Assembly: GCA_029782145.1 (NCBI GenBank)
Contig: JAKOVH010000026.1
Location: 124,001 to 188,000 of the forward strand
Length of the DNA: 64,000 nucleotides
Source of the DNA: Actinomycetes bacterium
GTDB taxonomy: Bacteria > Actinomycetota > Acidimicrobiia > Acidimicrobiales > Acidimicrobilacustridaceae
Reading direction: 5' to 3'
Below are positions 1-64,000 of the stretch, piece after piece. The notes under the pieces were generated by a model that searched no databases, was not told the DNA's origin, and was given only the letters and a program-made list of their open reading frames with translations. How positions within the stretch are numbered: position 1 is the stretch's first letter; the number at the start of each line of letters is the position of its first letter. The position numbers and the translations under genes are program-made.

Positions 1-216
1 TACCGCTCGGTCCTCGCGGTGGCCGAGGAGCTCGGCGTCGAGCGGGTCGCCGTCCCCGCCATCTCCACCGGCATCTACGGGTTCCCCCAGCAGCGGGCCG
101 CGGCCATCGCCGCCCGGGAGGTCACCGCCCACGAGGGCCGGCTGCAGGAGGTGCTCCTCGTGGCCTACGACCGCGGCACCGCCGAGGGGCTGCGCGAGGC
201 CCTGGCTGGTTCCTGA
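1..216 (+). CDS. Macro-domain (ADP-ribose-binding) protein, C-terminal part
   Basis: Only the last 71 residues are in the window; the frame is open from the first base. The stretch AISTGIYGFP at visible residues 20-29 is the phosphate-binding loop typical of macro domains of the O-acetyl-ADP-ribose deacetylase (YmdB/MacroD) type, which bind or hydrolyse ADP-ribose adducts in the cytoplasm. The closing part (a beta strand VLLVAYD, then a helix) also fits the end of that fold. The N-terminal catalytic Asn/Asp region lies outside, so activity cannot be judged. Confidence 0.85.
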   Translation, partial: YRSVLAVAEELGVERVAVPAISTGIYGFPQQRAAAIAAREVTAHEGRLQEVLLVAYDRGTAEGLREALAGS

Positions 217-219
217 TGC

Positions 220-330
220 TCAGCCCGCGACGGCGCACGCCCGCAGGAGGAGCACCAGCACCACGGTGCCGACGAGGGTGACGAGCAGGGAGCCGGCGCA
301 GCCCAGCCGGTTGGAGAAGAAGACGAACAC
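220..330 (-). CDS. 36-residue membrane microprotein
   Basis: A very short reading frame with a GTG start and a clear Shine-Dalgarno GGAG six bases upstream. The product begins VFVFFSNRLGCAGSLL and then has one strongly hydrophobic helix (about residues 14-29), followed by RACAVAG. From memory, very short actinobacterial proteins with a FFSNRLGC-x-GSLLV core recur as uncharacterised membrane peptides, which supports a real gene. It faces the macro-domain gene tail to tail with only a few bases between them. Function unknown. Confidence 0.65.
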   Translation of the reverse strand: MFVFFSNRLGCAGSLLVTLVGTVVLVLLLRACAVAG

Positions 331-392
331 CCGGTGCTCCTACCCCATGGGTGCCCTCGCCCGCGAGTGGCTCCGGCCGGGCCGCGACCAGG

Positions 393-776
393 TCACCCCT
401 CGTCGAGGCGCGCCACCAGCGTCTTGGGCGCCACGCACCGGTAGGCGTCGGCGCAGATGGCCGCCACCTCCTCCCAGTCGACCTCGACGTCGAGGCGCAC
501 GCCGATCCACCCGCGGTGGCCGACGTAGGCCGGCCGGTAGAAGCGCTCGGGCTCGGTGCGCACCAGCTCCTCCTGCACGCCCGGCGCGGCGGCGCACCAC
601 AGCCCGAGGATGCCGTCGCCGTGATGGTCGTCGTGGAACATCACGAAGGTCTTCTTGTCGCGCACGAAGAAGGTGGGCGCGCCGTGGCTCGGTCGCTCGG
701 TCACCTCCGGCAGGGCGAGGCAGATACCCCGCACCTGCTCCAGCGCGTCGCTCACCTCATCGCCCTGCGATGCCAT
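393..776 (-). CDS. MmcQ/YjbR-family protein
   Basis: A 127-residue protein with the YjbR/CyaY-like fold: an N-terminal helix, a conserved LPEVTERPSHGAPTFFV segment near residues 22-38, the FVMFHDDHHGDG strand and a C-terminal WEEVAAICADAYR helix. Length and layout match the MmcQ/YjbR family (often called DNA-binding, function not settled). I chose the ATG with GGAGG just upstream; an ATG four codons earlier lacks a ribosome site. It is divergent from the DUF2892 gene, across the CsoR-type operator. Confidence 0.8.
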   Translation of the reverse strand: MASQGDEVSDALEQVRGICLALPEVTERPSHGAPTFFVRDKKTFVMFHDDHHGDGILGLWCAAAPGVQEELVRTEPERFYRPAYVGHRGWIGVRLDVEVDWEEVAAICADAYRCVAPKTLVARLDEG

Positions 777-840
777 GCCCTCCAGCATGGCGGAGTGTCG
801 TCTGCCCCCGCGGGCGCGCCGGCCCCGAGGTTGCCACGTC

Positions 841-856
841 ATACCCCTGGGGGTAT
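841..856. promoter_or_regulatory. CsoR/CstR-type operator
   Basis: ATACCCC-TG-GGGGTAT is a perfect 7-bp inverted repeat around two bases. This is the classic shape of operators bound by CsoR-family repressors, which sense copper or reactive sulfur species. It lies 32 bases before the start of the DUF2892 gene, in the gap between that gene and the divergent YjbR gene. No CsoR-family gene is in the window, so the regulator would act from elsewhere. Confidence 0.65.
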
Positions 857-888
857 GCTCCATCCACCCCCACCCTACGGAGGCCATC

Positions 889-1116
889 GTGGCGTTCCTC
901 TCGTTCATGAACACCGGCGCCGGCCGCGCCATCCGCGTCGTGATGGGCCTCGTGCTCATCGGCGTCGCCCTCGCCGTGGGCGGCGCGCTCGGGATCGTCC
1001 TCGGGCTGTTCGCCCTGCTGCCGATCGGCACCGGGCTGTTCGGCCTGTGCCCGGTGAACCCGCTGTTCGGCCAGCCGATGCGGGCCTGCGCGGTGCCGCG
1101 CCAGCGGCGGAGCTGA
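889..1116 (+). CDS. DUF2892 (YgaP-like) inner-membrane protein
   Basis: A 75-residue protein with a GTG start five bases after ACGGAGG. It has the DUF2892 layout: a short N-terminus (FMNTGAGRAIRV), two close transmembrane helices (about residues 16-32 and 34-50) and the loop GLCPVNPLFG. Such domains occur alone or fused to rhodaneses and are often under CsoR/CstR control, which agrees with the operator just upstream. A role in copper or sulfur stress is therefore inferred. The two cysteines (in GLCPVN and RACAV) could be functional. Confidence 0.8.
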   Translation: MAFLSFMNTGAGRAIRVVMGLVLIGVALAVGGALGIVLGLFALLPIGTGLFGLCPVNPLFGQPMRACAVPRQRRS

Positions 1117-1195
1117 GCCCGCTCCCCGGCGCGTACAGTCGGAGATCCGGGGGGCTTCGGGCCGCCTCGGACGTGACGCACGCAAGGGGGACAAC

Positions 1196-2305
1196 ATGCC
1201 GGTCGCCGGTCAGCGCGATCCCGCGCAGGTGAAGGTCGTGCTCGAGGCGTGGCTCGGCCAGCAGGTGCCCGAGGCGAGCAACGTCGAGATCACCGACCTC
1301 GTCGTGCCCCAGTCGAGCGGCTTCTCCAACGAGACGTTCCTGCTCGACGCCCGCTGGGTGGAGCCCGACGGCACGCCCACCGAGGCCCGGCTCGTGCTGC
1401 GCAGCCAGCCGGCGCTGCACCACCTCTTCCCCGAGATCGACATCATCGCCCAGCAGTACACGGTGATGCGCCAGCTCGGCCGGCACTCGAACGTGCCCGT
1501 GCCCCGCACCCGCTGGGCCGAGCCCGATCCGACGGTGCTGGGCGGCCCCTTCTTCGTGATGGACCGCCTCGACGGCCTGGTGCCCGGCGACAGCCCGCCG
1601 TACACCCAGGAGGGCTTCGTCGTCGAGATGGACGAGGCCACCCGCCACCAGTGGGCCGTCAACGGGGTGGAGGCCATGACCCGTGTGGCCAAGGTCGACT
1701 GGCGCGCCGCCGGCCTCGAGTACCTCGACAAGCACTACCTCGGCCCGCTCGGGCCCGAGCAGCGCAAGGGCTACTTCGACCTCTACAAGGAGTTCGCCAC
1801 CAAGGGCGAGCCCCACCCCGTCGTCGACCCGGCCTGGGACTGGCTCGTCGCCAACTGGCCCGAGGACGGGGAGCACGTGGAGCTGTGCTGGGGCGACGCC
1901 CGACCCGGCAACCAGATGTACGACGGCGCCGAGGTCATCGGCGTCTTCGACTGGGAGATGGTGTCGCTCGGCAACAGCGAGTCCGACCTCGGCTGGTGGA
2001 TCTTCCTGCAGAGCTACAGCACCGAGGGGGTGGGCGCCGAGCTGCTGCCCGGCATGCTCGACCGCGCCGAGACGATCGCCACGTGGGAGCGGTTCATGGG
2101 CCGCCCCGCCACCCACGTCGACTTCTACGAGAGGTTGGCCGGCTTCCAGTTCTGTCTCGTGATGTGCAAGCTGGCCGAGATGTTCACCATGGAGCATGGC
2201 CCCGAGGCCGTGGGGCCGATGGCCACCCACAACCCGGTGTCGATGCTCACCGCCCGCCTGCTCGGGATCGAGGTGCCGCCCCCGCCGAGCCCCGTCGTCC
2301 GCTGA
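1196..2305 (+). CDS. Phosphotransferase (APH-fold) family protein
   Basis: A 369-residue protein with an aminoglycoside-phosphotransferase/choline-kinase fold. The N-lobe carries SSGFSNETFLLDA (nucleotide loop) and LVLRSQP (strand with a basic residue where the lysine normally sits). The catalytic loop is WGDARPGNQMYD, followed by GVFDWEMVSLGNSESDLGWW, which matches the D-x4-N and metal-binding D motifs. Members of this group in actinobacteria are often linked to acyl-CoA dehydrogenases (ACAD10/11-like), but the substrate here is unknown. The start has a strong AAGGGGG site. It appears to be a single-gene unit. Confidence 0.8.
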   Translation: MPVAGQRDPAQVKVVLEAWLGQQVPEASNVEITDLVVPQSSGFSNETFLLDARWVEPDGTPTEARLVLRSQPALHHLFPEIDIIAQQYTVMRQLGRHSNVPVPRTRWAEPDPTVLGGPFFVMDRLDGLVPGDSPPYTQEGFVVEMDEATRHQWAVNGVEAMTRVAKVDWRAAGLEYLDKHYLGPLGPEQRKGYFDLYKEFATKGEPHPVVDPAWDWLVANWPEDGEHVELCWGDARPGNQMYDGAEVIGVFDWEMVSLGNSESDLGWWIFLQSYSTEGVGAELLPGMLDRAETIATWERFMGRPATHVDFYERLAGFQFCLVMCKLAEMFTMEHGPEAVGPMATHNPVSMLTARLLGIEVPPPPSPVVR

Positions 2306-2310
2306 GCGGC

Positions 2311-2340
2311 GGGCTCGGGACGGCTCGGGACGGGTCGGGA
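2311..2340 (+). repeat. Three tandem 10-bp repeats
   Basis: Three adjacent decamers of the form SGGSTCGGGA follow the stop codon of the phosphotransferase gene and precede the ABC operon. They differ at only two positions. No function is evident. Confidence 0.55.
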
Positions 2341-2372
2341 CCAGGTGGAGCGGCGCCGGTAGGGTCGCCCGG

Positions 2373-3314
2373 GTGGTGGACCGGACCGGCCTGCAGGTCG
2401 AGGGCCTGACCAAGCGCTTCGGCACCGTCGTCGCGCTCGACGGGGTCTCCTTCGAGGTGCCGAGGGGCGGCCTGGTGGGGTTCCTCGGGCCCAACGGGTC
2501 GGGCAAGACCACCACCATGCGCGCCATCCTCGGGCTGCTGCGGCCCGACGGCGGCGAAGTGCGCTGGGGCGGCACGCCGGCCGCCGAGGTCGACCGGCGC
2601 CGGTTCGGCTACATGCCCGAGGAGCGAGGCCTCTACGGCCCCATGCGCACGCTCGAACAGGTGACGTGGTTCGCCGAGCTGGCCGGCGTGGGCCACCGCG
2701 AGGCGGACGCCTCGGCTCGCCGATGGCTCGGCGCCCTGGGCGTGGCCGACCGCCTCACCGCCGACGTCGGCACGCTCTCGCACGGCAACCAGCAACGCGT
2801 GCAGCTGGCGGTGGCGCTGGCCCACGGCCCCGAGCTGCTCGTGCTCGACGAGCCGTTCTCCGGCCTCGACCCGATCGCCGCCGAGACGATGCAGCAGCTC
2901 CTGCACGAGCAGGCGGCTGCCGGCACCTCGGTGCTGTTCTCCTCCCACCAGCTCGACATGGTCGAGGAGCTGTGCCGCGACGTCGTGATCGTCCACCGCG
3001 GCCGGGTCGTGGCCGCAGGCCCCGTCGAGCGGCTCCGGTCCGACGAGCCGGTGCGCACCCTCACCGTCACCTTCGACCGTCCGGAGGTGACGCCGGCGTG
3101 GGCCGAGCGGTTGCCCTCGACCACCCTCCTGGAGGCGACCGCCGACCGGCAGACGTTCGAGGTGCCGGCCGACCTCGACCTGGCAGCCGCCCTCGGCCTG
3201 GCCTCCGCCGAGGCATCCGTGAGCCGGTTCAGCTTCGAGCCACCGGACCTGTCGGTGGTGTTCCGCAACGCCGTCGCCCGCTCGACCGGCACCGAAGAGC
3301 AGGCCGCGCGGTGA
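2373..3314 (+). CDS. ABC transporter ATP-binding subunit (NatA-like)
   Basis: A 313-residue ATPase. Walker A is GPNGSGKTTT (about residues 34-43), the signature is LSHGNQQRVQL, Walker B is LLVLDEPFSGLDP and the H-loop is SSHQLDMVEE. After the nucleotide-binding domain come about 90 residues typical of DrrA/NatA-type exporters. Two adjacent GTG codons can serve as start; I took the first. It overlaps the next gene in GTGA, so the two are translationally coupled and make an ABC-2-type exporter. The substrate is unknown; NatA/NatB (sodium) and antibiotic-export relatives look alike. Confidence 0.88.
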   Translation: MVDRTGLQVEGLTKRFGTVVALDGVSFEVPRGGLVGFLGPNGSGKTTTMRAILGLLRPDGGEVRWGGTPAAEVDRRRFGYMPEERGLYGPMRTLEQVTWFAELAGVGHREADASARRWLGALGVADRLTADVGTLSHGNQQRVQLAVALAHGPELLVLDEPFSGLDPIAAETMQQLLHEQAAAGTSVLFSSHQLDMVEELCRDVVIVHRGRVVAAGPVERLRSDEPVRTLTVTFDRPEVTPAWAERLPSTTLLEATADRQTFEVPADLDLAAALGLASAEASVSRFSFEPPDLSVVFRNAVARSTGTEEQAAR

Positions 3315-4498
3315 GCGCCCTGCGCGCCGTCCGGCTGGTCGCCCGCCGAGAGATCACCGAGCGCTGGCGGTCGAAGGGGTTCCGCATCGCCTTCGGGCTG
3401 GTGCTGCTGGGCGTGGTGGCCCTCACGGTCGCGCCGAAGTACATCAACCCGACCACCTCCACCGATGTCGGGGTCGTCGGCACCGTGCCCGCGGGGTTCG
3501 AGCAGACGCTCCAGGCCACCGCGTCCGGCGACGACGAGGTCCGTGCCTCCTCCTACCCCGACGTGGCGAGCGGCGAGACGGCCCTGCGCGACGGCGCCAT
3601 CGACGTGCTGTGGGACCCCACCGCCGACGAGCTGGTGTGGAAGCGCGACGACGACCCCACGCTCGCCGCCCGGGTCCGGGCCGCCGCCGCCCAGGGCCGC
3701 TTCGAGGCCACCGCCGAGGCCCTCGGGCTCACCCCGGAGCAACAGCAGCAGCTCCTCGCGCCACCCGCCACCGGCGAGCGCTCGCTCGAGCCGGCCGACG
3801 CCGACGACGGCACCCGCACCGCCCTGGCCTTCGGTGGCACCGTCGTGCTGTTCCTCGCCATCTCGATGTTCGGGGGCTACGTGCTCACCGGCGTCGTGAC
3901 CGAGAAGACCAGCCGCATCGCCGAGGTCCTCCTCTCCCAGGTCAAGCCCTCCCACCTGCTCGCCGGCAAGGTGCTCGGGATCGGCTCGCTGGCCCTGGCC
4001 GAGCTGCTCGCCCTCGGCGTGGCCGTGCTCGCCGCCGGCCAGTGGGCCGGCACGGTGCCCGTCCCGTCGGTGGGGTTCGGCGCGGTGGCGAGCACCGTCG
4101 GGTTCTTCGTGCTCGGCTTCGCCATCTACGCCACCCTCTACGCCGCGGCCGGGGCGCTGGTGAACCGCCAGGAGGAGGCCCAGGCCGTGACCTGGCCGGT
4201 GCTGCTGCCCCTGCTCGCCGCCTACATGGTCGCCCTCACGACCATCAGCGAACCCGACAACGGGGTCAGCGTGGTGCTGTCGCTGTTCCCGCTGACCGCG
4301 CCCGTCCAGATGCCGCTGCGCCTCCAGTTGGGCGACGTGCCCGCCTGGCAGGTGGTGGTGTGCGTGGCGCTCTCGCTCGCCTTCATCTGGGCCACGATCG
4401 TGGTCGCCGGGCGGGTGTACGCCGGCGCGCTGCTGCGCACCGGTGGCCGGGTCAAGGTCCGCGACGCCCTGCGCGCCGCCGACGACCTGGGCCGCTGA
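3311..4498 (+). CDS. ABC-2 type permease (NatB-like)
   Basis: A 395-residue membrane protein. An N-terminal helix (about residues 27-42) is followed by a large extracytoplasmic domain of roughly 130 residues, then about five more helices from residue 175 on. TGVVTEKTSRIAEVLLSQV is the typical cytoplasmic loop of the ABC-2/NatB group, and AGALVNRQEEAQAVTWPVLLPL is the second conserved segment. It starts inside the stop codon of the ATPase gene, so it is that protein's partner. Confidence 0.87.
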   Translation: MSALRAVRLVARREITERWRSKGFRIAFGLVLLGVVALTVAPKYINPTTSTDVGVVGTVPAGFEQTLQATASGDDEVRASSYPDVASGETALRDGAIDVLWDPTADELVWKRDDDPTLAARVRAAAAQGRFEATAEALGLTPEQQQQLLAPPATGERSLEPADADDGTRTALAFGGTVVLFLAISMFGGYVLTGVVTEKTSRIAEVLLSQVKPSHLLAGKVLGIGSLALAELLALGVAVLAAGQWAGTVPVPSVGFGAVASTVGFFVLGFAIYATLYAAAGALVNRQEEAQAVTWPVLLPLLAAYMVALTTISEPDNGVSVVLSLFPLTAPVQMPLRLQLGDVPAWQVVVCVALSLAFIWATIVVAGRVYAGALLRTGGRVKVRDALRAADDLGR

Positions 4499-4520
4499 GC
4501 GAACGCCGGGCGGGCCGGCG

Positions 4521-5300
4521 TCAGACCTGCTCGAGGGTGCCGCTGGCCATCGGCGCGGTCGTGGGCTCGGCCGAGCCGCCGGCGGGCTCCATGGTGATGG
4601 CGAGCTGGTGCACCTGCCCGTCGACGCCCACCATCGCCATGTGCGGGTCGGGGCCGAGCAGCCCGAGCGACACCATGGTGGTGCCGTCGACCGACCAGAG
4701 CTGGTAGGTGTGGGCGTCGTCGAGGGCGGGGAGCGCGGCCGACATCACGAAGCCGTGGCCCTGGGGATCGACCACGACCTCCACGGCCATGGTGGCGCCC
4801 GGGTCGGTGAGCGCCGCCGTGCGTGCGCCGGGCATGGTGGCGGCTTCTCTCGCCATCTGCTCCATGCTCGCCGCCCGGTCGGTGCCGCCCCCGTCGCCCG
4901 AGCGCACGGCGGCGACGACGCCCACGACGGCCAGGACCACCACCGCGGCCGCCGACAGGAGCCACGCCCCGCGGTGGCGACGGGCGGCGGCGAGCGGCGT
5001 GACGGTCGCCGGGGCCGCGTGAGCCGGCTCCGTCCGTTCGCCGAGGCGCGCCGCGATCGAGCTCCACAGCTGCGGTGGGGCGCTCGCACCCTCGGCGGCG
5101 GCCGCGGCGAGCCGGTCGGCCGCGGCCGAGAGCCGGTCGGCCTCGAGCCGGGCCCGCAGGTCGGTGGCCAGCAGCTGCTCGACGCGCCGGCGCTCGTCGC
5201 CGTCGACCGCGTCGAGCACGTAGGCGCCGAGCAGCGACTCGGTGTCGGCGCCCGGCCCGGTCCGGCGGTCGGCGTGGCCGTGGGGCTCGCGCTCGGTCAT
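4521..5300 (-). CDS. rskA: Anti-sigma-K factor RskA
   Basis: A 259-residue single-span membrane protein. The N-terminal part (ESLLGAYVLDAVDGDERRRVE) is the sigma-binding domain of RskA-type anti-sigma factors. One transmembrane helix follows (about residues 111-131, rich in A and V), then a C-terminal extracytoplasmic RskA domain with YQLWSVDG and LAITMEPAGGS motifs. Its ATG overlaps the stop codon of the sigma factor gene, the normal arrangement for sigK-rskA. It would hold the sigma factor at the membrane until proteolysis releases it. Confidence 0.9.
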   Translation of the reverse strand: MTEREPHGHADRRTGPGADTESLLGAYVLDAVDGDERRRVEQLLATDLRARLEADRLSAAADRLAAAAAEGASAPPQLWSSIAARLGERTEPAHAAPATVTPLAAARRHRGAWLLSAAAVVVLAVVGVVAAVRSGDGGGTDRAASMEQMAREAATMPGARTAALTDPGATMAVEVVVDPQGHGFVMSAALPALDDAHTYQLWSVDGTTMVSLGLLGPDPHMAMVGVDGQVHQLAITMEPAGGSAEPTTAPMASGTLEQV

Positions 5301-5872
5301 CGGTCGGTCCCCGGTCCGGTGGCCTCGAGCCGGTCGGCCAGCTTGGCCAGCCCGAGGCGGATGCGGCTCTTGACGGTGCCCTCCGGCAGGTCGAGCCGGA
5401 CGGCCACGTCCCGGTAGCTGAGCCCGCCGAAGTAGGCGAGCACGATGGCTTCCCGCTCGCCTTCGGAGAGGGTGGCGAGTGCCTCGGCCAGGGCCTGCGA
5501 CCCGAGGGCGGCCAGGGCCTGGCGCTCGACGTCCGGGGGGTCCGGCACCGCTTCGCGCTCGGCGCGCGCCTCGCGCCGGCGGCGGGCCTCCTCCGACCGC
5601 ACCCGCTCGACGGCCCGGCTGTGGGCCTGGCGCAGCAGGAACGACCGCAGCGCGCCCCGGCCGGCGTCGAAGCGCTGCGGCTGGTGCCAGAGGCGCAGGA
5701 ACACCTCCTGGGTCACCTCCTCGGCCATCGCCTCGTCGCCCAGGACCCGGCGCACCAGCCCGAACACCCCGTCACCGTGGCGACGGTAGACCTCGGCCAG
5801 GGCGTCCTGGTCGGCCCGGCCGACGGCGTCGACCAGCGCCCCGTCGTCGAGCTGGTGGATCGGAGGCTCCAT
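5297..5872 (-). CDS. sigK: ECF sigma factor, SigK type
   Basis: A 191-residue RNA polymerase sigma factor. Region 2 is at about residues 20-85 (LAEVYRRHGDGVFGLVRRVLGD, then EEVTQEVFLRLW); region 4 ends in AYFGGLSYRDVAVRLDLPEG and TVKSRIRLGLAKL. Unlike redox-sensing relatives it has no cysteines. It is encoded directly before and overlaps rskA. In mycobacteria SigK controls exported antigens and oxidoreductases; here the upstream gene on the same strand is a membrane molybdoenzyme, a plausible target, but I see no promoter that proves it. Confidence 0.88.
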   Translation of the reverse strand: MEPPIHQLDDGALVDAVGRADQDALAEVYRRHGDGVFGLVRRVLGDEAMAEEVTQEVFLRLWHQPQRFDAGRGALRSFLLRQAHSRAVERVRSEEARRRREARAEREAVPDPPDVERQALAALGSQALAEALATLSEGEREAIVLAYFGGLSYRDVAVRLDLPEGTVKSRIRLGLAKLADRLEATGPGTDR

Positions 5873-5976
5873 GTCCCTCGCGCCCGGTCGGTGGTCGCGG
5901 CGCGCCCGTGCCGGCGCAACGAGCCCCACCCTAGGGCTGGGTCCCGGCCGGTCGACGAGCGCGGCGGTCGCCACCG

Positions 5977-7584
5977 TCAGCGCACCTCCACCACCACCGA
6001 GTGCCACCCGGTCGCTCCGTCGGGTGCGGGATCGGCCCGCTGCTCGGTCTGCACGACGCCGCGGCCGTCGAGCGCTCGGGCGGTGATGGTGTGGCGGCCG
6101 CTGGTGGCGTCCCAGGGCAGCACCCACTGGCGCCACGTGTCGTCGCCGGGCGCGTCGCCGAGGCGAGCGGGGAGCCAGGGCCCGTCGTCGACCCGCACCT
6201 CGACCGCGCTGATGCCTCGGTGGACGGCCCACGCCACGCCACCGATCGGCACCGTGCCGGCGTCGAGGCGCCCCGAGCCCTTGGGCGTGTCGATGCGGGC
6301 CATCGTCTTGATCGGCGCGATCGGCGCCCATCCCCGCGTCACCCAGTAGGCGTCGTAGGCGTCGAAGGTGGTCAGCTCCAGGCGGGTGAGCCACTTGGTG
6401 GCCGACGTGTAGCCGTAGAGGCCGGGTACGACGAGCCGGGCCGGGAAGCCGTGCTGGACAGGCAGCGGCTCGCCGTTCATGCCGACGGCCACCATGGCGT
6501 CGCGGCCGTCCATGGCGATGGCCGTCGGGGTGCCCGCCGTCCACCCGTCGACCGAGCGGCTGACCAGCTGGTCGGCGCCCGGCTGCACCCCCGCCTCCTC
6601 GAGCAGGCCGCGCAACGGCACGCCGAGCCACCGGGCGTTGCCGGCGTAGCGCCCGCCGACCTCGTTGGAGACGCACACCAGGGTGATGTCGCGCTCGATC
6701 AGCTCTCGGTCGAGCAGCTCCTCGAAGGAGAGCCGCAGCGGTCGTTCGACCATGCCGCCGATGTCGAGGCTCCACTGCTCCGGGGAGATGCGGGGCACCA
6801 CGAGCGCGGTGTCGACCCGGTAGAACGAGCCGTTCGGGGTGGTGAAGGGCGTGACCCCCTCCGTGGCGAGGTCCACGCCGGCGGCGAGCGCCTCGCCGGG
6901 CGAGCTCGGAGACGGCAGCACCAGCGCCTCGCGCGCGCCGGCCACGTCGAAGCGCCGCTGCAGGGCCCGCCCCACGCCGCCCGCCACCGCCGCGCCACCG
7001 GCCACCAGCCCGGCGCTGAGCAGGAACCGCCGGCGGTCGAACCCCGTGGGCGGCGGCGCCGGCCGCGAGCGCTCGGCGACCGGCACGGGGGGTGCGCTCG
7101 TGCGCCGCGGCCCGACGAGCAGCGCCAGCACGGCGAGAGCGCCGGCGGTGCCCACGAGCGACGGCAGGGCGGCACCGGCGGGCGCGTCCGGGCGGCTCAC
7201 CGCGCTCACCACACCGACGGCGCCGAGCACCAGCGTGCCCACCACGCCGGCTCGCCACCGCCGGGTCGAGGCCACGCCCACCACGGCCGACAGCACGACC
7301 AGCACGACGGTGGTCCCGGCGACCAGGGCCGGCTTGTCGTCCTGGCCGAACGTGGCGATGGCGAAGTCCTTGAGCCACGCCGGGGCGTGCTCCACCACCA
7401 CCTCACCGACCGACACGACCGGCGACGAGGTGCCCTCCACCACGCCGGTCACCAAGGTCCCGAGCGCCAGGGCGGCGCCGACCGCGGTCAGGCCGGCCAG
7501 CGCGCCCCACCACCACGCCGGCGCCGGCGGCCGCGGGCCCGGCCCCGACGGTGCAGGGCCGTGAGGGCTGTCGACGCTCGTCAC
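5977..7584 (-). CDS. Membrane-anchored sulfite-oxidase-type molybdopterin oxidoreductase
   Basis: A 535-residue protein. The first about 175 residues contain roughly four transmembrane helices, then FDRRRFLLSAGLVAGGAAVAGG looks like a second hydrophobic anchor with an RRRF twin-arginine-like motif. The C-terminal half is the sulfite oxidase fold: LDIGGMVERP, then CVSNEVGG, whose cysteine is the expected molybdenum ligand, then LVVPGLYGYTSATKW. The last about 100 residues form the Mo-co dimerisation domain. The start is a GTG with GGAAG upstream. The active domain is likely outside the membrane; the substrate (sulfite or an organic S- or N-oxide) cannot be read from sequence. Confidence 0.85.
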   Translation of the reverse strand: MTSVDSPHGPAPSGPGPRPPAPAWWWGALAGLTAVGAALALGTLVTGVVEGTSSPVVSVGEVVVEHAPAWLKDFAIATFGQDDKPALVAGTTVVLVVLSAVVGVASTRRWRAGVVGTLVLGAVGVVSAVSRPDAPAGAALPSLVGTAGALAVLALLVGPRRTSAPPVPVAERSRPAPPPTGFDRRRFLLSAGLVAGGAAVAGGVGRALQRRFDVAGAREALVLPSPSSPGEALAAGVDLATEGVTPFTTPNGSFYRVDTALVVPRISPEQWSLDIGGMVERPLRLSFEELLDRELIERDITLVCVSNEVGGRYAGNARWLGVPLRGLLEEAGVQPGADQLVSRSVDGWTAGTPTAIAMDGRDAMVAVGMNGEPLPVQHGFPARLVVPGLYGYTSATKWLTRLELTTFDAYDAYWVTRGWAPIAPIKTMARIDTPKGSGRLDAGTVPIGGVAWAVHRGISAVEVRVDDGPWLPARLGDAPGDDTWRQWVLPWDATSGRHTITARALDGRGVVQTEQRADPAPDGATGWHSVVVEVR

Positions 7585-7728
7585 GAGGGACTTCCGTTGC
7601 CGCGACCGGCCGTGGATGAGCCATGATGGTCCCGATCGCCGGCTGGCGGAGCCGGCACCACACGAGATCACAGCAAGGGAGCCGTCCCCGGGCCTCGCGG
7701 CGCCGGTCGGCGGGCACGGCGGGGGGCG

Positions 7729-9006
7729 ATGCAGCACGACGAGCTCGGGAGGCCATCGCAGGGCGATCCGGCGGCGTGGCTGCTGGCCCGCATGGCCGCC
7801 GACGCGACGGTGGTGTCCCTCGAGGGCACCTGTGAGGCGCTGCTCGGCCGCTCGGCGGCCGGGCTGGTGGGCGGCACCCTCGTAGGCATCATCCACCCCG
7901 ACGACGTCGACCTGTGCCGCGCCCTCGGCGCGGCCGCCCGCGCCGAGCCCGGTGCCGGCCGTTCGACCGACCACCGGGTGGTGCGCCCCGACGGCAGCGC
8001 AGTGTGGGTCGAGGCCACGCTCACCTACGACGCCGCCACCGGCGAGATGACGGCGCTGCTCGTCGACGTCTCGCGCCGCCTGGCCCAGGAGGCGGCGCTG
8101 GAGGCCAGCCGCCAGGAGACCCTCGAGCTCGCCGAGGAGTTCCGGCTGCTCGCCGACGAGATCCCCTCGGGCGCCTTCCGGGCCGACGCCGACGGGTCGA
8201 TCCTGTTCGCCAACGCCCGCTTCCACACCCTCGCCGGCACCCGCGACGTGACCCGGCTGCACGAGCTGGCCGCCCCGGCCGACAGCGCCCTGATCGACGA
8301 GGCCCTCGGCGCGGCGCTCGGCGCCGACCCGGACCCCGGCCGCGGCCCCGGCCCCGACCCCGACCCCGGTGCGCAGCCCACGGGCGGGCCAGCGGCCCAC
8401 GACGGGATCCACGTCGAGTTCCGGGCCCGCGACGGCGGGCGCACCCTGCTGCTGCGCCTCGGCGCGGTGCGCAACCCCGGCAAGCCCGGCGGCACGGTGG
8501 TGGGTGTGCTCATCGACGCCACCCCCACCGTCGAGCTGCGCACACGCGCCCGCACCGACTCGCTCACCGGCCTGCTGAACCGGACCGCGCTCAACGAGCA
8601 CCTCGACGCCGTGCTGCGCGCCGGCGGCGATGTCTGCGTCATGTTCGTGGACTTCGACGACTTCAAGCACGTCAACGACTGCTTCGGCCACCACGCCGGC
8701 GACGAGGTGCTGCGGGTGATCGGCCGCCGGCTGCGCAACGCGGTGCGCGGCTCGGAGGAGGTCGGCCGCTACGGCGGCGACGAGTTCGTCATCGTGTGCA
8801 CCACCGTCGATCCGGCCACGGTGGCCAACCTCCGCGCCCGGGTCGAGGCGGTGCTGTCCGAGCCGGTGCACTTCGACGACTCGTTGTGGCCGCCGTCGGC
8901 GAGCATCGGCACCGCGACCTCGGTGCCCGGCGACACCGCCACCTCGATCCTGCGGCGGGCCGACGCCGAGATGTACCGGGCCAAACGGGCCGACGGCCGC
9001 CGATAG
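7729..9006 (+). CDS. PAS-domain diguanylate cyclase (GGDEF)
   Basis: A 425-residue cytoplasmic protein. Two PAS-like domains (about residues 15-120 and 145-270) precede a GGDEF domain with DSLTGLLNRTAL, FVDFDDFKHVNDCFGHHAGD and GRYGGDEF, so it should make cyclic di-GMP. The inhibitory I-site RxxD five residues before GGDEF reads RGSE, so product inhibition may be weak. A Pro-Asp-Pro-Gly low-complexity stretch (near residues 200-222) interrupts the second PAS domain. The start has a G-rich ribosome site. The window also holds an EAL protein, far away at the other end. Confidence 0.88.
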   Translation: MQHDELGRPSQGDPAAWLLARMAADATVVSLEGTCEALLGRSAAGLVGGTLVGIIHPDDVDLCRALGAAARAEPGAGRSTDHRVVRPDGSAVWVEATLTYDAATGEMTALLVDVSRRLAQEAALEASRQETLELAEEFRLLADEIPSGAFRADADGSILFANARFHTLAGTRDVTRLHELAAPADSALIDEALGAALGADPDPGRGPGPDPDPGAQPTGGPAAHDGIHVEFRARDGGRTLLLRLGAVRNPGKPGGTVVGVLIDATPTVELRTRARTDSLTGLLNRTALNEHLDAVLRAGGDVCVMFVDFDDFKHVNDCFGHHAGDEVLRVIGRRLRNAVRGSEEVGRYGGDEFVIVCTTVDPATVANLRARVEAVLSEPVHFDDSLWPPSASIGTATSVPGDTATSILRRADAEMYRAKRADGRR

Positions 9007-9026
9007 CCGCCGATACCCTCGCCCCC

Positions 9027-9911
9027 ATGGCACGCGTGGCGCTGCGGCACACGGCCAACGCCGAGGGGGCGTGGTTCGTCGACACCCGCTGCATCGACTG
9101 CGGCACCTGCCGGGAGGTCGCGCCGGGCACCTTCGGCGTGGCCGGCGGCCAGTCGGTCGTCGTGCGCCAGCCGGCCGCCGGCGACGACGGCGCCGAGCGG
9201 GACGCGTGGCTGGCGGCCCAGGCGTGCCCCACCTCGTCGATCGGCACGGTCGACCACCGGCCCCGCCCGGGGCGGCTCTACCCCCGGGAGGTCGAGGCCG
9301 GCAGCGGCGTGTTCGACGTGGGCTACTGCGCCGAGAGCTCGTTCGGGGCGTCGGCCTGGTTCGTCGTGCGGCCCGACGGGAACCTGCTCATCGACTCGCC
9401 CCGCTTCACCGACGCCCTCGCCGGCCCGTTCGCCGAGATGGGCGGCATCGCCCACGTGCTGCTCACCCACCGCGACGACGTGGCCGACGCCGGCCGCTGG
9501 GCCGAGCGCTTCGGCGCCCGGGTGTGGATCCACACCGATGACCGCCGCGCCGCCCCCTTCGCCACCGACCTGCTCGAGGGCGGTGCCGGCGAGCCGACCA
9601 CCGTCGCCCCGGGCGTCGTCGCCCATCCCGCGCCCGGCCACACGAAGGGCAGCGTGGTGTTCGTGGTCGACGACCGGTTCTGCTTCTCGGGCGACTCGCT
9701 GGCGTGGAGCCACGAGCGCGGCGACCTCACCGCCTTCCGGGGTGCGTGCTGGTACTCGTGGCCCGAGCAGACCCGCTCACTGCGGGCCCTGGCCGCCACG
9801 AGCTCGTTCGAGTGGCTCCTGCCCGGCCACGGCGCCCGGGCCCACCTGCCGGCCGCGGAGCTGCACGATCGCCTCGACCGCCTGGTGGCACGGATGGCGG
9901 CCGCCGCGTAG
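9027..9911 (+). CDS. Ferredoxin / metallo-beta-lactamase-fold fusion protein
   Basis: A 294-residue protein. An N-terminal ferredoxin-like domain has CIDCGTC and a fourth cysteine in ACPTSS (residues about 22-70), enough for one 4Fe-4S cluster. The rest is a metallo-beta-lactamase fold: LLTHRDDVADAGRW replaces the usual HxHxDH, then HPAPGHTKGS, FSGDSLAW and LLPGHGA. From memory the THRDDVADA form is conserved in a ferredoxin-fused branch also found in cyanobacteria and plants. The reaction is unknown. It starts 20 bases after the GGDEF gene. Confidence 0.82.
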   Translation: MARVALRHTANAEGAWFVDTRCIDCGTCREVAPGTFGVAGGQSVVVRQPAAGDDGAERDAWLAAQACPTSSIGTVDHRPRPGRLYPREVEAGSGVFDVGYCAESSFGASAWFVVRPDGNLLIDSPRFTDALAGPFAEMGGIAHVLLTHRDDVADAGRWAERFGARVWIHTDDRRAAPFATDLLEGGAGEPTTVAPGVVAHPAPGHTKGSVVFVVDDRFCFSGDSLAWSHERGDLTAFRGACWYSWPEQTRSLRALAATSSFEWLLPGHGARAHLPAAELHDRLDRLVARMAAAA

Positions 9912-9973
9912 CCCACCTGGCGGTCACGATCGCGGGCGCTGCCTCGTCGAGGTGGGTGAGGAGGTTCCCCACC

Positions 9974-11341
9974 ATGACCGAGATCCGCTCCACCACCCCC
10001 ACCGCCGCTGCGTTCCCCGGTCGGGAACACGGGACGGCCGGCGCCGACACCGCCGTCGACGTCGCCGTGCTCGGCTCGGGCCTGGCCGGCCTGGCGGCGG
10101 CCGCCACTGCGGCCCGGGCCGGAGCCCGCGTCACCGTCGTCGAGGGACCGGCCCGGTCCGGTCGGGCCCGCACCGACGAACGCGACGGCTTCCTGCTCAA
10201 CCGAGGTCCGCACGCGCTCTACGACACCGGCCCCGGCCGCGCCGTGCTCGCCCGGCTGGGCGTGGACCCTCAGGGCGTGCGCCCACCGTCGACGGGCGTG
10301 CTGGCCTGCGGCGACCAGGTGCACCGGCTGCCCCGAGGCATCGGGGGGATGCTCACCAGCTCGGTGGTGACGGCGCGGGACAAGGTCCGGATCGGGCACC
10401 TGCTCGCCCGGGTGGCCCGCCTCGATCCCGCCTCGGTGGCGGACCTCACCGTCGAGGGGTGGCTCGAGCGCTCCCTGCCCCCGAGCGCCCGGCCGCTCGT
10501 GCGGACCCTCGTGCGCGTCAGCAGCTACTGCGCCGACACCCGCTCGGTGTCCGCCGACGTCGCCGTCACCCAACTGCGGGCCTCGTCCCGCGGCGTGCGC
10601 TACCTCCACGGTGGGTGGGCTCAGCTGACCGACGGCCTGCGGGCCGCCGCCGGCCCGACCGTCGAGTGGCACCCGGGGACGGCGACGGCTGTCCGCCCGA
10701 CCGGCGGCGGCTGGGACGTCACCACCGACCGGGGCACCGTGCGGGCCGGCGCCGTGGTGGTCGCCGCCGGCTCCCCGGCCGCCGCGGCCGCCCTCCTGCC
10801 CGGGCCCGCCCCGGCCTCCTGGTCTCGCCTCGGGCCTCCGGTGCTGGCCTCCTGCCTCGACCTGGGCCTGCGGCGGCCCCCGGCCGTGCGCAGCTGGTTC
10901 GGGGTCGACCGGCCCCACTACCTGGTGGCCCACGCACCCGGCGCCGAGCTGGCGCCTCCCGGCTCCGCCGTGGTGCACGTCATGCGGAACCTGCACCACG
11001 ACGACGCCGACCGGCCGGCGCAGCTGCGGGCCGAGCTCGAGGCGCTGGCGCGGCGGGCGGGCATCGCCGACGATGACGTGGTGGTCGCCCGCTACCTCCA
11101 CCACATGCACGTGGTGTCCGCCTCCGTCACCCCGGCCGGCGGGGGGCTCACCGGGCGTCCCGGCATCGACGACACCGGGCACACGGGCCTGCTGGTGGCC
11201 GGCGACTGGGTGGGACCGGACGGCTGGCTCGCCGACGCCTCGCTGGCGAGCGGTGAGGCCGCCGGCGCCGCCGCCTCCCGGCACGCCGCCGTTGCTGCGC
11301 AGGCCGGGCCCGGCCGTCGGCCGGCAGGGGCCCGTCGGTGA
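9974..11341 (+). CDS. FAD-dependent amine oxidase/phytoene-desaturase-like oxidoreductase
   Basis: A 455-residue flavoprotein. VAVLGSGLAGLAAAATAA (about residues 30-47) is the dinucleotide-binding loop, followed by VTVVEGPARSGRARTDERDGFLLNRGPH, the usual second motif of the amine-oxidase/desaturase superfamily. The C-terminus TGLLVAGDWVGPDGWLADASLASGEAA closes the FAD site. The next gene starts within its stop codon, so both are one transcript. ECF41 sigma factors are normally encoded with an oxidoreductase or decarboxylase, and this one may fill that role. The substrate is unknown. Confidence 0.83.
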   Translation: MTEIRSTTPTAAAFPGREHGTAGADTAVDVAVLGSGLAGLAAAATAARAGARVTVVEGPARSGRARTDERDGFLLNRGPHALYDTGPGRAVLARLGVDPQGVRPPSTGVLACGDQVHRLPRGIGGMLTSSVVTARDKVRIGHLLARVARLDPASVADLTVEGWLERSLPPSARPLVRTLVRVSSYCADTRSVSADVAVTQLRASSRGVRYLHGGWAQLTDGLRAAAGPTVEWHPGTATAVRPTGGGWDVTTDRGTVRAGAVVVAAGSPAAAAALLPGPAPASWSRLGPPVLASCLDLGLRRPPAVRSWFGVDRPHYLVAHAPGAELAPPGSAVVHVMRNLHHDDADRPAQLRAELEALARRAGIADDDVVVARYLHHMHVVSASVTPAGGGLTGRPGIDDTGHTGLLVAGDWVGPDGWLADASLASGEAAGAAASRHAAVAAQAGPGRRPAGARR

Positions 11342-12246
11342 GCGCCCCCAGCCCGACCGCGGCCGAGGATCGGGCCCGGCGGTTCGCCGCCGAGCGCGAC
11401 CGCCTCGTGGGCCTCGCCTACCGGATGCTCGGGAGCCGCACCGACGCCGAGGACGTGGTCCAGGAGGCGTGGATCCGCTACGCGGCGTCGCCCGGTGAGC
11501 CCGACAACCCGGCGGCGTGGCTCACCACCGTCACCAGCCGCATCGCCCTCGACGTGCTGCGCTCGGCACCCGTGCGCCGGGAGCGCTACGTCGGACCGTG
11601 GTTGCCCGAGCCGGTCCGGACCCGGTTCGGCGACGGCCCCGAGGAGCTGGTCGACCGGGCCGCGACGCTCACCCTCGGGTTCCTGGTCGTGCTCGACACG
11701 CTCCCGCCGGAGGACCGGGTGGTGTTCCTCCTGGCCGACGTGTTCGCCGTGCCATTTGCCGAGATCGCCCCGGTCGTGGGCCGCTCGCCCGAGGCGTGCC
11801 GGCAGGCGGCCAGCCGGGCACGACGGCGGATCCGAGCGGCGGGCGCACCGCAGCGCACCGGTCCCGCCGCCGCCGACTGGGACCTCGCCGCCCGCCTGGC
11901 CGCCGCGGTCGGCGCCGGGGACCTCGACGGCACCCTGGCCCTGCTCGCTCCCGAGGTGACGCTGGTGAGCGACGGCGGACCGAACCGCCACGCCGCCCGA
12001 CGGCCCGTGGTGGGCGCCGAGCGGGTCGCCCGGTTCCTGGTGAACGTGGCGTCCCGGCGGGCCCCGGGCACCGCGGCGGAGGTCGCCGAGATCAACAGCG
12101 CCCCCGGGCTCATCACCCGATCGCCCGGCGAGGCGCCGGTGGTGTGGGTGATCGAGCCCACCGGCGACGGGCGCATCGCCGACATCCGCATGGTGCTGGC
12201 CCCCGAGAAGCTGACCCTGCTCGACACCGGCCCCCTCGACTGGTGA
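11338..12246 (+). CDS. ECF41-type sigma factor with SnoaL-like C-terminus (SigJ-like)
   Basis: A 302-residue sigma factor. Region 2 includes LVGLAYRMLGSRTDAEDVVQEAWIRY and region 4 FAEIAPVVGRSPEACRQAASRARRRI. About 110 further residues form a SnoaL/NTF2-like domain (DLDGTLALLAPEVTLVSDGG), typical of the ECF41/SigJ group, where it regulates the factor in place of an anti-sigma protein. GTG start coupled to the stop of the oxidoreductase gene. It probably controls its own operon. Confidence 0.88.
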   Translation: MSAPSPTAAEDRARRFAAERDRLVGLAYRMLGSRTDAEDVVQEAWIRYAASPGEPDNPAAWLTTVTSRIALDVLRSAPVRRERYVGPWLPEPVRTRFGDGPEELVDRAATLTLGFLVVLDTLPPEDRVVFLLADVFAVPFAEIAPVVGRSPEACRQAASRARRRIRAAGAPQRTGPAAADWDLAARLAAAVGAGDLDGTLALLAPEVTLVSDGGPNRHAARRPVVGAERVARFLVNVASRRAPGTAAEVAEINSAPGLITRSPGEAPVVWVIEPTGDGRIADIRMVLAPEKLTLLDTGPLDW

Positions 12247-12513
12247 CCTGAGCACGCCGCCCCGAGGTGGAGCGGCGGTATCTCGGCGCTGGTGAGGATG
12301 TGGCTCTCCGGGTCGACGCTGCCCCAGCACGCCGCGTCGTGAGGGACGACGGTGGCCACGATCTCCATCGCCGCGCCCTGAGGCTCGGACTGCAGCCGCC
12401 CGCAAGCCGGCCACAGGTCAGCCACCAGTGCCCTCCTGCACGGTGCCCCCACAGGCCCACCCGATCCGCCGGTGGCAAACCGCCGCACGGCCCACCACCC
12501 CAGGAGACGACCG

Positions 12514-13131
12514 ATGGACACGACCCAGCTCACCCCCGCCCCCGGCTCGCCCCGCGCCCGCCGCCTGCGCACTGCGGCGGCCGGCGTCGCCATGGCCGCC
12601 GGCCTGCTCGGCGCCACCCTCCTCACGGCCTGCGGCGACAGCACCGACGACGCCGGCGCCAGCACCAACGACACCGCCGCCGCGACCACCACCCACGACG
12701 CCCACCGGCCGGTGGTGGTGACGGCCACCGACTACGCCTTCCAGGGCCTGCCCGCCAGCGTCCCCGCCGGCACCCAGCTGCAGCTGGTCAACGACTCGAA
12801 CGTGGAGCTGCACGAGCTGGTCGCCCTCCGGGTGCCCGACGGCGACAGCCGCTCGCTGCAGGACCTGCTGAAGGACCCCGCCTCGCTCGAGTCGGTCGCC
12901 CCGGCGACCGTGCTGCTCACCCCGCCGGGGGGCCAGGAGATCCAGGCCGTCGGCGACGGGACCCTCACCCAGCCCGGCCGCTACGTGCTGATCTGCGCCA
13001 TCCCGACCGGGATCGCCCCCCAGGCCTACCTCGACGCGGTGAAGGCGGCCGGCGGCGGCAAGCCGGAGATCCCCGACGCGGGTGCGCCGCACCTGGCCCA
13101 CGGCATGTTCGCCGAGCTCGTCGTGGAGTGA
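12514..13131 (+). CDS. Cupredoxin-like lipoprotein
   Basis: A 205-residue exported protein. A positively charged start, a hydrophobic helix and a lipobox ending LLTAC (Cys near residue 41) predict lipid anchoring outside the membrane. The mature part has a Thr/Ala-rich spacer and then a beta-sandwich (VVTATDYAFQGLPASVPAGTQLQLVN, ending RYVLICAIPTG) resembling cupredoxin-like domains. A His, a Cys in LICAIP and possibly HGMF near the end are candidate metal ligands. The start has AGGAG upstream. A copper role is inferred only from the fold. Confidence 0.75.
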   Translation: MDTTQLTPAPGSPRARRLRTAAAGVAMAAGLLGATLLTACGDSTDDAGASTNDTAAATTTHDAHRPVVVTATDYAFQGLPASVPAGTQLQLVNDSNVELHELVALRVPDGDSRSLQDLLKDPASLESVAPATVLLTPPGGQEIQAVGDGTLTQPGRYVLICAIPTGIAPQAYLDAVKAAGGGKPEIPDAGAPHLAHGMFAELVVE

Positions 13132-13160
13132 TCCGTCCCGGCCCCGACCCCGACCACACC

Positions 13161-13210
13161 TCCGCTGGCTCGATCCATCACCTCATGAGGTCATCGATCG
13201 AGCCAGCGGA
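13161..13210. repeat. 50-bp near-perfect palindrome
   Basis: Perfect 14-bp outer arms (TCCGCTGGCTCGAT and its complement), two 6-base segments each with two non-pairing positions, and a central CCTCATGAGG self-complementary core. It lies in the gap between the lipoprotein and flavin oxidase genes. As RNA it would form a long stable stem. There is no T-run on either side, so a classic terminator is uncertain; an operator or a palindromic repeat element is also possible. Confidence 0.75.
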
Positions 13211-13267
13211 CCCATCCACCGGATCGAACGCCGGCGCCGGCCGGCCCCACCAAGCGAGGAAACCCCG

Positions 13268-14683
13268 ATGACCAACGTGTTGAACCCCGCGGCCCGCGAC
13301 GGCGCCCCGTCCGAGCCGGTCACCACCGTCGACGAGCTGCGCCGCCGGGCCACCGGCCCGGTGCTCACCGCCGACGACGACGGCTACGCCGAGGCCACCC
13401 TGGCCTGGAACCGGGCCGCCCAGCACCGCCCCCTGGTGGTGGTCGAGGCGGCCGACGCGAACGACGTCGTGCTCGCCGTGCGCTTCGCCGCCGCTACCGG
13501 CGTCGGGCTGGGCGTGCAGGCCACCGGCCACGGCATGGCCCTGCCCGCCGACGACGGCGTGCTGTTGCTCACCCGCCGCCTCGACGACGTGCGGGTCGAC
13601 CCCGCGGCCCGCACCGCGTGGGTCGGTGCCGGTTCCCAGTGGGGTCCGGTGCTCGAGCAGGCCCAGGTCCACGGCCTGGCACCGCTGCTCGGCTCGGCCC
13701 CCCACGTCGGCGCCGTCGGCTACGTCCTGGGCGGCGGCTTCGGCTGGCTCGCCCGTCGGTACGGCTCGGGCGCCGACTCGGCCCGGGCCTTCGAGCTGGT
13801 CACCCCCGACGGCCGCCTGCTACGGGCCTCGGCCGACGAGAACTTCGAGCTGTTCCGAGCCCTGCGCGGCGGTGGCGGCGGCAGCCTGGGCGTGGTCACC
13901 GGCATGGAGATCGAGCTCTACCCCGTCACCACCGTCTACGGCGGCAACCTCCTCTACCCCGCCGAGATGGCCGAGACGGTCATGGACCGCTACGCCCGGT
14001 GGGTCGCCGACGCGCCCGACGAGCTCACCTCCGAGGTCGTGCTCATGAACTTCCCGCCGATCCCCGACCTGCCCGAGCCCATCCGGGGGAAGTCGTTCAC
14101 CATCGTGCGGGGCTGCTGGTGCGGTGACCTCGAGGAGGGCCGGGCCCTGCTCGACCGGTTCCGGGCCGAGCTGCCCCCGGTGGCCGACATGTGGCACGAG
14201 ATGCCCTTCTCGGAGGTGGCGACCATCAGCAACGACCCGGTCCACCCGTTGCCCGCCCTGCTCACCGGCGGCTGGCTGGACGGCATCGACGGCGGGGTCG
14301 GCCGCACCCTGGCCGGTCTGACCTTCCCGGTCGACGGGCCACCGCTGCTGATGTTCAGCGAGGTCCGCCACATCGGCGGCGCGGTGAGCCGGGGTGACCG
14401 GGCCACCACCGTGCTCGGCAACCGTGACCACGAGTTCGTGTGGCACGCGCTGGGCGTCCCGATGGCCGACGGCATGGCCGAGGGCATCTCCGCCCGCCTC
14501 GGCGAGATCAGGGAGGCCCTCGCCGACCACGACACCGGTCGGGCCTACCTGAACTTCCTCGACGGCGAGGAGCGCCGCGCCCGCACGGGCGACGCCCTCG
14601 ACGGCGACGATGTGGCGGCGCTGCGGCGGCTCAAGCAGGAGCTCGACCCCGACGACGTGGTGCGCTTCGGCGTGGCACACTGA
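13268..14683 (+). CDS. FAD-linked oxidase of the berberine-bridge type
   Basis: A 471-residue flavoprotein of the PCMH-type FAD-binding family. VQATGHGMALP holds the histidine that normally links to FAD; the second linking site, usually a cysteine, reads SAPHVGAVGYVLGGGFGWLARRYG, so only single covalent attachment is expected. The C-terminus AYLNFLDGEE is the BBE motif that covers the flavin. Such enzymes oxidise sugars or secondary metabolites with oxygen. A GAGGA site precedes the ATG. It probably stands alone between two palindromes. Confidence 0.86.
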   Translation: MTNVLNPAARDGAPSEPVTTVDELRRRATGPVLTADDDGYAEATLAWNRAAQHRPLVVVEAADANDVVLAVRFAAATGVGLGVQATGHGMALPADDGVLLLTRRLDDVRVDPAARTAWVGAGSQWGPVLEQAQVHGLAPLLGSAPHVGAVGYVLGGGFGWLARRYGSGADSARAFELVTPDGRLLRASADENFELFRALRGGGGGSLGVVTGMEIELYPVTTVYGGNLLYPAEMAETVMDRYARWVADAPDELTSEVVLMNFPPIPDLPEPIRGKSFTIVRGCWCGDLEEGRALLDRFRAELPPVADMWHEMPFSEVATISNDPVHPLPALLTGGWLDGIDGGVGRTLAGLTFPVDGPPLLMFSEVRHIGGAVSRGDRATTVLGNRDHEFVWHALGVPMADGMAEGISARLGEIREALADHDTGRAYLNFLDGEERRARTGDALDGDDVAALRRLKQELDPDDVVRFGVAH

Positions 14684-14714
14684 GCCCGACCCACGCTGGA
14701 GGCCGAGCCGGCCG

Positions 14715-14746
14715 CGGGTCTCGCACGTCCGGACGTGCGAGACCCG
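14715..14746. terminator. 32-bp perfect palindrome, likely terminator or operator
   Basis: A 32-bp sequence, CGGGTCTCGCACGT-CCGG- followed by its complement, identical on both strands. It lies 31 bases after the flavin oxidase stop and 13 bases before the GTG of the DUF1275 gene. A stable hairpin without a U-tract is common for actinobacterial terminators, but the position so near a start, with no clear ribosome site in between, also allows an operator over the DUF1275 promoter. Confidence 0.6.
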
Positions 14747-14759
14747 TAGCGTCTCCCGC

Positions 14760-15467
14760 GTGAGCGACGACGGTGTGCCCCACCTGGCGGCGACGTTGGC
14801 GCTGGCGGTGGCGCTCACCGCCGCCGCCGGGTTCGTCGACGCCCACGTGTTCGTGCACGTCACCGGCGTGTTCGTGGCCAACATGAGCGGCAACGTCGTG
14901 CTGTTCGGGATCTTCGTCGGCGAGCGCCGCTGGCCCCAGGTGGCCGCCCACCTGCTGTCGATCGCCATGTTCACCGTCGGCGTGGCCGTCGGCACGATCG
15001 TCCACGACCGGCGCCGCGACACCGGCCGGCGGCTCCGGCCCGACCTGCTCCTGCTCGCCGAGGCCGCCCTGCTGGCCCTGCTGATCGTGCTGCGGGTGGT
15101 CGACGGGCCGACCCCGAGGCTCACCGTCGACGCCCTCGACTATCCGGTGATCGCCCTCGGGGCGCTCGCCATGGGCCTGCAGACCGTCGTCGTCGGCCGG
15201 GTCGGGCGGGTGGCGGTGGCCACGACCTACGAGTCCGGTGCGGTGGCCCGGGTGGGTGAGGAGTCGGCGTTGGCCGTGCGACGCACGGAGCCGGCCCAGC
15301 GCCACGGCCACCTCGAGGTGGTGCGGGTGCTCGGCGCCGTGCTGGTCGGCTACGCGGGTGGCGCCGCGCTGGCCGCGGCCGCCGGTGCGTCACCGGCGTG
15401 GTTGCTCGTGCCCCTCGGGATGGTGCTGGCCGCGGCTGCGTGGGTGCAGCGGGTCGTGGCGCAGTAG
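14760..15467 (+). CDS. DUF1275 (YoaK-like) membrane protein
   Basis: A 235-residue polytopic membrane protein of about six helices. AAGFVDAHVFVHVTGVFVANMSGNVVLFGIFV (residues about 20-50) is the DUF1275 signature, and MGLQTVVVGRVG in the middle is the second conserved segment. Function in the family is not known; transport is assumed. The GTG start follows the palindrome closely and lacks an obvious Shine-Dalgarno, so the mRNA may be leaderless. It converges on the PadR gene. Confidence 0.82.
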   Translation: MSDDGVPHLAATLALAVALTAAAGFVDAHVFVHVTGVFVANMSGNVVLFGIFVGERRWPQVAAHLLSIAMFTVGVAVGTIVHDRRRDTGRRLRPDLLLLAEAALLALLIVLRVVDGPTPRLTVDALDYPVIALGALAMGLQTVVVGRVGRVAVATTYESGAVARVGEESALAVRRTEPAQRHGHLEVVRVLGAVLVGYAGGAALAAAAGASPAWLLVPLGMVLAAAAWVQRVVAQ

Positions 15468-15507
15468 CTGCAGAAGCGGGGTGGCACCCGGACCTCCCCG
15501 CCCAGGA

Positions 15508-16098
15508 TCAGTCCTCGGCCAGGATGCCGTAGAGCTTCTTGCGGGCCTCGGTGAGGATCTCGACCGCCCGCCGGCGCTGGTCGGGCGAGCCGGCGGCGGA
15601 CACCTGGCGGCACGCCATGACCACGTGCCGGAACGCCTCCCACAGGTCGCGCTCGCCAGGGTCGACACCCTGGGTGATCTGGTCCCACGGCGGCGGGCCG
15701 CCGCGGTCGGCGACCTTCTGCCGGCCCTCGTCGGTGAGGGAGAAACGGCGCTTGCCGTCCTGCTCCTCTCCCACCACCAGGCCCTCGTCCTCCAGGAGCT
15801 GGAGGGTCGGGTACACCGAGCCGGGGCTCGGCTTCCACACGCCGTCGGTGCGCTCGGCCAGCTCCCCGATGATCTCGTAGCCGTGCATGGGCCGCTCGGC
15901 CAGCAGGGCCAGGACCGCCGCCCGCACGTCGCCCCGGCGGGCCCGGCCGCGCCCGCGGCCCCGCCCCCCGCCGACGCCGCGCCCGGGGCCGCCCCACGGC
16001 GGCCCGGCCCACCGCCCGTCGTCGAAGGCGTGGCGCCGGCGCCGATCCCCCTCGACGTCGGGTCCGTGGCGGTGGGTCTCGTCTCGTCGTCCTCGCAT
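15508..16098 (-). CDS. PadR-family transcriptional regulator
   Basis: A 196-residue regulator. The first about 55 residues are Gly/Arg-rich, common in actinobacterial PadR proteins, then RRGDVRAAVLALLAERPMHGYEIIGELAERTDG starts the winged helix and WKPSPGSVYPTLQLLEDEGLV is the recognition part. The C-terminal dimerisation helices (residues 130-196) are of the short PadR-s2 type. The start has GAGGAG seven bases upstream. The neighbouring AI-2E-type transporter is divergent and is a candidate target together with the regulator itself. Confidence 0.88.
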   Translation of the reverse strand: MRGRRDETHRHGPDVEGDRRRRHAFDDGRWAGPPWGGPGRGVGGGRGRGRGRARRGDVRAAVLALLAERPMHGYEIIGELAERTDGVWKPSPGSVYPTLQLLEDEGLVVGEEQDGKRRFSLTDEGRQKVADRGGPPPWDQITQGVDPGERDLWEAFRHVVMACRQVSAAGSPDQRRRAVEILTEARKKLYGILAED

Positions 16099-16173
16099 CA
16101 GACGCTCCTCGTCTCGTTCTCTCTGGTTCTCATGTCCTCGGTCCGACCGGTGGCGGACCACTCGTTACCGTTC

Positions 16174-16185
16174 ACGATACATCGT
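16174..16185. promoter_or_regulatory. Candidate PadR operator
   Basis: ACGAT-AC-ATCGT, a small inverted repeat in an AT-richer patch between the divergent PadR and AI-2E-type transporter genes, about 76 bases before the PadR start. PadR sites often contain ATAC/ATGT-like half-sites. This is a guess from position and symmetry. Confidence 0.35.
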
Positions 16186-16312
16186 CATAACTCGCCACGC
16201 AACCCCGGGGTGGCCCCGACGCTCGAGCCGCCCCCACCACCGCTCCCCCGCCCGCTCCCTCCGGTCAGGCCGATGCCGCGGGCGCGGCGCAGGGCGGCGC
16301 GAGACTCCCGCG

Positions 16313-17512
16313 ATGCCCGCGACGACCGACGGTCCGGCCTCCGAGCCGCCCGGCCTGCCGGCACTCCCGGCCGGCGAGGAGGCTGCCGGACCGGCGACCC
16401 TGACCGTCGAGCTCTCCACCACCACCGTCCTCACGGTCCTCGGCGCCATCACCGTGCTGGTGGTGCTCATGTGGCTGGCCCGCTCCGCCCCCGAGGCGCT
16501 CACCCTCGTCGTGATCGGCGCCTTCGCCGCCCTCGCCCTCGACCCGCTGGTCAACGGCGCAGGGAGGGTGCTCCGCCTGACCCGCGGGTGGGCCGCTGCC
16601 GTGGTGCTGCTCGTGTTCGCCGTGGTGACGGTCGCCTTCCTCGCCCTCGTCGGCCCGCAGCTCGCCAAGCAGACGACCGCGCTGCCCGACGACCTGCCCC
16701 GCGTCGTCGACTCGCTCGTCGAGCTGCCCGTCATCGGCCCCTCCCTCGCCCGCAACGACGTCCCGGCCAAGGTGCAGGACTTCCTCGGCACGCTGCCCGA
16801 ACGGCTCGCCGGGCCCTCCTCGAACCTCGCCGACGTCGCCGAGACGGTCAGCAGCGGCATCGTGCGGGCCCTGCTCGCCCTGGCCGTGATGGTCGCGGTC
16901 CTGCTCGACGGTCCCCTCCTCGTCACCCGCGTCCGGCGGCTGATCCCGGCCGAGAACCGGCCCCGAGCCGAGCAGCTCGGCCGGGTCGCCTACGACGTGA
17001 TCGCCAGGTACTTCGTCGGCAACGTGTTCCTGTCGTTCCTGCACGGCCTCTGGGTGGCCATCTGGGGCACGCTGCTCGGGGTGCCCCTCACCCCCGTGCT
17101 GGCGGTGTGGGCCGCCATCACCTCGCTCATCCCCCAGATCGGCGGCGCCCTGGGCTTCGTGCTGATCGTGGCCGTGTCGCTCACCCAGGGCCTGGGCGTC
17201 GCCGTCGTGATGGGTGTCGCCTTCGCCGTCTACATGACCTTCGACAACAACGTCCTGCTCCCGCTGTTCGTGGGGCGTGCCGTCGACGTGTCCGCCCCGG
17301 TCACCATGCTCGGCGCCATCGCCGGGTTCGCCGTCGCCGGGGTGGCCGGGTCGCTGCTCGCCATCCCCGTCATCGGGGCGGGCAAGGCGGTGGTGACGGC
17401 CCTGCGCGGTGGGCTCGCCCCGGAGGCACCGGCGCCCAGGCGCCACGTGCCGCTACGGGAGCGGTGGGACCACCTGCGCCGCCGGCTCGGCCACCGCCGG
17501 CGAGAGCACTGA
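16313..17512 (+). CDS. AI-2E family transporter (first of a convergent pair)
   Basis: A 399-residue membrane protein with about eight helices. It has the layout of the AI-2E/PerM family: two N-terminal helix pairs, a soluble stretch (residues about 115-180, LAKQTTALPDDLPRVVDSL), then FVGNVFLSFLHGLWVAIWGTLLGVPL, ITSLIPQIGGALGF and the NNVLLPLFVGRAVDVSAPV motif near the end. Despite the name, most members transport unknown substrates or ions. The final 60 bases overlap the next gene on the other strand. Confidence 0.83.
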   Translation: MPATTDGPASEPPGLPALPAGEEAAGPATLTVELSTTTVLTVLGAITVLVVLMWLARSAPEALTLVVIGAFAALALDPLVNGAGRVLRLTRGWAAAVVLLVFAVVTVAFLALVGPQLAKQTTALPDDLPRVVDSLVELPVIGPSLARNDVPAKVQDFLGTLPERLAGPSSNLADVAETVSSGIVRALLALAVMVAVLLDGPLLVTRVRRLIPAENRPRAEQLGRVAYDVIARYFVGNVFLSFLHGLWVAIWGTLLGVPLTPVLAVWAAITSLIPQIGGALGFVLIVAVSLTQGLGVAVVMGVAFAVYMTFDNNVLLPLFVGRAVDVSAPVTMLGAIAGFAVAGVAGSLLAIPVIGAGKAVVTALRGGLAPEAPAPRRHVPLRERWDHLRRRLGHRRREH

Positions 17513-18571
17513 ACCGGGGTCGAGCGCGTCACCGTCGCGGATGGCGAGGCCCTCCTCGACGGCCGCGACCACGAAGGTCAGCGCCACGGTGGCGATGATC
17601 ACGCCTCGCACCCCCTCGAGCTCCCACCCGATGAGGGTCCCCACCACCAGCAGCAACGAGCGGACCGCCACCGACCGGGCCTCGATCCGGCGCTGCACGA
17701 ACACCACGTCGAGGGCCTGCAGCACGGCGGCCAGCACGATGACCGGCACCACGAGGTCGGGCCACCGCAGCGCGGTGTCGAGAGCGAGCAGCACCCCGCC
17801 GAGGAACAGCCCGAAGCACGGGTACAGGCTGAGGAACCCCGCCACCAGGGCGAGCACCGTGGGCACCCGCAACCCGGCGGCGGCGGCCGCTGCGAAGGTC
17901 ACGGCGAACACGGCGGCGGCGCGCAGCACCATGAGCCCGACGTAGCGCGTGGTCCGCCGGTGGGCCACGGTGATCACCAGCTTCACCCTCGCCCGGGTGA
18001 CCGGTGACGGGAACAGCCGCACGAAGGCGTCGACGAACTGCGGCCCGGCGGCGAGCATCATCACCGCGAACAACCAGATGATGAATACCTCGCTGACGCC
18101 CGAGGCCAGCTCGGGAGCGAGCTCGGTCAGGCGGGACGCGTCGAGCGAGACGTCGTCGCGCAGGCGGGTGGTGACCTGCTCGGCCCGCGACGACAGATCG
18201 AGGCGGTCGGCCAGGTTCGAGTACCGGGGCGACGACTCGACGCTGCGGACGCTCTCGTCGATGGCGTCGGCCACCTTGTCGGTCTGGCGGTCCACCTCGT
18301 CGATGGTGCGGTAGGCGACCAGGCCCACCGCGCCGACCGCCAGCAGCGAGACGGCCATCACCGCCACCCACCGGGGCACCCAACGGCCGAGGTAGCCGAC
18401 CAGCGGGAGGGTCAGCGCGGCTCCGACCATGCCGAGGCCGAACAGCACCAACGGGCCCCGCGCTCGCTGCACGACCACCAGCACGACGAGCCAGCCCGCG
18501 ACCAGCACCACGGCCCGGAAGACCGAGCCCGGGGTGACGCTCAGGCGCGTCGTGCCGACCGGGGGAGCCAC
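17453..18571 (-). CDS. AI-2E family transporter (second, divergent in sequence)
   Basis: A 372-residue membrane protein. Helices flank a long soluble segment (YRTIDEVDRQTDKVADAIDESV, residues about 85-150), as in AI-2E/PerM proteins, and AGFLSLYPCFGLFLGGVLLALDTALRWPD matches the conserved late loop. Its similarity to the neighbour is visible in topology rather than sequence. The 3' end runs 60 bases into the end of the convergent transporter gene, so the two transcripts would be complementary there. Confidence 0.75.
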   Translation of the reverse strand: MAPPVGTTRLSVTPGSVFRAVVLVAGWLVVLVVVQRARGPLVLFGLGMVGAALTLPLVGYLGRWVPRWVAVMAVSLLAVGAVGLVAYRTIDEVDRQTDKVADAIDESVRSVESSPRYSNLADRLDLSSRAEQVTTRLRDDVSLDASRLTELAPELASGVSEVFIIWLFAVMMLAAGPQFVDAFVRLFPSPVTRARVKLVITVAHRRTTRYVGLMVLRAAAVFAVTFAAAAAAGLRVPTVLALVAGFLSLYPCFGLFLGGVLLALDTALRWPDLVVPVIVLAAVLQALDVVFVQRRIEARSVAVRSLLLVVGTLIGWELEGVRGVIIATVALTFVVAAVEEGLAIRDGDALDPGSVLSPAVAEPAAQVVPPLP

Positions 18572-18597
18572 GCCCGGCGACGGTAGCGCCGGAGCGC

Positions 18598-18813
18598 TCA
18601 GGACGAGGCGACCACGCGCACCGAGTCGGGTCCCAGCTCCACCACGTCGCCGGCGCGCAAGGTGCGACCGCGGCGGGTCTCGGCCTCGCCGTTCACGCGA
18701 ACCTCGCCGCCGGCGAGGAGGATCTTGGCGTCCGAGCCGCTGTCGACCAGTCCCGCCAGCTTCAACAGCTGGCCGAGGCGGATGGTGTCGGTGCTGATGG
18801 CGACGTCGTGCAC
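18598..18813 (-). CDS. S4-domain RNA-binding protein (YaaA/YbcJ-like)
   Basis: A 71-residue protein that is nearly all one S4 domain: TIRLGQLLKLAGLVDSGSDAKILLAGGEVRVNGEAETRRGRTL is the helix-turn-beta unit with the typical GxVxVNG-E-x2-RRG pattern. Members bind structured RNA, sometimes in ribosome assembly or recycling. It sits between the AI-2E-type transporter and sbcC genes on the same strand, with short gaps. Confidence 0.88.
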   Translation of the reverse strand: MHDVAISTDTIRLGQLLKLAGLVDSGSDAKILLAGGEVRVNGEAETRRGRTLRAGDVVELGPDSVRVVASS

Positions 18814-18866
18814 CGGTCCATCCTGGCCGCGCGGGGCGGCCGGCGCGGCCCGACGGCGCAGCGAGG

Positions 18867-21833
18867 TCAGGTCGGCACCAGGGTCGAGCCCCGGCCGTCG
18901 GCCCGGCGGTGCACCTCGATGCCGGTGGGGAGCTGCTGCTTCATGGCCTCGACGTGGGTGATGACGCCCACCATCCGGCCCGAGGCGTGGATCTGGTGGA
19001 GGGCGTCGACCGCCTGGTCGAGCGCCTCCGGGTCGAGCGACCCGAACCCTTCGTCGACGAACAAGGCCTCGAACCGGCGGCCCGAGCCGGACCCGCCGAG
19101 GCTCACGACGTCGGCCAGGCCCAGGGCCAGGGCGAGCGACGCCTGGAACTGCTCGCCGCCCGACAGGGTGGCGGGCGCCCGGGAGCGGCCGGTGTGGCTG
19201 TCGAGCACGGCGAGGTCGAGGCCGGCCTGCTTGCCGCGGTGCCCGGCGACGTCGGTGCGCTCGAGGCGGTAGCGGCCTCCCGTCATGCGGGCGAGGTGGA
19301 CGTTGGCCGCCTCGGTGACCCGCTCCAGCTCACCGGCGAGCACCCACGTCTCGAGCCCGACGCGCTGGGGGCCCTGGCCGTCGCAGAGGCCGGCGACCCG
19401 CTCGGCCCGCTCGTGCAGCTCGCGCAGGCCGGTGCTGGCGTCGTCGACCTCGCGGGCCCGGGCCAGGGACTCCTCGGCCCACTCACCCCGCTGCAGCAGC
19501 CGCTCGACCCGCGCCGCGGCCAGCTGGGCGGCCTCGCGCAGCTCGGCGGCGGTTGCCTCGAGGGCGTCGACGTCGGGCCGCTCGTCGGGGAGGTCGACCT
19601 CGGCGAGGGCAGCCAGCCCGCCGTCGACCTCGGCCCGGGCCCGGTCGTGCTGGTCGACCTGGCGCTCGAGGGCCGCGAGCTCGGCGGCGGGCAACGCCGC
19701 GGCCTCCGCCGCGCTCCGGTCGGGGAAACCCGACGCGGCGAGGGCGGTGGCCAGGCCCAGGGACGACTGCTCGGCCGAGCCGGCGGCCCCGACCCTGGCG
19801 ACGGCGGCGGCGCGCACCGCAACGACGGCGGCGCAGGCGGCGACCACCGCGCCGTGGCGCTGCTCGAGCACGTCGGGACCGACGCCGTCGAGCTGGGCGT
19901 CGAGCTCGGCCAGCGCGGCGCGGGCGGTGTCGACAGCGACCTGGGCGCCCGCCTCCTCGGCGGCCAGCTCGGTGGCGGTGGCCTGCAGCCGGGCGTCGTG
20001 CTCGGCGCCCTTGGCGATGCGGGCCGCGACCTTCTCGAGCTCGGCCGCCGCGGCGCGTGCTGCGGCCTCGTGGCCGACGAGGAGCTCGTGCTCGGCGACG
20101 AGCTCGTCGAGGGGCCGCTCGGCGTCGGGGCCGAGGGCCTCGGCGACCTCGGCCAGCGCGGTGGTGGCGCTCACCAGCGCGGCGTGGGCCGATGCCTCGG
20201 CCCGGCGGGCGGCTTCCAGGGCCCGGGCGTCGACGTCGGCACCGGGGCCGGCGGTGGCCGGTGCCGGGTGCTCGTGGCTGCCGCACACGGGGCACGCCCC
20301 ACCGGGCTGGAGGGTGGCGGCCAGCCGGGGCGCGGCCCCGGCCACGAACGCGTCGGTGACGGCTCTCAGCTCGCGGGCCGCGTCGTCGTACGCGCCCGAG
20401 CGGCGGGCGACGTCGACGGTGAGGGCCTCGACGCGCCGGCGAGCGTCGACCCGTTCGGCCGACGGGCCCAGCCGGGCGGCCAGCACCGCCGCCTCGGCGG
20501 CGAGCGGCTCGAGCTCGATGCGGCGCCGCTCCAGGCGAGCGCGCAGCTCGGCGGTGGACGCCTGCTCGGCGCGCAGCTCGGTGCGGCGCTGGCCCACCTC
20601 GGCGAGGGCGCGCTCGGCCACCCGCACGGCGCGGCGCCGGTCGTCGCGGCGGCGCAGGAGCTCACCGAGGCGGTCGAGCTCGGAGCGGACGGCCTGGGCG
20701 GCCCGGTCGACCGCATCCGGGTCGTCGAGCCCCGTACCGTCGCCTTCCGGGCCGAGGCCGAGGTCGGCGGCGGCGGTGCGCAGCCGCCCGACGGCGGCAT
20801 CGAGCTCGGCGTCGGCGTCGGCGACGGCGGCGTGGCACCGGTCGAGGTCGGCCGCGGCGGCCACCACCGGCGCGGCGCGCCGGGCCGCGCCGAGGCGGGC
20901 GCGGGCCCACTCGATCGCGTCGACCCGGACGGCCAGCTCGGCGGCACGCACGACCAGGTCGTGCCGCGTGTCCCACTGCCGGGCCAGCGCCCCGGCCCCC
21001 ACGGCCTTCTCGGTGGCGGCCTCGGCCTCCTCGGCGATGGCGCTGGCGGCCTGCTGTGCCTCGAGGACGGCCGGTGCGAGCTTCTGCCACAGGGCGTCGA
21101 GGAGCTCGATGTCGTCGTCGGGTTCGAGGCCGTCGAGGCCCTCATCCTCGAGCTCGGCGGCGACGCTCCGGAGGTGCTCCTTGGCGTTGGTCAGGTGGTG
21201 GTCGCGCTCGGTGTCGACCGCGGCCAGCCGGCGGCGCAGGTCGCCGGCCCGCCGCTTCATCTCCTCGACCGCGTCGCGGTAGAGCGCCGTGCCGAACAGC
21301 TGCTGCAGCAGTGGGCGCCGCTCCTTGGTGCCGGCGAGGAGGAACTGCTGGAACTTGCCCTGGGGCAACAGGACGACCCGCTCGAACTGGTCGGCGTCGA
21401 GGCCCACCAGGCGGGTGCACGCGTCGGTGACTGGCCGCACGCCCGCGGCGACCGGGTGCTCGGTGCCGTCGGCGTCGACCCGGTGGAGCTCGGCGGCGGC
21501 CGCCTCGGTGGTGGTGCCGGTGCCCCGCCGCTTGGGCCGCTGCTGCTCTGGCGTGCGTCGCACCCGGTAGGTGCAGCCCTCGACGCTGAAGGTCAGCTCG
21601 ACCGAGCACAGCTCGCCCGCCGGCGCGTGGTGGGAGCGGACGTCGGTGCCCGGCCGGTCGCCGGGGAGCTCGCCGTAGAGGGCGAAGGCCATGGCGTCGA
21701 ACAGCGTGGTCTTGCCGGCGCCGGTGGGGCCGGTGACGGCGAACAGCCCGAGGGCGGCGAGCTCGTCGAAGTCGACGACCTCCGAGCCGGGATAGGCGCC
21801 GAAGGCGGTGAGGCACAGCCGGTGGGGCTTCAT
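18867..21833 (-). CDS. sbcC: Exonuclease subunit SbcC
   Basis: A 988-residue SMC-like ATPase. Walker A GPTGAGKTTLFDAMAFALYGELPG is at about residues 35-58. Long Ala/Glu-rich coiled coils surround a zinc hook CPVC near residues 512-515. The C-terminal lobe has TLSGGEQFQASLALALGLADVV and LFVDEGFGSLDPEAL (signature and Walker B). Length is normal for actinobacterial SbcC. With SbcD it opens DNA ends and cuts hairpins. Its ATG overlaps the sbcD stop, so they form one operon. Confidence 0.93.
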   Translation of the reverse strand: MKPHRLCLTAFGAYPGSEVVDFDELAALGLFAVTGPTGAGKTTLFDAMAFALYGELPGDRPGTDVRSHHAPAGELCSVELTFSVEGCTYRVRRTPEQQRPKRRGTGTTTEAAAAELHRVDADGTEHPVAAGVRPVTDACTRLVGLDADQFERVVLLPQGKFQQFLLAGTKERRPLLQQLFGTALYRDAVEEMKRRAGDLRRRLAAVDTERDHHLTNAKEHLRSVAAELEDEGLDGLEPDDDIELLDALWQKLAPAVLEAQQAASAIAEEAEAATEKAVGAGALARQWDTRHDLVVRAAELAVRVDAIEWARARLGAARRAAPVVAAAADLDRCHAAVADADAELDAAVGRLRTAAADLGLGPEGDGTGLDDPDAVDRAAQAVRSELDRLGELLRRRDDRRRAVRVAERALAEVGQRRTELRAEQASTAELRARLERRRIELEPLAAEAAVLAARLGPSAERVDARRRVEALTVDVARRSGAYDDAARELRAVTDAFVAGAAPRLAATLQPGGACPVCGSHEHPAPATAGPGADVDARALEAARRAEASAHAALVSATTALAEVAEALGPDAERPLDELVAEHELLVGHEAAARAAAAELEKVAARIAKGAEHDARLQATATELAAEEAGAQVAVDTARAALAELDAQLDGVGPDVLEQRHGAVVAACAAVVAVRAAAVARVGAAGSAEQSSLGLATALAASGFPDRSAAEAAALPAAELAALERQVDQHDRARAEVDGGLAALAEVDLPDERPDVDALEATAAELREAAQLAAARVERLLQRGEWAEESLARAREVDDASTGLRELHERAERVAGLCDGQGPQRVGLETWVLAGELERVTEAANVHLARMTGGRYRLERTDVAGHRGKQAGLDLAVLDSHTGRSRAPATLSGGEQFQASLALALGLADVVSLGGSGSGRRFEALFVDEGFGSLDPEALDQAVDALHQIHASGRMVGVITHVEAMKQQLPTGIEVHRRADGRGSTLVPT

Positions 21834-23092
21834 CGGCCGGCCTCGGCGCTGGCCACGTGGGCGAAGACCGACTCCAGCAGCGACCGCTCGGCCCCGTCGG
21901 GGGCCTCACCGGTCATGTCGAGCCAGAAGCCGACGGCGGCCTCCAGCGGCGCCAACCGGCCCCGTGCCGGCGCGCTGGCTCCGGTGGAGGCGTCGTCGCG
22001 GTGGGCGACGTCGGGGCGGAGCTCGACCTCGACCACGTGGGCGAAGCGGGCCTGCAGGCGGACCTTGGCGTCGACGACGTAGCCCGGGTCGGTGAGCACC
22101 GCCCGCACGAAGTGGCCGGTGACCGCGTCGTGGGCGCGGTCGGTGAGGAGGTCGTCGAGCCGGCCGGTGACCGTGGCGACGGGCCGACCCACCGGCACCG
22201 GCACGGTGCGGACCTCGGTGCGGCCGTCGGCGGCCATGTCGACGAGGACCACCTGCTTGGGATGGGTCTCGGAGAAGGAGTACGGCAGCGGGGTGCCGGA
22301 GTAGCGGACGGTGTCGAGCCCGGCCCGCACCCGCTGGGGCCGATGGAGGTGCCCGAGGGCCACGTAGTCGAACCCGTCGAACAGCTCGAGGCCGACCTCG
22401 CCGGTGCCGCCGAGGCTGAGCACCCGCTCCGACTCCGAGGGCAGCGCCCCGGACACGAAGGCGTGGGCCACCACCAGCGAGCGCGGCGACCGGCGCGAGG
22501 CGCGAGCCCGGGCGAGCGCCTGCTCGAGCACGCCGTGGTGGGTGCGCCTCACGGGCCGCTCGGCCTCGAGCTGGTCGAACAGCGACAGCTCCCTCGGCCC
22601 GTCGTCGTCGAGGCCGGCGGCAGGCGCCGGGAGGCCCTCCCCGGGACCGTCCGCCGGCAGGTCGCCGTGCCACGAGGCCGGGGCGAGCACGGGGTCGAGG
22701 TAGGGCAGGGCGACCACGTCGAGGGGGCCGTCGTCGAGCTCGAGGGTGCTCACCACGCCGGCCCGGGCGAAACCGCCGCGCACGACGACGCCGGCGAGCT
22801 CGGTGAGCCCGTCGTAGGCCGCCACCCGCTCCGGCCCGTCGTGGTTGCCGGCGATGGCGACCACCCGCACCCGCCGGGCCACGAGGCGGTCGAGGGTCTC
22901 GCGCAGCAGGGCCACCGACTCGGCCGGCGGGATGGCGCGGTCGTAGAGATCACCGGCGACGACGACGAGGTCGACCCGCTCCTCCTCGACCACGCCGACC
23001 AGCCAGTCGAGGAACCGCTCCTGGTCGGTGCGCAGGGGCACGGGGCCGAAGCTGCGCCCGAGGTGCCAGTCGCTCGTGTGGAGGATGCGCAT
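21830..23092 (-). CDS. sbcD: Exonuclease subunit SbcD
   Basis: A 420-residue metallophosphoesterase nuclease. The start MRILHTSDWHLGR is the family's usual N-terminus, so I used it although the frame stays open 12 codons upstream. Metal-binding motifs follow in order: DWHLG, GDLYDR, GNHD, VVAHAF and ALGHLHRPQ. The C-terminal capping domain (about residues 310-420) contacts SbcC. Together they process double-strand breaks and palindromes in the cytoplasm, which is of interest given the long palindromes in this window. Confidence 0.92.
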   Translation of the reverse strand: MRILHTSDWHLGRSFGPVPLRTDQERFLDWLVGVVEEERVDLVVVAGDLYDRAIPPAESVALLRETLDRLVARRVRVVAIAGNHDGPERVAAYDGLTELAGVVVRGGFARAGVVSTLELDDGPLDVVALPYLDPVLAPASWHGDLPADGPGEGLPAPAAGLDDDGPRELSLFDQLEAERPVRRTHHGVLEQALARARASRRSPRSLVVAHAFVSGALPSESERVLSLGGTGEVGLELFDGFDYVALGHLHRPQRVRAGLDTVRYSGTPLPYSFSETHPKQVVLVDMAADGRTEVRTVPVPVGRPVATVTGRLDDLLTDRAHDAVTGHFVRAVLTDPGYVVDAKVRLQARFAHVVEVELRPDVAHRDDASTGASAPARGRLAPLEAAVGFWLDMTGEAPDGAERSLLESVFAHVASAEAGR

Positions 23093-23170
23093 CGTCCCGC
23101 CGATCGTAGGGTGCCGGTCCCGACTCACCGATGACCCTACGAAGGGCGTGTGACACCGCTCGGCGAGGGG

Positions 23171-25630
23171 TCACTCCACGGCGCGCAGCGTGTCCGGCAC
23201 CGACATGCGCCGCACCCGGCGCAACGTCAGCAGGGGCGCCAGCCCGACGGCGACCACCCCCATGCCGGCGGCCAGCAGGAAGGTGCGCGGCGAGATGGCG
23301 AGGTCGAGCTGCACGTCGGGCAGGGTCGAGGGCAGCAGGACGTGGATGAGCCAGCCGAGCAGGGCGGCGCCGAGCCCCAGCCCGATCACGGTGGCGACCG
23401 CCCCCACCAGGGCGCTCTCCACCATCGTCAGCCCGACCACCGTCCTCGGCGCCACGCCGAACGCCACCATGGTGGCGTGCTCGCGCGCCCGCTCGTCGGA
23501 GCTGATGCTGCTCGAGTTGAAGGCGATGAGCACGGCCAGCACCAGGGCCACCACCTCCACCAGCTGCAGCACGCCCATGATCTGCTGGAAGCCGGACCTG
23601 ACCGCCTCGATGAACGCGCCGGCCGGGACCACCGCGGCCACGCCCTGGAGCCCGAACAGCGAGCGCTGCAGGTCCTCGTGGGTGGCGCCCTCGACGGGCG
23701 CCACCTGGGCGGCGTTGACGATGCCGTCGAGGTTCATCAGCGAGGCGTCGGCGAGGTCCATGAACACCAGGCCGCGGTAGACGTCGCGGTGCACGCCGAG
23801 CACCGGCAGGGCCGACTCCTCCCACCGGTAGCCGGTCCCCTCCCGCACCGGATGGCGCAGCACGACGTCGTCGCCGACACCGACACCCAGGTCGTTCGCC
23901 GCCTTCTGGGCGATGAGCACGCCGGGCCGGTCGTGGTCGTAGGAGCCGGCGACGAGCCCCGGTCGCCAGACGGCGTCGTCGAGCGGGAGGAGGTCGACGA
24001 GTGCCTCGAAGCGCTCGCGCCCGTCGACCGCGGCCAGCTCGCCGCCCACCCGCAGGAACGGCGCGACGCGACCCACCTCGGCGGACTCGCCCACCGCCCG
24101 CACGGTCGGGCCGTCGGCCGGTTCGAACGACTCGAACGTGGCGGTGACCCGTTCCGGGGAGGTGCCGGACAGCTCGACGTCGGCGGCGTCGACGGTGGCG
24201 ACGAACGAGTCGAGGATCCCGAGCACACCGACCAGCAGGCCGACCGCGGCGGCGATGGCGAGCGCGGTGAGCAGCGTGCGCCGCGGCCGTCGCAGCGCGT
24301 CGCGCACCGGCATCTGCCCGAGGCTGCCGCCCGGCAGGTGGAGGCGGCTCACCAGCGGCGCCAGGCCGCCGCCCCGCGTCGCCCGGGGCCCGACCTGGAT
24401 GGCCTCGACCGGCGTCACCCGGACCGCCCGCCAGACCGGCCACGACGCGGCGAGGAAGGTGAGCGCCAGCGCCAACAGGACGCCACGGACGTAGATGGCC
24501 GGCTGGAAGGCGGTGTCCCACACGGGGGTGGGCAGCACGCGCTCCACCAGCCCGGCCAGCGCGGTGCCGAACCACCAGCCGACGGCCACCCCGAGGACCA
24601 CACCGGCCAGCGACACCTCGAGGGCGAACAGCAGCGGGCGCACGGCCAGCGACCGGCGGGGCACGCCGAGCGACATCCCGATCCCGATCTCGCGCCGCTG
24701 CGCCTCGACGACCCGGCCCACCAGGTTGAACGCGGCGAAGGCGGCGCCGCCCAGCACCAGCAGGGCGAACACGTCGAACAGCTTCTGGTCGCCGTCGATG
24801 TCGTCGAAGATCCGCCGGTACTCGCGCTGCTCGGTGAGCGGAGTGACGGTGACGGCGGCGTCGGGCAGGGCCGCGGCGAGCGCGGCCTCCAGCTCGGCCT
24901 GCACCGCGGCCACGTCGGCCCCGGGAGCGACGAGCACCCCGGCCTGGTCGGCGGCGCCGGGCAGGCCCGCCACCTCCTGGGCAGTGGCCAGCGAGGTCCA
25001 CATGGTGGCGAAGGTCCGGGCCCCGAAGAAGCCGGCGGTCGCGCCGTCGCCGGCCACCACGAAGTACTCGGGCGAGATGGCGCTCCCCACCGAGGTGACG
25101 GCGACGCTTCCGCCGAGGGTCAGCTCCTGCTCACCGCGCAGGTCGTGCTCGGCGGCGAAGTGGTCGTCGAGCACGACCACCGGCCGCCCGTCGTCGGACG
25201 GGCCGAGGGCGCGACCGCTCCGGGACCAGAGCGCGTCGACCGCCGGTCCGCCGGGTCCGTCGAGCTGCACGCCGACCAGCCGGCCCGACACCAGCAGGGG
25301 CTCGCCGTCGCGGGACGCGTCGACCTGCACCGGCACCAGGAGCCTCACCGTGGTCGCCTCGATCCAGCCCGGGTGCTCGGTGGCGCGCAGGGCGGCCCGC
25401 AGCCGGTCGGCGTCCACCGTCGTGCCCTTGGCCAGGTCGACGCGCAGGTCGTGGCTGGCCAGCTCCTGGTAGCTCGCCGCTGCCGAGTCGTGGCGCCAGG
25501 CCGACGAGCTCGACAGGCCCACGTAGGCGCCGGTGCCCAGGCCGATCACCACGGCGATGGCCGCCACCTGGAGCCACCGGGCCCGCAGGTCGCGCAGCGA
25601 CCAGCGCAACCAGAGGCCGAGGCGGGCCAC
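23171..25630 (-). CDS. FtsX/MacB-type ABC exporter permease
   Basis: An 819-residue permease with two FtsX-like units: a helix at residues about 20-40 with a large extracytoplasmic domain to about 265, then three helices; another helix near 430, a second outer domain, and three final helices including EHATMVAFGVAPRTVVGLTMVESALVGA. The end RRVRRMSVPDTLRAVE is typical of MacB/FtsX permeases. The start is a GTG three bases after the ATPase stop. It pairs with that ATPase; in this family the work is export or extraction of lipoproteins or peptides. Substrate unknown. Confidence 0.88.
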   Translation of the reverse strand: MARLGLWLRWSLRDLRARWLQVAAIAVVIGLGTGAYVGLSSSSAWRHDSAAASYQELASHDLRVDLAKGTTVDADRLRAALRATEHPGWIEATTVRLLVPVQVDASRDGEPLLVSGRLVGVQLDGPGGPAVDALWSRSGRALGPSDDGRPVVVLDDHFAAEHDLRGEQELTLGGSVAVTSVGSAISPEYFVVAGDGATAGFFGARTFATMWTSLATAQEVAGLPGAADQAGVLVAPGADVAAVQAELEAALAAALPDAAVTVTPLTEQREYRRIFDDIDGDQKLFDVFALLVLGGAAFAAFNLVGRVVEAQRREIGIGMSLGVPRRSLAVRPLLFALEVSLAGVVLGVAVGWWFGTALAGLVERVLPTPVWDTAFQPAIYVRGVLLALALTFLAASWPVWRAVRVTPVEAIQVGPRATRGGGLAPLVSRLHLPGGSLGQMPVRDALRRPRRTLLTALAIAAAVGLLVGVLGILDSFVATVDAADVELSGTSPERVTATFESFEPADGPTVRAVGESAEVGRVAPFLRVGGELAAVDGRERFEALVDLLPLDDAVWRPGLVAGSYDHDRPGVLIAQKAANDLGVGVGDDVVLRHPVREGTGYRWEESALPVLGVHRDVYRGLVFMDLADASLMNLDGIVNAAQVAPVEGATHEDLQRSLFGLQGVAAVVPAGAFIEAVRSGFQQIMGVLQLVEVVALVLAVLIAFNSSSISSDERAREHATMVAFGVAPRTVVGLTMVESALVGAVATVIGLGLGAALLGWLIHVLLPSTLPDVQLDLAISPRTFLLAAGMGVVAVGLAPLLTLRRVRRMSVPDTLRAVE

Positions 25631-25633
25631 CGC

Positions 25634-26344
25634 TCACCACCGCAGCGAGCCGGCCGGGGCCCGCCCACCTGCGGGTGGGCCGTCGGACACCACCCGTCCC
25701 CCGCTGAGCTCGACGACGCGGTCGGCCATGCGGGAGATCTCGCGGTTGTGGGTGACCACCAGCACGGCGCGGCCCGCCTCGGCCTGGGCCTCGAGGAGCC
25801 CGAGGATCTGCACGCCGGTGTGGAAGTCGAGCTCGCCGGTGGGCTCGTCGGCGAGCAAAACGGGGTTGCCGGTGGCCAGGGCGCGGGCGATGGCCACCCG
25901 CTGCTGCTCACCCCCCGACAGCTGGGCGGGGAAGTGGGTGGCCCGCTCGGCCAGGCCGACCTTCGCCAGCACCTCCTCGGCGACAGCCTCGCCCTGTCGC
26001 CGCCCGGCCACGTCGGCGCCGAAGCGGACGTTCTCGAGCGCCGTCAGGCCGGGGAACAGGTTGAAGTTCTGGAACACGAAGCTGACCGTGTGCCGCCGGT
26101 ACCGGTACAGGTCGCCCCCGCTGATGCCGGTCAGGTCGTGGCCGGCGACGGCCAAGCGGCCCGAGGTCGGCGCGTCGAGGGCGCCCACCAGGTTCAACAG
26201 GGTGGTCTTGCCGCACCCGGAGGGGCCGAGCACGACGACCAGCTCGCCCTCCTCCACGTGGAGGTCGACGTCGGCCAGCGCGTCCACGACGCCGGCCGAG
26301 GTCTCGAACTGCCGGCCGACACCGTCGAGGCTGATCACGGCCAT
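25634..26344 (-). CDS. MacB/LolD-type ABC ATPase
   Basis: A 236-residue ATPase. Walker A is GPSGCGKTTLLNLVG, the Q-loop region FVFQNFNLFPGLTALENV, the signature LSGGEQQRVAIARAL and Walker B LLADEPTGELD, all diagnostic for the LolD/MacB class. It is directly upstream of and on the same strand as the FtsX-like permease, so they form one exporter. It is divergent from the anchored esterase gene. Confidence 0.9.
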   Translation of the reverse strand: MAVISLDGVGRQFETSAGVVDALADVDLHVEEGELVVVLGPSGCGKTTLLNLVGALDAPTSGRLAVAGHDLTGISGGDLYRYRRHTVSFVFQNFNLFPGLTALENVRFGADVAGRRQGEAVAEEVLAKVGLAERATHFPAQLSGGEQQRVAIARALATGNPVLLADEPTGELDFHTGVQILGLLEAQAEAGRAVLVVTHNREISRMADRVVELSGGRVVSDGPPAGGRAPAGSLRW

Positions 26345-26444
26345 GGGCCCAGTGTCGTGCGGCCGGCTGGCCCGCGCCCAGGGTCGTCGGCCCCACGCCC
26401 AGCCGCCGCGGGACTCCGCCGGACCCCTTGGGTAGAGGTGGGCC

Positions 26445-27527
26445 ATGCCCGACCGGCCCCGTGACCTCCTGCTCCTCGCCCTCGCGGCCGCGGCCGCCAC
26501 CTTCGCCACCTCCGCGGCGCCGGTGGCCTCGACCGTGCCCCCCTCGAGCCCGAAGGTCACCGTGAGCACCGGGCACGCCGCCTACCCCGGCGGCCCCACC
26601 TACGACGCCTACCTCCCCACCGACGAGCGGACCGATCGGCCGGCGCTCGTGCTGGTGCACGGCGGCGGCTGGCGGGGCGGCGACCGGTCCGAGCTGGCCC
26701 CGTACGCCGTGGAGGTGGCCGAGAAGCGGGGTTGGGCCGCCTTCACCATCGACTACCGGACCGAGGCCACCACCCGGGACGCGTGGCCCGCCGCGCTGCA
26801 CGACGTCCAGGCCGCGATCCGGGCGATCGCAGCCGACGCGGCCACCTACGGGATCGAAACCTCCAAGCTCGTGCTGCTCGGCGACTCCGCCGGCGCCAAC
26901 CTGGTGGCGATGGTGTCCTCGGTCGGCACCGCCGACCCGGTGAGCGGGGAGCCCGTCGGTGTCGAGCCGTCGGTGGCGGTGCCGGTCCGGGCCGTCGCGC
27001 TGTGGTCGCCGCCCACCGACCTGGCCTCTCTCGCCCCGAGACCAGGGGACGAGCCGCCCGCCTGCGGCGACAACCAGGCCTGCGACGGCCTGTGGAGCGG
27101 GCCGACCGTGACCGACTACGTCGGCTGCCCGCCGGACGCCTGCCCGCAGACCTACCAGGCCGCGTCCCCCATCTCCCATGTGTCGCCCTCCACCGCCCCC
27201 ACCTACGTCGCCAACTCGACCGACGAGCTCGTGCCGCTCACCCAGGCCCGCGCCTACGTCGACGCGCTGCAGCACGCGGGGGTGGCGCACCGGCTGAAGG
27301 TGGTCCAGGGCCAGCTGCACGGGTCCCAGCTGGGACCGGCGACGTGGGGCTCGACCGTGGCGTTCCTGGCGGACCACGTCCCCGGCGAGGGAGGCCACTC
27401 GGGCGGGCGGTGGTACGCCGGCGGTATCGTCGCGGTGCTGGTCGCCGTGGCGGCCGTCGCCCTCGTCCGGGCCGGGCGGGGTCAGCGGGCCCGGCGGCCC
27501 CGACCGTCGGCGCCTCGGGGGAGGTGA
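26445..27527 (+). CDS. Membrane-anchored alpha/beta-hydrolase (esterase-like)
   Basis: A 360-residue exported hydrolase. An N-terminal hydrophobic signal (LLLLALAAAAATFATSAAP), then LVLVHGGGWRGGDRSE (oxyanion hole HGGGW near residue 71), LLGDSAGANLVAM (nucleophile Ser in GDSAG) and a His in GQLHGSQL near residue 290; the acid is probably in NSTDELVPL. The C-terminus has a transmembrane helix (GGIVAVLVAVAAVALV) with an Arg-rich tail, so the enzyme hangs outside the cell on its tail. Pairs of cysteines in the middle (CGDNQAC, CPPDAC) suggest disulfides. Substrate unknown. Confidence 0.84.
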   Translation: MPDRPRDLLLLALAAAAATFATSAAPVASTVPPSSPKVTVSTGHAAYPGGPTYDAYLPTDERTDRPALVLVHGGGWRGGDRSELAPYAVEVAEKRGWAAFTIDYRTEATTRDAWPAALHDVQAAIRAIAADAATYGIETSKLVLLGDSAGANLVAMVSSVGTADPVSGEPVGVEPSVAVPVRAVALWSPPTDLASLAPRPGDEPPACGDNQACDGLWSGPTVTDYVGCPPDACPQTYQAASPISHVSPSTAPTYVANSTDELVPLTQARAYVDALQHAGVAHRLKVVQGQLHGSQLGPATWGSTVAFLADHVPGEGGHSGGRWYAGGIVAVLVAVAAVALVRAGRGQRARRPRPSAPRGR

Positions 27528-27532
27528 GGGGC

Positions 27533-27970
27533 GTGGACGTCCGCTCCGACCGCTGGTACGACTTCCCGGCCACCCCACCCGAGGTGTGGGCGGCGTTCAG
27601 CGACCCCGCCCGCTACCGGTCCTGGTGGCCGTGGCTCGACGACTTCACCGGCTCGGACCTGCGTCCGGGCGCCCGCTGGCGCTGCGCCGTGTCACCTCCG
27701 CTCCCCTACGTCGTGCGCTTCAGCCTCCACCTCGACGAGGTCGAGCCGCCTCGTCGCATCCGGGCCACCGTGGCCGGCGACATCACCGGGTGGGCCGAGC
27801 TCGAGCTGGAGGGCCAGGGGTCCGGCTGCCGGCTGCACCTGGTGTCGGCCCTCGCGCCCCGGCACCCGGTGCTGCGCGCCGTCGCCAACGTCGCCCGGCC
27901 GGTCGTGCACCGCGGCCACGACTGGGTGCTCGACACCGGCGCCCGGCAGTTCGCCGAGCAGGCCCTGTGA
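27533..27970 (+). CDS. SRPBCC-family (polyketide cyclase/START-like) protein
   Basis: A 145-residue single-domain protein. YDFPATPPEVWAAFSDPARYRSWWPWL is the start of the SRPBCC helix-grip fold, and the long C-terminal helix (RPVVHRGHDWVLDTGARQFAEQAL) closes the cavity. Such proteins bind hydrophobic ligands. I prefer the GTG eight bases after GGAGG; another GTG three codons earlier overlaps the hydrolase stop codon. It is probably co-transcribed with the hydrolase. Confidence 0.8.
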   Translation: MDVRSDRWYDFPATPPEVWAAFSDPARYRSWWPWLDDFTGSDLRPGARWRCAVSPPLPYVVRFSLHLDEVEPPRRIRATVAGDITGWAELELEGQGSGCRLHLVSALAPRHPVLRAVANVARPVVHRGHDWVLDTGARQFAEQAL

Positions 27971-28128
27971 CACCGCCGGCAGGGGCGCCGAGGGCTCCCG
28001 ACGTGCACGGGGTGGCGCGGTCGAACTAGGAACGGGGTCGGCACGGGGTAAGCCCGGTGGGAATGAACCGCAGCGCTCCGGTGTCCTGTCCGTTCGAAAG
28101 CGACTGCACCAGATCCACGGAGACCTGC

Positions 28129-28464
28129 ATGACCACGACTGCCGATGCCGAGCTGCTCGGCGTGGTGCTGACGCCGCGCCAGATCTGGGAGCTGCTCGAC
28201 CTGGTGAACGACACACCGGGCGACGCCGACGAGGACGTGCTCGACGCCGTGGCCGCCAAGCTCCGCTCGCCGCGCGTCTTCACCCGCACGAGCGCGGCCC
28301 GCTACCAGGGTCGGCTGCTCGCCCTGACCGCCGAGGAGCACGAGGCCCTGATCGACCTGGTGGAGGACGACGTCACCCCATCCGAGGAGGTGATCGCCTC
28401 GGTGAGCGCCCACCTGCTCGCGCTCGTGCCCGACCGGGGCAAGGGCGGCCGCGCCCGCGGCTGA
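28129..28464 (+). CDS. Hypothetical protein, helical, 111 residues
   Basis: I do not recognise this family. The protein is acidic and mostly helical. Two segments look like internal repeats: LTPRQIWELLDLVNDTPGDADEDVLDAVAAKL and LTAEEHEALIDLVEDDVTPSEEVIASVSAHL, both with L-T-x3-x-x-L-x-D-L-V and a following acidic turn. The tail is basic (RGKGGRARG). The ATG follows an ACGGAG site. It stands alone before the SnoaL gene on the same strand. Confidence 0.65.
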   Translation: MTTTADAELLGVVLTPRQIWELLDLVNDTPGDADEDVLDAVAAKLRSPRVFTRTSAARYQGRLLALTAEEHEALIDLVEDDVTPSEEVIASVSAHLLALVPDRGKGGRARG

Positions 28465-28501
28465 CGTCCGCACGGCGCACGCGACGCCTCGAGGGGGGGA
28501 C

Positions 28502-28912
28502 ATGGGGGACGACGAGACCAGGGCCCGCAACCGGGCGGCCGTCGAGGCCGCGCTGGCCGCCGTCAACGCCGGCGACGCCGCCGCGCAGATGGCCCACTAC
28601 ACCGACGACCTCGTGCTCGAGTTCCCGTTCGCCGACCCGCCCAAGCGGCTGGAGGGCAAGGACGTCGTCCTCCCCTACCTCACCGCCGCGCTCGGCGCCT
28701 TCGAGCTGCACCTCACCGTGACCGAGGTGCACGAGACGACCGACCCCGACGAGCTCATCGTCGAGGCCTCGGGCACCGGCACCTACCGGCCCACCGGTGC
28801 GGCGTACCAGAACCGCTACGTGATCGTGTACGGCTTCCGCGACGGGCGCATCTGCCGCCAGCGCGAGTACTACGACCCCCTCGCCGCGCAGCGGGCCACC
28901 GCGGGCAGCTGA
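28502..28912 (+). CDS. SnoaL-like (NTF2-fold) protein
   Basis: A 136-residue protein with the NTF2/SnoaL fold: an N-terminal helix pair (RNRAAVEAALAAVNAGDAAAQMAHYTDDLVLEFPF), then strands ending in YVIVYGFRDGRICRQREYYDPL, the usual final beta pair. Family members are isomerases, cyclases or ligand binders. The neighbour, an epoxide hydrolase convergent with it, suggests small-molecule metabolism. G-rich ribosome site directly before the ATG. Confidence 0.85.
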   Translation: MGDDETRARNRAAVEAALAAVNAGDAAAQMAHYTDDLVLEFPFADPPKRLEGKDVVLPYLTAALGAFELHLTVTEVHETTDPDELIVEASGTGTYRPTGAAYQNRYVIVYGFRDGRICRQREYYDPLAAQRATAGS

Positions 28913-28918
28913 GCGGCG

Positions 28919-30088
28919 TCAGCTCCGAGCGGCCAGCACCCGGCGGAAGGCGCGCAGGTCGGCGACGAACTGCTCGGGCCGCTCGAAGGCGGCGAAGTGC
29001 CCGCCCCGCGGCTGCTCGACCCAGTGGACGACGTGGTAGCGCTTCTCGGCCCACGCCCGGGGCGTCTGCAGCAGCTCGAAGGGGTGGTTGGCGTAGCCGG
29101 TGGGCACCTCGACCCGGCCGGCCCAGGGCTGGGCGGGCCCGTGCCCGGCCCGCTCGGACTCGGCGTAGAGGCGGGCCGCCGAGCCGGCCGTGTTGGTGAC
29201 CCAGTACGCCATCACGTTGTCGAGCAGGCGGTCCCAGCCGAAGGTGTCGGGCAGGCCTCCCGGCTCCAGGTCGCTCCAGGCCTGGAACTTCTCGAGGATC
29301 CACGCCGCCAGCCCCGCCGGCGAGTCGGTGAGGCCGTAGGCGAGGGTCTGGGGCTTGGTGCTCTGGATCGCCATGTAGCCGGTGCCGTCGGCGATGCGGG
29401 CGGCCGCCGCGCCGAAGCGCTCGAGCTCGGCCTCGGTGACCCCGCCCATGGGGTCGGGGTCGTCCGGGTCGGGGAACGAGAAGAGCATGTTGACGTGCAC
29501 GCCGAGCAGGCGGTCGGCGTAGGCCTCGCCGAGGCGGCGGGTGACCACCGCGCCCCAGTCGCCGCCCTGGGCGACGTAGCGCTCGTAGCCCAGCTGGGCC
29601 ATCACCTCGGCCACGGCGTCGGCCACCCGGTGCACGTCGAAGCCGGTCTGGCGGGTCGGGCCCGAGAAGCCGTAGCCGGGCATCGAGGGCACGACCACGT
29701 GGAAGGCGTCGGCCGGGTCGCCGCCGTGGGCGGCCGGGTCGGACAGCGGGCCGAGCACGTCGAGGAACTCCACGAACGAGCCGGGCCAGCCGTGGGTGAG
29801 CACGATCGGGGTGGCGTCGGGCTCCGGCGAGCGGACGTGCACGAAGTGGACCCGCTCCCCCGCCGCCTCGGTGACGAAGTGGGGCCAGGCGTTCATGGCC
29901 GCCTCCCGGGCTCGCCAGTCGTAGCGGCGGCGCCAGTGGTCGACCGCCTCGCGCACCACGTCGACGGGGATGCCGAGCGACCACGGCTCGCCGGGGGCCT
30001 GGTCGGGCCAGCGGGTCGAGTCCAGCCGGCGGTGCAGGTCGTCGAGGACGTCGTCGTCGACGTGGATGGTGAACGGCTCCGGCGACAT
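28919..30088 (-). CDS. Epoxide hydrolase
   Basis: A 389-residue alpha/beta-hydrolase of the epoxide hydrolase group. It starts with the N-terminal domain (FTIHVDDDVLDDLHRRLDSTRWPD, and WRAREAAMNAWPHF), followed by LTHGWPGSFVEF (HGWPGS oxyanion hole) and VAQGGDWGAVVTRRLG, whose Asp is the nucleophile. EQPRGGHFAAFE carries the catalytic His near the end. It would open epoxides to diols in the cytoplasm. It is downstream of and on the same strand as MaoC, SDR and amidohydrolase genes, which suggests a catabolic set. Confidence 0.9.
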   Translation of the reverse strand: MSPEPFTIHVDDDVLDDLHRRLDSTRWPDQAPGEPWSLGIPVDVVREAVDHWRRRYDWRAREAAMNAWPHFVTEAAGERVHFVHVRSPEPDATPIVLTHGWPGSFVEFLDVLGPLSDPAAHGGDPADAFHVVVPSMPGYGFSGPTRQTGFDVHRVADAVAEVMAQLGYERYVAQGGDWGAVVTRRLGEAYADRLLGVHVNMLFSFPDPDDPDPMGGVTEAELERFGAAAARIADGTGYMAIQSTKPQTLAYGLTDSPAGLAAWILEKFQAWSDLEPGGLPDTFGWDRLLDNVMAYWVTNTAGSAARLYAESERAGHGPAQPWAGRVEVPTGYANHPFELLQTPRAWAEKRYHVVHWVEQPRGGHFAAFERPEQFVADLRAFRRVLAARS

Positions 30089-30195
30089 GCCAGGTGAGGC
30101 TAGGTGAGGGCGTCCTCCTCCTTCCTCGATCTCTCGCGCGATCTGGTCGCTCCCACGACCAGTGCACGCGAAGGTTCGGTGGAGGGGGCCGGAGT

Positions 30196-31221
30196 TCAGG
30201 GATGCCAGCGGTCGGCGCCGAGCGACCAGGGCACGGCGCCGTCGGGGCCGGCGACGGCCACCCGGGCGGTGAGGGTGCTGTGCACCGCACCGCCGACGAG
30301 GGCCCTCACGTCGACCGACCGCCATCGCACCCCGACGTCGTCGACCTGCTCGTCGGCGACCCGGGCCTCCATGCACAGTCGGTCGCCGGGGCAGATCGGT
30401 GCCCACATCCGCAGCACGACCCGGCCGGGCCGCGCGTCGTCGCCGGCCGCCCGGCACGCCACGCCCGACAACAGCCCGACCTGGGTGGAGGTGTCGACGA
30501 ACACGTCGCGCACGCCCGCGGCCCGGGCCGCGTCGCGGTCGAGGTGGGCGGGGGTCCAGACCCGGTTGGCCGACGCGCCCATGGCGATGACCACCGCGGT
30601 CACCTCCAGCTCCTCCACCCGAAGCTGGTTCTGATCGTTCCGGGACCCGGAACGATCAGAACCAGCTTCGGTGGGGTCGGGGCGGGCTTCGCTGGGGTCG
30701 GGGCGGGGTTCGGTGGGGTGGTGGGGGGCGCGGGCCGGGTCGTAGCCGAGCATGGTGAAGCGCTCGATCGCCACCAGCTCGTCGGTGCCGGCCACCGTGC
30801 AGCGGTTCTCGACCACCCACCGGCGTCCGGGTCCGAGACGGGTCGGCTCCTCCTCGGCCACCGAGGCGATGCGCTCCACCGCGTCGACACGGTCGCCCTC
30901 GCGCAGCAGCCCGTGCAGCTCCAGCTCGTAGCCGACGGCGATGCCGAGGGGGTAGCCGAGCACCGCCTTGAGCTGCTCGTGCAACCCCGACCCGCGGTGG
31001 GCGGGCGGGCCCGGGCGGTCCGGTCGCCACTCCAGCGGCCGCACGAGGCTGGTGACCATCAGCGGCGGGGCGACCCAGTCGGCGGTGCGGTCGGGCCAGT
31101 GGCGGGCCGAGGTCTCACGGTGCGCCTCCGACCAGCGCAGCACGTCGCCCGAGCTGACCGGCACCTCGCCGTGCTTCTCGACCCGCTCCGCCAGCAACGC
31201 CTCGACGGCCGGGTCGGTCAC
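30196..31221 (-). CDS. MaoC-type acyl dehydratase, two hot-dog domains
   Basis: A 341-residue protein. The N-terminal half (to about residue 165) is the FAS1-type/dehydratase hot-dog region; the C-terminal half has ANRVWTPAHLDRDAARAAGVRDVFVDTSTQVGLL, the usual MaoC active-site stretch with His and Asp. The linker (residues about 165-205) is made of Pro-Asp-Pro-Thr/Ser-Glu repeats followed by residues coded by a 53-bp perfect inverted repeat, so it has been enlarged by repeat DNA without breaking the frame. It would hydrate enoyl-CoA thioesters. It begins four bases after the SDR gene. Confidence 0.82.
   Translation of the reverse strand: MTDPAVEALLAERVEKHGEVPVSSGDVLRWSEAHRETSARHWPDRTADWVAPPLMVTSLVRPLEWRPDRPGPPAHRGSGLHEQLKAVLGYPLGIAVGYELELHGLLREGDRVDAVERIASVAEEEPTRLGPGRRWVVENRCTVAGTDELVAIERFTMLGYDPARAPHHPTEPRPDPSEARPDPTEAGSDRSGSRNDQNQLRVEELEVTAVVIAMGASANRVWTPAHLDRDAARAAGVRDVFVDTSTQVGLLSGVACRAAGDDARPGRVVLRMWAPICPGDRLCMEARVADEQVDDVGVRWRSVDVRALVGGAVHSTLTARVAVAGPDGAVPWSLGADRWHP
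30619..30671. repeat. 53-bp perfect inverted repeat inside the MaoC gene
   Basis: Two 26-bp arms, beginning CCGAAGCTGGTTCTGATCG, are exactly complementary around one central base. It lies within the linker between the two hot-dog domains and is read through in frame. It looks like an inserted palindromic element or a transplanted terminator hairpin. It is the longest perfect inverted repeat I found in the window. Confidence 0.9.
30667..30729. repeat. Three 21-bp tandem repeats in the MaoC linker
   Basis: Units of 21 bp beginning TTCGSTGGGGTCGGGGCGGG, the third degenerate. On the coding strand they encode Pro/Asp/Glu-rich linker residues. The first unit shares its first bases with the end of the adjacent inverted repeat. 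Confidence 0.75.
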
Positions 31222-31225
31222 AGGA

Positions 31226-31945
31226 TCAACGGGCGGCGGCGCCGGCGGTGAGCCCGCCGTCGACGTAGATCACCTGGCCGCTGACGTAGCGCGAGTCGTC
31301 GCCGCACAGGAACGACACCACGTCGGCGATGTCGGCCGGTGCGCCGACCCGCCGCAGCGGCACGCCGGCGGCCCGCTTGGCTCCCTTCTCGCCCTCGTAG
31401 TTGGCGGCGGTCCCGTCGCTGACGATGAGGCCGGGCCCGATGGCGTTGGCCCGGATGCCGTCGGGGCCGAGCTCGAGGGCCATGGTCTTGGTGAGCGACT
31501 CCACCGCTGTCTTGGTGGCGGGGTACATCCCCAGCCCGGGTGAGTGGGTGTGCGCCGCTCCCGACGACAGGTTCACGATGCTGCCCCCGCCGGCGGCCCG
31601 CAGCTTGGGCACGAAGGCCTGGGCGCACCACACGATGCCGAGGACGTTCACGTCGATGACCGCCTGGGCGGCCTCAGGCCCCATGTCGAGGATCGACTCG
31701 AAGCGCCAGATGCCGGCGTTGTTCACCAGGGCGTGGCACTCCGGGATCTGGGCGGCGACGGCCAGCACCGAGTCGCGGTCGGTGACGTCGCAGGCGAAGC
31801 CCACGCCGCCGACCGCCTCGGCGGTGGCCGCCGCCGAGGCGCCGTCGAGGTCGAGGCAGGCGACGGTGAACCCGTCACGGGCGAGGCGCTCGGCGGTGGC
31901 CCGGCCCAGGCCCCTCCCCGCGCCGGTGACCACAGCGGTGGGCAT
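31226..31945 (-). CDS. Short-chain dehydrogenase/reductase
   Basis: A 239-residue classical SDR. TGAGRGLGRATAERLA binds the cofactor near residues 7-22, CLDLDG after the second strand suggests NAD preference, NNAG is at about residue 82, the catalytic Ser is in VNLSSGAA, and YPATK holds Tyr and Lys. The end (SRYVSGQVIYVDGGLTAG) is typical. Its ATG shares one base with the amidohydrolase stop, and MaoC follows four bases later: one operon. Confidence 0.92.
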   Translation of the reverse strand: MPTAVVTGAGRGLGRATAERLARDGFTVACLDLDGASAAATAEAVGGVGFACDVTDRDSVLAVAAQIPECHALVNNAGIWRFESILDMGPEAAQAVIDVNVLGIVWCAQAFVPKLRAAGGGSIVNLSSGAAHTHSPGLGMYPATKTAVESLTKTMALELGPDGIRANAIGPGLIVSDGTAANYEGEKGAKRAAGVPLRRVGAPADIADVVSFLCGDDSRYVSGQVIYVDGGLTAGAAAR

Positions 31946-32829
31946 CAGGCCGCCCCGTCGAAGGAGTACACGTCCTCCAGCTTGAACACCCGGATGGCGT
32001 TCTCCCGGAGGAACTTGGGCCACACCGCGTCCTTCAGCGGCACGTTGCGCAGCTCGGTGAAGATGCGCTCGAGGGTGAGCCCAGCCGGGTAGTAGCCGGC
32101 GTACATGACCTTGTCGGCGCCCCGGCTGTTGGCGTACTTGATGATCGCCTCGGGGTAGTACTTCGGGGCGAACGCCGACGGCATGTAGTAGAGGCCGGGC
32201 CACTTGAGCATGAGCTTGACGGCCAGCTCCTCCCACGGCTCGGCGCCGTGGCGCATCACGATGCGCAGCTCGGGGAAGTCATAGCAGACCTGGTCGAAGT
32301 GCATGACGTCCTGGCAGGCGGCCGGCACCCGGGGGCCGGGGATGCCGGCGTTGGAGATGATCGGGATGTCGAGGTCGATGCAGGTCTGGTAGATCGGGTA
32401 GTAGCGACGGTCGCTCACCGGCACCTGGGGGATGCAGCCGGCGGGGAACGTCGTCACGGCGGTGAGGCCGTGCTCGGCGTGGGTGTCACGGATCTTGCGC
32501 ACGGTGCCGGTGATGTCGTTGGGGTCGACCTCCAGGCTGAGGAACACCCGGCCGGGATGGCGCTTGCGGGCCTCGATGGCGTTGTCGTTCACGCCGAAGA
32601 GCCCGGCGGCCACCCCCCACTTGTCCATCTCGCCGAAGGTGACGTCGATGGGGTCGCGCTCGCCGGCCTCGTCGGGCGTGTCCTTGAACATGTAGCCGGC
32701 GGGCATCACCGAGGCGTCCTCGCCCTTGTCCTTGATGCCGGCCCGCAGGTACTCGTAGGTGGCCTTCTTGTCCTGGAACGGGAAGCCGATCATCAAGTCG
32801 ATGGCGCCGATGCCGTCGGGGTAGCCCAT
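31945..32829 (-). CDS. Amidohydrolase-2 family protein
   Basis: A 294-residue TIM-barrel protein of the amidohydrolase-2 (ACMSD-like) family. GAIDLMIGFPFQDKKATYEYL sits where the metal-binding DxHxH is expected, so the first two metal histidines are missing. Conserved later parts are present: VFLSLEVDPND, MHFDQVCYDFPELRIVMRHGAEPWEEL and RVFKLEDVYSF. It may be a decarboxylase or hydratase relative with altered metal use. It is the first gene of the operon that continues into SDR and MaoC. Confidence 0.83.
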   Translation of the reverse strand: MGYPDGIGAIDLMIGFPFQDKKATYEYLRAGIKDKGEDASVMPAGYMFKDTPDEAGERDPIDVTFGEMDKWGVAAGLFGVNDNAIEARKRHPGRVFLSLEVDPNDITGTVRKIRDTHAEHGLTAVTTFPAGCIPQVPVSDRRYYPIYQTCIDLDIPIISNAGIPGPRVPAACQDVMHFDQVCYDFPELRIVMRHGAEPWEELAVKLMLKWPGLYYMPSAFAPKYYPEAIIKYANSRGADKVMYAGYYPAGLTLERIFTELRNVPLKDAVWPKFLRENAIRVFKLEDVYSFDGAA

Positions 32830-32908
32830 GGGGGGAGTCCTCGCTGTGGTGGTTGGCTGCGGCCGACGACGCGCTCGCCCCCGGCGCGGCGAATCGTAGA
32901 GGCGGCGG

Positions 32909-33974
32909 CTACGGGTCGAACAGGGTGGCCTCGAAGGCGTCAGCGGGCTGGGGCGCCTCCTCGGCGGTGGTGACGTCGAGCGGGTGGTAGCCGGGCACGT
33001 CGTCGTGGGGCGTGTCGAGGTAGACCTTCGCTTCGGGCAGCCCGCCGAAGCGGCCGTGGCTCCAACGCAGCTCGACGTGGCCGTCGACGGCCCGGTCCTC
33101 GCCGGTGGCCAGCACCCGGTAGGCGGCCCGCCACCCCACCCGGGGTTGGCCGCCGGGTTGGGCCACCACGTCGAAGCCTCGCAGCGAGAACCGCTGGCGC
33201 CAGTCCCACGGCGTGTCGATCCGCAGGCGCACCGAACCGGTCGGGCTGGCGCCCAGCACGAAGTAGGGCGCCGAGCCGATGCGCAGCAGCCGCCACAGCA
33301 CCGCCTCGCGGTTGCGGGCCGTGACCTGCCCCGACCAGCGGGCGGCGGTCGCCTCGGCCACGGCCTGGCACAGCCGGGCGTAGGGCTCGACGGTGGGGGC
33401 CGGCCAGGCGCCGCGGAGGGCTGCGGCGAGCTGCCGGCGGCGGCCCTTGTCGAGGTCGGACGGGCGGACCGGCCAGCCGGTGCCGCCCACCGCGTCGACG
33501 CACGCTCCGTAGAGGTCGTGGTGCTCCCTGGCTGCCACCGCGTCGTACCAGTCGCCGCGCTCCTCGACCGGGGCCTGCGAGAGCAGGCCGTCGACCAGCC
33601 GCTGCGGGCTGGCGTTGTGCAGCACCTTCGAGAGGTACTTGCAGCTCACCAGGTAGACGTGGTCGACGCGCAGGTCGGAGGGCACCACCTCGTCGCCGGG
33701 GGCCCGGCGGGCACCGGTCCACTCGATGATCCGCGGCACCCGCCCGTTCAGCGCGTCGGGTGCCTCGAGGGAACGCCCGGCCGTTGGCGAAGCCGTGCTC
33801 GAAGTCGGCGCGATACGTCCCCTCCCTCCACAGCCGCTCGAGTCGGTCCCAGTCGGCGGGCTCGAGGTTGGCCAGCACACCCGGCCGGGCGGCGAGGGTG
33901 GTGGCCACGTCGGTCTCGCCGACCATGCCGAGCCCGGTGGCCAGCTCCGTGACGAAGGTGCGGTCGGCCGCCAC
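32909..33974 (-). pseudogene. Frameshifted restriction-endonuclease-like partner of the methyltransferase
   Basis: Two reading frames must be joined. The first starts at a GTG and gives about 68 residues ending HGFANGRAF; the second begins near LEAPDALNGRVPRIIEWTG and continues for about 285 residues. The switch maps to a GGG run at 33769-33771 (plus strand), and the locus length is 3n+1, so one extra base explains it. VDHVYLVSCKYLSKVL resembles a nuclease core motif, and the gene follows a DNA methyltransferase by 15 bases, so it is probably the restriction partner. The shift may be a real mutation or a sequencing error. Family not firmly recognised. Confidence 0.65.
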
Positions 33975-33989
33975 GTGCGCGCCCCGCCG

Positions 33990-35471
33990 TCAGAGGGCGG
34001 AGGGCCCCTCGGCGGCGAGCCGGGTGAGCCGGGCGCGCCCCTCGGGGTCGAGGAGCTCGACCAGGGCGGCCACCGGCTTCTCGGGCCAGCCGGTGGCGGT
34101 GCGCAGCGCCTTCGCGCCGGCGCTGCCCGGGGTGGGAGCGTGGGTGGTGAGCAGCACCAGCGGCAGGCCGAACGCCGGGTCGAGGTGCAGCACGGACGCC
34201 TCGCCGAGCGCCTTCCAGAGGGTGTCGGCTCGTCGCATCCCGGTCGGGCTGGTGGTGAAGGCGCCGGACACGTCGAAGGCCCACTCGACGCCGGTGGCGT
34301 CGGTCGCGACCAGGTCGACCTCGGTGCCCGCCCGGGGGACCTTCACACCGGCCCGCAGGTCACCGAACCCGCAGTCGCGCAGCAGGGCGGCCGCCACCTC
34401 CTTGACGCCGTGCCCCTCGCGCACGGCGGTGGCCAGCGAGGGATCGCCGCCTCGGGAGCGGGCGCGGCCGGCGGCGGCCGCGATGTCGACCGGCGGCCCT
34501 GCCCGCTCGTCGTCCGGCGCCGCCGCTCGACGCGCCTGCTCGGCGGCGATGCGCTCGGCGGCCCGGGCCACGTAGGCGGGATCGGTGTCGTAGCCCACGA
34601 AGCGGCGTCCGGTGCGCACGGCGGCCACCGCGGCGGAGCCCGAGCCCATGAACGGGTCGAGCACCAGGTCGCCGACGTAGGTGTACAGGTGGACGAGCCG
34701 CTCCGGCAGCTCGACCGGGAACGGCGCCGGGTGGCCGACGCGAGTGGCGCTCTCGGGCGGCAGCTCCCACAGGTCGGTGGTGGCCTCGAGGAACTCGTCG
34801 CGCGAGATGCTCACCCGCGACGGGAGCCCCCGCTCCTCGCGCTCGGTCGGCGTGAGGGCCCGGTCGAAGCGGCCCTTGCTGGCGATCACCACCCGTTCGG
34901 TGACGTCGCGCAGCACGGGGTTCGACGGGCGCTGGAAGGTGCCCCACGCGCACGAGCCGCCGGCGGCGCGGCCCTTCCACCACACCACCTCGCCGCGCAG
35001 CAGCAGGCCGAGGTCCTGCAGGATCTGGGTGACGTCGCCGGCGAGCGACCGGTAGGGGCGGCGGCCGAGGTTGGCGACGTTGACGGCGATGCGCCCGCCC
35101 GGCTCGAGCACCCGCTCGCACTCGGCGAACACCCGCTCGAGCATGGCGAGGTACTCGAAGTAGTCGCCCGGCACGCCGTTCTCGCCCAGGCTCTCCTCGT
35201 AGGCCTTGCCGGCGAAGTACGGCGGCGAGGTGACCACCAGCGCCACCGAGTTGGGCTTGAGGTTCTGCAGCTCGCTGATGTCGCCCAGGTGCACGGTGTC
35301 GACCACCGCGGGATCGTTGAGCTCCACGGTGTCGTCGGCCGACAGCTCCGGCGCCACGAACCGCTCGTAGAAGGCGGTGGCGTCGTGGCTCTCGCGCCGC
35401 CCGGAGCCGAAGCGAGCGGTGCTGGTCGGACCTCGGCGCCGGCTCGGACGGGGCTCGTCGGCGGTGCTCAC
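33990..35471 (-). CDS. DNA methyltransferase (beta class, N4-C/N6-A) with nuclease-like C-terminus
   Basis: A 493-residue protein. Motif IV TSPPYFAGKAYEE comes first (near residue 82) and motif I DPFMGSGSAAVAAVRTGRRFVGYD comes later, the circularly permuted beta order of N4-cytosine/N6-adenine enzymes. After about residue 330 a second domain begins: GVKVPRAGTEVDLVATDATG, then EWAFDVSGAF, which has the spacing of a PD-(D/E)xK core with the lysine replaced. The GTG start overlaps the stop of the ribbon-helix-helix gene. With the frameshifted gene it makes a likely restriction-modification operon. Confidence 0.86.
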   Translation of the reverse strand: MSTADEPRPSRRRGPTSTARFGSGRRESHDATAFYERFVAPELSADDTVELNDPAVVDTVHLGDISELQNLKPNSVALVVTSPPYFAGKAYEESLGENGVPGDYFEYLAMLERVFAECERVLEPGGRIAVNVANLGRRPYRSLAGDVTQILQDLGLLLRGEVVWWKGRAAGGSCAWGTFQRPSNPVLRDVTERVVIASKGRFDRALTPTEREERGLPSRVSISRDEFLEATTDLWELPPESATRVGHPAPFPVELPERLVHLYTYVGDLVLDPFMGSGSAAVAAVRTGRRFVGYDTDPAYVARAAERIAAEQARRAAAPDDERAGPPVDIAAAAGRARSRGGDPSLATAVREGHGVKEVAAALLRDCGFGDLRAGVKVPRAGTEVDLVATDATGVEWAFDVSGAFTTSPTGMRRADTLWKALGEASVLHLDPAFGLPLVLLTTHAPTPGSAGAKALRTATGWPEKPVAALVELLDPEGRARLTRLAAEGPSAL

Positions 35472-35650
35472 GGGGCCACCTCCTCGACCGGCGGGAGCTG
35501 GTCGAGGTAGGCCTCGACGGCACGGGTGACGAGGAGGTTGGCCGACACGTCGCGCGCGTCGGCCTCCCGGTGGAGGCGCTCGTGCAGCGATTCGGGGAGC
35601 CGCACCGCGGTGGGCACGCGGGGCTCGTCGGACAGACGGGGTCGGGCCAC
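35468..35650 (-). CDS. Ribbon-helix-helix protein
   Basis: A 60-residue protein with VPTAVRLPESLHERLHREADARDVSANLLVTRAVEAYLDQL, the strand-helix-helix pattern of CopG/Arc-type DNA-binding proteins. The start is a GTG; the frame is open further upstream but no better start is seen. It is translationally coupled to the methyltransferase gene (GTGA), so it probably regulates the restriction-modification operon, a role often taken by a C protein. An antitoxin-like role is also possible, but there is no toxin next to it. Confidence 0.75.
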   Translation of the reverse strand: MARPRLSDEPRVPTAVRLPESLHERLHREADARDVSANLLVTRAVEAYLDQLPPVEEVAP

Positions 35651-35747
35651 CCGACGACCGTACCGAGAGGGTGCGACAGCGTGGTGGATGCCGCGCGCAG
35701 AAACGCGCGACAACCTGCGTCTGCCCCGAACCGGGTAGCAAGGAGGC

Positions 35748-36377
35748 ATGGCCGACGTCGAGTTCTTCTGGGATCCGGTGTGCCCCTGGGCGTGGATCAC
35801 CTCTCGCTGGGTGCGCAACGTGCAGGCCGAGCGGCCCCTCGAGGTCGACTGGCGGTTCATCTGCCTGCGCATGGTGAACGACTCCAAGGACTACGACACC
35901 GAGTTCCCGGCCCGCTACAAGCGGGGCCACATGCGCGGCCTCGAGCTGCTGCGGATCGCCGCCGCGGCGCGCGAGGGCGGCCACGCCGACCGGGTCGGCG
36001 ACCTCTACATCGGGTTCGGGACGATGATCCACAACGCCGGGAACCCCGAGGCGTTCGACGACCCCGAGGGCGCCCGGGCCGTGCTGCGCGCCCTGGGGCT
36101 GCCCGAGTCGCTGGGCGAGGCCGCCTACAGCGAGCAGTTCGACCCGGTCGTGCGGGCCGACACCGACGAGGCCCTCGCCCGCACCGGCGGCAACATCGGC
36201 ACGCCGGTGATCTCGTGGTCCCCGCCCGACGGGCCCAGCTTCTTCGGGCCGGTGATCTCGAAGGCTCCGACCGGCGCGGACGCGCTGCGCCTGTGGGACG
36301 CCGTCACCGAGCTCGGCGCCAACCCGTGGTTCTCCGAGCTCAAGCGCTCGATCCGAGGCCGCCCGCAGTTCGACTGA
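35748..36377 (+). CDS. DsbA-family, Rv2466c-like protein with CPWA active site
   Basis: A 209-residue thioredoxin-fold protein with a helical insertion. VEFFWDPVCPWAWITSRWVRNV near residues 4-25 aligns with Rv2466c of M. tuberculosis, a mycothiol-dependent oxidoreductase that has CPWC; here the second cysteine is Ala. GTPVISW (cis-Pro loop) and FFGPVISKAP follow as in that family, and the end LKRSIRGRPQFD matches. Possible roles are a monothiol reductase or a nitroreductase-like enzyme. AAGGAGG precedes the ATG. It is the gene directly before the mycofactocin precursor, same strand. Confidence 0.85.
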   Translation: MADVEFFWDPVCPWAWITSRWVRNVQAERPLEVDWRFICLRMVNDSKDYDTEFPARYKRGHMRGLELLRIAAAAREGGHADRVGDLYIGFGTMIHNAGNPEAFDDPEGARAVLRALGLPESLGEAAYSEQFDPVVRADTDEALARTGGNIGTPVISWSPPDGPSFFGPVISKAPTGADALRLWDAVTELGANPWFSELKRSIRGRPQFD

Positions 36378-36409
36378 CGTCTTCGCCAACCGTCGGGATC
36401 GGGGCGGGA

Positions 36410-36440
36410 GTGCTCGCCTTGGGGCCGAACCGGCGAGCAC
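36410..36440. promoter_or_regulatory. Inverted repeat before mftA (operator or terminator)
   Basis: GTGCTCGCC and its exact complement GGCGAGCAC are separated by 13 bases. They lie between the DsbA-like gene and mftA. A TAGGAT hexamer (-10-like) starts four bases after the right arm, so the repeat would cover the -35 region of an mftA promoter. It may be the site of a TetR-type MftR regulator, or a terminator for the upstream gene. Confidence 0.45.
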
Positions 36441-36480
36441 CGGTAGGATCGCAGGACCGATGCTTCCTTTGGAGGGAACG

Positions 36481-36612
36481 ATGGAGCAGACGCTCGAGCA
36501 CACCCGCGACGACGAGCTCGAGGCCGACGCCGTGGCCGACACCGACGACCTCGCCGAAGAGGAGCTCCTCGTCGAGGAGATCTCCATCGACGGCATGTGC
36601 GGCGTCTACTGA
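36481..36612 (+). CDS. mftA: Mycofactocin precursor peptide MftA
   Basis: A 43-residue acidic peptide (about 19 Asp/Glu) that ends in ISIDGMCGVY, the invariant tail of mycofactocin precursors. MftC acts on the final Val-Tyr, removing the carboxyl group of Tyr and joining the two side chains; after cleavage the dipeptide becomes the redox cofactor mycofactocin. A strong GGAGG lies seven bases upstream. It is the first gene of the locus, followed by mftB and mftC. Confidence 0.96.
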   Translation: MEQTLEHTRDDELEADAVADTDDLAEEELLVEEISIDGMCGVY

Positions 36613-36685
36613 GCCACCGCTGAGCCCCGGCACCCCACCGGGCCCTCCCTTGGCCTCCACCTCCACCGCGACGAGCCCGCCGCTC

Positions 36686-36988
36686 GTGACCGGCCCGGCG
36701 TTCGACGCCGACCGGCGCTGGCGGCTCCACGACCGGGTCGCCCTGCGGCCCGAGCCGTTCGGCGCGCTCGCCTACCACTACGGCAACCGGCGGCTGACCT
36801 TCCTGCGCTCGCCCGACCTGGTGGCGGTCGTCGAGCGCCTCGCCGAGCAGCCCTCCCCCCGGGCGGCGTTCGACGCGGCCGGCATCGACGCCCGCCGCTG
36901 GCCGTCGTTCGAGAAGGCCCTCACCTCCCTCGCCGCCGGCGAGTTCATCGTCCCCGACGAGCCCGCCGAGCCACAGGACCACCGATGA
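36686..36988 (+). CDS. mftB: Mycofactocin precursor-binding protein MftB
   Basis: A peptide chaperone of about 100 residues of the RRE/PqqD-like type that delivers MftA to the radical SAM enzyme. FDADRRWRLHDRVALRPEPFGALAYHYGNRRLTFLRS is the MftB signature, followed by the helical part that ends ALTSLAAGEFIVP. I chose the GTG that gives VTGPAFDADRRW; a TTG 12 codons upstream is an alternative, and neither has a strong ribosome site. It overlaps mftC in ATGA. Confidence 0.92.
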   Translation: MTGPAFDADRRWRLHDRVALRPEPFGALAYHYGNRRLTFLRSPDLVAVVERLAEQPSPRAAFDAAGIDARRWPSFEKALTSLAAGEFIVPDEPAEPQDHR

Positions 36989-38124
36989 CCGCGCTCACCG
37001 ACCAGCTGGCCCTCGGCCTCAACTCCCCCATCTGCCTCACGTGGGAGTGGACCTACGCCTGCGACCTGCAGTGCGTGCACTGCCTGTCGAGCTCGGGCCG
37101 CCGCGACCCACGCGAGCTCACCACCGACGAGATGAAGGCCATCGTCGACCAGCTGGCCGAGATGCAGGTCTTCTACGTCAACATCGGCGGCGGCGAGCCG
37201 ATGCTGCGCCCGGACTTCTTCGAGATCGTCGAGCACTGCGTGGCCAAGGGCGTGGGCGTGAAGTTCTCAACCAACGGCGGACGCATCACCGCCGAGAACG
37301 CCCGCCGCCTGGCGGCCATGGACTACGTCGACATCCAGATCTCCCTCGACGGCGTCGACGAGGAGACCAACGACGTCATCCGCGGCGAGGGCACCCACGC
37401 CCGGGTGCGCCGGGCCATGGACCACCTGAAGGCGGCCGGCTACCCGCAGTTCAAGCTGTCGGTGGTCATGACCCGCCAGAACGTCGAGCAGGTCGACGCC
37501 TACGAGGCGCTGGCCGCGGAGTACGGCGCCGAGCTGCGCCTCACCCGCTTCCGCCCGTCGGGCCGCGGCATCGACACCTGGCACGAGCTGCACCCCACCT
37601 CCGAGCAGCAGGTGCGCCTCTACCACTGGCTGCTCGAGCGGCCCCACGTGCTCACCGGCGACTCGTTCTTCCACCTCTCGGCGCTGGGCGAGCCGCTGCC
37701 CGGCCTCAACCTCTGCGGCGCCGGCCGCGTGGTGTGCCTCATCGACCCGGTCGGCGACGTCTACGCCTGCCCGTTCGTCCTGCACGACGAGTTCCGGGCC
37801 GGCTCGGTGCGCGACCCCGGCGGGTTCGCCGCGGTGTGGCGCTCCAGCGAGCTGTTCCGCTCGCTGCGCGAGCCGTCGAGCCCCGGGGCGTGCGCCTCGT
37901 GCGGCAGCTTCGACGCCTGCGGCGGCGGCTGCATGGCGGCCAAGTTCTTCACCGGCCTTCCCCTCGACGCCCCCGACCCCGAGTGCGTGTTCGGCCACGG
38001 CGAGGAGGCCCTCAGGGCGCTCGACGCGGCCGGTGGCGCAGTGCGCCCCACCGTGAGCGCCGACCACTCCAAGCCCCTCGGCGTCGGCCGGCGGCGCATC
38101 CCCGTCTCCGTCGTCCAGCGCTGA
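36985..38124 (+). CDS. mftC: Mycofactocin radical SAM maturase MftC
   Basis: A 379-residue radical SAM/SPASM enzyme. The SAM-cluster motif CDLQCVHC has cysteines at residues 26, 30 and 33; NIGGGEPMLRPDF follows. The SPASM region has cysteines in LNLCGAGRVVCLID, YACPF, ACASCGSFDACGGGCMA and PECVFG, enough for two auxiliary 4Fe-4S clusters. It decarboxylates and cross-links the Val-Tyr end of MftA using S-adenosylmethionine. Start coupled to mftB. Confidence 0.96.
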   Translation: MTALTDQLALGLNSPICLTWEWTYACDLQCVHCLSSSGRRDPRELTTDEMKAIVDQLAEMQVFYVNIGGGEPMLRPDFFEIVEHCVAKGVGVKFSTNGGRITAENARRLAAMDYVDIQISLDGVDEETNDVIRGEGTHARVRRAMDHLKAAGYPQFKLSVVMTRQNVEQVDAYEALAAEYGAELRLTRFRPSGRGIDTWHELHPTSEQQVRLYHWLLERPHVLTGDSFFHLSALGEPLPGLNLCGAGRVVCLIDPVGDVYACPFVLHDEFRAGSVRDPGGFAAVWRSSELFRSLREPSSPGACASCGSFDACGGGCMAAKFFTGLPLDAPDPECVFGHGEEALRALDAAGGAVRPTVSADHSKPLGVGRRRIPVSVVQR

Positions 38125-38137
38125 CGGGCCGACCGCC

Positions 38138-40165
38138 GTGAAGCTCCTCGAGCCGGTCGAGCTCGGCCCGGTCACCGCCCCGAACCGGCTGCTGTTCGGC
38201 CCCCACGTCACCAACCTGGGCCGGCGTCGGGCGCTCACCGACCGCCACACCGCCTACTACGAGCGGCGCATGGCCGGCGGCTGCGGCGTGGTCGTGGTGG
38301 AGGAGGCGGCGGTCCACCCGTCGGACTGGTCCTACGAGCACTCGCCCCTCGCCGCCAACTGCGGCGCCGGCTGGAGCGCCGTCGCCGAGGCCGCTGCCCG
38401 GCACGGGTCGGTGGCCCTCGCCGCCCTCGGCCACACCGGCGGCCAGGGCTCGTCGGCCTACTCGCAACGGGAGCTGTGGGCACCGTCGGGGGTGCCCGAG
38501 GTCAACTCTCGCGAGGTCCCGAAGGTCATGGAGCAGGCCGACATCGACGCCGTGGTCACCGGCTTCGGGGAGGCCGCCGAGCTGGCGGTGCGCTCGGGGC
38601 TCCACGGTGTGGAGGTCAACGCCGGCCAGCACTCGCTGGTGCGGCAGTTCCTCTCCGGGCTCACCAACCTGCGCGGCGACGACTACGGCGCCGACAAGCT
38701 CCGCTTCGCGCGCGAGGTGCTCACCACCGTGCGGGCCGCCATCGGCCCCGGCAAGGTGCTCGGGCTGCGGCTGTCGTGCGACGAGCTCGCCCCCTGGGCC
38801 GGGCTGACCCCCGAGTCGGCCGCCGAGGTCGCGGCCGTCCTCGCCGAGCACGTCGACCACCTCGTGGTGGTGGCCGGCTCCATCTTCTCGGTGCAGGCCA
38901 CCCGGCCCGACACCCACGTGCCGGCCGGGTTCAACCTCGACCTGGTGGCCTCGATCCGCACCGCGGTCGACGGCCGCGCCGCGGTGGTGGCCCAGGGCTC
39001 GATCGTCGACGTGGCCATGGCCGAGCAGGCGCTGGCCGATGGCCGGTGCGACCTCGTGGAGATGACCCGGGCCCAGGTCGCCGACGCCGCCCTGGCCCGC
39101 AAGGCGGCGGCCGACCCCACCGCGATCCGGCCCTGCATCCTGTGCAACCAGACCTGCCAGGTGCGCGACGCCCGCAACCCGGTGGTGACCTGCGTGGTCG
39201 ACCCCCGCTCGGGCCACGAGACGCTCGATCCCGACACCGAGGCGGGCGGGGCGGCGCACCCCTCCGACGTGTGGGTCGTGGGCGGCGGCGTCACCGGCCT
39301 CGAGGCGGCCCGGGTGCTGGCTGCGCGTGGCCACCTCGTGCGCCTCACCGAGCGCTCGCCCGCGCTGGGCGGCGTGCTGCGGGTGGCGGCGGCGGCCGAC
39401 GGCCGGGCCCCGCTCGCCCGCATCGCCGACTGGCTCGAGTCCGAGTGCCGCCGCCTCGGCGTCGACCTGCAGACGGGCACCGAGGCGTCACCCGAGCAGG
39501 TCGAGGCAGCCTCGGCCGCCGGCACCCGCATCGTGCTGGCCACCGGCGGCCACGACCTGAGACCCCGGTGCGAGGTCGCCGACGACGCCGTCGTGGTGCC
39601 GGTCGCCCGCGTGCTCGAGGCGGTCGCGGCCGGCGACGCCCACGGCGCCCTGCCCGCCGGGCCGGTGCTGGTCGACGACCCGATCGGCGGCCCCGTCGGC
39701 GTGGCCATCGCCGAGACGCTCGCCCACGCCGGGCGCCACGTCGAGCTGGCCACCCCCGACGTCATCGCCGGCCAGCTGCTCTCGCGCACCGGCGACCTGG
39801 CCCCGGCCAACGTGCGCCTGGCCCAGGCCGGGGTGGTGGTGCACAAGCGCGTGGTGCTGCAACGGGTCGACGCCGAGGGCGCCCACCTCCACGACCGCTA
39901 CACCGGCGAGCGCACCGTGGTGCCCTGCGCGGCGGTGGTCGACGCCGGCCACCGGGTGCCCGACGACTCGCTGTGGGCGGCCACCGGCTCCCGCCACGCC
40001 CGGGCCGGCGACGCCATCGCCCCCCGCACCGTGCACGAGGCCGTGCTCGAGGCTCGCCGGGCCGCGCTGGCCGTGGAGGGCATCGGCCCCGACCCCGGCC
40101 ACGGCACCACCGCCCTCGCCGGGGCCACCACCGCGTCGCCCGCCACCAGCGCGGGGAGCCACTGA
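38138..40165 (+). CDS. Mycofactocin-system FadH/OYE oxidoreductase, type 1
   Basis: A 675-residue protein with an old-yellow-enzyme TIM barrel (residues about 1-350), a 4Fe-4S motif CILCNQTCQVRDARNPVVTC and a C-terminal FAD/NAD(P)-binding part starting VWVVGGGVTGLEAARVLAARGH. The barrel is less canonical than its neighbour's: the usual N-H pair region reads ALGHTGGQGSS. Family relatives (2,4-dienoyl-CoA reductase layout) occur in mycofactocin loci as FadH/OYE oxidoreductase 1. It starts with GTG 13 bases after mftC and shares one base with the next gene. Confidence 0.9.
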   Translation: MKLLEPVELGPVTAPNRLLFGPHVTNLGRRRALTDRHTAYYERRMAGGCGVVVVEEAAVHPSDWSYEHSPLAANCGAGWSAVAEAAARHGSVALAALGHTGGQGSSAYSQRELWAPSGVPEVNSREVPKVMEQADIDAVVTGFGEAAELAVRSGLHGVEVNAGQHSLVRQFLSGLTNLRGDDYGADKLRFAREVLTTVRAAIGPGKVLGLRLSCDELAPWAGLTPESAAEVAAVLAEHVDHLVVVAGSIFSVQATRPDTHVPAGFNLDLVASIRTAVDGRAAVVAQGSIVDVAMAEQALADGRCDLVEMTRAQVADAALARKAAADPTAIRPCILCNQTCQVRDARNPVVTCVVDPRSGHETLDPDTEAGGAAHPSDVWVVGGGVTGLEAARVLAARGHLVRLTERSPALGGVLRVAAAADGRAPLARIADWLESECRRLGVDLQTGTEASPEQVEAASAAGTRIVLATGGHDLRPRCEVADDAVVVPVARVLEAVAAGDAHGALPAGPVLVDDPIGGPVGVAIAETLAHAGRHVELATPDVIAGQLLSRTGDLAPANVRLAQAGVVVHKRVVLQRVDAEGAHLHDRYTGERTVVPCAAVVDAGHRVPDDSLWAATGSRHARAGDAIAPRTVHEAVLEARRAALAVEGIGPDPGHGTTALAGATTASPATSAGSH

Positions 40166-42129
40166 TGTCCGGCGGCGGCCAGTACCGCTACCTGTTCTCG
40201 CCGTTGCGCCTGGGGCCGGTCACCGTGCCCAACCGCATCGTGTTCTCGGCCCACCTCACGAACTACGCCGAGGACGGCATGCCGAGCGAGCAGCACGCCG
40301 CCTACTACGAGGCGCGGGCCGCGGGCGGGGCCGGGCTCATCATCACCGAGGAGCACTCGGTCCACCCCACCGACTGGCCCTACGAGAAGATGATCCACGC
40401 CTTCCACCCGGAGGTCGTGCCCGGCTACAAGCGCATCACCGAGGCCGTCCACCGCCACGGGGTGCCGATCTTCGCCCAGATCAACCACAACGGCGGCCAG
40501 GCGTCGTCGATGTACACCCGCCTGCCGGTGTGGGCACCGTCGCCGGTGCCCGACCCGCTGTTCCGCGAGGTGCCGAAGGCGGTCGACACCCGCGAGATCG
40601 CCGAGATCGTCGAGGGCTACGCCACCGTGGCCGCCCGGTGCGTGGAGGGCGGGTTCGACGGCATCGAGCTGCAGTGCTCGCACTCCTCGATCGTCCGCGG
40701 GTTCCTGAGCCGGGCAACCAACCAGCGCACCGACGCCTACGGCGGCTCGCTCGAGAACCGCACGCGCATCCTCCACGAGATCGTGGCCGCCGTGCGCGAG
40801 GCGATCGGGCGCAACATCGCCCTCGGCGTGCGCCTCTGCGGCGACGAGCTCATCGACGACGGCATCACCCTCGACGAGACCGTCGAGGTGGCCCGGGCGG
40901 TCGAGGCCCGGGGCCAGGTCGACTACCTGAACACCTCGATCGGGGTGGCCACCGCCTCGCTGTTCATGATCGAGGCGTCGATGCACATCCCGCCCGAGTA
41001 CGCCATGTTCATCCCCAGCGCCCTGCGCAAGGCGGTCGACCTGCCCGTCGTCGGGGTGGGCCGGTTCAAGGACCCCCTGCAGGCCGAGAAGGCGCTGGCC
41101 GAGGGGCACGCCGACCTCATCGGCGTGGTGCGGGGCCAGATCGCCGACCCCGACTTCGCGGCCAAGGCCCGCTCCGGCCACGCCCACGAGATCCGCCTGT
41201 GCCTGTCCTGCAACCAGGAGTGCGTGGGCCGCATGGGCCTGAACCGCTGGCTGGGCTGCATCGAGAACCCCCGCACCGGGCGGGAAGCCGTGCTGCCCCC
41301 GCTCGTCAGGGTGGGCAAGCCCCGCGACGTCCTGGTGGTCGGCGCCGGGCCGGCCGGCCTGCAGGCCGCCATCACCGCAGCGGCCAAGGGCCACCGGGTC
41401 ACCGTCCACGAGCGCGACGACGAGCCCGGCGGCCAGGTGCGCTTCGCCGCCTCGGTGCCCAACCGGGCCGAGCTCGGCGACATCGTGCGCAACCAGACCC
41501 ACGAGTGCGAGCGCCTCGGCGTGGACCTGAAGTACGGCCAGGAGGTCACGCCCGAGCTGGTCGCCGCCCTGGCCCCCGACGTCGTGGTGGTGGCCACCGG
41601 CTCGGTGCCGAGCCGCCCGTGGTGGGCGCCGCCGCCCGGCGAGGGCGCCTTCCCGATCGTCGACGTGCTCGACGTGCTGCGCGGCGACGCCGCCCCTTCC
41701 GGTGACGTCGTCGTCTACGACGAGCTGGGCTTCCACCAGGCCACGAGCGTCGCCGAGCTGCTCGCCGACCGGGGCTGCCAGGTCGAGATCGTCACCAACG
41801 GCATGGTCGTGGGCCAGGACCTCGGCATCACCCTCGACCAGGAGAACTTCTGGATCCGGGCCCACGCCAAGGGCATCCGCCAGACCGTCGACACCATCGT
41901 CAACGGCGTCGACGAGCACGGGCTGGTCACCATGCACCATCCCACCGGCACGGTGACGAGCCGGAAGCCGGACTGGGTCGTGCTGGCGGTGCCGTCCTCC
42001 CCCGCCGACCAGCTCTACCGCGACCTGCTCGCCGCCGGCGTCGAGGTCCATCGCGTGGGCGACTGCGTGGCGCCCCGCCGGGCCCACGCCGCCGTCATCG
42101 ACGGCCGCCGGGTCGGAGCGGCGCTGTGA
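40165..42129 (+). CDS. Mycofactocin-system FadH/OYE oxidoreductase, type 2
   Basis: A 654-residue paralogue of the previous protein. The barrel has QINHNGGQASS (His-Asn pair for ligand binding), RATNQRTDAYGGSLENR, the typical FMN-domain motif, and LCLSCNQECVGRMGLNRWLGC for the 4Fe-4S cluster. Then VLVVGAGPAGLQAAITAAAKGH opens the FAD domain. The layout gives a path FMN - Fe-S - FAD - NAD(P)H as in 2,4-dienoyl-CoA reductase, so it could move electrons between mycofactocin partners and NAD(P)H or ETF. Its ATG overlaps the stop before it, and GTGA links it to the ETF gene. Confidence 0.92.
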   Translation: MSGGGQYRYLFSPLRLGPVTVPNRIVFSAHLTNYAEDGMPSEQHAAYYEARAAGGAGLIITEEHSVHPTDWPYEKMIHAFHPEVVPGYKRITEAVHRHGVPIFAQINHNGGQASSMYTRLPVWAPSPVPDPLFREVPKAVDTREIAEIVEGYATVAARCVEGGFDGIELQCSHSSIVRGFLSRATNQRTDAYGGSLENRTRILHEIVAAVREAIGRNIALGVRLCGDELIDDGITLDETVEVARAVEARGQVDYLNTSIGVATASLFMIEASMHIPPEYAMFIPSALRKAVDLPVVGVGRFKDPLQAEKALAEGHADLIGVVRGQIADPDFAAKARSGHAHEIRLCLSCNQECVGRMGLNRWLGCIENPRTGREAVLPPLVRVGKPRDVLVVGAGPAGLQAAITAAAKGHRVTVHERDDEPGGQVRFAASVPNRAELGDIVRNQTHECERLGVDLKYGQEVTPELVAALAPDVVVVATGSVPSRPWWAPPPGEGAFPIVDVLDVLRGDAAPSGDVVVYDELGFHQATSVAELLADRGCQVEIVTNGMVVGQDLGITLDQENFWIRAHAKGIRQTVDTIVNGVDEHGLVTMHHPTGTVTSRKPDWVVLAVPSSPADQLYRDLLAAGVEVHRVGDCVAPRRAHAAVIDGRRVGAAL

Positions 42130-43139
42130 GCGCGCCCACCCCCGGCACGGAGCCGTCGATGCTCGCCGTGGTGCCCGTGCGCGACGGTCACCTGCCCCTC
42201 GGGGGCGACGAGGCCGTGGCCGAGGCGGGCGGCGCGGCGCTGCTCATCGGCGACCGTGCGGGCCACGCCGTCGAGGCCCTGGCGGGGGTGGCCGACTCGG
42301 TGCTCGTGTGCGACCAGCCCTCCTTCGCCCCCGCCGCGTGGGCCGAGGGCCTGCGCGCCGAGGTGGCGCGGCACCACGTCGTGGTCCTGCCTGCCTCGCC
42401 CGACGGGCGCGACCTGGCGCCGCGCCTCGCCGCCGTGCTCGGCCGCCCGCTGCTGGCCGGCGCCGTGCGCATCACCGCCGAAGGGGCGACGGTCGCCCGG
42501 CGCGGCGGCCTGGTCACCGAGGTGCACGTCCCCGACGGGCCGTTCGTGGCCACCCTGCAGCCAGGCGTGCGCGGCGTCGAGCGCCACCCGGGGCGCGGCC
42601 CTGCCCCGGCCGAGCCCGCCACCGCCCCGTTCGAGCTCGAGCCAACGGCCGGCTCGGCCACCTGCGACGCCGAGCTCGTCGAGCTGCTGCCCGCCGACCC
42701 GTCCACCATGGACCTGGCCGAGGCGCCCCGCATCCTGGCCGCCGGCGCCGGGCTCGGGTCGCCCGAGGCCGTCGAGGTGATGGGCCGGGTGGCCACCACC
42801 CTCGGTGCGTCCACCGGCGGCACCCGGGTGGTCACCGACTGGGGGTGGGTGCCCCTGGAGCGCCAGATCGGCACCACCGGTGTCACCGTCGACCCCGAGC
42901 TGTACCTGGCGTTCGGCATCTCCGGGGCGGTGCAGCACACCGCCGGGCTGGGCCAGCCCGCCCACGTGATCTCGGTGAACCTCGACGCCAGCTGCCCGAT
43001 GATGGCCATGGCCGACCTCGCCGTGGTCGCCGACGCCCCCGCCACGGTGGCTGCCCTGGCCGCGCGCCTCACGGGCGACGGGCCGACCAGCACCGGCCAG
43101 GCGCCGGCGAACCTGGCCGAGGAGGCCACCGATGCCTGA
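42126..43139 (+). CDS. Electron transfer flavoprotein alpha subunit (FixB-like), mycofactocin-associated
   Basis: A 337-residue protein. The C-terminal FAD domain has AGAGLGSPEAVEVMGRVATTLG, DWGWVPLERQIGTTGVTV and YLAFGISGAVQHTAGLGQPAHVISVN, a full match to EtfA. The N-terminal part (residues about 12-190) is a weaker version of the EtfA domain I. No EtfB gene is next to it, although ETF normally needs both. It is coupled to the OYE gene upstream and overlaps the FixC gene by eight bases. Confidence 0.9.
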   Translation: MSAPTPGTEPSMLAVVPVRDGHLPLGGDEAVAEAGGAALLIGDRAGHAVEALAGVADSVLVCDQPSFAPAAWAEGLRAEVARHHVVVLPASPDGRDLAPRLAAVLGRPLLAGAVRITAEGATVARRGGLVTEVHVPDGPFVATLQPGVRGVERHPGRGPAPAEPATAPFELEPTAGSATCDAELVELLPADPSTMDLAEAPRILAAGAGLGSPEAVEVMGRVATTLGASTGGTRVVTDWGWVPLERQIGTTGVTVDPELYLAFGISGAVQHTAGLGQPAHVISVNLDASCPMMAMADLAVVADAPATVAALAARLTGDGPTSTGQAPANLAEEATDA

Positions 43140-44487
43140 GCACGCCCCCGACCGCAGGCCCACCCGCGTGCCCAGCCCGGGCAGCTACGACTTCGACGCC
43201 ATCGTCGTGGGGGCCGGCCCCGCCGGCTCGGCCGCCGCCCTGGTGCTCGCCCGCGCCGGGCGCCGGGTCTGCCTGCTCGAGCGGGGGCCGTTCCCGGGCT
43301 CGAAGAACATGTACGGGGGGGTGGTCTACGCCCGCGTGCTCGACCACCTCGTTCCGCAGTGGTGGGAGGAGGCACCGGTGCAGCGCTGGGTCACCCGGCG
43401 CGCCACCGTGCTGATGACCGACCACCAGGCGCTCACCGTCGACTACCGCACCTCGGCCTGGGGCGAGGCGCCCTACAACGGCGCCACCGCCTACCGGCCC
43501 GACTTCGACGCCTGGCTGGCCTCCAAAGCCGAGGCGGCCGGCGCCGTGCTCGTCACCTCCACCACCGCCCTCGGCCTGCTCGTCGACGACGCCACCGGCC
43601 AGGTGTGCGGAGTGCGCACCGATCGGCCCGACGGCGACCTCACCGCCCGCGCCGTGGTCGCCTGCGACGGGGTGAACAGCTTCCTCGCCAAGGAGGCCGG
43701 CCTCTACCCGCACACCGAGCCCGACCACTTCACCCTCGGCGCCAAGGAGGTCCTGGCGCTCCCCCGCGAGGAGATCGAGAAGCGCTTCGTGCTCTCGGGC
43801 CGCGAAGGCGCGGACTTCGAGATCGTGGGCTGCACCCAGGGCATCCCCGGCGGCGGGTTCGTCTACACCAACCTCGACACCGTGGCGGTCGGCGTCGTCG
43901 TGTCCCTGCCCGGGCTGGCCGCCAGCGGCAAGCGGCCCGAGGAGCTCATCGCCGGGCTCAAGGCCCACCCCATGATCGCCCCGCTGGTCGAGGGCGCCGA
44001 GCTCAAGGAGTACTCGGCCCACCTCATCCCCGAAGGTGGCTACGACACCATGCCCGAGCTGGTGGGCGACGGCATCCTCGTGGCCGGCGACGCCGCGTGC
44101 ATGTGCCTGGCCGCCGGGATCTGGCTGGAGGGCGTGAACTTCGCCATCGGCTCGGGCGAGGCCGCCGGATTGACCGTCGACGCCGCGCTGAAGGCGGGCG
44201 ACACCTCCGCGGCCGGGCTGGCCGGCTACCGCCAGCGCCTCGAGTCCACCTTCGTGCTGAAGAACCATCGCAAGCTGCGGGCGGCGCCGCACCTGGTGCT
44301 CTCCGACCGGGTGCAGACCCGCTACCCCGCCCTGGCGTGCGACCTGGTCGAGCAGCTGTTCACCGTCACCGATCCCCTGCCGAAGAAGGGCGCGCTCAAG
44401 GCGTTCCTGCAGGGTCGCAAGCGGGCGGGCCTGAAGTTCAGCGAGCTGGCCCGTGACGCCTGGGCCGGCCTCAAGACCTTCGGCTGA
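43132..44487 (+). CDS. FixC-like ETF:quinone oxidoreductase flavoprotein
   Basis: A 451-residue FAD protein of the FixC/geranylgeranyl-reductase superfamily. FDAIVVGAGPAGSAAALVLARAGRRVCLLERG opens the FAD site; FPGSKNMYGGVVYARVL is the FixC/ETF-QO signature; GILVAGDAACMCLAAGIWLEGVNFAIGSGEAA is the late FAD motif. No FixX-type ferredoxin domain is attached or encoded next door. It would take electrons from ETF and pass them to membrane quinone. Last gene of the mycofactocin run. Confidence 0.9.
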   Translation: MPEHAPDRRPTRVPSPGSYDFDAIVVGAGPAGSAAALVLARAGRRVCLLERGPFPGSKNMYGGVVYARVLDHLVPQWWEEAPVQRWVTRRATVLMTDHQALTVDYRTSAWGEAPYNGATAYRPDFDAWLASKAEAAGAVLVTSTTALGLLVDDATGQVCGVRTDRPDGDLTARAVVACDGVNSFLAKEAGLYPHTEPDHFTLGAKEVLALPREEIEKRFVLSGREGADFEIVGCTQGIPGGGFVYTNLDTVAVGVVVSLPGLAASGKRPEELIAGLKAHPMIAPLVEGAELKEYSAHLIPEGGYDTMPELVGDGILVAGDAACMCLAAGIWLEGVNFAIGSGEAAGLTVDAALKAGDTSAAGLAGYRQRLESTFVLKNHRKLRAAPHLVLSDRVQTRYPALACDLVEQLFTVTDPLPKKGALKAFLQGRKRAGLKFSELARDAWAGLKTFG

Positions 44488-44501
44488 GCCACGTCCGAGC
44501 G

Positions 44502-45155
44502 CTACGGGGCGGCGGCGACGTGGCAGCGCAGGCGGCAGTTCGCCCGGCGCGGGTCACGCGGGACCAGCTCGTCGACCACCAGGCCGTCGATGCTCTCGGC
44601 CACGCCCTGGGCCAACCCGAGGTGCAGCCCGCACACCGTGTCGGGGTCGGCGAGGGCGGTGGTGGCGAACGGGCACGAGCGCAGCGTGATCTGCACCTGC
44701 GTGCCCGTCGTGGTGACCTCCGGGTCGAAGCCCTGCCGGGCCATCTGGTCGACCAGCTCCCCGACCGGGTCGGCGACCGTCGGGTGGCCCAGCCGCTGGC
44801 GCCGACCCACCCGCCGGCCGATCTCGACGGGCGAGGCCCCGGTGCGCACCATCTCGGCGAGCCACAGCGACAGCCGTTCGTAGGGTCCGACCACGCCCCA
44901 CCGGCTCTCGGCCCTGGGGTCGAGCCGGTACACCAGCCGGCGGCGCCCCGGACCGGTCGCCTCCGCCTTGCCCTCGACCAGCAGCTCGGCGCCCACGAGC
45001 TTGGCCAGGTGCTGGCGGATGGCGTTGTGGTTGAGGCCGAAGTGCGCCGTCAGCTCCGGCACGTCGACGGGGCGGTCGGCGTCGACGACGTGGCGGAACA
45101 CCGCGAAGCGCGTCGGGTCCCCGAGGGCCCGGGCCTGCTCCTGCAGTGAGCTCAT
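44502..45155 (-). CDS. SufR/ArsR-like regulator with four C-terminal cysteines
   Basis: A 217-residue regulator. The N-terminal winged helix (ALGDPTRFAVFRHVVDADRPVDVPELTAHFGLNHNAIRQHLAKLVGAELLVEGKAEATGPGRR, abridged) is of the ArsR/DeoR type. The C-terminus has cysteines at residues 161, 175, 207 and 211 (SCPF, TVCGL, NCRLRC), a pattern like SufR, which binds an Fe-S cluster. It may sense iron-sulfur status, NO or redox stress. It converges on the mycofactocin run. The likely targets are the membrane genes upstream on its own strand. A -10-like TAGAAT lies at 45238-45243. Confidence 0.78.
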   Translation of the reverse strand: MSSLQEQARALGDPTRFAVFRHVVDADRPVDVPELTAHFGLNHNAIRQHLAKLVGAELLVEGKAEATGPGRRRLVYRLDPRAESRWGVVGPYERLSLWLAEMVRTGASPVEIGRRVGRRQRLGHPTVADPVGELVDQMARQGFDPEVTTTGTQVQITLRSCPFATTALADPDTVCGLHLGLAQGVAESIDGLVVDELVPRDPRRANCRLRCHVAAAP

Positions 45156-45211
45156 CGAACCACCTCCCCGAGGCGGGTGCCGTGCTACCGGTCGGCCGGC
45201 GGGTGCGGAAC

Positions 45212-45229
45212 GCCTCCCCGTCGGGAGGC
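45212..45229. promoter_or_regulatory. Hairpin GCCTCCC-N4-GGGAGGC in the leader of the SufR-like gene
   Basis: Seven-base perfect arms around four bases. It lies between the SufR-like regulator and a -10-like TAGAAT on the same minus strand, so it would be in the 5' leader or at an operator overlapping the start of transcription. No further evidence of function. Confidence 0.4.
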
Positions 45230-45266
45230 TCGGTGAAATTCTACCGTCGACTGGACACCACCCGGG

Positions 45267-46496
45267 TCACGACCGGGCGGTGGTCGCCGCGGCTGGCTCC
45301 GTCACCAGGGGCGCACGGGCCAGGCGCACGACGCGCACGGCACCGTCGAGGACCCACACCACACCGAAGGCGACGGCGAGCGACGTCGCCCCGGCCACGG
45401 CGGCGACGGCCGCAGCGTTGGCCACCACGAGCGACGGCCACGAGCGGGTGACGTCGAAGCCGCGGCCGAGCGCCACGTGGCCGCCCGCCCGCAGCACCGG
45501 CAGGAGGTAGGCCAGCGACGCGACGACGATCTGGGCGTAGCCACCGAGGAGGATCGCCACCAGAGCGCGGTCGCCGGTCGGTGCACCCCACCCGACCGAA
45601 GCGGCGAGCATGACCAGCCCGACCACCCACCAGGCCCCGCCGGCGGCCATCTGCAGCAGTCGGGGGCCGGCCCAGGCCAGCTGACGCCGCCCCGGCACGA
45701 CGACGAGGCGGGCCAGCGCGACGACACACGCCGCGTCGACCAGGAGGGCGCCGGCCTGGGCACGCCCGGCGCCGGCGAGCGCGGCGACAGCGGCCGCAGC
45801 GGTGCCGACGGCCAGCGCCGCCGTGGTCGCCCGGATGGCGCTCGGGGTGGCCCGCCGCACCATCTTCATGCGGGCCTGCGTGGCCGAGAAGTACGGCACC
45901 GTGCCGGCGACGACGAGGCCGAGCAGTCCGAGGACGTTCACGATCACGTGGGCCTGGCGGATCCTCGACACGTCGAACGTGGTGCTCGGAACGGCCATCG
46001 TCGCACCGAGCGCGATCCCGAGCAGCCCGAAGACGACGGCCCCGAGGTAGGCGTCGATCGCCGGGTGGAACCTCGGCGTGCGGGCCCGGCGGCGGACCCA
46101 CCAGAGGATCGCGGCGAGTGCGCCGAGCCCGACACCCACGGTCGTGGCGCCGGCGGCGACGACCCACGACGCCTCCCGCTCCCGTCCCACGGCGACCAGC
46201 ACCATGCCGGCGGCGACGGGCCACCGCTGCCCCGCCGCCCACCGCGGCGACGGTGCCGGGCCGCTCGACCAGGTGACCGCCAGCAGCTGCGTGACGGCGC
46301 ACACCACGACCAGCCCGGCTCCCAGCGCCAGGTGCAGCGGCAGCCACGTCCCGGTCCGGTGCGGCAGCACCGCCATGAAGCCCGCGCCGACGGCGAGCGA
46401 CCCGGCCAGCCGGAGGCCCTGCACGGCCTCCCGGTGCACCACCGCCACCCGCCGGGCGGAGCGATCGTCCTGCGGAGCCGGACGAGGCGAGGGCAT
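45267..46496 (-). CDS. Polytopic membrane protein, NnrS-like in layout
   Basis: A 409-residue membrane protein with about 11-12 helices. Histidines lie at helix ends (PLHLALGAG, HPAIDAYLGAVVFGLLG, RIRQAHVIVNVLGLLGLVVAGTVPYFSATQARM). This is similar in feel to NnrS and to heme-copper-type membrane domains, but I cannot assign the family with confidence. I chose MPSPRPAPQDD as start; the frame is open about 47 codons further. It is upstream of the SufR-like regulator on the same strand, 111 bases away. A role in NO or respiration is only a guess. Confidence 0.6.
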   Translation of the reverse strand: MPSPRPAPQDDRSARRVAVVHREAVQGLRLAGSLAVGAGFMAVLPHRTGTWLPLHLALGAGLVVVCAVTQLLAVTWSSGPAPSPRWAAGQRWPVAAGMVLVAVGREREASWVVAAGATTVGVGLGALAAILWWVRRRARTPRFHPAIDAYLGAVVFGLLGIALGATMAVPSTTFDVSRIRQAHVIVNVLGLLGLVVAGTVPYFSATQARMKMVRRATPSAIRATTAALAVGTAAAAVAALAGAGRAQAGALLVDAACVVALARLVVVPGRRQLAWAGPRLLQMAAGGAWWVVGLVMLAASVGWGAPTGDRALVAILLGGYAQIVVASLAYLLPVLRAGGHVALGRGFDVTRSWPSLVVANAAAVAAVAGATSLAVAFGVVWVLDGAVRVVRLARAPLVTEPAAATTARS

Positions 46497-46545
46497 GGTC
46501 AGCCGGTTCAGCGGTTCGGCGCAGGCTCGCTCGGAGGGCCCGCCG

Positions 46546-46767
46546 TCAGGTCTGCTCCGCGGGCGTCCGGTCCGAGCAGAGCACGGCGGCGAGCATGCCA
46601 CCGAAGCCCGGACCACCCCAGAAGCCGGCGAACGCACCGACGACGATCGCCGGTCCCCATCCGCCGCCTGCCAGCAGGGTGATGCCGCTGGTCACCGCCA
46701 TCGTGAGCACGAACCCGATGACGCTGCCGACGACCAGTGCGCGGCCCATCCCGACGATGCCGACCAT
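46546..46767 (-). CDS. Small membrane protein, 73 residues
   Basis: The start MVGIVGMGRALVVGSVIGFVLTMAV is preceded by GGAGG six bases upstream, so it is preferred over an ATG 22 codons earlier that lacks one. Two hydrophobic, Gly-rich helices (about residues 8-30 and 36-60) with GGGWGPAIVVGAFAGFWGGPGFGGM between and in the second. Family unknown. It lies directly upstream of the polytopic membrane gene, same strand. The region before it (46796-46826) is unusually AT-rich for this genome and is likely a promoter. Confidence 0.65.
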   Translation of the reverse strand: MVGIVGMGRALVVGSVIGFVLTMAVTSGITLLAGGGWGPAIVVGAFAGFWGGPGFGGMLAAVLCSDRTPAEQT

Positions 46768-46880
46768 GCCGTTGCCTCCGTCCCGTGAGAACCTGAGCGT
46801 ATTTCTAGTGTGCCATAGATTTTCATGTGCCACAACGGCGGCGGCGGGCGGGCATCGGCCGACCGTTCAGCGCGGGTCGG

Positions 46881-48128
46881 TCAACGTGGCGGGTCGGTCA
46901 AGGTGGCGAGGCGCCGCTCGAAGTGGCGTCGCTCGGCGATCGACGTGGTCCGACGGGCCGCCTCCCTCAGCTCCCGCCGGGCGCCGTCGACATCGCCGGC
47001 GCGCTCGAGCAGGTGGGCTCGCACCACGTGCACCCGGTGGTGGCCTCGCAGCTCGCCTCGGGCCAGCAGGTCATCGACCATCGCCAGCCCTGCCCCCGGG
47101 CCCTCGACCATGCCCACGGCGACCGCGTGGTTCAGGGTGACCACGGGACCAGGGTCGACCTGCTGGAGCAGGCGGTACAGCCCGGCGATCTGCACCCAGT
47201 CGGTGTCCTCCACCGTGTGCGCCTCGTCGTGCACCGCGGCGATGGCGGCTTGCAGCTGGTAGGGGCCGACCCTTCCCTGGCGGAGGGCCGGCATCAGCAG
47301 GGCGACGCCCTCGTCGATGAGTCCCCGGTCCCATCGCGACCGGTCCTGCTCGGCCAGAGGCACGAGCGCGCCGTCGTCGCCGACCCTGGCCGCGTGGCGA
47401 GCGTCGGTCAGCACCATGAGCGCCAGCAGGCCGGCCGTCTCCGGGTCGTCCGGCCGCAGCTCTCGTAACCGGCGAGCCAGCCGCACGGCCTCGATCGCCA
47501 GCTCGCGCCGCTGCACCTGCTCGCCGTGAGACGCGGCATAGCCCTCGTTGAACACCAGGTAGAGCACCCGATGCACGACCGCGACCCGCTGCTCCACCTC
47601 GACCAGCGACGGGAGCTCGAAGCGGCCTCCCGCCTCCACCACGCGCTTCTTGGCCCGGCTGATCCGCTGAGCCATGGTCGGCTCCGGCACCAAGAAGGCG
47701 GCGGCGATCTCCGCGGTGGTCAGCCCGCCCACCGCCCGCAAGGTCAGCGCCATCTGCGACGGCGGCGTCAGCGCCGGGTGGCAGCACAGGAAGAGGAGGG
47801 CCAGCTCGTCGTCCGACACCGGCGGCTCGTCGGGGCCCGGCACGACCTCGGCGCCGGCCGGACGCCGGGCGGCCTCGAGGTCCTCCCGTCTCCGCCGCGC
47901 CGACGCGGAGCGGACCTCGTCGGTGAGCCGCCGGGTCGCCACGGTGGTCAGCCAGGCTCGGGGCCGCTCGGGGAGACCGTCCACGGGCCACCGGCGGGCG
48001 GCGGCCAGCAGCGCCTCTTGCACGGCGTCCTCGCAGGCGGCGAAGTCGCCGTGTCGCCGCACCAGCGCGCTGAGGACCTGCGGAGCGAGCTCGCGCAGCA
48101 GGCCCTCGACGGTCCAGCCGGTGCTCAC
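46881..48128 (-). CDS. ECF42-type sigma factor
   Basis: A 415-residue sigma factor, twice the usual length. The first 175 residues hold regions 2 and 4 (HGDFAACEDAVQEALLAAARRW, and LALTLRAVGG-type region 4 with VGGLTTAEIAAAFLVPEPTMAQRISRAKK). The remainder is the DUF6596/TPR-like tail of the ECF42 group (VLYLVFNEGYAASHG, LNHAVAVGMVEGPGAGLAMVD). GTG start. It follows the DGPF gene by ten bases, the normal pair, and no anti-sigma gene is expected. Confidence 0.92.
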   Translation of the reverse strand: MSTGWTVEGLLRELAPQVLSALVRRHGDFAACEDAVQEALLAAARRWPVDGLPERPRAWLTTVATRRLTDEVRSASARRRREDLEAARRPAGAEVVPGPDEPPVSDDELALLFLCCHPALTPPSQMALTLRAVGGLTTAEIAAAFLVPEPTMAQRISRAKKRVVEAGGRFELPSLVEVEQRVAVVHRVLYLVFNEGYAASHGEQVQRRELAIEAVRLARRLRELRPDDPETAGLLALMVLTDARHAARVGDDGALVPLAEQDRSRWDRGLIDEGVALLMPALRQGRVGPYQLQAAIAAVHDEAHTVEDTDWVQIAGLYRLLQQVDPGPVVTLNHAVAVGMVEGPGAGLAMVDDLLARGELRGHHRVHVVRAHLLERAGDVDGARRELREAARRTTSIAERRHFERRLATLTDPPR

Positions 48129-48138
48129 GGCCTGGCGG

Positions 48139-48504
48139 TCAGAGCTCGTCGGCCGTGCCGCCGTGCATGAGGGGCCACACCTCGATGTCGGTCAGGTCGG
48201 CCGACGGCATCTCGGCCGCGATCTCGAGGGCCCGCTCGAGGCTCTCGCAGTCGACGATGTAGAAGCTGCCGAGGTACTCCTTCGACTCGATGTAGGGGCC
48301 GTCGGTGACGACTCGGTTGCCGCTTCCGTTGCGGACCCGCTTCACGTTGACCAGGTCGGAGGTGCCGAAGGCGCCGATCAGCTCGCCGCTCTCGACGAGG
48401 GCCTTGTTGTGGGCGTCGGTGCCGGCGATCAGCTCAGCCAGCTCGTCGGGGCCGAGGCCGCCCCACGTCTCGTCGTTGCCGTAGATGCTGAGCAGGAACT
48501 TCAT
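48139..48504 (-). CDS. DGPF/YCII-like protein paired with the ECF42 sigma factor
   Basis: A 121-residue YCII-related protein. MKFLLSIYGNDETWGGL is the family's first strand, VTDGPYIESKEYLGSFYIVDC holds the DGPF motif (here DGPY), and LEIAAEMPSADLTDIEVWPL is the typical end. Such genes are the usual targets and partners of ECF42 sigma factors; the molecular role is not known. It is first in the two-gene operon, and divergent from the DUF1214 gene. Confidence 0.9.
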   Translation of the reverse strand: MKFLLSIYGNDETWGGLGPDELAELIAGTDAHNKALVESGELIGAFGTSDLVNVKRVRNGSGNRVVTDGPYIESKEYLGSFYIVDCESLERALEIAAEMPSADLTDIEVWPLMHGGTADEL

Positions 48505-48645
48505 CGGTGGTCGCCTCCCGGCGTCGGGGCACCCCCTCGGTGCCGCTCACCCCTCGGTCGGAGCCGACGGACGGTCCTCGACATCGTGGCGCACGAACTT
48601 CGCGATCTGGAAGAGTGGCGCCTCCGCGACGACGGAGGGGGACCG

Positions 48646-49791
48646 ATGGCACCGGACGAGGGCGGCGACGCGTCGAGCGCCGCCATGGCGGAGCTGGCCG
48701 CGCTGATCGCCGACATCGAGGCCGACTCCTTCCACCCGCGATGGAAGTTCGAGTCGGTGCAGGACCGCGCCTCGTACCGCGAGTTCGCCATGCACGCCCT
48801 GCACCACGCCCTGCAGTTCTGGTTGGAAGCCGACCCGGTGCGTCCCCGCTGGTACCGCTGGTTCTCACCGACCAAGAAGCTGCTCGGCGACAACCCCGAC
48901 ACCGTCTACTACGGCACGGTGATCGACCCGACCCGCCGCTACCGCATCCGGGGCAACACGGCCAACGCCTGCTACACCTCGTTCACCGTCGAGCTCGGCA
49001 CGGCCGGCGGCGCCATGAGCCAGAAGCTGGGCCACACCCTCAACGACACCGAGCTCGACATCGACGCGGCGGGCGACTTCGAGCTGATCGCCGGCCCCGA
49101 CGAGCCGCCGACGGGCCCCCGCAACTGGCTGCGCCTCGACCCCGACGCCGGCTCCATCACCACCCGGCACTACTTCGAGTGGGAGCGCTGCGCCGCCCTC
49201 GACCCCAACCTCGACGTGCCCCTCTCGATCGTCCCGCTCGACGACCCTGGCCCGCCGCCGGTGCCCGACGACGACGCCACGGCCGCCAACCTCCGCCGAG
49301 CCGTCACCTTCCTGCGCTCGGTCACGGTCGGCTGGGGCCACCAGCCCGTTCCGCCCGGCGCCATCCCGTGGGTGTCGGCCGAGCCGAACGTGTTCACCAA
49401 CCCGCCGCCCGACGACGGCAACCTCGGCATCGGCTACGCCGCCGCCGACAACGTCTACCGCAGCGCCCGCTGGCAGCTCGGCCCGGACGAGGCGCTGGTG
49501 ATCCGGGGCCGGTTCCCCCGATGCCGCTTCGCCAACATCGTGCTGTTCAACAACCACATGCAGACGCCGCCGTACGACCGGCGCCTCGTGTCGCTCAACC
49601 GGGTTCAGACCGTGCACGAGCCGGACGGCTCGTTCCGCATGGTGCTGGCCCACCGCGACCCGGGCGTGCCGAACTGGCTCGACACCCGAGGGCTGCCCCA
49701 CGGCACGATGTTCTGGCGGTTCCTGCTGCCCGAGGAGCCGCTGCACGACCTCGACACCGAGGTCGTGCCGCTCGACTCGCTCGGGAGCTGA
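48646..49791 (+). CDS. DUF1214-containing protein (paralogue A)
   Basis: A 381-residue protein without signal peptide or membrane helix. The end carries the DUF1214 signature PDGSFRMVLAHRDPGVPNWLDTRGLPHGTMFWRFLLPEEPL. Middle motifs TRRYRIRGNTANACYTSFTVE and SITTRHYFEWE are shared with the second DUF1214 gene in this window. GGAGGGG precedes the ATG. Function of the family is unsettled; such genes often sit with steroid or terpenoid metabolism genes. It is convergent with the binding-protein gene. Confidence 0.85.
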   Translation: MAPDEGGDASSAAMAELAALIADIEADSFHPRWKFESVQDRASYREFAMHALHHALQFWLEADPVRPRWYRWFSPTKKLLGDNPDTVYYGTVIDPTRRYRIRGNTANACYTSFTVELGTAGGAMSQKLGHTLNDTELDIDAAGDFELIAGPDEPPTGPRNWLRLDPDAGSITTRHYFEWERCAALDPNLDVPLSIVPLDDPGPPPVPDDDATAANLRRAVTFLRSVTVGWGHQPVPPGAIPWVSAEPNVFTNPPPDDGNLGIGYAAADNVYRSARWQLGPDEALVIRGRFPRCRFANIVLFNNHMQTPPYDRRLVSLNRVQTVHEPDGSFRMVLAHRDPGVPNWLDTRGLPHGTMFWRFLLPEEPLHDLDTEVVPLDSLGS

Positions 49792-49806
49792 CCGCTCGCC
49801 CCGAGA

Positions 49807-51204
49807 TCAGCCTGCCGTGTGGTTGGTGGCGACTCGGTCGACCAGCTTCAGGGCGGCGGCCGAGTCGATCGGGGGGTCGACCTTCACCAGCCAGGCGTCG
49901 TTGCAGGCGAACTGGCCCTCCTCGGCCGGGGCCCACTGCACGTAGGACGTCCCCGTCAGCTTCATCACCAGCGCGCAGCTGCCCGGCATGTTGGCGCCGG
50001 GGTCCTGCGCGGCCTGGAGGCCACCGGCGGTCCAGCTGTGGATGCCGTGCAGCTGGTCCATCAGGCAGCTGCGGGTCAGCTCGTTGCCGCAGGCCGCGGC
50101 AGCGGTGGCCCACAGGAGGAACGCCGAGGTGGCCTGCTGGCCGGAGTAGGAGAGGTCGCCCCCGGCCTTGGTGACCAGGTCGACGTAGGCGGCGTTGGCC
50201 GAGCCCTCGGGCGTGTGGTCGAGGGGGACCATGACGTTGCCGACGTAGAGCTGGTCGCCGTTGCCGTTCACGTTCCAGTCGGCGAACTGCTGCTCGTAGG
50301 CGGTGGTGGTGTTGGTCCAGATCGGGTGGAAGTCGATCTGCTGGGCGGCGTCGAGCATGTTCGAGAAGTTGGTGCCCACGTCCGTGGTGAACACGGCGGT
50401 GGCCCCGCACTCCTTGATCTTCTGCAGGTACGGCCGGTAGTCGGCCACGCCACCGATGGGGTACACCTGGGTGCAGTCGAGGAAGCCCCAGCCCACCGTG
50501 TCGACCGTGCCCGTGAAGCGCTGCGTGTAGTCGATCACCGCCGGGAAGTTGGGCTGCATGATGGCGGTCTTCTTGACCTGCTCGGGGAACTTCTCGGCGA
50601 TCTGGGCCCAACCGGCCACGTTGTTGTAGTCGACCGGCTGGGGGATGGGCGTGGCCATGAGCGGTGCGTTCACGACGTCGGCACCGGTGGTGATGGCGGG
50701 CACCGTCGGCAGCCCGCAGCCCTGGCGGATGGGCTCGGCGCCGGCGATCAGGGCCCAGGCCTGGCCCACCAGCGCGAAGTCCTTGGCGCAGGCCTCGGTC
50801 ATCACGTTGTTGACCTCGGTGATCTTGGCGTCGTAGTAGTCGCCCACGAGCTGGCGGCCGTTGATGCCGCCCTGCTCGTTGCACCAGCCGATCATCGCCC
50901 GCATGGCGTCCGTGGCCTCGTGGCCCCGACCCGGCGTGGCCAGGAAGCCGGCGTCGTCGCCGTAGGCGATGTTGATCATGTCGGCGGTGATGCCGAAGTC
51001 GGGTGCCCCCGTCGGGGTGCCCGGCCCGCACGGGCTCGGAAGGTCACCGAACTGCACCACCTCGCCCTTGCTTGCGCCAGTGGTGCTCGGCGTGGTCTCG
51101 CCGGTGGTCGAGCTGCGGCCGCCACCACAGGCGGCGGCCAGGAGGCCGAGGCAGGCCAGCATCGCCGCCAGAGCGGACGCGCGAGACGTACGGGTGCAGG
51201 ACAT
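49807..51204 (-). CDS. ABC-type branched-chain-amino-acid-like substrate-binding lipoprotein (orphan)
   Basis: A 465-residue exported lipoprotein. The signal peptide ends in a lipobox LLAAAC near residue 26, then a Thr/Ser-rich spacer and a Peripla_BP_6-like fold: MINIAYGDDAGF, MIGWCNEQGGINGRQL, VGQAWALIAGAEPI, ATAVFTTDVGTNFSNMLDAA. It has several extra cysteines that may form disulfides. No permease or ATPase of this class is nearby. It lies between two DUF1214 genes, which suggests uptake or sensing of the same kind of compound. Confidence 0.87.
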   Translation of the reverse strand: MSCTRTSRASALAAMLACLGLLAAACGGGRSSTTGETTPSTTGASKGEVVQFGDLPSPCGPGTPTGAPDFGITADMINIAYGDDAGFLATPGRGHEATDAMRAMIGWCNEQGGINGRQLVGDYYDAKITEVNNVMTEACAKDFALVGQAWALIAGAEPIRQGCGLPTVPAITTGADVVNAPLMATPIPQPVDYNNVAGWAQIAEKFPEQVKKTAIMQPNFPAVIDYTQRFTGTVDTVGWGFLDCTQVYPIGGVADYRPYLQKIKECGATAVFTTDVGTNFSNMLDAAQQIDFHPIWTNTTTAYEQQFADWNVNGNGDQLYVGNVMVPLDHTPEGSANAAYVDLVTKAGGDLSYSGQQATSAFLLWATAAAACGNELTRSCLMDQLHGIHSWTAGGLQAAQDPGANMPGSCALVMKLTGTSYVQWAPAEEGQFACNDAWLVKVDPPIDSAAALKLVDRVATNHTAG

Positions 51205-51335
51205 GGGGGGTCACCTCCGGGGAGGACGAAGCACCAGACGGTAGTCAAAACATCGAGAGGTTTGCCGCACAACCGTGCCGCCAGCGCGGCGACGGCCGGC
51301 CCGGAGGCCACCCCGCCACCGCACCGAGGCGACGG

Positions 51336-52451
51336 TCAGGCCTTCAGGTCGGCGAACTTCACCACCTCGGCCTTCGGGGTCTCGATGTCGCCCTCGGGCA
51401 GGAAGAAGCGCCAGAACACGGTGCCGAGCGGGCGGCCCTCGGTGTCGATCCAGTTGGGCAGGCCCGGGTCGGTGTGGGCCAGGATCATCCGGAAGCTGCC
51501 GTCGGGCTCGGGTGTGGTGTTGGCCCGGTTGCGGCTCACCTGGCGGTTCACGTAGTCGTACATCTGCGACCAGCGGTTCCAGAGGCACACGTTGGCGAAC
51601 CGGCACTCCGGCCAGCGCCCGGTGATCACCAGGGCCTCATCGGGGCCGATGAGGTACGGCGCCATGGAGTAGGCGGCGTCGAAGGCGGCGAACGCCATGT
51701 TGCCGGGGACCACGGGCTGGGGGAACTCGTTGGGTGTGATCGACACGAACGGGGCGGGTGACACCCCGGGCTGGGGCTTGGGCGCGTCGACCGTCTTCTG
51801 CTGCACGTGGTTGATGACGTGCTGGAGGCTCTCGGCCACCCGCTCGTCGTTCCAGCGCGGGGGCGCCGGCGGCGGGTCGACCACCTCGATGCTGAGCGGC
51901 ACGTGGAGCGTCTGCGACGCGGCGGCCGACCACGGGAACTCGAAGTAGTGGCGGGTGGTGATGCGGCCGCCGTCGTCGGGGATGCCGAGCCAGTTGCGCT
52001 CGGCGGGTGGGCCGCCCAGGCGGATCTCGTAGTTGCCCTCGGCGTCGACGTCGATGTCGTCGTCGCGCAGCACGCCCGACGTCTGCGTGGCGTAGGCCCC
52101 ACCCGCCGCGCCGGACTCCATGGTGAACGACGTGTACACCGCCCCGGCGAGGTTGCCCCGCACGACGTACTCACGGCCCGGTGCCACCGGCGTCTCGTAG
52201 TAGAGGGCGTCGGAGTTGTCGCCCGTGAAGCTCCGGGTCGGCGACACGATGCGGTGGAACACCGGCCGGTCGGGGTCGAACTCCTGGTGGCTGTAGAGCG
52301 CGCTCTGCAGGATGTGGGTCAGGTTGCGGAAGCCCTCGGCCACGTCGTCGTCGGACATGCCCGGGCCTGGCACCACCCACTCGTCGCCGGCGCGCTGGAG
52401 GAGCGCGACCAGCTCGGCGTACTTGGCCCGCGACAGCGGTGCGTCGGTCAT
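51336..52451 (-). CDS. DUF1214-containing protein (paralogue B)
   Basis: A 371-residue paralogue of the DUF1214 protein 3 kb away: shared blocks include REYVVRGNLAGAVYTSFTME, RITTRHYFEFPW, SITPNEFPQP and PDGSFRMILAHTDPGLPNWIDTEG. I started it at MTDAPLSRAKY; the frame is open 19 codons upstream. It lies upstream of the lipoprotein gene on the same strand and divergent from the SnoaL gene. Confidence 0.85.
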   Translation of the reverse strand: MTDAPLSRAKYAELVALLQRAGDEWVVPGPGMSDDDVAEGFRNLTHILQSALYSHQEFDPDRPVFHRIVSPTRSFTGDNSDALYYETPVAPGREYVVRGNLAGAVYTSFTMESGAAGGAYATQTSGVLRDDDIDVDAEGNYEIRLGGPPAERNWLGIPDDGGRITTRHYFEFPWSAAASQTLHVPLSIEVVDPPPAPPRWNDERVAESLQHVINHVQQKTVDAPKPQPGVSPAPFVSITPNEFPQPVVPGNMAFAAFDAAYSMAPYLIGPDEALVITGRWPECRFANVCLWNRWSQMYDYVNRQVSRNRANTTPEPDGSFRMILAHTDPGLPNWIDTEGRPLGTVFWRFFLPEGDIETPKAEVVKFADLKA

Positions 52452-52575
52452 CAGGTTCCCCCTCGAGAATGGACGCCGCATCCTCGCGGACTCGTCGGCC
52501 CGGCGCACGCGCCGCCACCTCCTGCGGCGCCGACCGCTACGGTCCGGACGCCGACGACCGGACGAGGGGGACGAG

Positions 52576-53079
52576 GTGGCGATCGACGACCGCAGGCTGG
52601 CCGAGACCGTCGAGTACGTGGCCGTGCGCCGGGTGCAGGACCGCTACGCCGACGTCGTCACCCGCCGGGCGTGGGCCGAGCTGCACGAGATCATGCAGCC
52701 GGGGTGCACGCTGTCGCTCGACCTCGGCGACCGGCAGCTGTCCTTCGACGGGCCCGGCGCCATCGGCGAGTTCATCGGCGGGCAGCTCGAGCAGTTCTCG
52801 TTCTTCGAGTTCGTGATCCTCAACACGGTGGTCGAGCTCGACCTCGATGCCGGGGTGGCCCGCTCTCGCATGTTCATGCAGGAGCTGCGCCAGAACGTGT
52901 CCGACGGCCGGCGCACCAACGCCTTCGGCGTCTACCACGACCGCTTCGAGCAGGACGCCGACGGCCGCTGGTGGTTCGCCCGTCGCCGCTACGCGTCGTT
53001 CTCCCGCACGCAGGTCCCCGGACCGGAGCACGAGCAGGTCGTCTTCGACCTGCCGCAGATCGAGCTGCGCAGCCTCTGA
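52576..53079 (+). CDS. SnoaL-like (NTF2-fold) protein
   Basis: A 167-residue protein of the NTF2/SnoaL fold: VEYVAVRRVQDRYADVVTRRAWAELHEIMQPGCTL is the helical start, FFEFVILNTVVELD and FGVYHDRFEQDADGRWWFARRRYASF are the strands. The start is a GTG after GAGGGGGACGAG. It ends four bases before the convergent carotenoid oxygenase gene. It may act on the product of one of these neighbours. Confidence 0.83.
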   Translation: MAIDDRRLAETVEYVAVRRVQDRYADVVTRRAWAELHEIMQPGCTLSLDLGDRQLSFDGPGAIGEFIGGQLEQFSFFEFVILNTVVELDLDAGVARSRMFMQELRQNVSDGRRTNAFGVYHDRFEQDADGRWWFARRRYASFSRTQVPGPEHEQVVFDLPQIELRSL

Positions 53080-53082
53080 CGC

Positions 53083-54426
53083 TCAGCCCGCCGTCGGGAT
53101 CCAGTTCCCGTGGAAGCCGAAGGGCACCCGCTGGGGCAGGTGCACCCGGGCAACCGGACCGGCGGCGAGGTCGTCGGCGGCCACCACGACCAGGTCGCTC
53201 GTGTCGCTCTCGGCCACGTAGGTGAGCCCGACGAGCCAGCCGTCGTCCTCCGCCGTCGACCCCTCCCGCGGCACGAACACGAACTCGTTGGGGCCGCACC
53301 CGACGCCGAGCTCGAGCACCTCGCTGGTGCCCCGGTCGAGGTCGTGCTTGACGATGCCACCCCGCCCGGTGCCTCGCCCGGCCAGGTCGAGTGCGCCGTA
53401 GCCGTAGCGGTGGCGACGCCCGGTGAGGCGCTCGTCGCCCCGGGGGAACTCCTCGTCGACGTCGGAGAGCTGCTCGGCCTTGCTGGTCAGCCCGACGGTG
53501 TCGACGCTCCAGCGCCACAGCGAGGGCCGACCGCTCTCGATCGGGCCGTTGTTGGGGCCGTCGAACATGCGGGGCCAGCGCACGGCGTCGACGACGAGCG
53601 TGTCGCCGTCGTCGTAGGCGTTGAGGGGGTGGAAGATGTAGCAGGGGTCGACGTCGACCCAGCGCACGGCGCCGTCGAGGTCGCGGCGGTCGACGAGCCC
53701 GAAGCGGGCGGGGTAGTCGTCCTGCCAGTAGTAGGGGAAGCGGCCGCCGGCCATGGCCGCGTCGAGATCGAAGGCGACGGGCAGGTCGAACACCACCGTC
53801 CAGCGCTGGCTGATGGCGCAGTCGTGCAGCATCGGGCTGCCGTGGGTGGCGATCATCCGGGAGTGGGTGACCTCGCCGCCCTCGCCGATCACCACGTGCT
53901 GCACCTGGTCGCCCCAGCCCCAGAAGTAGTTGACGGCGTGCCACTCCCGGGCCACGGGGTCGAAGTGCGGATGGGCGGTGAAGCCGGCGGGGAGCGTGCC
54001 GCCCATGTCGCTGGCGCCCACGGTGTCGAGCTCGGCGGTGAGCTCGTAGGGCCGCGGCCCGGACTCGACGCACGCCAGCAGCCGCTCGCCGATGCGCACG
54101 ATGTTGGTGTTCGGCGCCACGTCGCGGTCGCCGATCACGGGCCCGGGGCGGGCGGGCTCACCGAGGGCCTCGGCCACCGGGCCGGACCGCACCCACCGGT
54201 TGCGGTACCACTCGGCCTTGCCGCCGCGGAGGCGGACGCCGTGGACCATGCCGTCGCCGGTGAACCAGTGGTAGGTCGCCGGGTCGGGGGAGGTGATCGG
54301 GTTGGGGCCGTTGCGCAAGTAGCTGCCGTCGAGCTCGGCCGGGACGGTGCCGGTGACGGCCAGGTCGACCGCGGTGACCTCCTCGGCCACGGGTCCGAAG
54401 TTCCCCTCGAGGTACGGGTTCGACAT
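53083..54426 (-). CDS. Carotenoid oxygenase (RPE65/CCO family)
   Basis: A 447-residue beta-propeller enzyme. YLRNGPNPITSPDPATYHWFTGDGMVHGVRL is the family signature. Iron-binding histidines are expected in FTAHPHFDP, HDCAI-type loop (MLHDCAISQRW), FHPLNAYDDGD and the final FGFHGNWIP; all four are present. It should cleave a carotenoid, apocarotenoid or a stilbene/lignin-type double bond with oxygen. GAGGAGG precedes the ATG. It follows the 71-residue gene and is probably under control of the PadR region. Confidence 0.92.
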   Translation of the reverse strand: MSNPYLEGNFGPVAEEVTAVDLAVTGTVPAELDGSYLRNGPNPITSPDPATYHWFTGDGMVHGVRLRGGKAEWYRNRWVRSGPVAEALGEPARPGPVIGDRDVAPNTNIVRIGERLLACVESGPRPYELTAELDTVGASDMGGTLPAGFTAHPHFDPVAREWHAVNYFWGWGDQVQHVVIGEGGEVTHSRMIATHGSPMLHDCAISQRWTVVFDLPVAFDLDAAMAGGRFPYYWQDDYPARFGLVDRRDLDGAVRWVDVDPCYIFHPLNAYDDGDTLVVDAVRWPRMFDGPNNGPIESGRPSLWRWSVDTVGLTSKAEQLSDVDEEFPRGDERLTGRRHRYGYGALDLAGRGTGRGGIVKHDLDRGTSEVLELGVGCGPNEFVFVPREGSTAEDDGWLVGLTYVAESDTSDLVVVAADDLAAGPVARVHLPQRVPFGFHGNWIPTAG

Positions 54427-54476
54427 GACGCCTCCTCTCGATCGCTCGCGATGATCGCGCTGCGGGTCTCCGCCGG

Positions 54477-54692
54477 TCACCAGAAGCTGCCGGCCCAGAC
54501 CGGCGAGGTGCGCACGTCGACGCTGGGGAAGAGCTCGGTCTCCCACGGGTCGACGGCGGTGGGGCCCGAGAGCACGACCTCGTCGGGCCCTCCACCCGTT
54601 GCTCGGGCGGCCACCGCGGTGGCACCGAGGCCGGCGACCAGGGACGCGGCGGGATGGGCGATCCAGCTGGCGAAGGTGTGCAGGTGGCTCAT
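54477..54692 (-). CDS. Hypothetical protein, 71 residues
   Basis: The ATG has a GAGGGGG site eight bases upstream, and the gene is 50 bases before the carotenoid oxygenase start, first in that operon. One weak hydrophobic stretch (HPAASLVAGLGATAVAARA) and a tail rich in Trp, Thr and Pro. It is not recognised; it may be a small membrane-associated partner of the oxygenase. Confidence 0.6.
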   Translation of the reverse strand: MSHLHTFASWIAHPAASLVAGLGATAVAARATGGGPDEVVLSGPTAVDPWETELFPSVDVRTSPVWAGSFW

Positions 54693-54725
54693 CCGTGGTC
54701 CCCCCTCGACGTTGCCGACATGATG

Positions 54726-54797
54726 TTCCACAAGTGACATTCCACAAGTGACCTGTCGCACCATACGGCTCCACCGTTGACATGTCAAGGGTGGAAT
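54726..54797. promoter_or_regulatory. PadR control region with four copies of one half-site
   Basis: Four copies of the motif TTCCACNNKTGACAT (one to two mismatches): two direct repeats 14 bases apart (from 54726 and 54740), one more forward (54769-54783), and one on the minus strand (54782-54797). The last two make a 26-bp inverted repeat with one mismatched pair, centred on TTGACATGTCAA. It lies between the divergent PadR and carotenoid-oxygenase operons and probably serves both. Confidence 0.75.
54760..54788 (-). promoter_or_regulatory. Sigma-70-type promoter for the carotenoid oxygenase operon
   Basis: On the minus strand TTGACA (54788-54783) is followed after exactly 17 bases by TATGGT (54765-54760). 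Transcription would start near 54753, inside one of the half-sites, and run through the 71-residue gene and the carotenoid oxygenase. The -35 box is part of the palindrome, so bound PadR protein would block it. Confidence 0.7.
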
Positions 54798-55334
54798 ATG
54801 CTGCCGGACATGAGCCTGCGCCACGGCCTGCTCGGCCTCCTCGCCCACTTCCCGTCCAGCGGCTACGACCTCAAGCGGTGGTTCGACGGGTCGCTCGCCT
54901 TCGTGTGGCCCGCCACCCAGAGCCAGCTCTACGGCGAGCTCGGGCGGCTCGAGGACGCCGGGCTCATCGAGGTGACCGACACCGGGCCCCGCCGACGCAA
55001 GGTGTACGACATCACCGAGGACGGGCGCACCGAGCTGCGCCGCTGGCTGCTCGACGAGGAGCCCGAGCGGGTCAAGCGCAACGACTCGCTGCTGCGGGTG
55101 TTCTTCCTGGGCCTGGTGACGCCGGCCGAGGCCCGCCGGTACCTGGAGCGGGAGGCCGAGCTGTCCCGCTCGCACCACGAGCGGCTCCAGCAGGTGGCCG
55201 ACTCGACGGACTGGGACAAGAACGACTTCAACCGCTTCGCCCGCCTGGCGCTCGAGAGCGGCCTGCGCTCCACCGAGACGAACGTCGGCTGGGCCGAGTG
55301 GGCGGCCGAGCAGACCCGCTCGCGGCGCCGGTAG
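54798..55334 (+). CDS. PadR-family transcriptional regulator
   Basis: A 178-residue PadR protein with the longer C-terminal domain. MSLRHGLLGLLAHFPSSGYDLKRWFDG is the start of the winged helix, WPATQSQLYGELGRLEDAGLIEV the recognition part, then PRRRKVYDITEDGRTELRRWL. The C-terminal helices (residues about 90-178) form the dimer. Two ATGs four codons apart are possible; I took the first. It probably represses itself and the divergent carotenoid oxygenase operon; ligands of the family are often phenolic acids. Confidence 0.9.
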   Translation: MLPDMSLRHGLLGLLAHFPSSGYDLKRWFDGSLAFVWPATQSQLYGELGRLEDAGLIEVTDTGPRRRKVYDITEDGRTELRRWLLDEEPERVKRNDSLLRVFFLGLVTPAEARRYLEREAELSRSHHERLQQVADSTDWDKNDFNRFARLALESGLRSTETNVGWAEWAAEQTRSRRR

Positions 55335-55394
55335 CCGCGGCGCGGCAGGTTGCGCGGACGTCGAGGGGATGCTCCGATCGGCCATCATCGAGCG

Positions 55395-56249
55395 ATGGCC
55401 GTCGAACCGACTCCCCGACGAGCGACGGGGCGTCGCGCCGTGGGATGCATCGGGGCGCTGACGTGGGCGGCGTTGGCCGGCTGTGGGTCGGGCTCCTCCC
55501 CGGCGGCGGACGAGCCGAGCCCGCGCTACGAGATCGACACCGTGGTGCTGGACTCGGGCACCGGGCCCGAGCTGTGCGCGGGCGGGGTCGCGACCAGCAT
55601 GCCGCCGCAGTGCCACGGGCCGGCCGTGCACGGCTTCGACTGGGCCAGCGTCGACCACGACGCGGCGGGTGACGTGCGCTGGGGCACCTACCACCTGCTC
55701 GGCACGTGGGACGGCACGTCGTTCTCGCTGACCGGGCAGCCGGGGGCGCCGCGACCGGCAGAGGATCACTCACCGGTCGACTTCAGCCCACCTTGCCCGG
55801 AGCCCGAAGGTGGCTGGCCCACGGCCACGGTCACCTTCGAGCAGTGGCAGGCGTTCCGCACCGCCCTCCAGGAGCCTGCCGACTTCGCCAGCACCTGGGT
55901 CGACCAGCGAACGAACGTCGCCGACCCCGGTCGAGACGTCGTGACGGTGGCCTACACCGGTGACCCCGAGGCGCACCGGGCCGCGCTCGAGGCCATCTGG
56001 CCGGGCCCGTTGTGCGTCGTACAGGTTCCCCACACGCTCCGGGAGCTGCAGGTCATCGGGGAGGAGATGTCGAACCAGGCCACGGCGGACGAGCTGGGGG
56101 TCAGCCTGGTGTCGTCGTCGATCGACGAGGTGCACGGGGTGGTCGAGCTCCGCGTGATGGTGGCCGAGCCGGAGGTGCAGTCGCTGCTCGACGAACGCTA
56201 CGGCACCGGCGTCGTCCGTCTCGAAGGTGCGATGCGGCCGGTGGAGTGA
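55395..56249 (+). CDS. Hypothetical lipoprotein
   Basis: A 284-residue exported protein. An Arg-rich start is followed by a hydrophobic helix and a lipobox ALAGC near residue 30. The mature part is not recognised. It has six cysteines besides the lipobox, some in CAGG-, PPQC- and PPCPEP-type contexts, and short blocks YEIDTVVLDSGTGPELCAGG and GVVELRVMVAEPEVQSLLDERYG that look like a beta-rich fold with a terminal repeat-type domain. It stands alone after the PadR gene. Confidence 0.7.
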   Translation: MAVEPTPRRATGRRAVGCIGALTWAALAGCGSGSSPAADEPSPRYEIDTVVLDSGTGPELCAGGVATSMPPQCHGPAVHGFDWASVDHDAAGDVRWGTYHLLGTWDGTSFSLTGQPGAPRPAEDHSPVDFSPPCPEPEGGWPTATVTFEQWQAFRTALQEPADFASTWVDQRTNVADPGRDVVTVAYTGDPEAHRAALEAIWPGPLCVVQVPHTLRELQVIGEEMSNQATADELGVSLVSSSIDEVHGVVELRVMVAEPEVQSLLDERYGTGVVRLEGAMRPVE

Positions 56250-56545
56250 CCCAGCCGCACGCGGTTCCCGTCGAGCAGGTGCTGGCGGTCTCTGCTGTTC
56301 GCGCCCGGTTCGATCGGTGGAGGTTGGTCGTTTGATGGCGGACCGTCGTCCACCGGTCCCGGGTCCGGGTCGCCGCTTCGACGCGTACCGGTGGACAGAT
56401 GTGGCGTTCTGGCGCCCTTCCGTCCACGGGTCGGGATGTGGAACCTGGAATCTCCGGCGCGGTGGGGGTGGGTTGAGCGTTCGATGTTGTTTTCGTTGGG
56501 TTTTCGGACCGGTGGCTGTCACACCCCCTGAATAGGCTTGTTCGC
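56250..56545. other. Intergenic region before the HNH gene
   Basis: About 296 bases without a gene I can support. The right half (56470-56525) is clearly richer in T than the rest of the window and probably carries the promoter of the HNH gene. No repeat or strong hairpin was found. Confidence 0.5.
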
Positions 56546-57892
56546 ATGGATGGGGGTGTGGCCCGGCTGGGCGAGGCGATCGAGGCGCTCGACGTGCCCG
56601 TCGATCGCGACGCCATCGTGGCCGCCATCGCCCAGCGCGACCGGCTCGACGCCAAGATCACTGCGGCGGTGGCGGCCTATGACGCGGCGGAGCTGTGGGA
56701 CGCCGATGGGGCGACGTCGATGACCCGCTGGTTGGTGGCCGAGTGCCGCATGAGCGACTCGATGGCCCGCCGCCAGGTGCGGACCGCCAAGCGGCTGACG
56801 CAGTTGCCGGCGATGGCCGAGGCGTATGCCGCCGGGGCGGTGTCGGGTGGTCAGGTCGACCTGCTGGCCAAGGCGGTCAAGCCCCGCCACGTGGAGCTGT
56901 TCGCCGACATCGAGGCGGGCATGGCGCGCACGTGGCCGTGGCTCGACATCGAGGGCACCACCACGGTGCTGCGCGACTGGTTCACCAAGGCCGACGCCCT
57001 CATCGAGAACGCACCAGCCGAGGACAGCCGACGGTCGTTCGTGCACCTCGACGAGCTGCTCGACGACCGCAGCCGGGTCCGCGGCGAGCTGGTGGGCGAC
57101 GACCGGGCCATCGTCGCCGACGCGCTGCGCCTGGCCGGACGCTCAGATGACGAGCTCGACGGCCGCCGCCGCACCCGCGCCGAACGCCTCGCCGACGCCC
57201 TGGTCGAGCTGTGCGCCCGGTTCCTGCACGACCACGACACCCCCAGAGCACACCCCGGCCGGCAACGGCCCGGGGTGAACGTCGTGATCGACGCCGCCGA
57301 CCTCGCCGCCACCACACTGCGCCAACTCGGCATCACCAGCACCGACGCCCTCGACGCCTACCTCGATTCACACCCCACGACGGCAGCGGAGCGGGCCTGG
57401 TACCAGACCGGCCTCGACCGCCAACGTGAACCCGGCGGCGGCGGTGCGACCACCCTGTCAGGCCATGAGATCTCCCCGGCGTTGGCGGCCGCGTTCTGCT
57501 GCGACGCCACCATGCGCCGGGTGCTGTCGACCGGGTCGACCGTGCTCGACTACGGCCGGCCGATGGCCACCCTGCCCCGGTCGGTGCGCGACGCCGTCAT
57601 CCTCCGCGACCGGCGCTGCCGGTTCCGGGGCTGTCCGCGCACCATCGACTGGTGCGAAGTCCACCACGTGGTGCACCGCGAGCACGGCGGCCCCGACGCC
57701 GTCGACAACTGCGTCCTGCTCTGTGCGAGGCACCATCACATCGTTCACAGAGACGGCTGGGACGCCAAGCTCACCCCCGACGGCACCCTGCGCGTCACCG
57801 ACCCCGACGGGCGCACCCACACCACCCGACCACCCGGGCCCGGCAACGGGCCCCCACCCAGTCAACCCGACCTCTTCGACCAGAGCGCCTGA
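56546..57892 (+). CDS. DUF222 / HNH endonuclease (13E12 family)
   Basis: A 448-residue protein. DUF222 covers about residues 20-330 (AAELWDADGATSMTRWLVAECRMSDSMARRQVRTA and GAVSGGQVDLLAKAVKPRH). The HNH nuclease is at the end: RRCRFRGCPRTIDWCEVHHVVHREHGGPDAVDNCVLLCARHHHIVHRDGW, abridged, with cysteine pairs and the HH/N/H catalytic core. This family is multi-copy in many actinobacteria and related to the REP13E12 repeats of M. tuberculosis. Biological role unclear; mobility is possible. Confidence 0.92.
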   Translation: MDGGVARLGEAIEALDVPVDRDAIVAAIAQRDRLDAKITAAVAAYDAAELWDADGATSMTRWLVAECRMSDSMARRQVRTAKRLTQLPAMAEAYAAGAVSGGQVDLLAKAVKPRHVELFADIEAGMARTWPWLDIEGTTTVLRDWFTKADALIENAPAEDSRRSFVHLDELLDDRSRVRGELVGDDRAIVADALRLAGRSDDELDGRRRTRAERLADALVELCARFLHDHDTPRAHPGRQRPGVNVVIDAADLAATTLRQLGITSTDALDAYLDSHPTTAAERAWYQTGLDRQREPGGGGATTLSGHEISPALAAAFCCDATMRRVLSTGSTVLDYGRPMATLPRSVRDAVILRDRRCRFRGCPRTIDWCEVHHVVHREHGGPDAVDNCVLLCARHHHIVHRDGWDAKLTPDGTLRVTDPDGRTHTTRPPGPGNGPPPSQPDLFDQSA

Positions 57893-58021
57893 ACGGACCG
57901 CCGGTACAGGCGGACGCGCCCGACTGAAAGCCCGTCCCTGCGGCAGCCGTCCGCGCCCACCACGCCTGGTTTCCGCGGAGGTGCGAGGTCGCCGGCGTGG
58001 TGGGCACGGGGCGCACATCAG

Positions 58022-58120
58022 GGCGCCGAGAGTGTCGGAGCGCGGCGCGCCGTCCGCGGCGCCGAGAGTGTCGGAGCGCGGCGCGCCGTCTGCGGCGCCG
58101 AGGGTGTGGGAGCGCGGGGC
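58022..58120. repeat. Tandem 36-bp repeat, about 2.7 units
   Basis: Two nearly identical 36-bp units starting GGCGCCGAGAGTGTCGGAGC and a third, degenerate one. They fill most of the gap between the HNH gene and the next small gene. The repeats are adjacent, without spacers. No function evident. Confidence 0.8.
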
Positions 58121-58168
58121 GGAGGGGCCGGCGCGCGAGGCGGGCAGGCGACGGGGTAGGTCCTGGGC

Positions 58169-58390
58169 ATGACCGAGAACACGCCACCAACCGGCACCGA
58201 CACCGCCACGGGCACCGACCCCGACGCTCGCTACGAGCAGCCCGGCTACGAGGACAAGTCGCTGGGCCAGGCCGCCAACCAGGACCAGGAGCTGGCCGAC
58301 CGCCTCCTGGCCGAGGAGGGCGGCGACGTGCGGACCGCCGAGGAGCGCTTCGAGCGCGAGTCGCACGGCCCCGGCACCGGCGCCGACTGA
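58169..58390 (+). CDS. Hypothetical acidic protein, 73 residues
   Basis: A Thr/Asp-rich N-terminus (about 20 residues) precedes a helical part: YEQPGYEDKSLGQAANQDQELADRLLAEEGGDVRTAEERFERES. No cysteine, no hydrophobic segment. Not recognised. There is no strong ribosome site, but codon use fits a coding region and the ATG begins just after the tandem repeat. Confidence 0.55.
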   Translation: MTENTPPTGTDTATGTDPDARYEQPGYEDKSLGQAANQDQELADRLLAEEGGDVRTAEERFERESHGPGTGAD

Positions 58391-58477
58391 GCCACCGCCG
58401 GGCCCGCGCACACCCGGCGTTCCCGCCGGCCCACCGTCGCTGGCCTGGGAGGCTTGCCGGCCTGGCAGGCTCTGACC

Positions 58478-58909
58478 ATGGCCGAGCCCGAACCGCTGAC
58501 CATCGACCCCGCCGACTTCGACGCCGTGGGCGTGCTGTCCGACGCGGTGGTCAACCTGCGGGCCCACACCATGACCACCGACAAGGACGTGGCCGCCACG
58601 ATCTCGGCCCCGGAGGGCTGGCACCGCGTCGTGGCCACCAACAAGCCCGGTGGCAGCACGGTGCTGGTCGTGCGCTTCGGTGAGCTGAGCATGTCCCGGC
58701 TGCGCAACGTCGCCGACGCCCTGCACCGGCGCGGCTGGCAGCTCGACGAGGACGGCGAGGGGGCGACGCTGCGCCAGCCTCCCGGCACGCCGGCCACCGA
58801 CGTGGCGTTCGAGGTCCTCGCCGCCCTCACCGTCGCCGGGGCGCCGAGCGACCCCCGCACGGCCACCGCCGTCGACGCCGACGGCTCGCCGGTCGACCTG
58901 CGCCCCTGA
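58478..58909 (+). CDS. Hypothetical protein, 143 residues
   Basis: A soluble alpha/beta protein, not recognised. MAEPEPLTIDPADFDAVGVLSDAVVNLRAHTMTTDKDVAATISAPEGWHRV, abridged, suggests a small binding domain; SMSRLRNVADALHRRGWQLDEDGEGATLRQPPGTPATDVAFEVL is a helix-strand-helix that resembles type III secretion chaperone- or TY-Chap-like folds only loosely. It is convergent with the GT2-EAL gene. Confidence 0.65.
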   Translation: MAEPEPLTIDPADFDAVGVLSDAVVNLRAHTMTTDKDVAATISAPEGWHRVVATNKPGGSTVLVVRFGELSMSRLRNVADALHRRGWQLDEDGEGATLRQPPGTPATDVAFEVLAALTVAGAPSDPRTATAVDADGSPVDLRP

Positions 58910-58982
58910 GGAGGAGAGGGAAGGGGCGGGTCGACCGGCGCGCCGCCGGAGGGCGCAGGACCGGAAGGCCGTCGAGCGAGGG

Positions 58983-61900
58983 CTACTTCGCCAGCTCTCC
59001 AGTGCGCTCGACGGGCATCGGGCGGCCGAACAGGTAGCCCTGGCCGAGGTGCACCCCGGCGTCGCGCAGGGCATCGCGCTGGGCGTCGTTCTCCACCCCT
59101 TCGGCGATCACCCGGCACCCGTGGCCCTCGGCGAAGCTCACGAGCGTGCCCACGAAGGCCTGGCGGGCGGCGTCGATGTCGATGCCGTTGATGGTCGTGC
59201 GGTCGAGCTTCACGAACGACGGGCGCAGCTGCTCGACCAGGGCGAGGCTGTCGTAGCCGGCGCCGGCGTCGTCCACGGCCAGCATGACCCCCGGGGGCAG
59301 CGACGACGCCAACGCGACCGGGTCCATCGACGGGTCGGCGCTGCACTCGACCACCACGGGGCAGGGCGCGTCGCCCAGCACCTGCGCCAGCAGCTCCGGG
59401 TGAGCGCCGAGGGTGGCCGAGACGTTCACCGACACCCACGCCCCCGTGGGCAGCGAGCGGGCCGACGCCAGCGCGCCCCGCACCAGCGCCAGGTCCAGCT
59501 CCAGGGCCCGGCCGGTGGCCTGGGCGTCGGCCAGGGCGACGTCGGGAGTGCGCCCGTCGGCGAAGCGGGTGAGGGCCTCGAACCCAATCGGGTCGGCCGA
59601 CTCGAGCTCGACGATCGGCTGGAACACGGTGAAGAAGGCGAACTCGTCGAAGCTGGCCGAGCCGGACCGACCCAGCGTCGCCCAGCTCGACGTGCGCTGA
59701 GCCTCCGCCGGCGCGGCCCCGTCGGCACGCGCCTCGACCTCCGCCTCGCGGGTGGGGCGCCGGGCGATGACCGCCGTCTCGGCGGCGTCGGTCGTGCCGT
59801 AGTAGAGCACCGACGCCCAGTCCGTGATCGTTGCGCCGCCGCCGGCGGAGCCCGCAGCCGCCACAACGACCCGAGGCGCCGGGGCGGGCACCGGCCGGTA
59901 GAGCCAGGCCCGCAGCTGCAGCCACAGGTCGACGGCGCAGTTGCCCAGCCCCACGAACGCCACCATGGCGTAGGTGGCCAGCACGGCGTTGAGCGCGGCG
60001 TAGGCGAGGTTCTCCCACCGGTGGAGCCTGACGTCGAGCACGATCGTGTAGACGGCCAGTGCGATCAGCGCCACCGGAGCGAGGATGTAGAACGCCCGTG
60101 CCGTCGTGCGGTCACGCACCTTCGGGGTGCGTTTGAAGGCGCTCTTCTCGCCGGTCACCAGCTGGAGGATCGACGCGAAGCTGCCCGACAGGTTGACCGG
60201 CAGCAGGATCAGGTTGAACCCGTAGATGCGGGCCACGTCGAGGCGCTTGTAGCCGCAGGAGCGCAGGTCGTTCGCCATCATGGCGAAGTAGGGCACGGCG
60301 ACGAGCAACAGCACGGGGTTCAGCAGCCCGCTGTTGAACGGGTAGCACAGCATGATCAGCAGGCATATCGACGACCAGAAGATCGACGCCATGTAGTTCA
60401 CCCGCAGGAACAGCTCGCCGAAGCGGTTCTGCTCACCTCGGGACCGCCGGGCCTTCGACTGGCGCCGCAGCCGCGAGAGGATGAGCAGGCCGCCGTTGGC
60501 CCAGCGCTGGCGCTGGATGCACAGCGAGCCGAAGTCCGGGGGCGTGGCCGAGTAGGCGAGCCGCTCGGGGTAGTTGAGCAGCGTCCAGCCGTGGATGCCG
60601 AGGTCGATGGTCGACTCGGTGTCCTCGATGACGGTGCGGTCCTGGATGTAGCGGCGGATCTCCCAGTCGCCCTCGTAGTCGATCTCGACGATGTCCTCGA
60701 GGGCCCGCTTGCGCAGGATGGCGTTGGCGCCCACCCAGAACGTGGCGTCGTAGTGGGTCATGCCCTGGTGGACGATGTGCTGCAGGTCGGTGGTGGCGCC
60801 GGCGACGCGCTCGATGCGGGTTGCCGAGCCCGGGTAGGCGCTGTAGGGCGTCTGGGCCACGCCGACCGTGGCGTGGGCGCTCTGCTCCATCAGGTGCAGG
60901 ATCCGCACGGTGTACTCCGGCAGCAGCACGCTGTCGGCGTCGAGGGTGAGCACGTAGTCGGGGTCGGGCACGGTGAGGTCGGCCGAGCGGGGCGCGCACG
61001 GCACCAGGGCGGTGCCCAGCGGCGTGCCCACCTCCTTGTAGCTCCCTCCCATCAGGCCGATGTAGCTGTTCAGGTTCATCGCCTTGTTCGGCGCGTGCGA
61101 CAGCGACACGTACTGCTTGCGCTCGAAGCTGGTGAGCTCGGCGCGGAAGGTGTTGACCAGCCGGCGGTGCAGCTGGAGCATGCGCCGGGCGGGCAGGGCC
61201 TCGCCCTCGTCGGCGCCCGCCTGCAGGGCCAGCCCGATGACCTCGAGGTCGTCGGCCAGCGCGCCGACGACGTGGTCGGCGAAGAACGTGTCGGCGTGGT
61301 CGACGATCTCCTGGGCCGCGGCCAGCTCCCTCAGCCACTCGACGGCGCTGGCGTAGTGGCCGGCGAGGGCACGCATGTCGTCGACGGTGGGCTGGCGCTC
61401 GTTGGTCTGGGCGTCCTCGAAGTCCTCCAGCGCGGCCTGGAAGCGCGCGAAGGGCTCCCGCAGGAGGTCCTCCACCTGGGAAGGGAGGGCCCGAGCCTGC
61501 TCGAGCAGCTCGCGGGCGTGGTCCGACGACGGCTCGGGCGGGTCGTCGACGAGCAGCACGATGCGCAGGTAGGGGTGCTCCTGCAGGGCGGCCGACAGCA
61601 GCGTCGTGCGCACCACGCGCTCGTCCTCCTGGTAGGAGGGCACGAGCACGGTGACCGTGGGCATGGCCTGGTCGAAGAAGTCGTCGAGGGCCGCCCGGGG
61701 AGCCCGGCGGTGCACCCGGCTGCGGTAGAAGAAGCCGATTCGGGTGATGAGGTAGGCCATGGCCGACGCGGTGAGGGCCGTGACCACGACCATGTAGACG
61801 ATGGCCTCGATCACCAGGCGGGCGCTGTCGGCTCGGCCCTCGATGAACTGCTGGAAGATGGTGAGGCACAGGTACGCGAACCACGCCGACACCGTGAGCA

Positions 61901-62045
61901 CGATCGCCAGGCGGCCCATCCGGATGCGGCGCTCCGACACCGGCGGGGGCACCGTGGGCAGGGGCTGGTCGCGCCGGTCGCTGCCCCACTGGCGCCGCTG
62001 GCGCGCCGGGCTGCGGTCCGTCGTGGACTCCGTCGTCGAGTGCAT
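58983..62045 (-). CDS. Membrane glycosyltransferase-2 fused to an EAL domain
   Basis: A 1020-residue protein. Two N-terminal helices (about residues 45-100), then a processive GT2 domain of the cellulose-synthase type: TVLVPSYQEDERVV, LLVDDPPEP, LTLDADSVLLPEYT, VIEDTEST and the QRQRW motif. A cluster of C-terminal helices (about residues 560-760) would form the channel. The last about 220 residues are an EAL domain: FQPIVELESADPIGFEALTRF, NVSA, ECSA, DDAGAGYDSL, VKLDRT, AEGVE and QGYLFGRP. The metal ligands are there, but the usual E-x-x-E reads ECSA, so hydrolysis of cyclic di-GMP may be weak. It would make and export a polysaccharide under cyclic di-GMP control. Confidence 0.9.
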   Translation of the reverse strand: MHSTTESTTDRSPARQRRQWGSDRRDQPLPTVPPPVSERRIRMGRLAIVLTVSAWFAYLCLTIFQQFIEGRADSARLVIEAIVYMVVVTALTASAMAYLITRIGFFYRSRVHRRAPRAALDDFFDQAMPTVTVLVPSYQEDERVVRTTLLSAALQEHPYLRIVLLVDDPPEPSSDHARELLEQARALPSQVEDLLREPFARFQAALEDFEDAQTNERQPTVDDMRALAGHYASAVEWLRELAAAQEIVDHADTFFADHVVGALADDLEVIGLALQAGADEGEALPARRMLQLHRRLVNTFRAELTSFERKQYVSLSHAPNKAMNLNSYIGLMGGSYKEVGTPLGTALVPCAPRSADLTVPDPDYVLTLDADSVLLPEYTVRILHLMEQSAHATVGVAQTPYSAYPGSATRIERVAGATTDLQHIVHQGMTHYDATFWVGANAILRKRALEDIVEIDYEGDWEIRRYIQDRTVIEDTESTIDLGIHGWTLLNYPERLAYSATPPDFGSLCIQRQRWANGGLLILSRLRRQSKARRSRGEQNRFGELFLRVNYMASIFWSSICLLIMLCYPFNSGLLNPVLLLVAVPYFAMMANDLRSCGYKRLDVARIYGFNLILLPVNLSGSFASILQLVTGEKSAFKRTPKVRDRTTARAFYILAPVALIALAVYTIVLDVRLHRWENLAYAALNAVLATYAMVAFVGLGNCAVDLWLQLRAWLYRPVPAPAPRVVVAAAGSAGGGATITDWASVLYYGTTDAAETAVIARRPTREAEVEARADGAAPAEAQRTSSWATLGRSGSASFDEFAFFTVFQPIVELESADPIGFEALTRFADGRTPDVALADAQATGRALELDLALVRGALASARSLPTGAWVSVNVSATLGAHPELLAQVLGDAPCPVVVECSADPSMDPVALASSLPPGVMLAVDDAGAGYDSLALVEQLRPSFVKLDRTTINGIDIDAARQAFVGTLVSFAEGHGCRVIAEGVENDAQRDALRDAGVHLGQGYLFGRPMPVERTGELAK

Positions 62046-62278
62046 CGACCCTCTCTCCGAACCTCGCTCGTCCCCGTGCGGGACGGCCCGGCGGCGATTC
62101 GGCCGCACGGCACCGCGCAGTGGTTTCGGCCCGGCACCGGCCCGGCTTCAGCGGATTCTGGCCACGATGAGCCGTCCGGCCCATCGGCTTCAGGTGGCTC
62201 GCTCACCGGTCGACAACCGGCTCCGGGCCACGCGACTCCCTGCGGCGGCCACGACGCACGAGGTCGGAGGAGCGCGCC
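62046..62278. promoter_or_regulatory. Divergent promoter region between GT2-EAL and GH18 genes
   Basis: A 233-base gap between the two starts. Both genes have good ribosome sites (GAGAGAGG and GGAGGAG). I could not find a convincing -10/-35 pair or long repeat here; the region must hold both promoters. Confidence 0.4.
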
Positions 62279-63856
62279 ATGCCAGCAGCATCCGAGGGAG
62301 CGGCGACGACCGCCGCGCCCGAGGGCCCGACCGAGCGCCTGTCGCTCGTGCGCCTGGCGATCGTGGTGCTGGTCGTGGTCGCCGTGGTCGGCGCCGGCGT
62401 GGTGAGCGTGCGCCGGGCGGTGGCCGGCGTGCCGCCCCGTGCCCGCTCGTGGAGCGTCCCGTACGTCGACGTCACGCTGACGCCGACGTACCAGTTCCAG
62501 GACCCGCAGACGAACCCGTCGCGCGACGTGGCGCTGGCCTTCGTGGTCGCCGACCCGACGAGCCCCTGCCGGCCGAGCTGGGGAGGCCACGACACCCTCG
62601 ACGAGGCCGCAGACCGTCTGGAGCTCGACCGCCGGATCGCCCAGCTGCGGGCAGCGGGCGGCGACGCCGTCGTGTCCTTCGGTGGTCGGGACAACCAGGA
62701 GCTGGCGGTGGCCTGCACCGACCAGTCCGCCCTGACCGACGCCTACCGCTCGGTGGTCGAGCGCTACGACGCCACGATGATCGACCTCGACCTCGAGGGC
62801 GACGCCTTGTCGGACCCGGCCGCCATGCAACGCCGGGCCGCGGCCTTGTCGACCGTGCAGCAGGAGCGCCGGGGCGCGGGCAAGGCCCTCGACGTGTGGC
62901 TCACGCTGCCCGTCGCGCCGAGCGGGCTGACCGAGGAGGGGACGGCGGCCGTGGAGGCGACCGTCGACGGCGGTGTGGACCTGCTCGGCGTGAACGTGAT
63001 GACGATGAACTTCGCCACCGCGCAGCACCCCACGCAGGACATGTCGTCAGCGGCACAAGCGGCGGTCGACGCCACCGCCCGCCAGCTGCGCGAGCTCTAC
63101 CGGCGGCGGGGCACCCGCCTCGACGACGCCCAGGCCTACGCCCGGATCGGGGCCACGCCGATGATCGGCCAGAACGACGTGGACGGCGAGGTCTTCACCG
63201 TCGACGACGCCCAGGCCTTCGCCCGCTTCGCCCAGCAGCGGGGCCTGAGCCGGGTGTCGATGTGGTCGCTGAACCGTGACCAGGCGTGCGGCGCCACGTT
63301 CGCCGACGTGGCGGTCCACTCCAACACCTGCAGCGGCGTGGCCCAGCAGCCGCTGGCCTTCGCCCAGGTCTTCGCCGCCCTGCCCGGCCGGGCGCCCTCC
63401 GCGTCGGCGACCGACGCCATCGTGGTGCCGGACCGCAGTCCCTCCTCCGACGACCCGGCCCGCAGCCCGTACCCCGTGTGGCGGCCGACCGCCCAGTATC
63501 CGGAGGGCTACAAGGTCGTGTGGCACGGCTCGGTGTACCAGGCCAAGTGGTTCAACCAGGGCGCCGACCCCTCGATCGCGGCCGCCAACCCGTGGGAGAC
63601 GCCGTGGGCGCTGATCGGCCCGGTCGGCCCCGACGACGTGGCGCCGACGATCACCACGGTGCCGGCCGGGACCTACGCCTCGTGGAGCCCGACGGCCCTC
63701 TACCAGCGCGGTGATCGCGTGGACTTCGACGGTCTGCCCTACGAAGCGCGCTGGTCCACCAAGGGCGACGCCCCGTCCACCCTGTTCCCGGTCGGGGCGG
63801 AGTCGCCGTGGGAGCCGCTGTTCACCGTGCCCGGCGAGCCCCCCGGCGCGGGGTGA
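62279..63856 (+). CDS. GH18 chitinase-like exported protein with two chitin-binding modules
   Basis: A 525-residue protein with one N-terminal membrane helix (about residues 25-47) as signal anchor. The catalytic part (residues about 58-360) follows the Streptomyces-type GH18 layout: VDVTLTPTYQF, LRAAGGDAVVSFGGRDNQEL, MIDLDLEGDAL with the catalytic Glu at residue 173, LLGVNVMTMNF and VSMWSLNRDQ. Two carbohydrate-binding modules of the ChtBD3 kind close it (YPVWRPTAQYPEGYKVVWHG and YASWSPTALYQRGDRVDFDG). It should cut chitin-like beta-1,4-GlcNAc polymers outside the cell. It is divergent from the GT2-EAL gene. Confidence 0.88.
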   Translation: MPAASEGAATTAAPEGPTERLSLVRLAIVVLVVVAVVGAGVVSVRRAVAGVPPRARSWSVPYVDVTLTPTYQFQDPQTNPSRDVALAFVVADPTSPCRPSWGGHDTLDEAADRLELDRRIAQLRAAGGDAVVSFGGRDNQELAVACTDQSALTDAYRSVVERYDATMIDLDLEGDALSDPAAMQRRAAALSTVQQERRGAGKALDVWLTLPVAPSGLTEEGTAAVEATVDGGVDLLGVNVMTMNFATAQHPTQDMSSAAQAAVDATARQLRELYRRRGTRLDDAQAYARIGATPMIGQNDVDGEVFTVDDAQAFARFAQQRGLSRVSMWSLNRDQACGATFADVAVHSNTCSGVAQQPLAFAQVFAALPGRAPSASATDAIVVPDRSPSSDDPARSPYPVWRPTAQYPEGYKVVWHGSVYQAKWFNQGADPSIAAANPWETPWALIGPVGPDDVAPTITTVPAGTYASWSPTALYQRGDRVDFDGLPYEARWSTKGDAPSTLFPVGAESPWEPLFTVPGEPPGAG

Positions 63857-63889
63857 CCGCCACGGCGGGAGCGCCGTAGGATCGCCGTC

Positions 63890-64000
63890 GTGGCCTCGAC
63901 GACCGTCCCCGTGACGACCCCGCACACCGCGGTGCGCCCCGCCGGCGCCCCCCGGTGGGCGCCGGTCAGCTTCGAGGACCGCATGGCCACGGTCGACTTC
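63890..64000 (+). CDS. Unidentified gene, N-terminal 37 residues
   Basis: A GTG-started frame open to the window end, in the same direction as and 33 bases after the GH18 gene. The visible part begins VASTTVPVTTPHTAVRPAG and then WAPVSFEDRMATVDF. It is too short to place in a family. The frame and spacing support a real gene; GTAGG upstream may be the ribosome site. Confidence 0.5.
   Translation, partial: MASTTVPVTTPHTAVRPAGAPRWAPVSFEDRMATVDF

Follow-up and report, generated by a model that had tools for sequence, protein, structure and literature searches.

What becomes of the metal site of a metallo-β-lactamase (MBL) fold when the protein carries a ferredoxin domain at its N-terminus and the HxHxDH motif no longer reads as such, and what could an iron-sulfur cluster contribute there? 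This question is raised by a gene in the 64,000-nucleotide stretch of contig JAKOVH010000026.1 that was analyzed here (the window; the features of the gene are collected in Table 1). The gene is real. Its frame runs from an ATG start to a TAG stop, and 241 of the 294 residues are identical in the copy of a same-genus genome, with a dN of 0.117, a dS of 0.490 and a dN/dS of about 0.24; a chance or frame artefact is dismissed by the Pfam matches, the encoded relatives and this ratio. A single copy of the fusion was found in its own genome (search at E 0.01). For comparison, we compiled 122 rows, from which six duplicates and three rows without the N-terminus (L007, L069 and L121, the first two being the same sequence) were removed, leaving 113. 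The preliminary description of a ferredoxin-MBL fusion with a non-canonical motif is confirmed.

Table 1. Positions in the window of the fusion gene, its domains and its candidate cluster and metal ligands.
Feature	Position	Strand	Evidence
CDS, ferredoxin domain + MBL-fold domain, 294 aa	9027..9911	+	ORF/translation, dN/dS
Fer4_13 single-cluster ferredoxin domain, residues 18-74	9078..9248	+	Pfam E 5.3e-15; model; Foldseek
C22-x2-C25-x2-C28 cluster motif	9090..9110	+	C22, C25 in 113/113 rows, C28 in 52/113
C67 (CP), fourth cluster cysteine	9225..9227	+	113/113 rows
MBL-fold domain, residues 106-271 (Lactamase_B_5)	9342..9839	+	Pfam; VIA-align best 2p97_A
THRDDVADA, residues 147-155, HxHxDH region minus two residues; candidate ligands H148, D150, D151, D154	9465..9491	+	HMMER alignments, 113 rows
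H205 (PGHTKGS), matches canonical H196	9639..9641	+	113/113; aligned to pGHT of 1xm8, 6rz0, 2qed
D223 (SGDS), matches canonical D221	9693..9695	+	113/113; aligned to GD of 1xm8, 6rz0, 2qed
H268 (PGHG), matches canonical H263	9828..9830	+	113/113; aligned to PGHG of 7l0b

The MBL domain belongs to Lactamase_B_5 (PF14597; 31.4 bits, cut-off 28.4) and also matches Lactamase_B over residues 108-234 (23.8 bits, cut-off 22.7). Of the canonical MBL active site, the fold and the downstream residues H205, D223 and H268 are present and HxHxDH is not; the altered motif that had been noted before is confirmed, the region reading T147-H-R-D-D-V-A-D-A155. In all four printed alignments (family profile, HMMER), a two-residue gap separates H148 from D150 relative to the canonical enzymes, placed after R149 against 1xm8 and 7l0b and before R149 against 6rz0 and 2qed. 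HMMER pairs H148 with the first histidine and D150-D151 with the D-H of HxHxDH, and D154 falls on the second residue but one after the motif, which is usually glycine in canonical enzymes. As read from these alignments, the change at the motif is a two-residue deletion plus substitutions. Twelve other MBL loci of the same genome were read as a control, of which ten have HxHxDH and one HDDGDH, the pattern matching nothing in the last (L140), so the window motif is odd for its own genome too.

How constant is the altered site among relatives? H148, D150, H205, D223 and H268 are invariant in the 113 rows, the window protein included, as are the neighbors of H205, G204 and T206. Part of the H148 and D150 invariance is selection, since the contig-scan rows, the best 80 of 301, were retrieved with two patterns that include LLTH[RQ]D[DH][VA]A. 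H148 and D150 are also kept in all 38 loci that whole-protein or profile searches recovered (L002-L009, L090-L119), a set that includes four proteins also found by pattern (L002, L003, L091, L093) and rests on a profile built on pattern-found rows. Residue 151 is D in 88 rows and H in 25, and residue 154 is D in 84, H in 26 and E in three, which combine into the pairs DD (84), HH (25), DE (3) and DH (1, row L054 only). Residue 155 (A 49, H 32, G 28, Y 2, F 1, Q 1) is too variable for a fixed ligand. The 25 rows with histidine at both 151 and 154 (L008, L009 and 23 of L060-L089; Streptomyces, Nocardia, Kutzneria and others) carry the motif HRDHAAH or HRDHVAH, lack the third cluster cysteine throughout and form one actinomycete clade on a long stem (0.87). 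Because this is a single clade, the D-to-H exchange at 151 and 154 amounts in effect to one event and gives no statistical proof of ligation.

From these comparisons the metal site looks rebuilt, not lost, and with a motif that is altered but kept, the window protein is very probably a working metalloenzyme. H148, D150, H205, D223 and H268, together with residues 151 and 154, may coordinate one or two metals, with residue 154 possibly standing in for the deleted histidine. Such a candidate ligand set would be carboxylate-rich in the window protein (three His, four Asp), and iron or manganese would suit it at least as well as zinc.

Structure prediction had been proposed for this protein. AlphaFold2, run on 81 rows, gave a confident model of both halves (entire chain: pLDDT 97.4, pTM 0.94); the whole-chain model speaks for a fixed relation between the predicted domains. 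The best solved match by VIA-align is 2p97_A (Z 24.1, rmsd 2.5, 195 residues aligned), the other 49 structures listed having Z values of 18.6-19.6. The family profile against solved proteins likewise places 2p97 first, followed by hydroxyacylglutathione hydrolases and then by thioesterase-type MBLs; at the head of the lists of solved proteins stand 2p97, class B lactamases and glyoxalase II-type hydrolases, and the iron-dependent persulfide dioxygenase fusion BpPRF comes further down (E 2.8e-4).

The best structural and profile match, 2p97 (AVA_3068 of Anabaena variabilis), corresponds to the MBL half only and belongs to the same Pfam family as the window MBL domain. It shares the short spacing before the D-D/H pair and differs at the ligands: it has N at the position of H148, D at that of H268 and a shifted K/T near that of H205, with no clear equivalent of H205 itself. 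Judged by these residues, 2p97 is probably without a metal site, and its likeness to the window protein lends some weight to a pseudoenzyme whose MBL half would bind no metal either. We regard this as very unlikely for the window protein, in view of the five residues fixed in every row and of the dN/dS given above.

Membership of the ferredoxin domain in Fer4_13 (PF13370) is clear (56.3 bits, cut-off 24.5), and residues 1-88 modeled alone reach a pLDDT of 94.2. Their best Foldseek match is the P. furiosus ferredoxin D14C 2z8q (TMt 0.85, rmsd 1.4, at an E of only 1.3e-3), and the fold is that of the single-cluster ferredoxins with 4Fe-4S or 3Fe-4S clusters (2z8q, 1siz, 1iqz, 4id8), which are free proteins, whereas the ferredoxin domain of the window protein is fused. 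Its cluster cysteines are complete, in agreement with the preliminary description (C22, C25, C28 and C67-P), which is not a habit of the genome since all seven other Fer4_13 proteins (L124-L130) lack the second cysteine, having H (3), S (2), N or D instead. Among the Fer4_13 proteins of its genome, the window protein alone has all four cysteines. Replacement of the second cysteine is the pattern of 3Fe-4S P450-type ferredoxins, and the fusion family in contrast varies at the third.

Residue 28 is C in 52 rows, A in 46, S in 13, T in one and V in one, so that 61 of the 113 rows have no cysteine there. It switches at least four times on a quickly built tree, where 32 of the 110 inner branches have weak support, and the window protein falls into a group of 14 rows, supported at 85, that all keep C28. 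No clear cysteine compensates for the loss among the 113 rows at the two residues compared, 98 and 241: a cysteine stands at residue 98 in 37 of the 52 rows that have C28 and in 35 of the 61 that lack it, and at residue 241 in 38 and 20 of these rows, respectively, the latter distribution tracking clades by eye. Going by these residue counts, the absent third cysteine weakens a standard 4Fe-4S wire as the model for the family. An exchangeable iron would be compatible with three constant cysteines plus a fourth that varies, as in a regulated metalloenzyme or sensor whose labile cluster switches with oxygen, nitric oxide or iron status and toggles the MBL domain; such a role appears distinctly unlikely to us, as the window protein has all four cysteines and no regulatory neighbor recurs in the flanks examined.

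Which known enzymes combine an MBL fold with a redox domain, and does the fusion belong with any of them? Flavodiiron proteins have an MBL fold with a carboxylate in the metal site and carry an HxExDH diiron motif, and a kinship of this type had been suggested for the window protein. An MBL fold with carboxylates at the (here candidate) metal site is common to both. No flavodoxin Pfam match was found over the 294 residues at E 0.001 and the motif is HRDDVAD instead of HxExDH, which rules out membership. CMP-Neu5Ac hydroxylase is an MBL-fold iron enzyme with its own Rieske domain; the window protein gave no Rieske match at E 0.001, its N-terminal domain being Fer4_13. Neither flavodiiron nor Rieske-MBL structures occur among the 50 VIA-align matches listed. 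SolJ (NF041804) is a weak NCBIfam relative, against which the window protein scores 24.1 bits (cut-off 350), and according to the available part of the report on solanimycin, deletion of solJ left bioactivity unchanged (PMC9765074).

The nearest canonical enzymes are hydrolases. Glyoxalase II and GloB (1xm8, 6rz0, 2qed) align with the window protein in the MBL core, pGHT and GD, but they keep the full motif, and the window protein is two residues shorter; THxHxDH was not found in it and HAGH_C was unmatched at E 0.001. The fusion could be a metal-dependent, glyoxalase II-like hydrolase acting on a thioester, a lactone or a similar substrate, with a ferredoxin domain that is structural or binds substrate and has no need of electrons. 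This is possible, though we hold it tentatively. The ranking of hydroxyacylglutathione hydrolases and thioesterase-type MBLs directly behind 2p97 is in its favor, and so are the dispensable C28 and the HH clade, where five His and two Asp would restore the canonical MBL composition if H154 replaces the histidine. Less easily accommodated are the strict conservation of C22, C25 and C67, seemingly beyond the needs of a scaffold, and the state of the motif in most members including the window protein, with one histidine deleted and another changed to Asp.

A redox metalloenzyme whose cluster would feed electrons to the MBL site, along the putative path suggested before, is a serious candidate, although it falls short of being probable, and we place it slightly ahead of the hydrolytic reading because the three cluster cysteines are invariant. 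The cluster, held by these three and here by the fourth, would hand single electrons to the MBL metal site, and the reaction could be the oxidation or reduction of a small molecule, as in the MBL-fold iron enzymes above that carry their own redox domain. Several observations count against this reading: C28 is lost in just over half of the rows, the best-matched canonical enzymes are hydrolases and no neighbor family recurs, although single redox neighbors are possible beyond the 25 families listed. The full combination, an MBL redox family with a shortened HxHxDH, a residue 154 (D, E or H) that replaces the histidine and a cluster with an open iron in about half of the members, perhaps facing the metal site or the substrate, seems rather unlikely.

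The genomic surroundings provide little guidance. A PAS and GGDEF protein with an intact GGDEF motif (7729-9006, plus strand) ends 20 bases before the fusion gene. Downstream on the same strand lie an FAD oxidoreductase (9974-11341; Amino_oxidase, with an HpnE-like match below the cut-off and a start at 9974 set by eye) and, overlapping it by four bases, a SigJ-type sigma factor (11338-12246) with a SnoaL-like match under the cut-off. On the minus strand are a molybdopterin oxidoreductase (5980-7599; Oxidored_molyb, 150.4 bits) and then an ECF-type sigma factor (5300-5998). When the 113 loci were searched by tblastn at E 1e-8, the PAS-GGDEF and SigJ-type genes had no match and the FAD oxidoreductase had one, at the same-genus locus L010 (64% identity), where a 2OG-Fe(II) oxygenase adjoins the fusion gene. 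In the searched flanks, which extended to at most 3 kb and to 1.5 kb for loci from the genome search, no neighbor was met again outside the genus, and an operon logic for the fusion gene is dismissed on this ground. TetR_N, with four members, is the most frequent family among the 94 genes that flank 48 loci (25 commonest of 115 families listed); these loci were chosen from the 80 where a crude gene-calling script had recovered the family gene, the flanking genes were called by that script, and one neighbor of more than 900 residues was omitted from the set.

The family is widespread but patchy. The contig scan yielded 301 encoded relatives, of which the best 80 were used, and no cyanobacterial locus is among these 80. 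The fusion was found in three of 41 near genomes (its own, that of the same genus and a third from the same taxonomic family) and in seven of 396 genomes of the phylum sample, its own included. Around more distant relatives, it occurs in 35 of 247 genomes in the phylum of an Acidobacteriota-titled relative, center included, and in the center genome only in the phyla of an Azospirillum relative (one of 398) and of a Dehalococcoidia relative (one of 201). Fusion records are titled Actinomycetota, Acidobacteriota, Pseudomonadota, Chloroflexota, Planctomycetota and Myxococcota, with many metagenome-assembled genomes among them, and plasmid relatives are annotated as 'MBL fold metallo-hydrolase' or, once, as 'ferredoxin'. 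Azospirillum L121 was considered as a relative lacking the ferredoxin domain; its available sequence stops where the match does, which makes a contig end more probable than loss of the domain. Weak MBL matches in Bacillales plasmids sit among sulfur-transfer genes.

Could plants hold relatives as well? AT4G33540 may be a member of the fusion family. The accessible portion of a sorghum survey describes SbGLYII-6, a protein of 332 residues with Fer4_13 towards the N-terminus and the MBL domain behind, the same order as in the window protein, which is the ground on which we connect the two (PMC7011430). In that portion it is listed without THHHXDH and without C/GHT and is classed as inactive with no activity expected, a label that agrees with a pseudoenzyme but derives from the missing motifs and not from an assay; it is also reported to be up-regulated by ABA and osmotic treatment (PMC7011430), which would suit a sensor. 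The absence of C/GHT in the sorghum table is at odds with the G204-H205-T206 found in every row of the bacterial family, so either that table or the kinship is doubtful. In the part available of an oat survey of the GLX2 family, Fer4_13 is named among the extra domains of some members (PMC10308377). A functional study of a ferredoxin-MBL fusion was not found in the literature searched.

In conclusion, the window protein belongs to a bacterial family that is scattered and little studied. With its invariant ligand set and optional third cysteine, this family lends itself to simple tests. If the site was rebuilt and not lost, the family would represent a widespread metalloenzyme without an assigned reaction, and judging such proteins on HxHxDH alone would mislead, in several bacterial phyla and perhaps in a crop plant, where a protein of like domain order is filed, in the survey portion cited above, as an inactive glyoxalase II.

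Follow-up and report, generated by a model that had tools for sequence, protein, structure and literature searches.

A probable Type II-like restriction-modification operon of Acidimicrobiia in which a frameshift has probably removed restriction and left methylation in place

The operon described here lies on the minus strand of a 64,000-nucleotide stretch of DNA (the window) from an uncultured actinobacterium of the class Acidimicrobiia and encodes, in order, a ribbon-helix-helix (RHH) protein, a beta-class DNA methyltransferase and a third protein, R, as reported in a preliminary description of the same DNA. The operon is probably a Type II-like restriction-modification system, made up of an RHH autoregulator, an N4-cytosine-type methyltransferase and an endonuclease, in which restriction has been lost through a frameshift in the R gene and methylation has been kept. 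Judged from the sequence, the net +1 shift falls about 66 residues into R and would make the protein wrong from there on, so that the cell would be expected to methylate its DNA without restricting. This outcome had been proposed in the preliminary description and survives as the most likely reading, with the addition that a methyltransferase without R is a common state in the class. The operon family is placed in Acidimicrobiia, on which it appears to be centred. The features of the operon are as follows.

35468..35650, minus strand: ribbon-helix-helix protein, 60 aa, GTG start (translation)
33990..35471, minus strand: beta-class DNA methyltransferase, intact, 493 aa, GTG start at 35471, stop at 33990
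33993..34442, minus strand: C-terminal domain of the methyltransferase (residues 344-493), degenerate PD-(D/E)xK-like (AlphaFold2 model and 31-member alignment)
34263..34277, minus strand: FDVSG motif (residues 399-403) at the (D/E)xK place of that domain (31-member alignment)
33772..33974, minus strand: R before the shift, profile positions 2-70 (profile match, E 1.9e-15)
33769..33771: GGG run (CCC on the coding strand) at which the conserved frame changes, net +1 relative to relatives
32909..33768, minus strand: R after the shift, profile positions 66-335, with the putative catalytic core (profile match, E 3.1e-117)
33638..33676, minus strand: putative catalytic stretch of R, DLRVDHVYLVSCK (D...SxK; conservation in 77 relatives)

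The R gene begins at a GTG (33974) located 15 nt past the methyltransferase stop. The one-base shift at the GGG run that had been noticed on first reading is borne out by several comparisons. The R family profile matches the window first in one frame and then in another, the two meeting near 33770, and a codon-usage Viterbi scan to which the site was not supplied placed a frame switch at 33769. Furthermore, the spacing between the NGxxF and LxGR motifs is 18 nt (6 codons) in 57 of the 60 relatives in which it could be anchored and 12 nt in the other three, whereas in the window it comes to 19 nt (net +1). The portion of R past the shift shares 79% identity with the intact protein of G001, a member of the same genus. 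With its net +1, the window sequence does not contain an intact gene for the putative Type II endonuclease, whereas relatives do. The +1 frame stays open as far as 32940 (344 aa), and a gene caller would consequently miss the truncation.

The most serious alternative, and a rather unlikely one, is that the shift arose as an error of sequencing or assembly and that the system in the window is complete and working. The R gene is intact in a single frame in G001 (L031:7905-8996), dozens of others, nearly all relatives, also have it intact, and amino-acid change past the shift is not in excess. Relative to G001, pN/pS is 0.485 in the post-shift part of R and 0.564 in the methyltransferase; this part of R is thus as constrained as the methyltransferase, indicating that the break, unless it is a consensus error, is recent. 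Although the site does fall in a GGG run, this run is merely three bases long, and the codon-usage scan returns only four frameshift-like sites in 464 kb of the contig that carries the window (G000), the R site included (six in 400 kb of G038 and one in 400 kb of G042 by the same scan), which makes an assembly ridden with indels in general unlikely. The other three sites of the G000 contig are at L187:4825, L191:15965 and L199:7312. An error is also disfavoured by the state of further R genes of the family. The R gene of G179 is frame-shifted as well, at a place other than that in the window (L312:2367-3385), and the R gene of G057 has lost about 230 internal codons in frame, and with them the putative catalytic core (L036:7023-7334), although the small gene and methyltransferase of this locus are intact. 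The break in the window is one of several independent losses of R, which include the G179 frameshift, the G057 deletion and the absence of R from many genomes.

R belongs to a conserved family whose proteins are about 335 aa long; 16 relatives align across about 335 positions. No Pfam or NCBIfam family fits R, searches of single members against Pfam gave nothing usable, and the R profile did not match any solved restriction enzyme among the sequences of solved structures. Comparison of the joined protein with restriction enzyme families had been suggested as a check; PADLOC gives a marginal REase_II match (15 bits), and an AlphaFold2 model of R (pLDDT 87.7) has HinP1I as its best structural match. 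Foldseek alone returned nothing significant for this model (no E below 0.001). With VIA-align, HinP1I was placed first (2fkc, Z 6.8, a value under 8 and moderate by the tool's own warning; 1ynm, Z 5.9), and the next unrelated row scored 3.6. The superposition on 2fkc, which belongs with the monomeric enzymes of the HinP1I/MspI type, has an rmsd of 4.5 over 188 residues; HinP1I differs from R in length (247 aa vs about 335 aa), and the two have no detectable sequence similarity.

The candidate active site of R lies in a stretch with the consensus P-x-D-L-x-V-D-x-V-Y-x-V-[SQ]-[CA]-K-Y, in which the first D and the K are present in 77/77 relatives. The acid position of the motif is replaced, such that SCK is found in 73 of the 77 and QAK in the other 4. 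The active site of HinP1I is QxK, comparable to the QAK of the second clade of R, and fewer residues separate the D from (S/Q)xK in R than in HinP1I. The most likely identity of R is a Type II restriction enzyme of the PD-(D/E)xK type with a variant (S/Q)xK site, an enzyme that would be expected to cut DNA. This probable restriction enzyme family is one that Pfam and NCBIfam lack. In two loci (L145:4992-6152 and L160:4941-6083), R contains about 40 additional residues, inserted near profile position 163, and these loci are without a methyltransferase of the R-linked family. Palindrome avoidance was rejected as a route to the recognition site, as CTAG and CGCG are rare with or without R and the differences track G+C. 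CTAG is strongly depleted in all eleven sampled Acidimicrobiia genomes (observed/expected 0.13-0.52), including G000, G038 and G042, and CGCG is depleted in nearly all of the eleven.

The methyltransferase matches PF01555 N6_N4_Mtase in Pfam (E 1.2e-33) and MTase_II in PADLOC (4.3e-81). Motif IV (TSPPY, near residue 81) precedes motif I (DPFMGSG, near residue 272), which is the beta-class order, and TSPPY is invariant across the alignment of 31 family members. The SPPY motif is typical of N4-cytosine enzymes (PMC10855626), and TSPPY suggests that the enzyme is probably of the N4-cytosine type. An intact enzyme with these motifs should mark one sequence genome-wide. Its closest structural matches are TTHA0409 of Thermus thermophilus (Z 25.5; 35% identity to the methyltransferase domain in the structural alignment), CcrM (Z 24.2) and the rotifer N4-cytosine methyltransferase (Z 23.3). 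The methyltransferase domain is alike in these three and in M.PvuII (Z 20-25); however, these beta-class matches end near residue 329 or earlier, and none spans the C-terminal domain of the window enzyme. The m4C system of D. radiodurans was considered as a relative and rejected, as it consists of a GIY-YIG enzyme and an alpha-class methyltransferase (PMC10855626).

The preliminary description had assigned a degenerate PD-(D/E)xK core to this C-terminal domain, and in form the assignment is correct. The AlphaFold2 model contains a helix (356-367), three strands (370-378, 383-390 and 396-402), a second helix (415-430) and a further strand (438-442), and this helix-strand-strand-strand-helix-strand order (residues 356-442) is that of the PD-(D/E)xK core, with FDVSG at the place of (D/E)xK. 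The degeneracy is a trait of the whole family rather than of this protein: the catalytic lysine is found in 0/31 members, its column being occupied by S (12), A (11), C (2), T (2), G (2), V (1) and P (1), and the glycine that follows is invariant. Because the lysine is absent across the whole family, the tail is probably an old, dead nuclease domain inherited family-wide and not a product of local decay. A PD-(D/E)xK-like domain of this kind would probably bind DNA or contact R rather than cut. Some members of the family, such as those examined in genus g12, are without the entire tail domain and also without R.

The methyltransferase profile finds matches in 206/244 sampled Acidimicrobiia genomes (146/172 of high quality) at a threshold of E 1e-3, at which the weakest matches may be other methyltransferases, and the R profile finds matches in 39/247 (30/175 of high quality). 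The methyltransferase is thus present in most genomes of the class and mostly without R, which is the pattern of a conserved orphan. In a sample of the phylum, the methyltransferase (E up to 1e-80) occurs in 31/198 genomes and R in 5/246, and the carriers outside Acidimicrobiia fall in a few families. On a methyltransferase tree of 29 genomes, the presence of R requires at least 8 changes, of which at least 4 are forced by well-supported branches. The methyltransferase tracks RecA only weakly (Mantel r 0.275; 46/5000 permutations as high), and its descent is therefore not simply vertical, transfer or replacement having also occurred. Carriage of the system by phages was rejected, as no relatives of the methyltransferase or R were found in viral contigs.

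Relatives appear to have reached the same end state repeatedly, with the methyltransferase kept and R lost or separated. Loss of R with persistence of the methyltransferase would be expected, both because losing the methyltransferase first is lethal if R is active and because a genome-wide mark can gain a regulatory use. Since the methyltransferase is kept in most of the class while R comes and goes, the marking is probably useful in its own right in Acidimicrobiia; retained methylation may instead protect against related R genes in circulation. The enzyme is a likely class-wide DNA methyltransferase of Acidimicrobiia, a large group whose members are mostly uncultured. Within a single class, loci with the complete operon, with a broken R and with the methyltransferase alone can be compared, so that the passage to solitary methylation is directly testable. 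A more ambitious reading, which we regard as speculative and unlikely, is that the methyltransferase serves the whole class as its core epigenetic writer, equivalent to CcrM or Dam and placing an N4-cytosine mark; the dead nuclease domain, derived from a fused restriction enzyme, would then serve as a DNA-reading or partner-docking module, and R would be an optional sentinel that enforces the mark.

Similar patterns have been described elsewhere. In Halobacteria, conserved orphan methyltransferases occur beside patchy restriction-modification genes (PMC6471742), and further conserved orphan methyltransferases have been reported (PMC4752239). As in Halobacteria, the methyltransferase of Acidimicrobiia is conserved class-wide and the restriction genes are patchy. 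In contrast to Halobacteria, the methyltransferase and R of Acidimicrobiia share one operon family, and the complete, broken and methyltransferase-only states are all visible. Of the lake and ocean meta-epigenome studies consulted for a motif, one reported no methylated motif or methyltransferase for its Acidimicrobiales bin (PMC6329791), and another does not name the class (PMC9516812).

The pairing of R with the methyltransferase is evident from gene order. In the window the two genes are adjacent, as in Type II restriction-modification systems, and in 61/80 named loci R follows on the 3' side of the methyltransferase, read from the same strand. In 47 of these 61, R lies within about 110 nt of the methyltransferase or overlaps it, and in most of the remaining linked loci only a small gene separates the two. 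A conserved protein of about 102 aa is encoded between the methyltransferase and R in L134 (4680-4982), L175 (4680-4985), L045 (7209-7517) and about 20 other loci. Its gene also stays next to the methyltransferase in three loci in which no R was detected (L035, L045 and L049). The other 19/80 R loci are without a methyltransferase of the same family just upstream, a few of them being cut by contig ends. Copies of R without a neighbouring methyltransferase occur in L310 (G238), L311 (G055) and L177, where the neighbours are similar and include an SDR dehydrogenase, a DNA glycosylase-like gene (L310 and L177) and ABC transporter genes (L311 and L310).

These separate copies could be explained if R were a nuclease or DNA-binding factor linked to methylation but doing some other job, such as sensing loss of the mark or taking part in repair, an idea that we consider decidedly improbable. 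It would account for the presence of R beside unrelated genes in several genomes, as in G238, where the methyltransferase is 439 kb away and DNA glycosylase-like and dehydrogenase genes adjoin R, and it agrees with the want of any sequence match between R and known restriction enzymes. However, R is tightly linked to the methyltransferase in most loci and the histories of the two are correlated (Mantel r 0.55 between their distances; 0/2000 permutations, n = 72), and the apparent HinP1I-like fold and the catalytic pattern of R also speak against the idea. Moreover, separated Type II R and M genes and solitary restriction enzymes are already known (PMC3488263). The copies in G238 and G055, far from the presumed methyltransferase, resemble those systems; unlike them, most copies of R are linked, and the separated ones lie beside similar neighbours in several genomes.

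It is very improbable that the shift is functional, with programmed frameshifting or internal initiation yielding an active R. The putative catalytic core does lie entirely past the shift, and the open frame that contains it runs to 323 aa and includes a GTG at 33880. However, a shift at that place is not required in any relative, the 66 residues lost account for the greater part of four helices that the model predicts with confidence, and the site is not a recognised slippery sequence.

The RHH protein matches PF05534 HicB (E 2.2e-5), with weaker matches to RHH_1 and RHH_5, and its stop overlaps the GTG start of the methyltransferase (GTGA). Searches by tblastn with the RHH protein gave matches just upstream of the methyltransferase in four family members only (L031-L034). 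The RHH gene accompanies the methyltransferase in the close relatives G001, G002, G004 and G005 even where R is absent, indicating that it is not a component of restriction. The RHH protein is a probable autoregulator of the operon.

Mycofactocin genes adjoin the operon on the plus strand (window 36460-38124):

36460-36612, plus strand: short mycofactocin precursor ending IDGMCGVY
36985-38124, plus strand: radical SAM protein like MftC

MftC-like genes are also near the methyltransferase in L031, L051, L054, L059, L062 and L068, and the mftC gene of the mycofactocin cluster is found near the methyltransferase in several genera of the family, with R present or absent.
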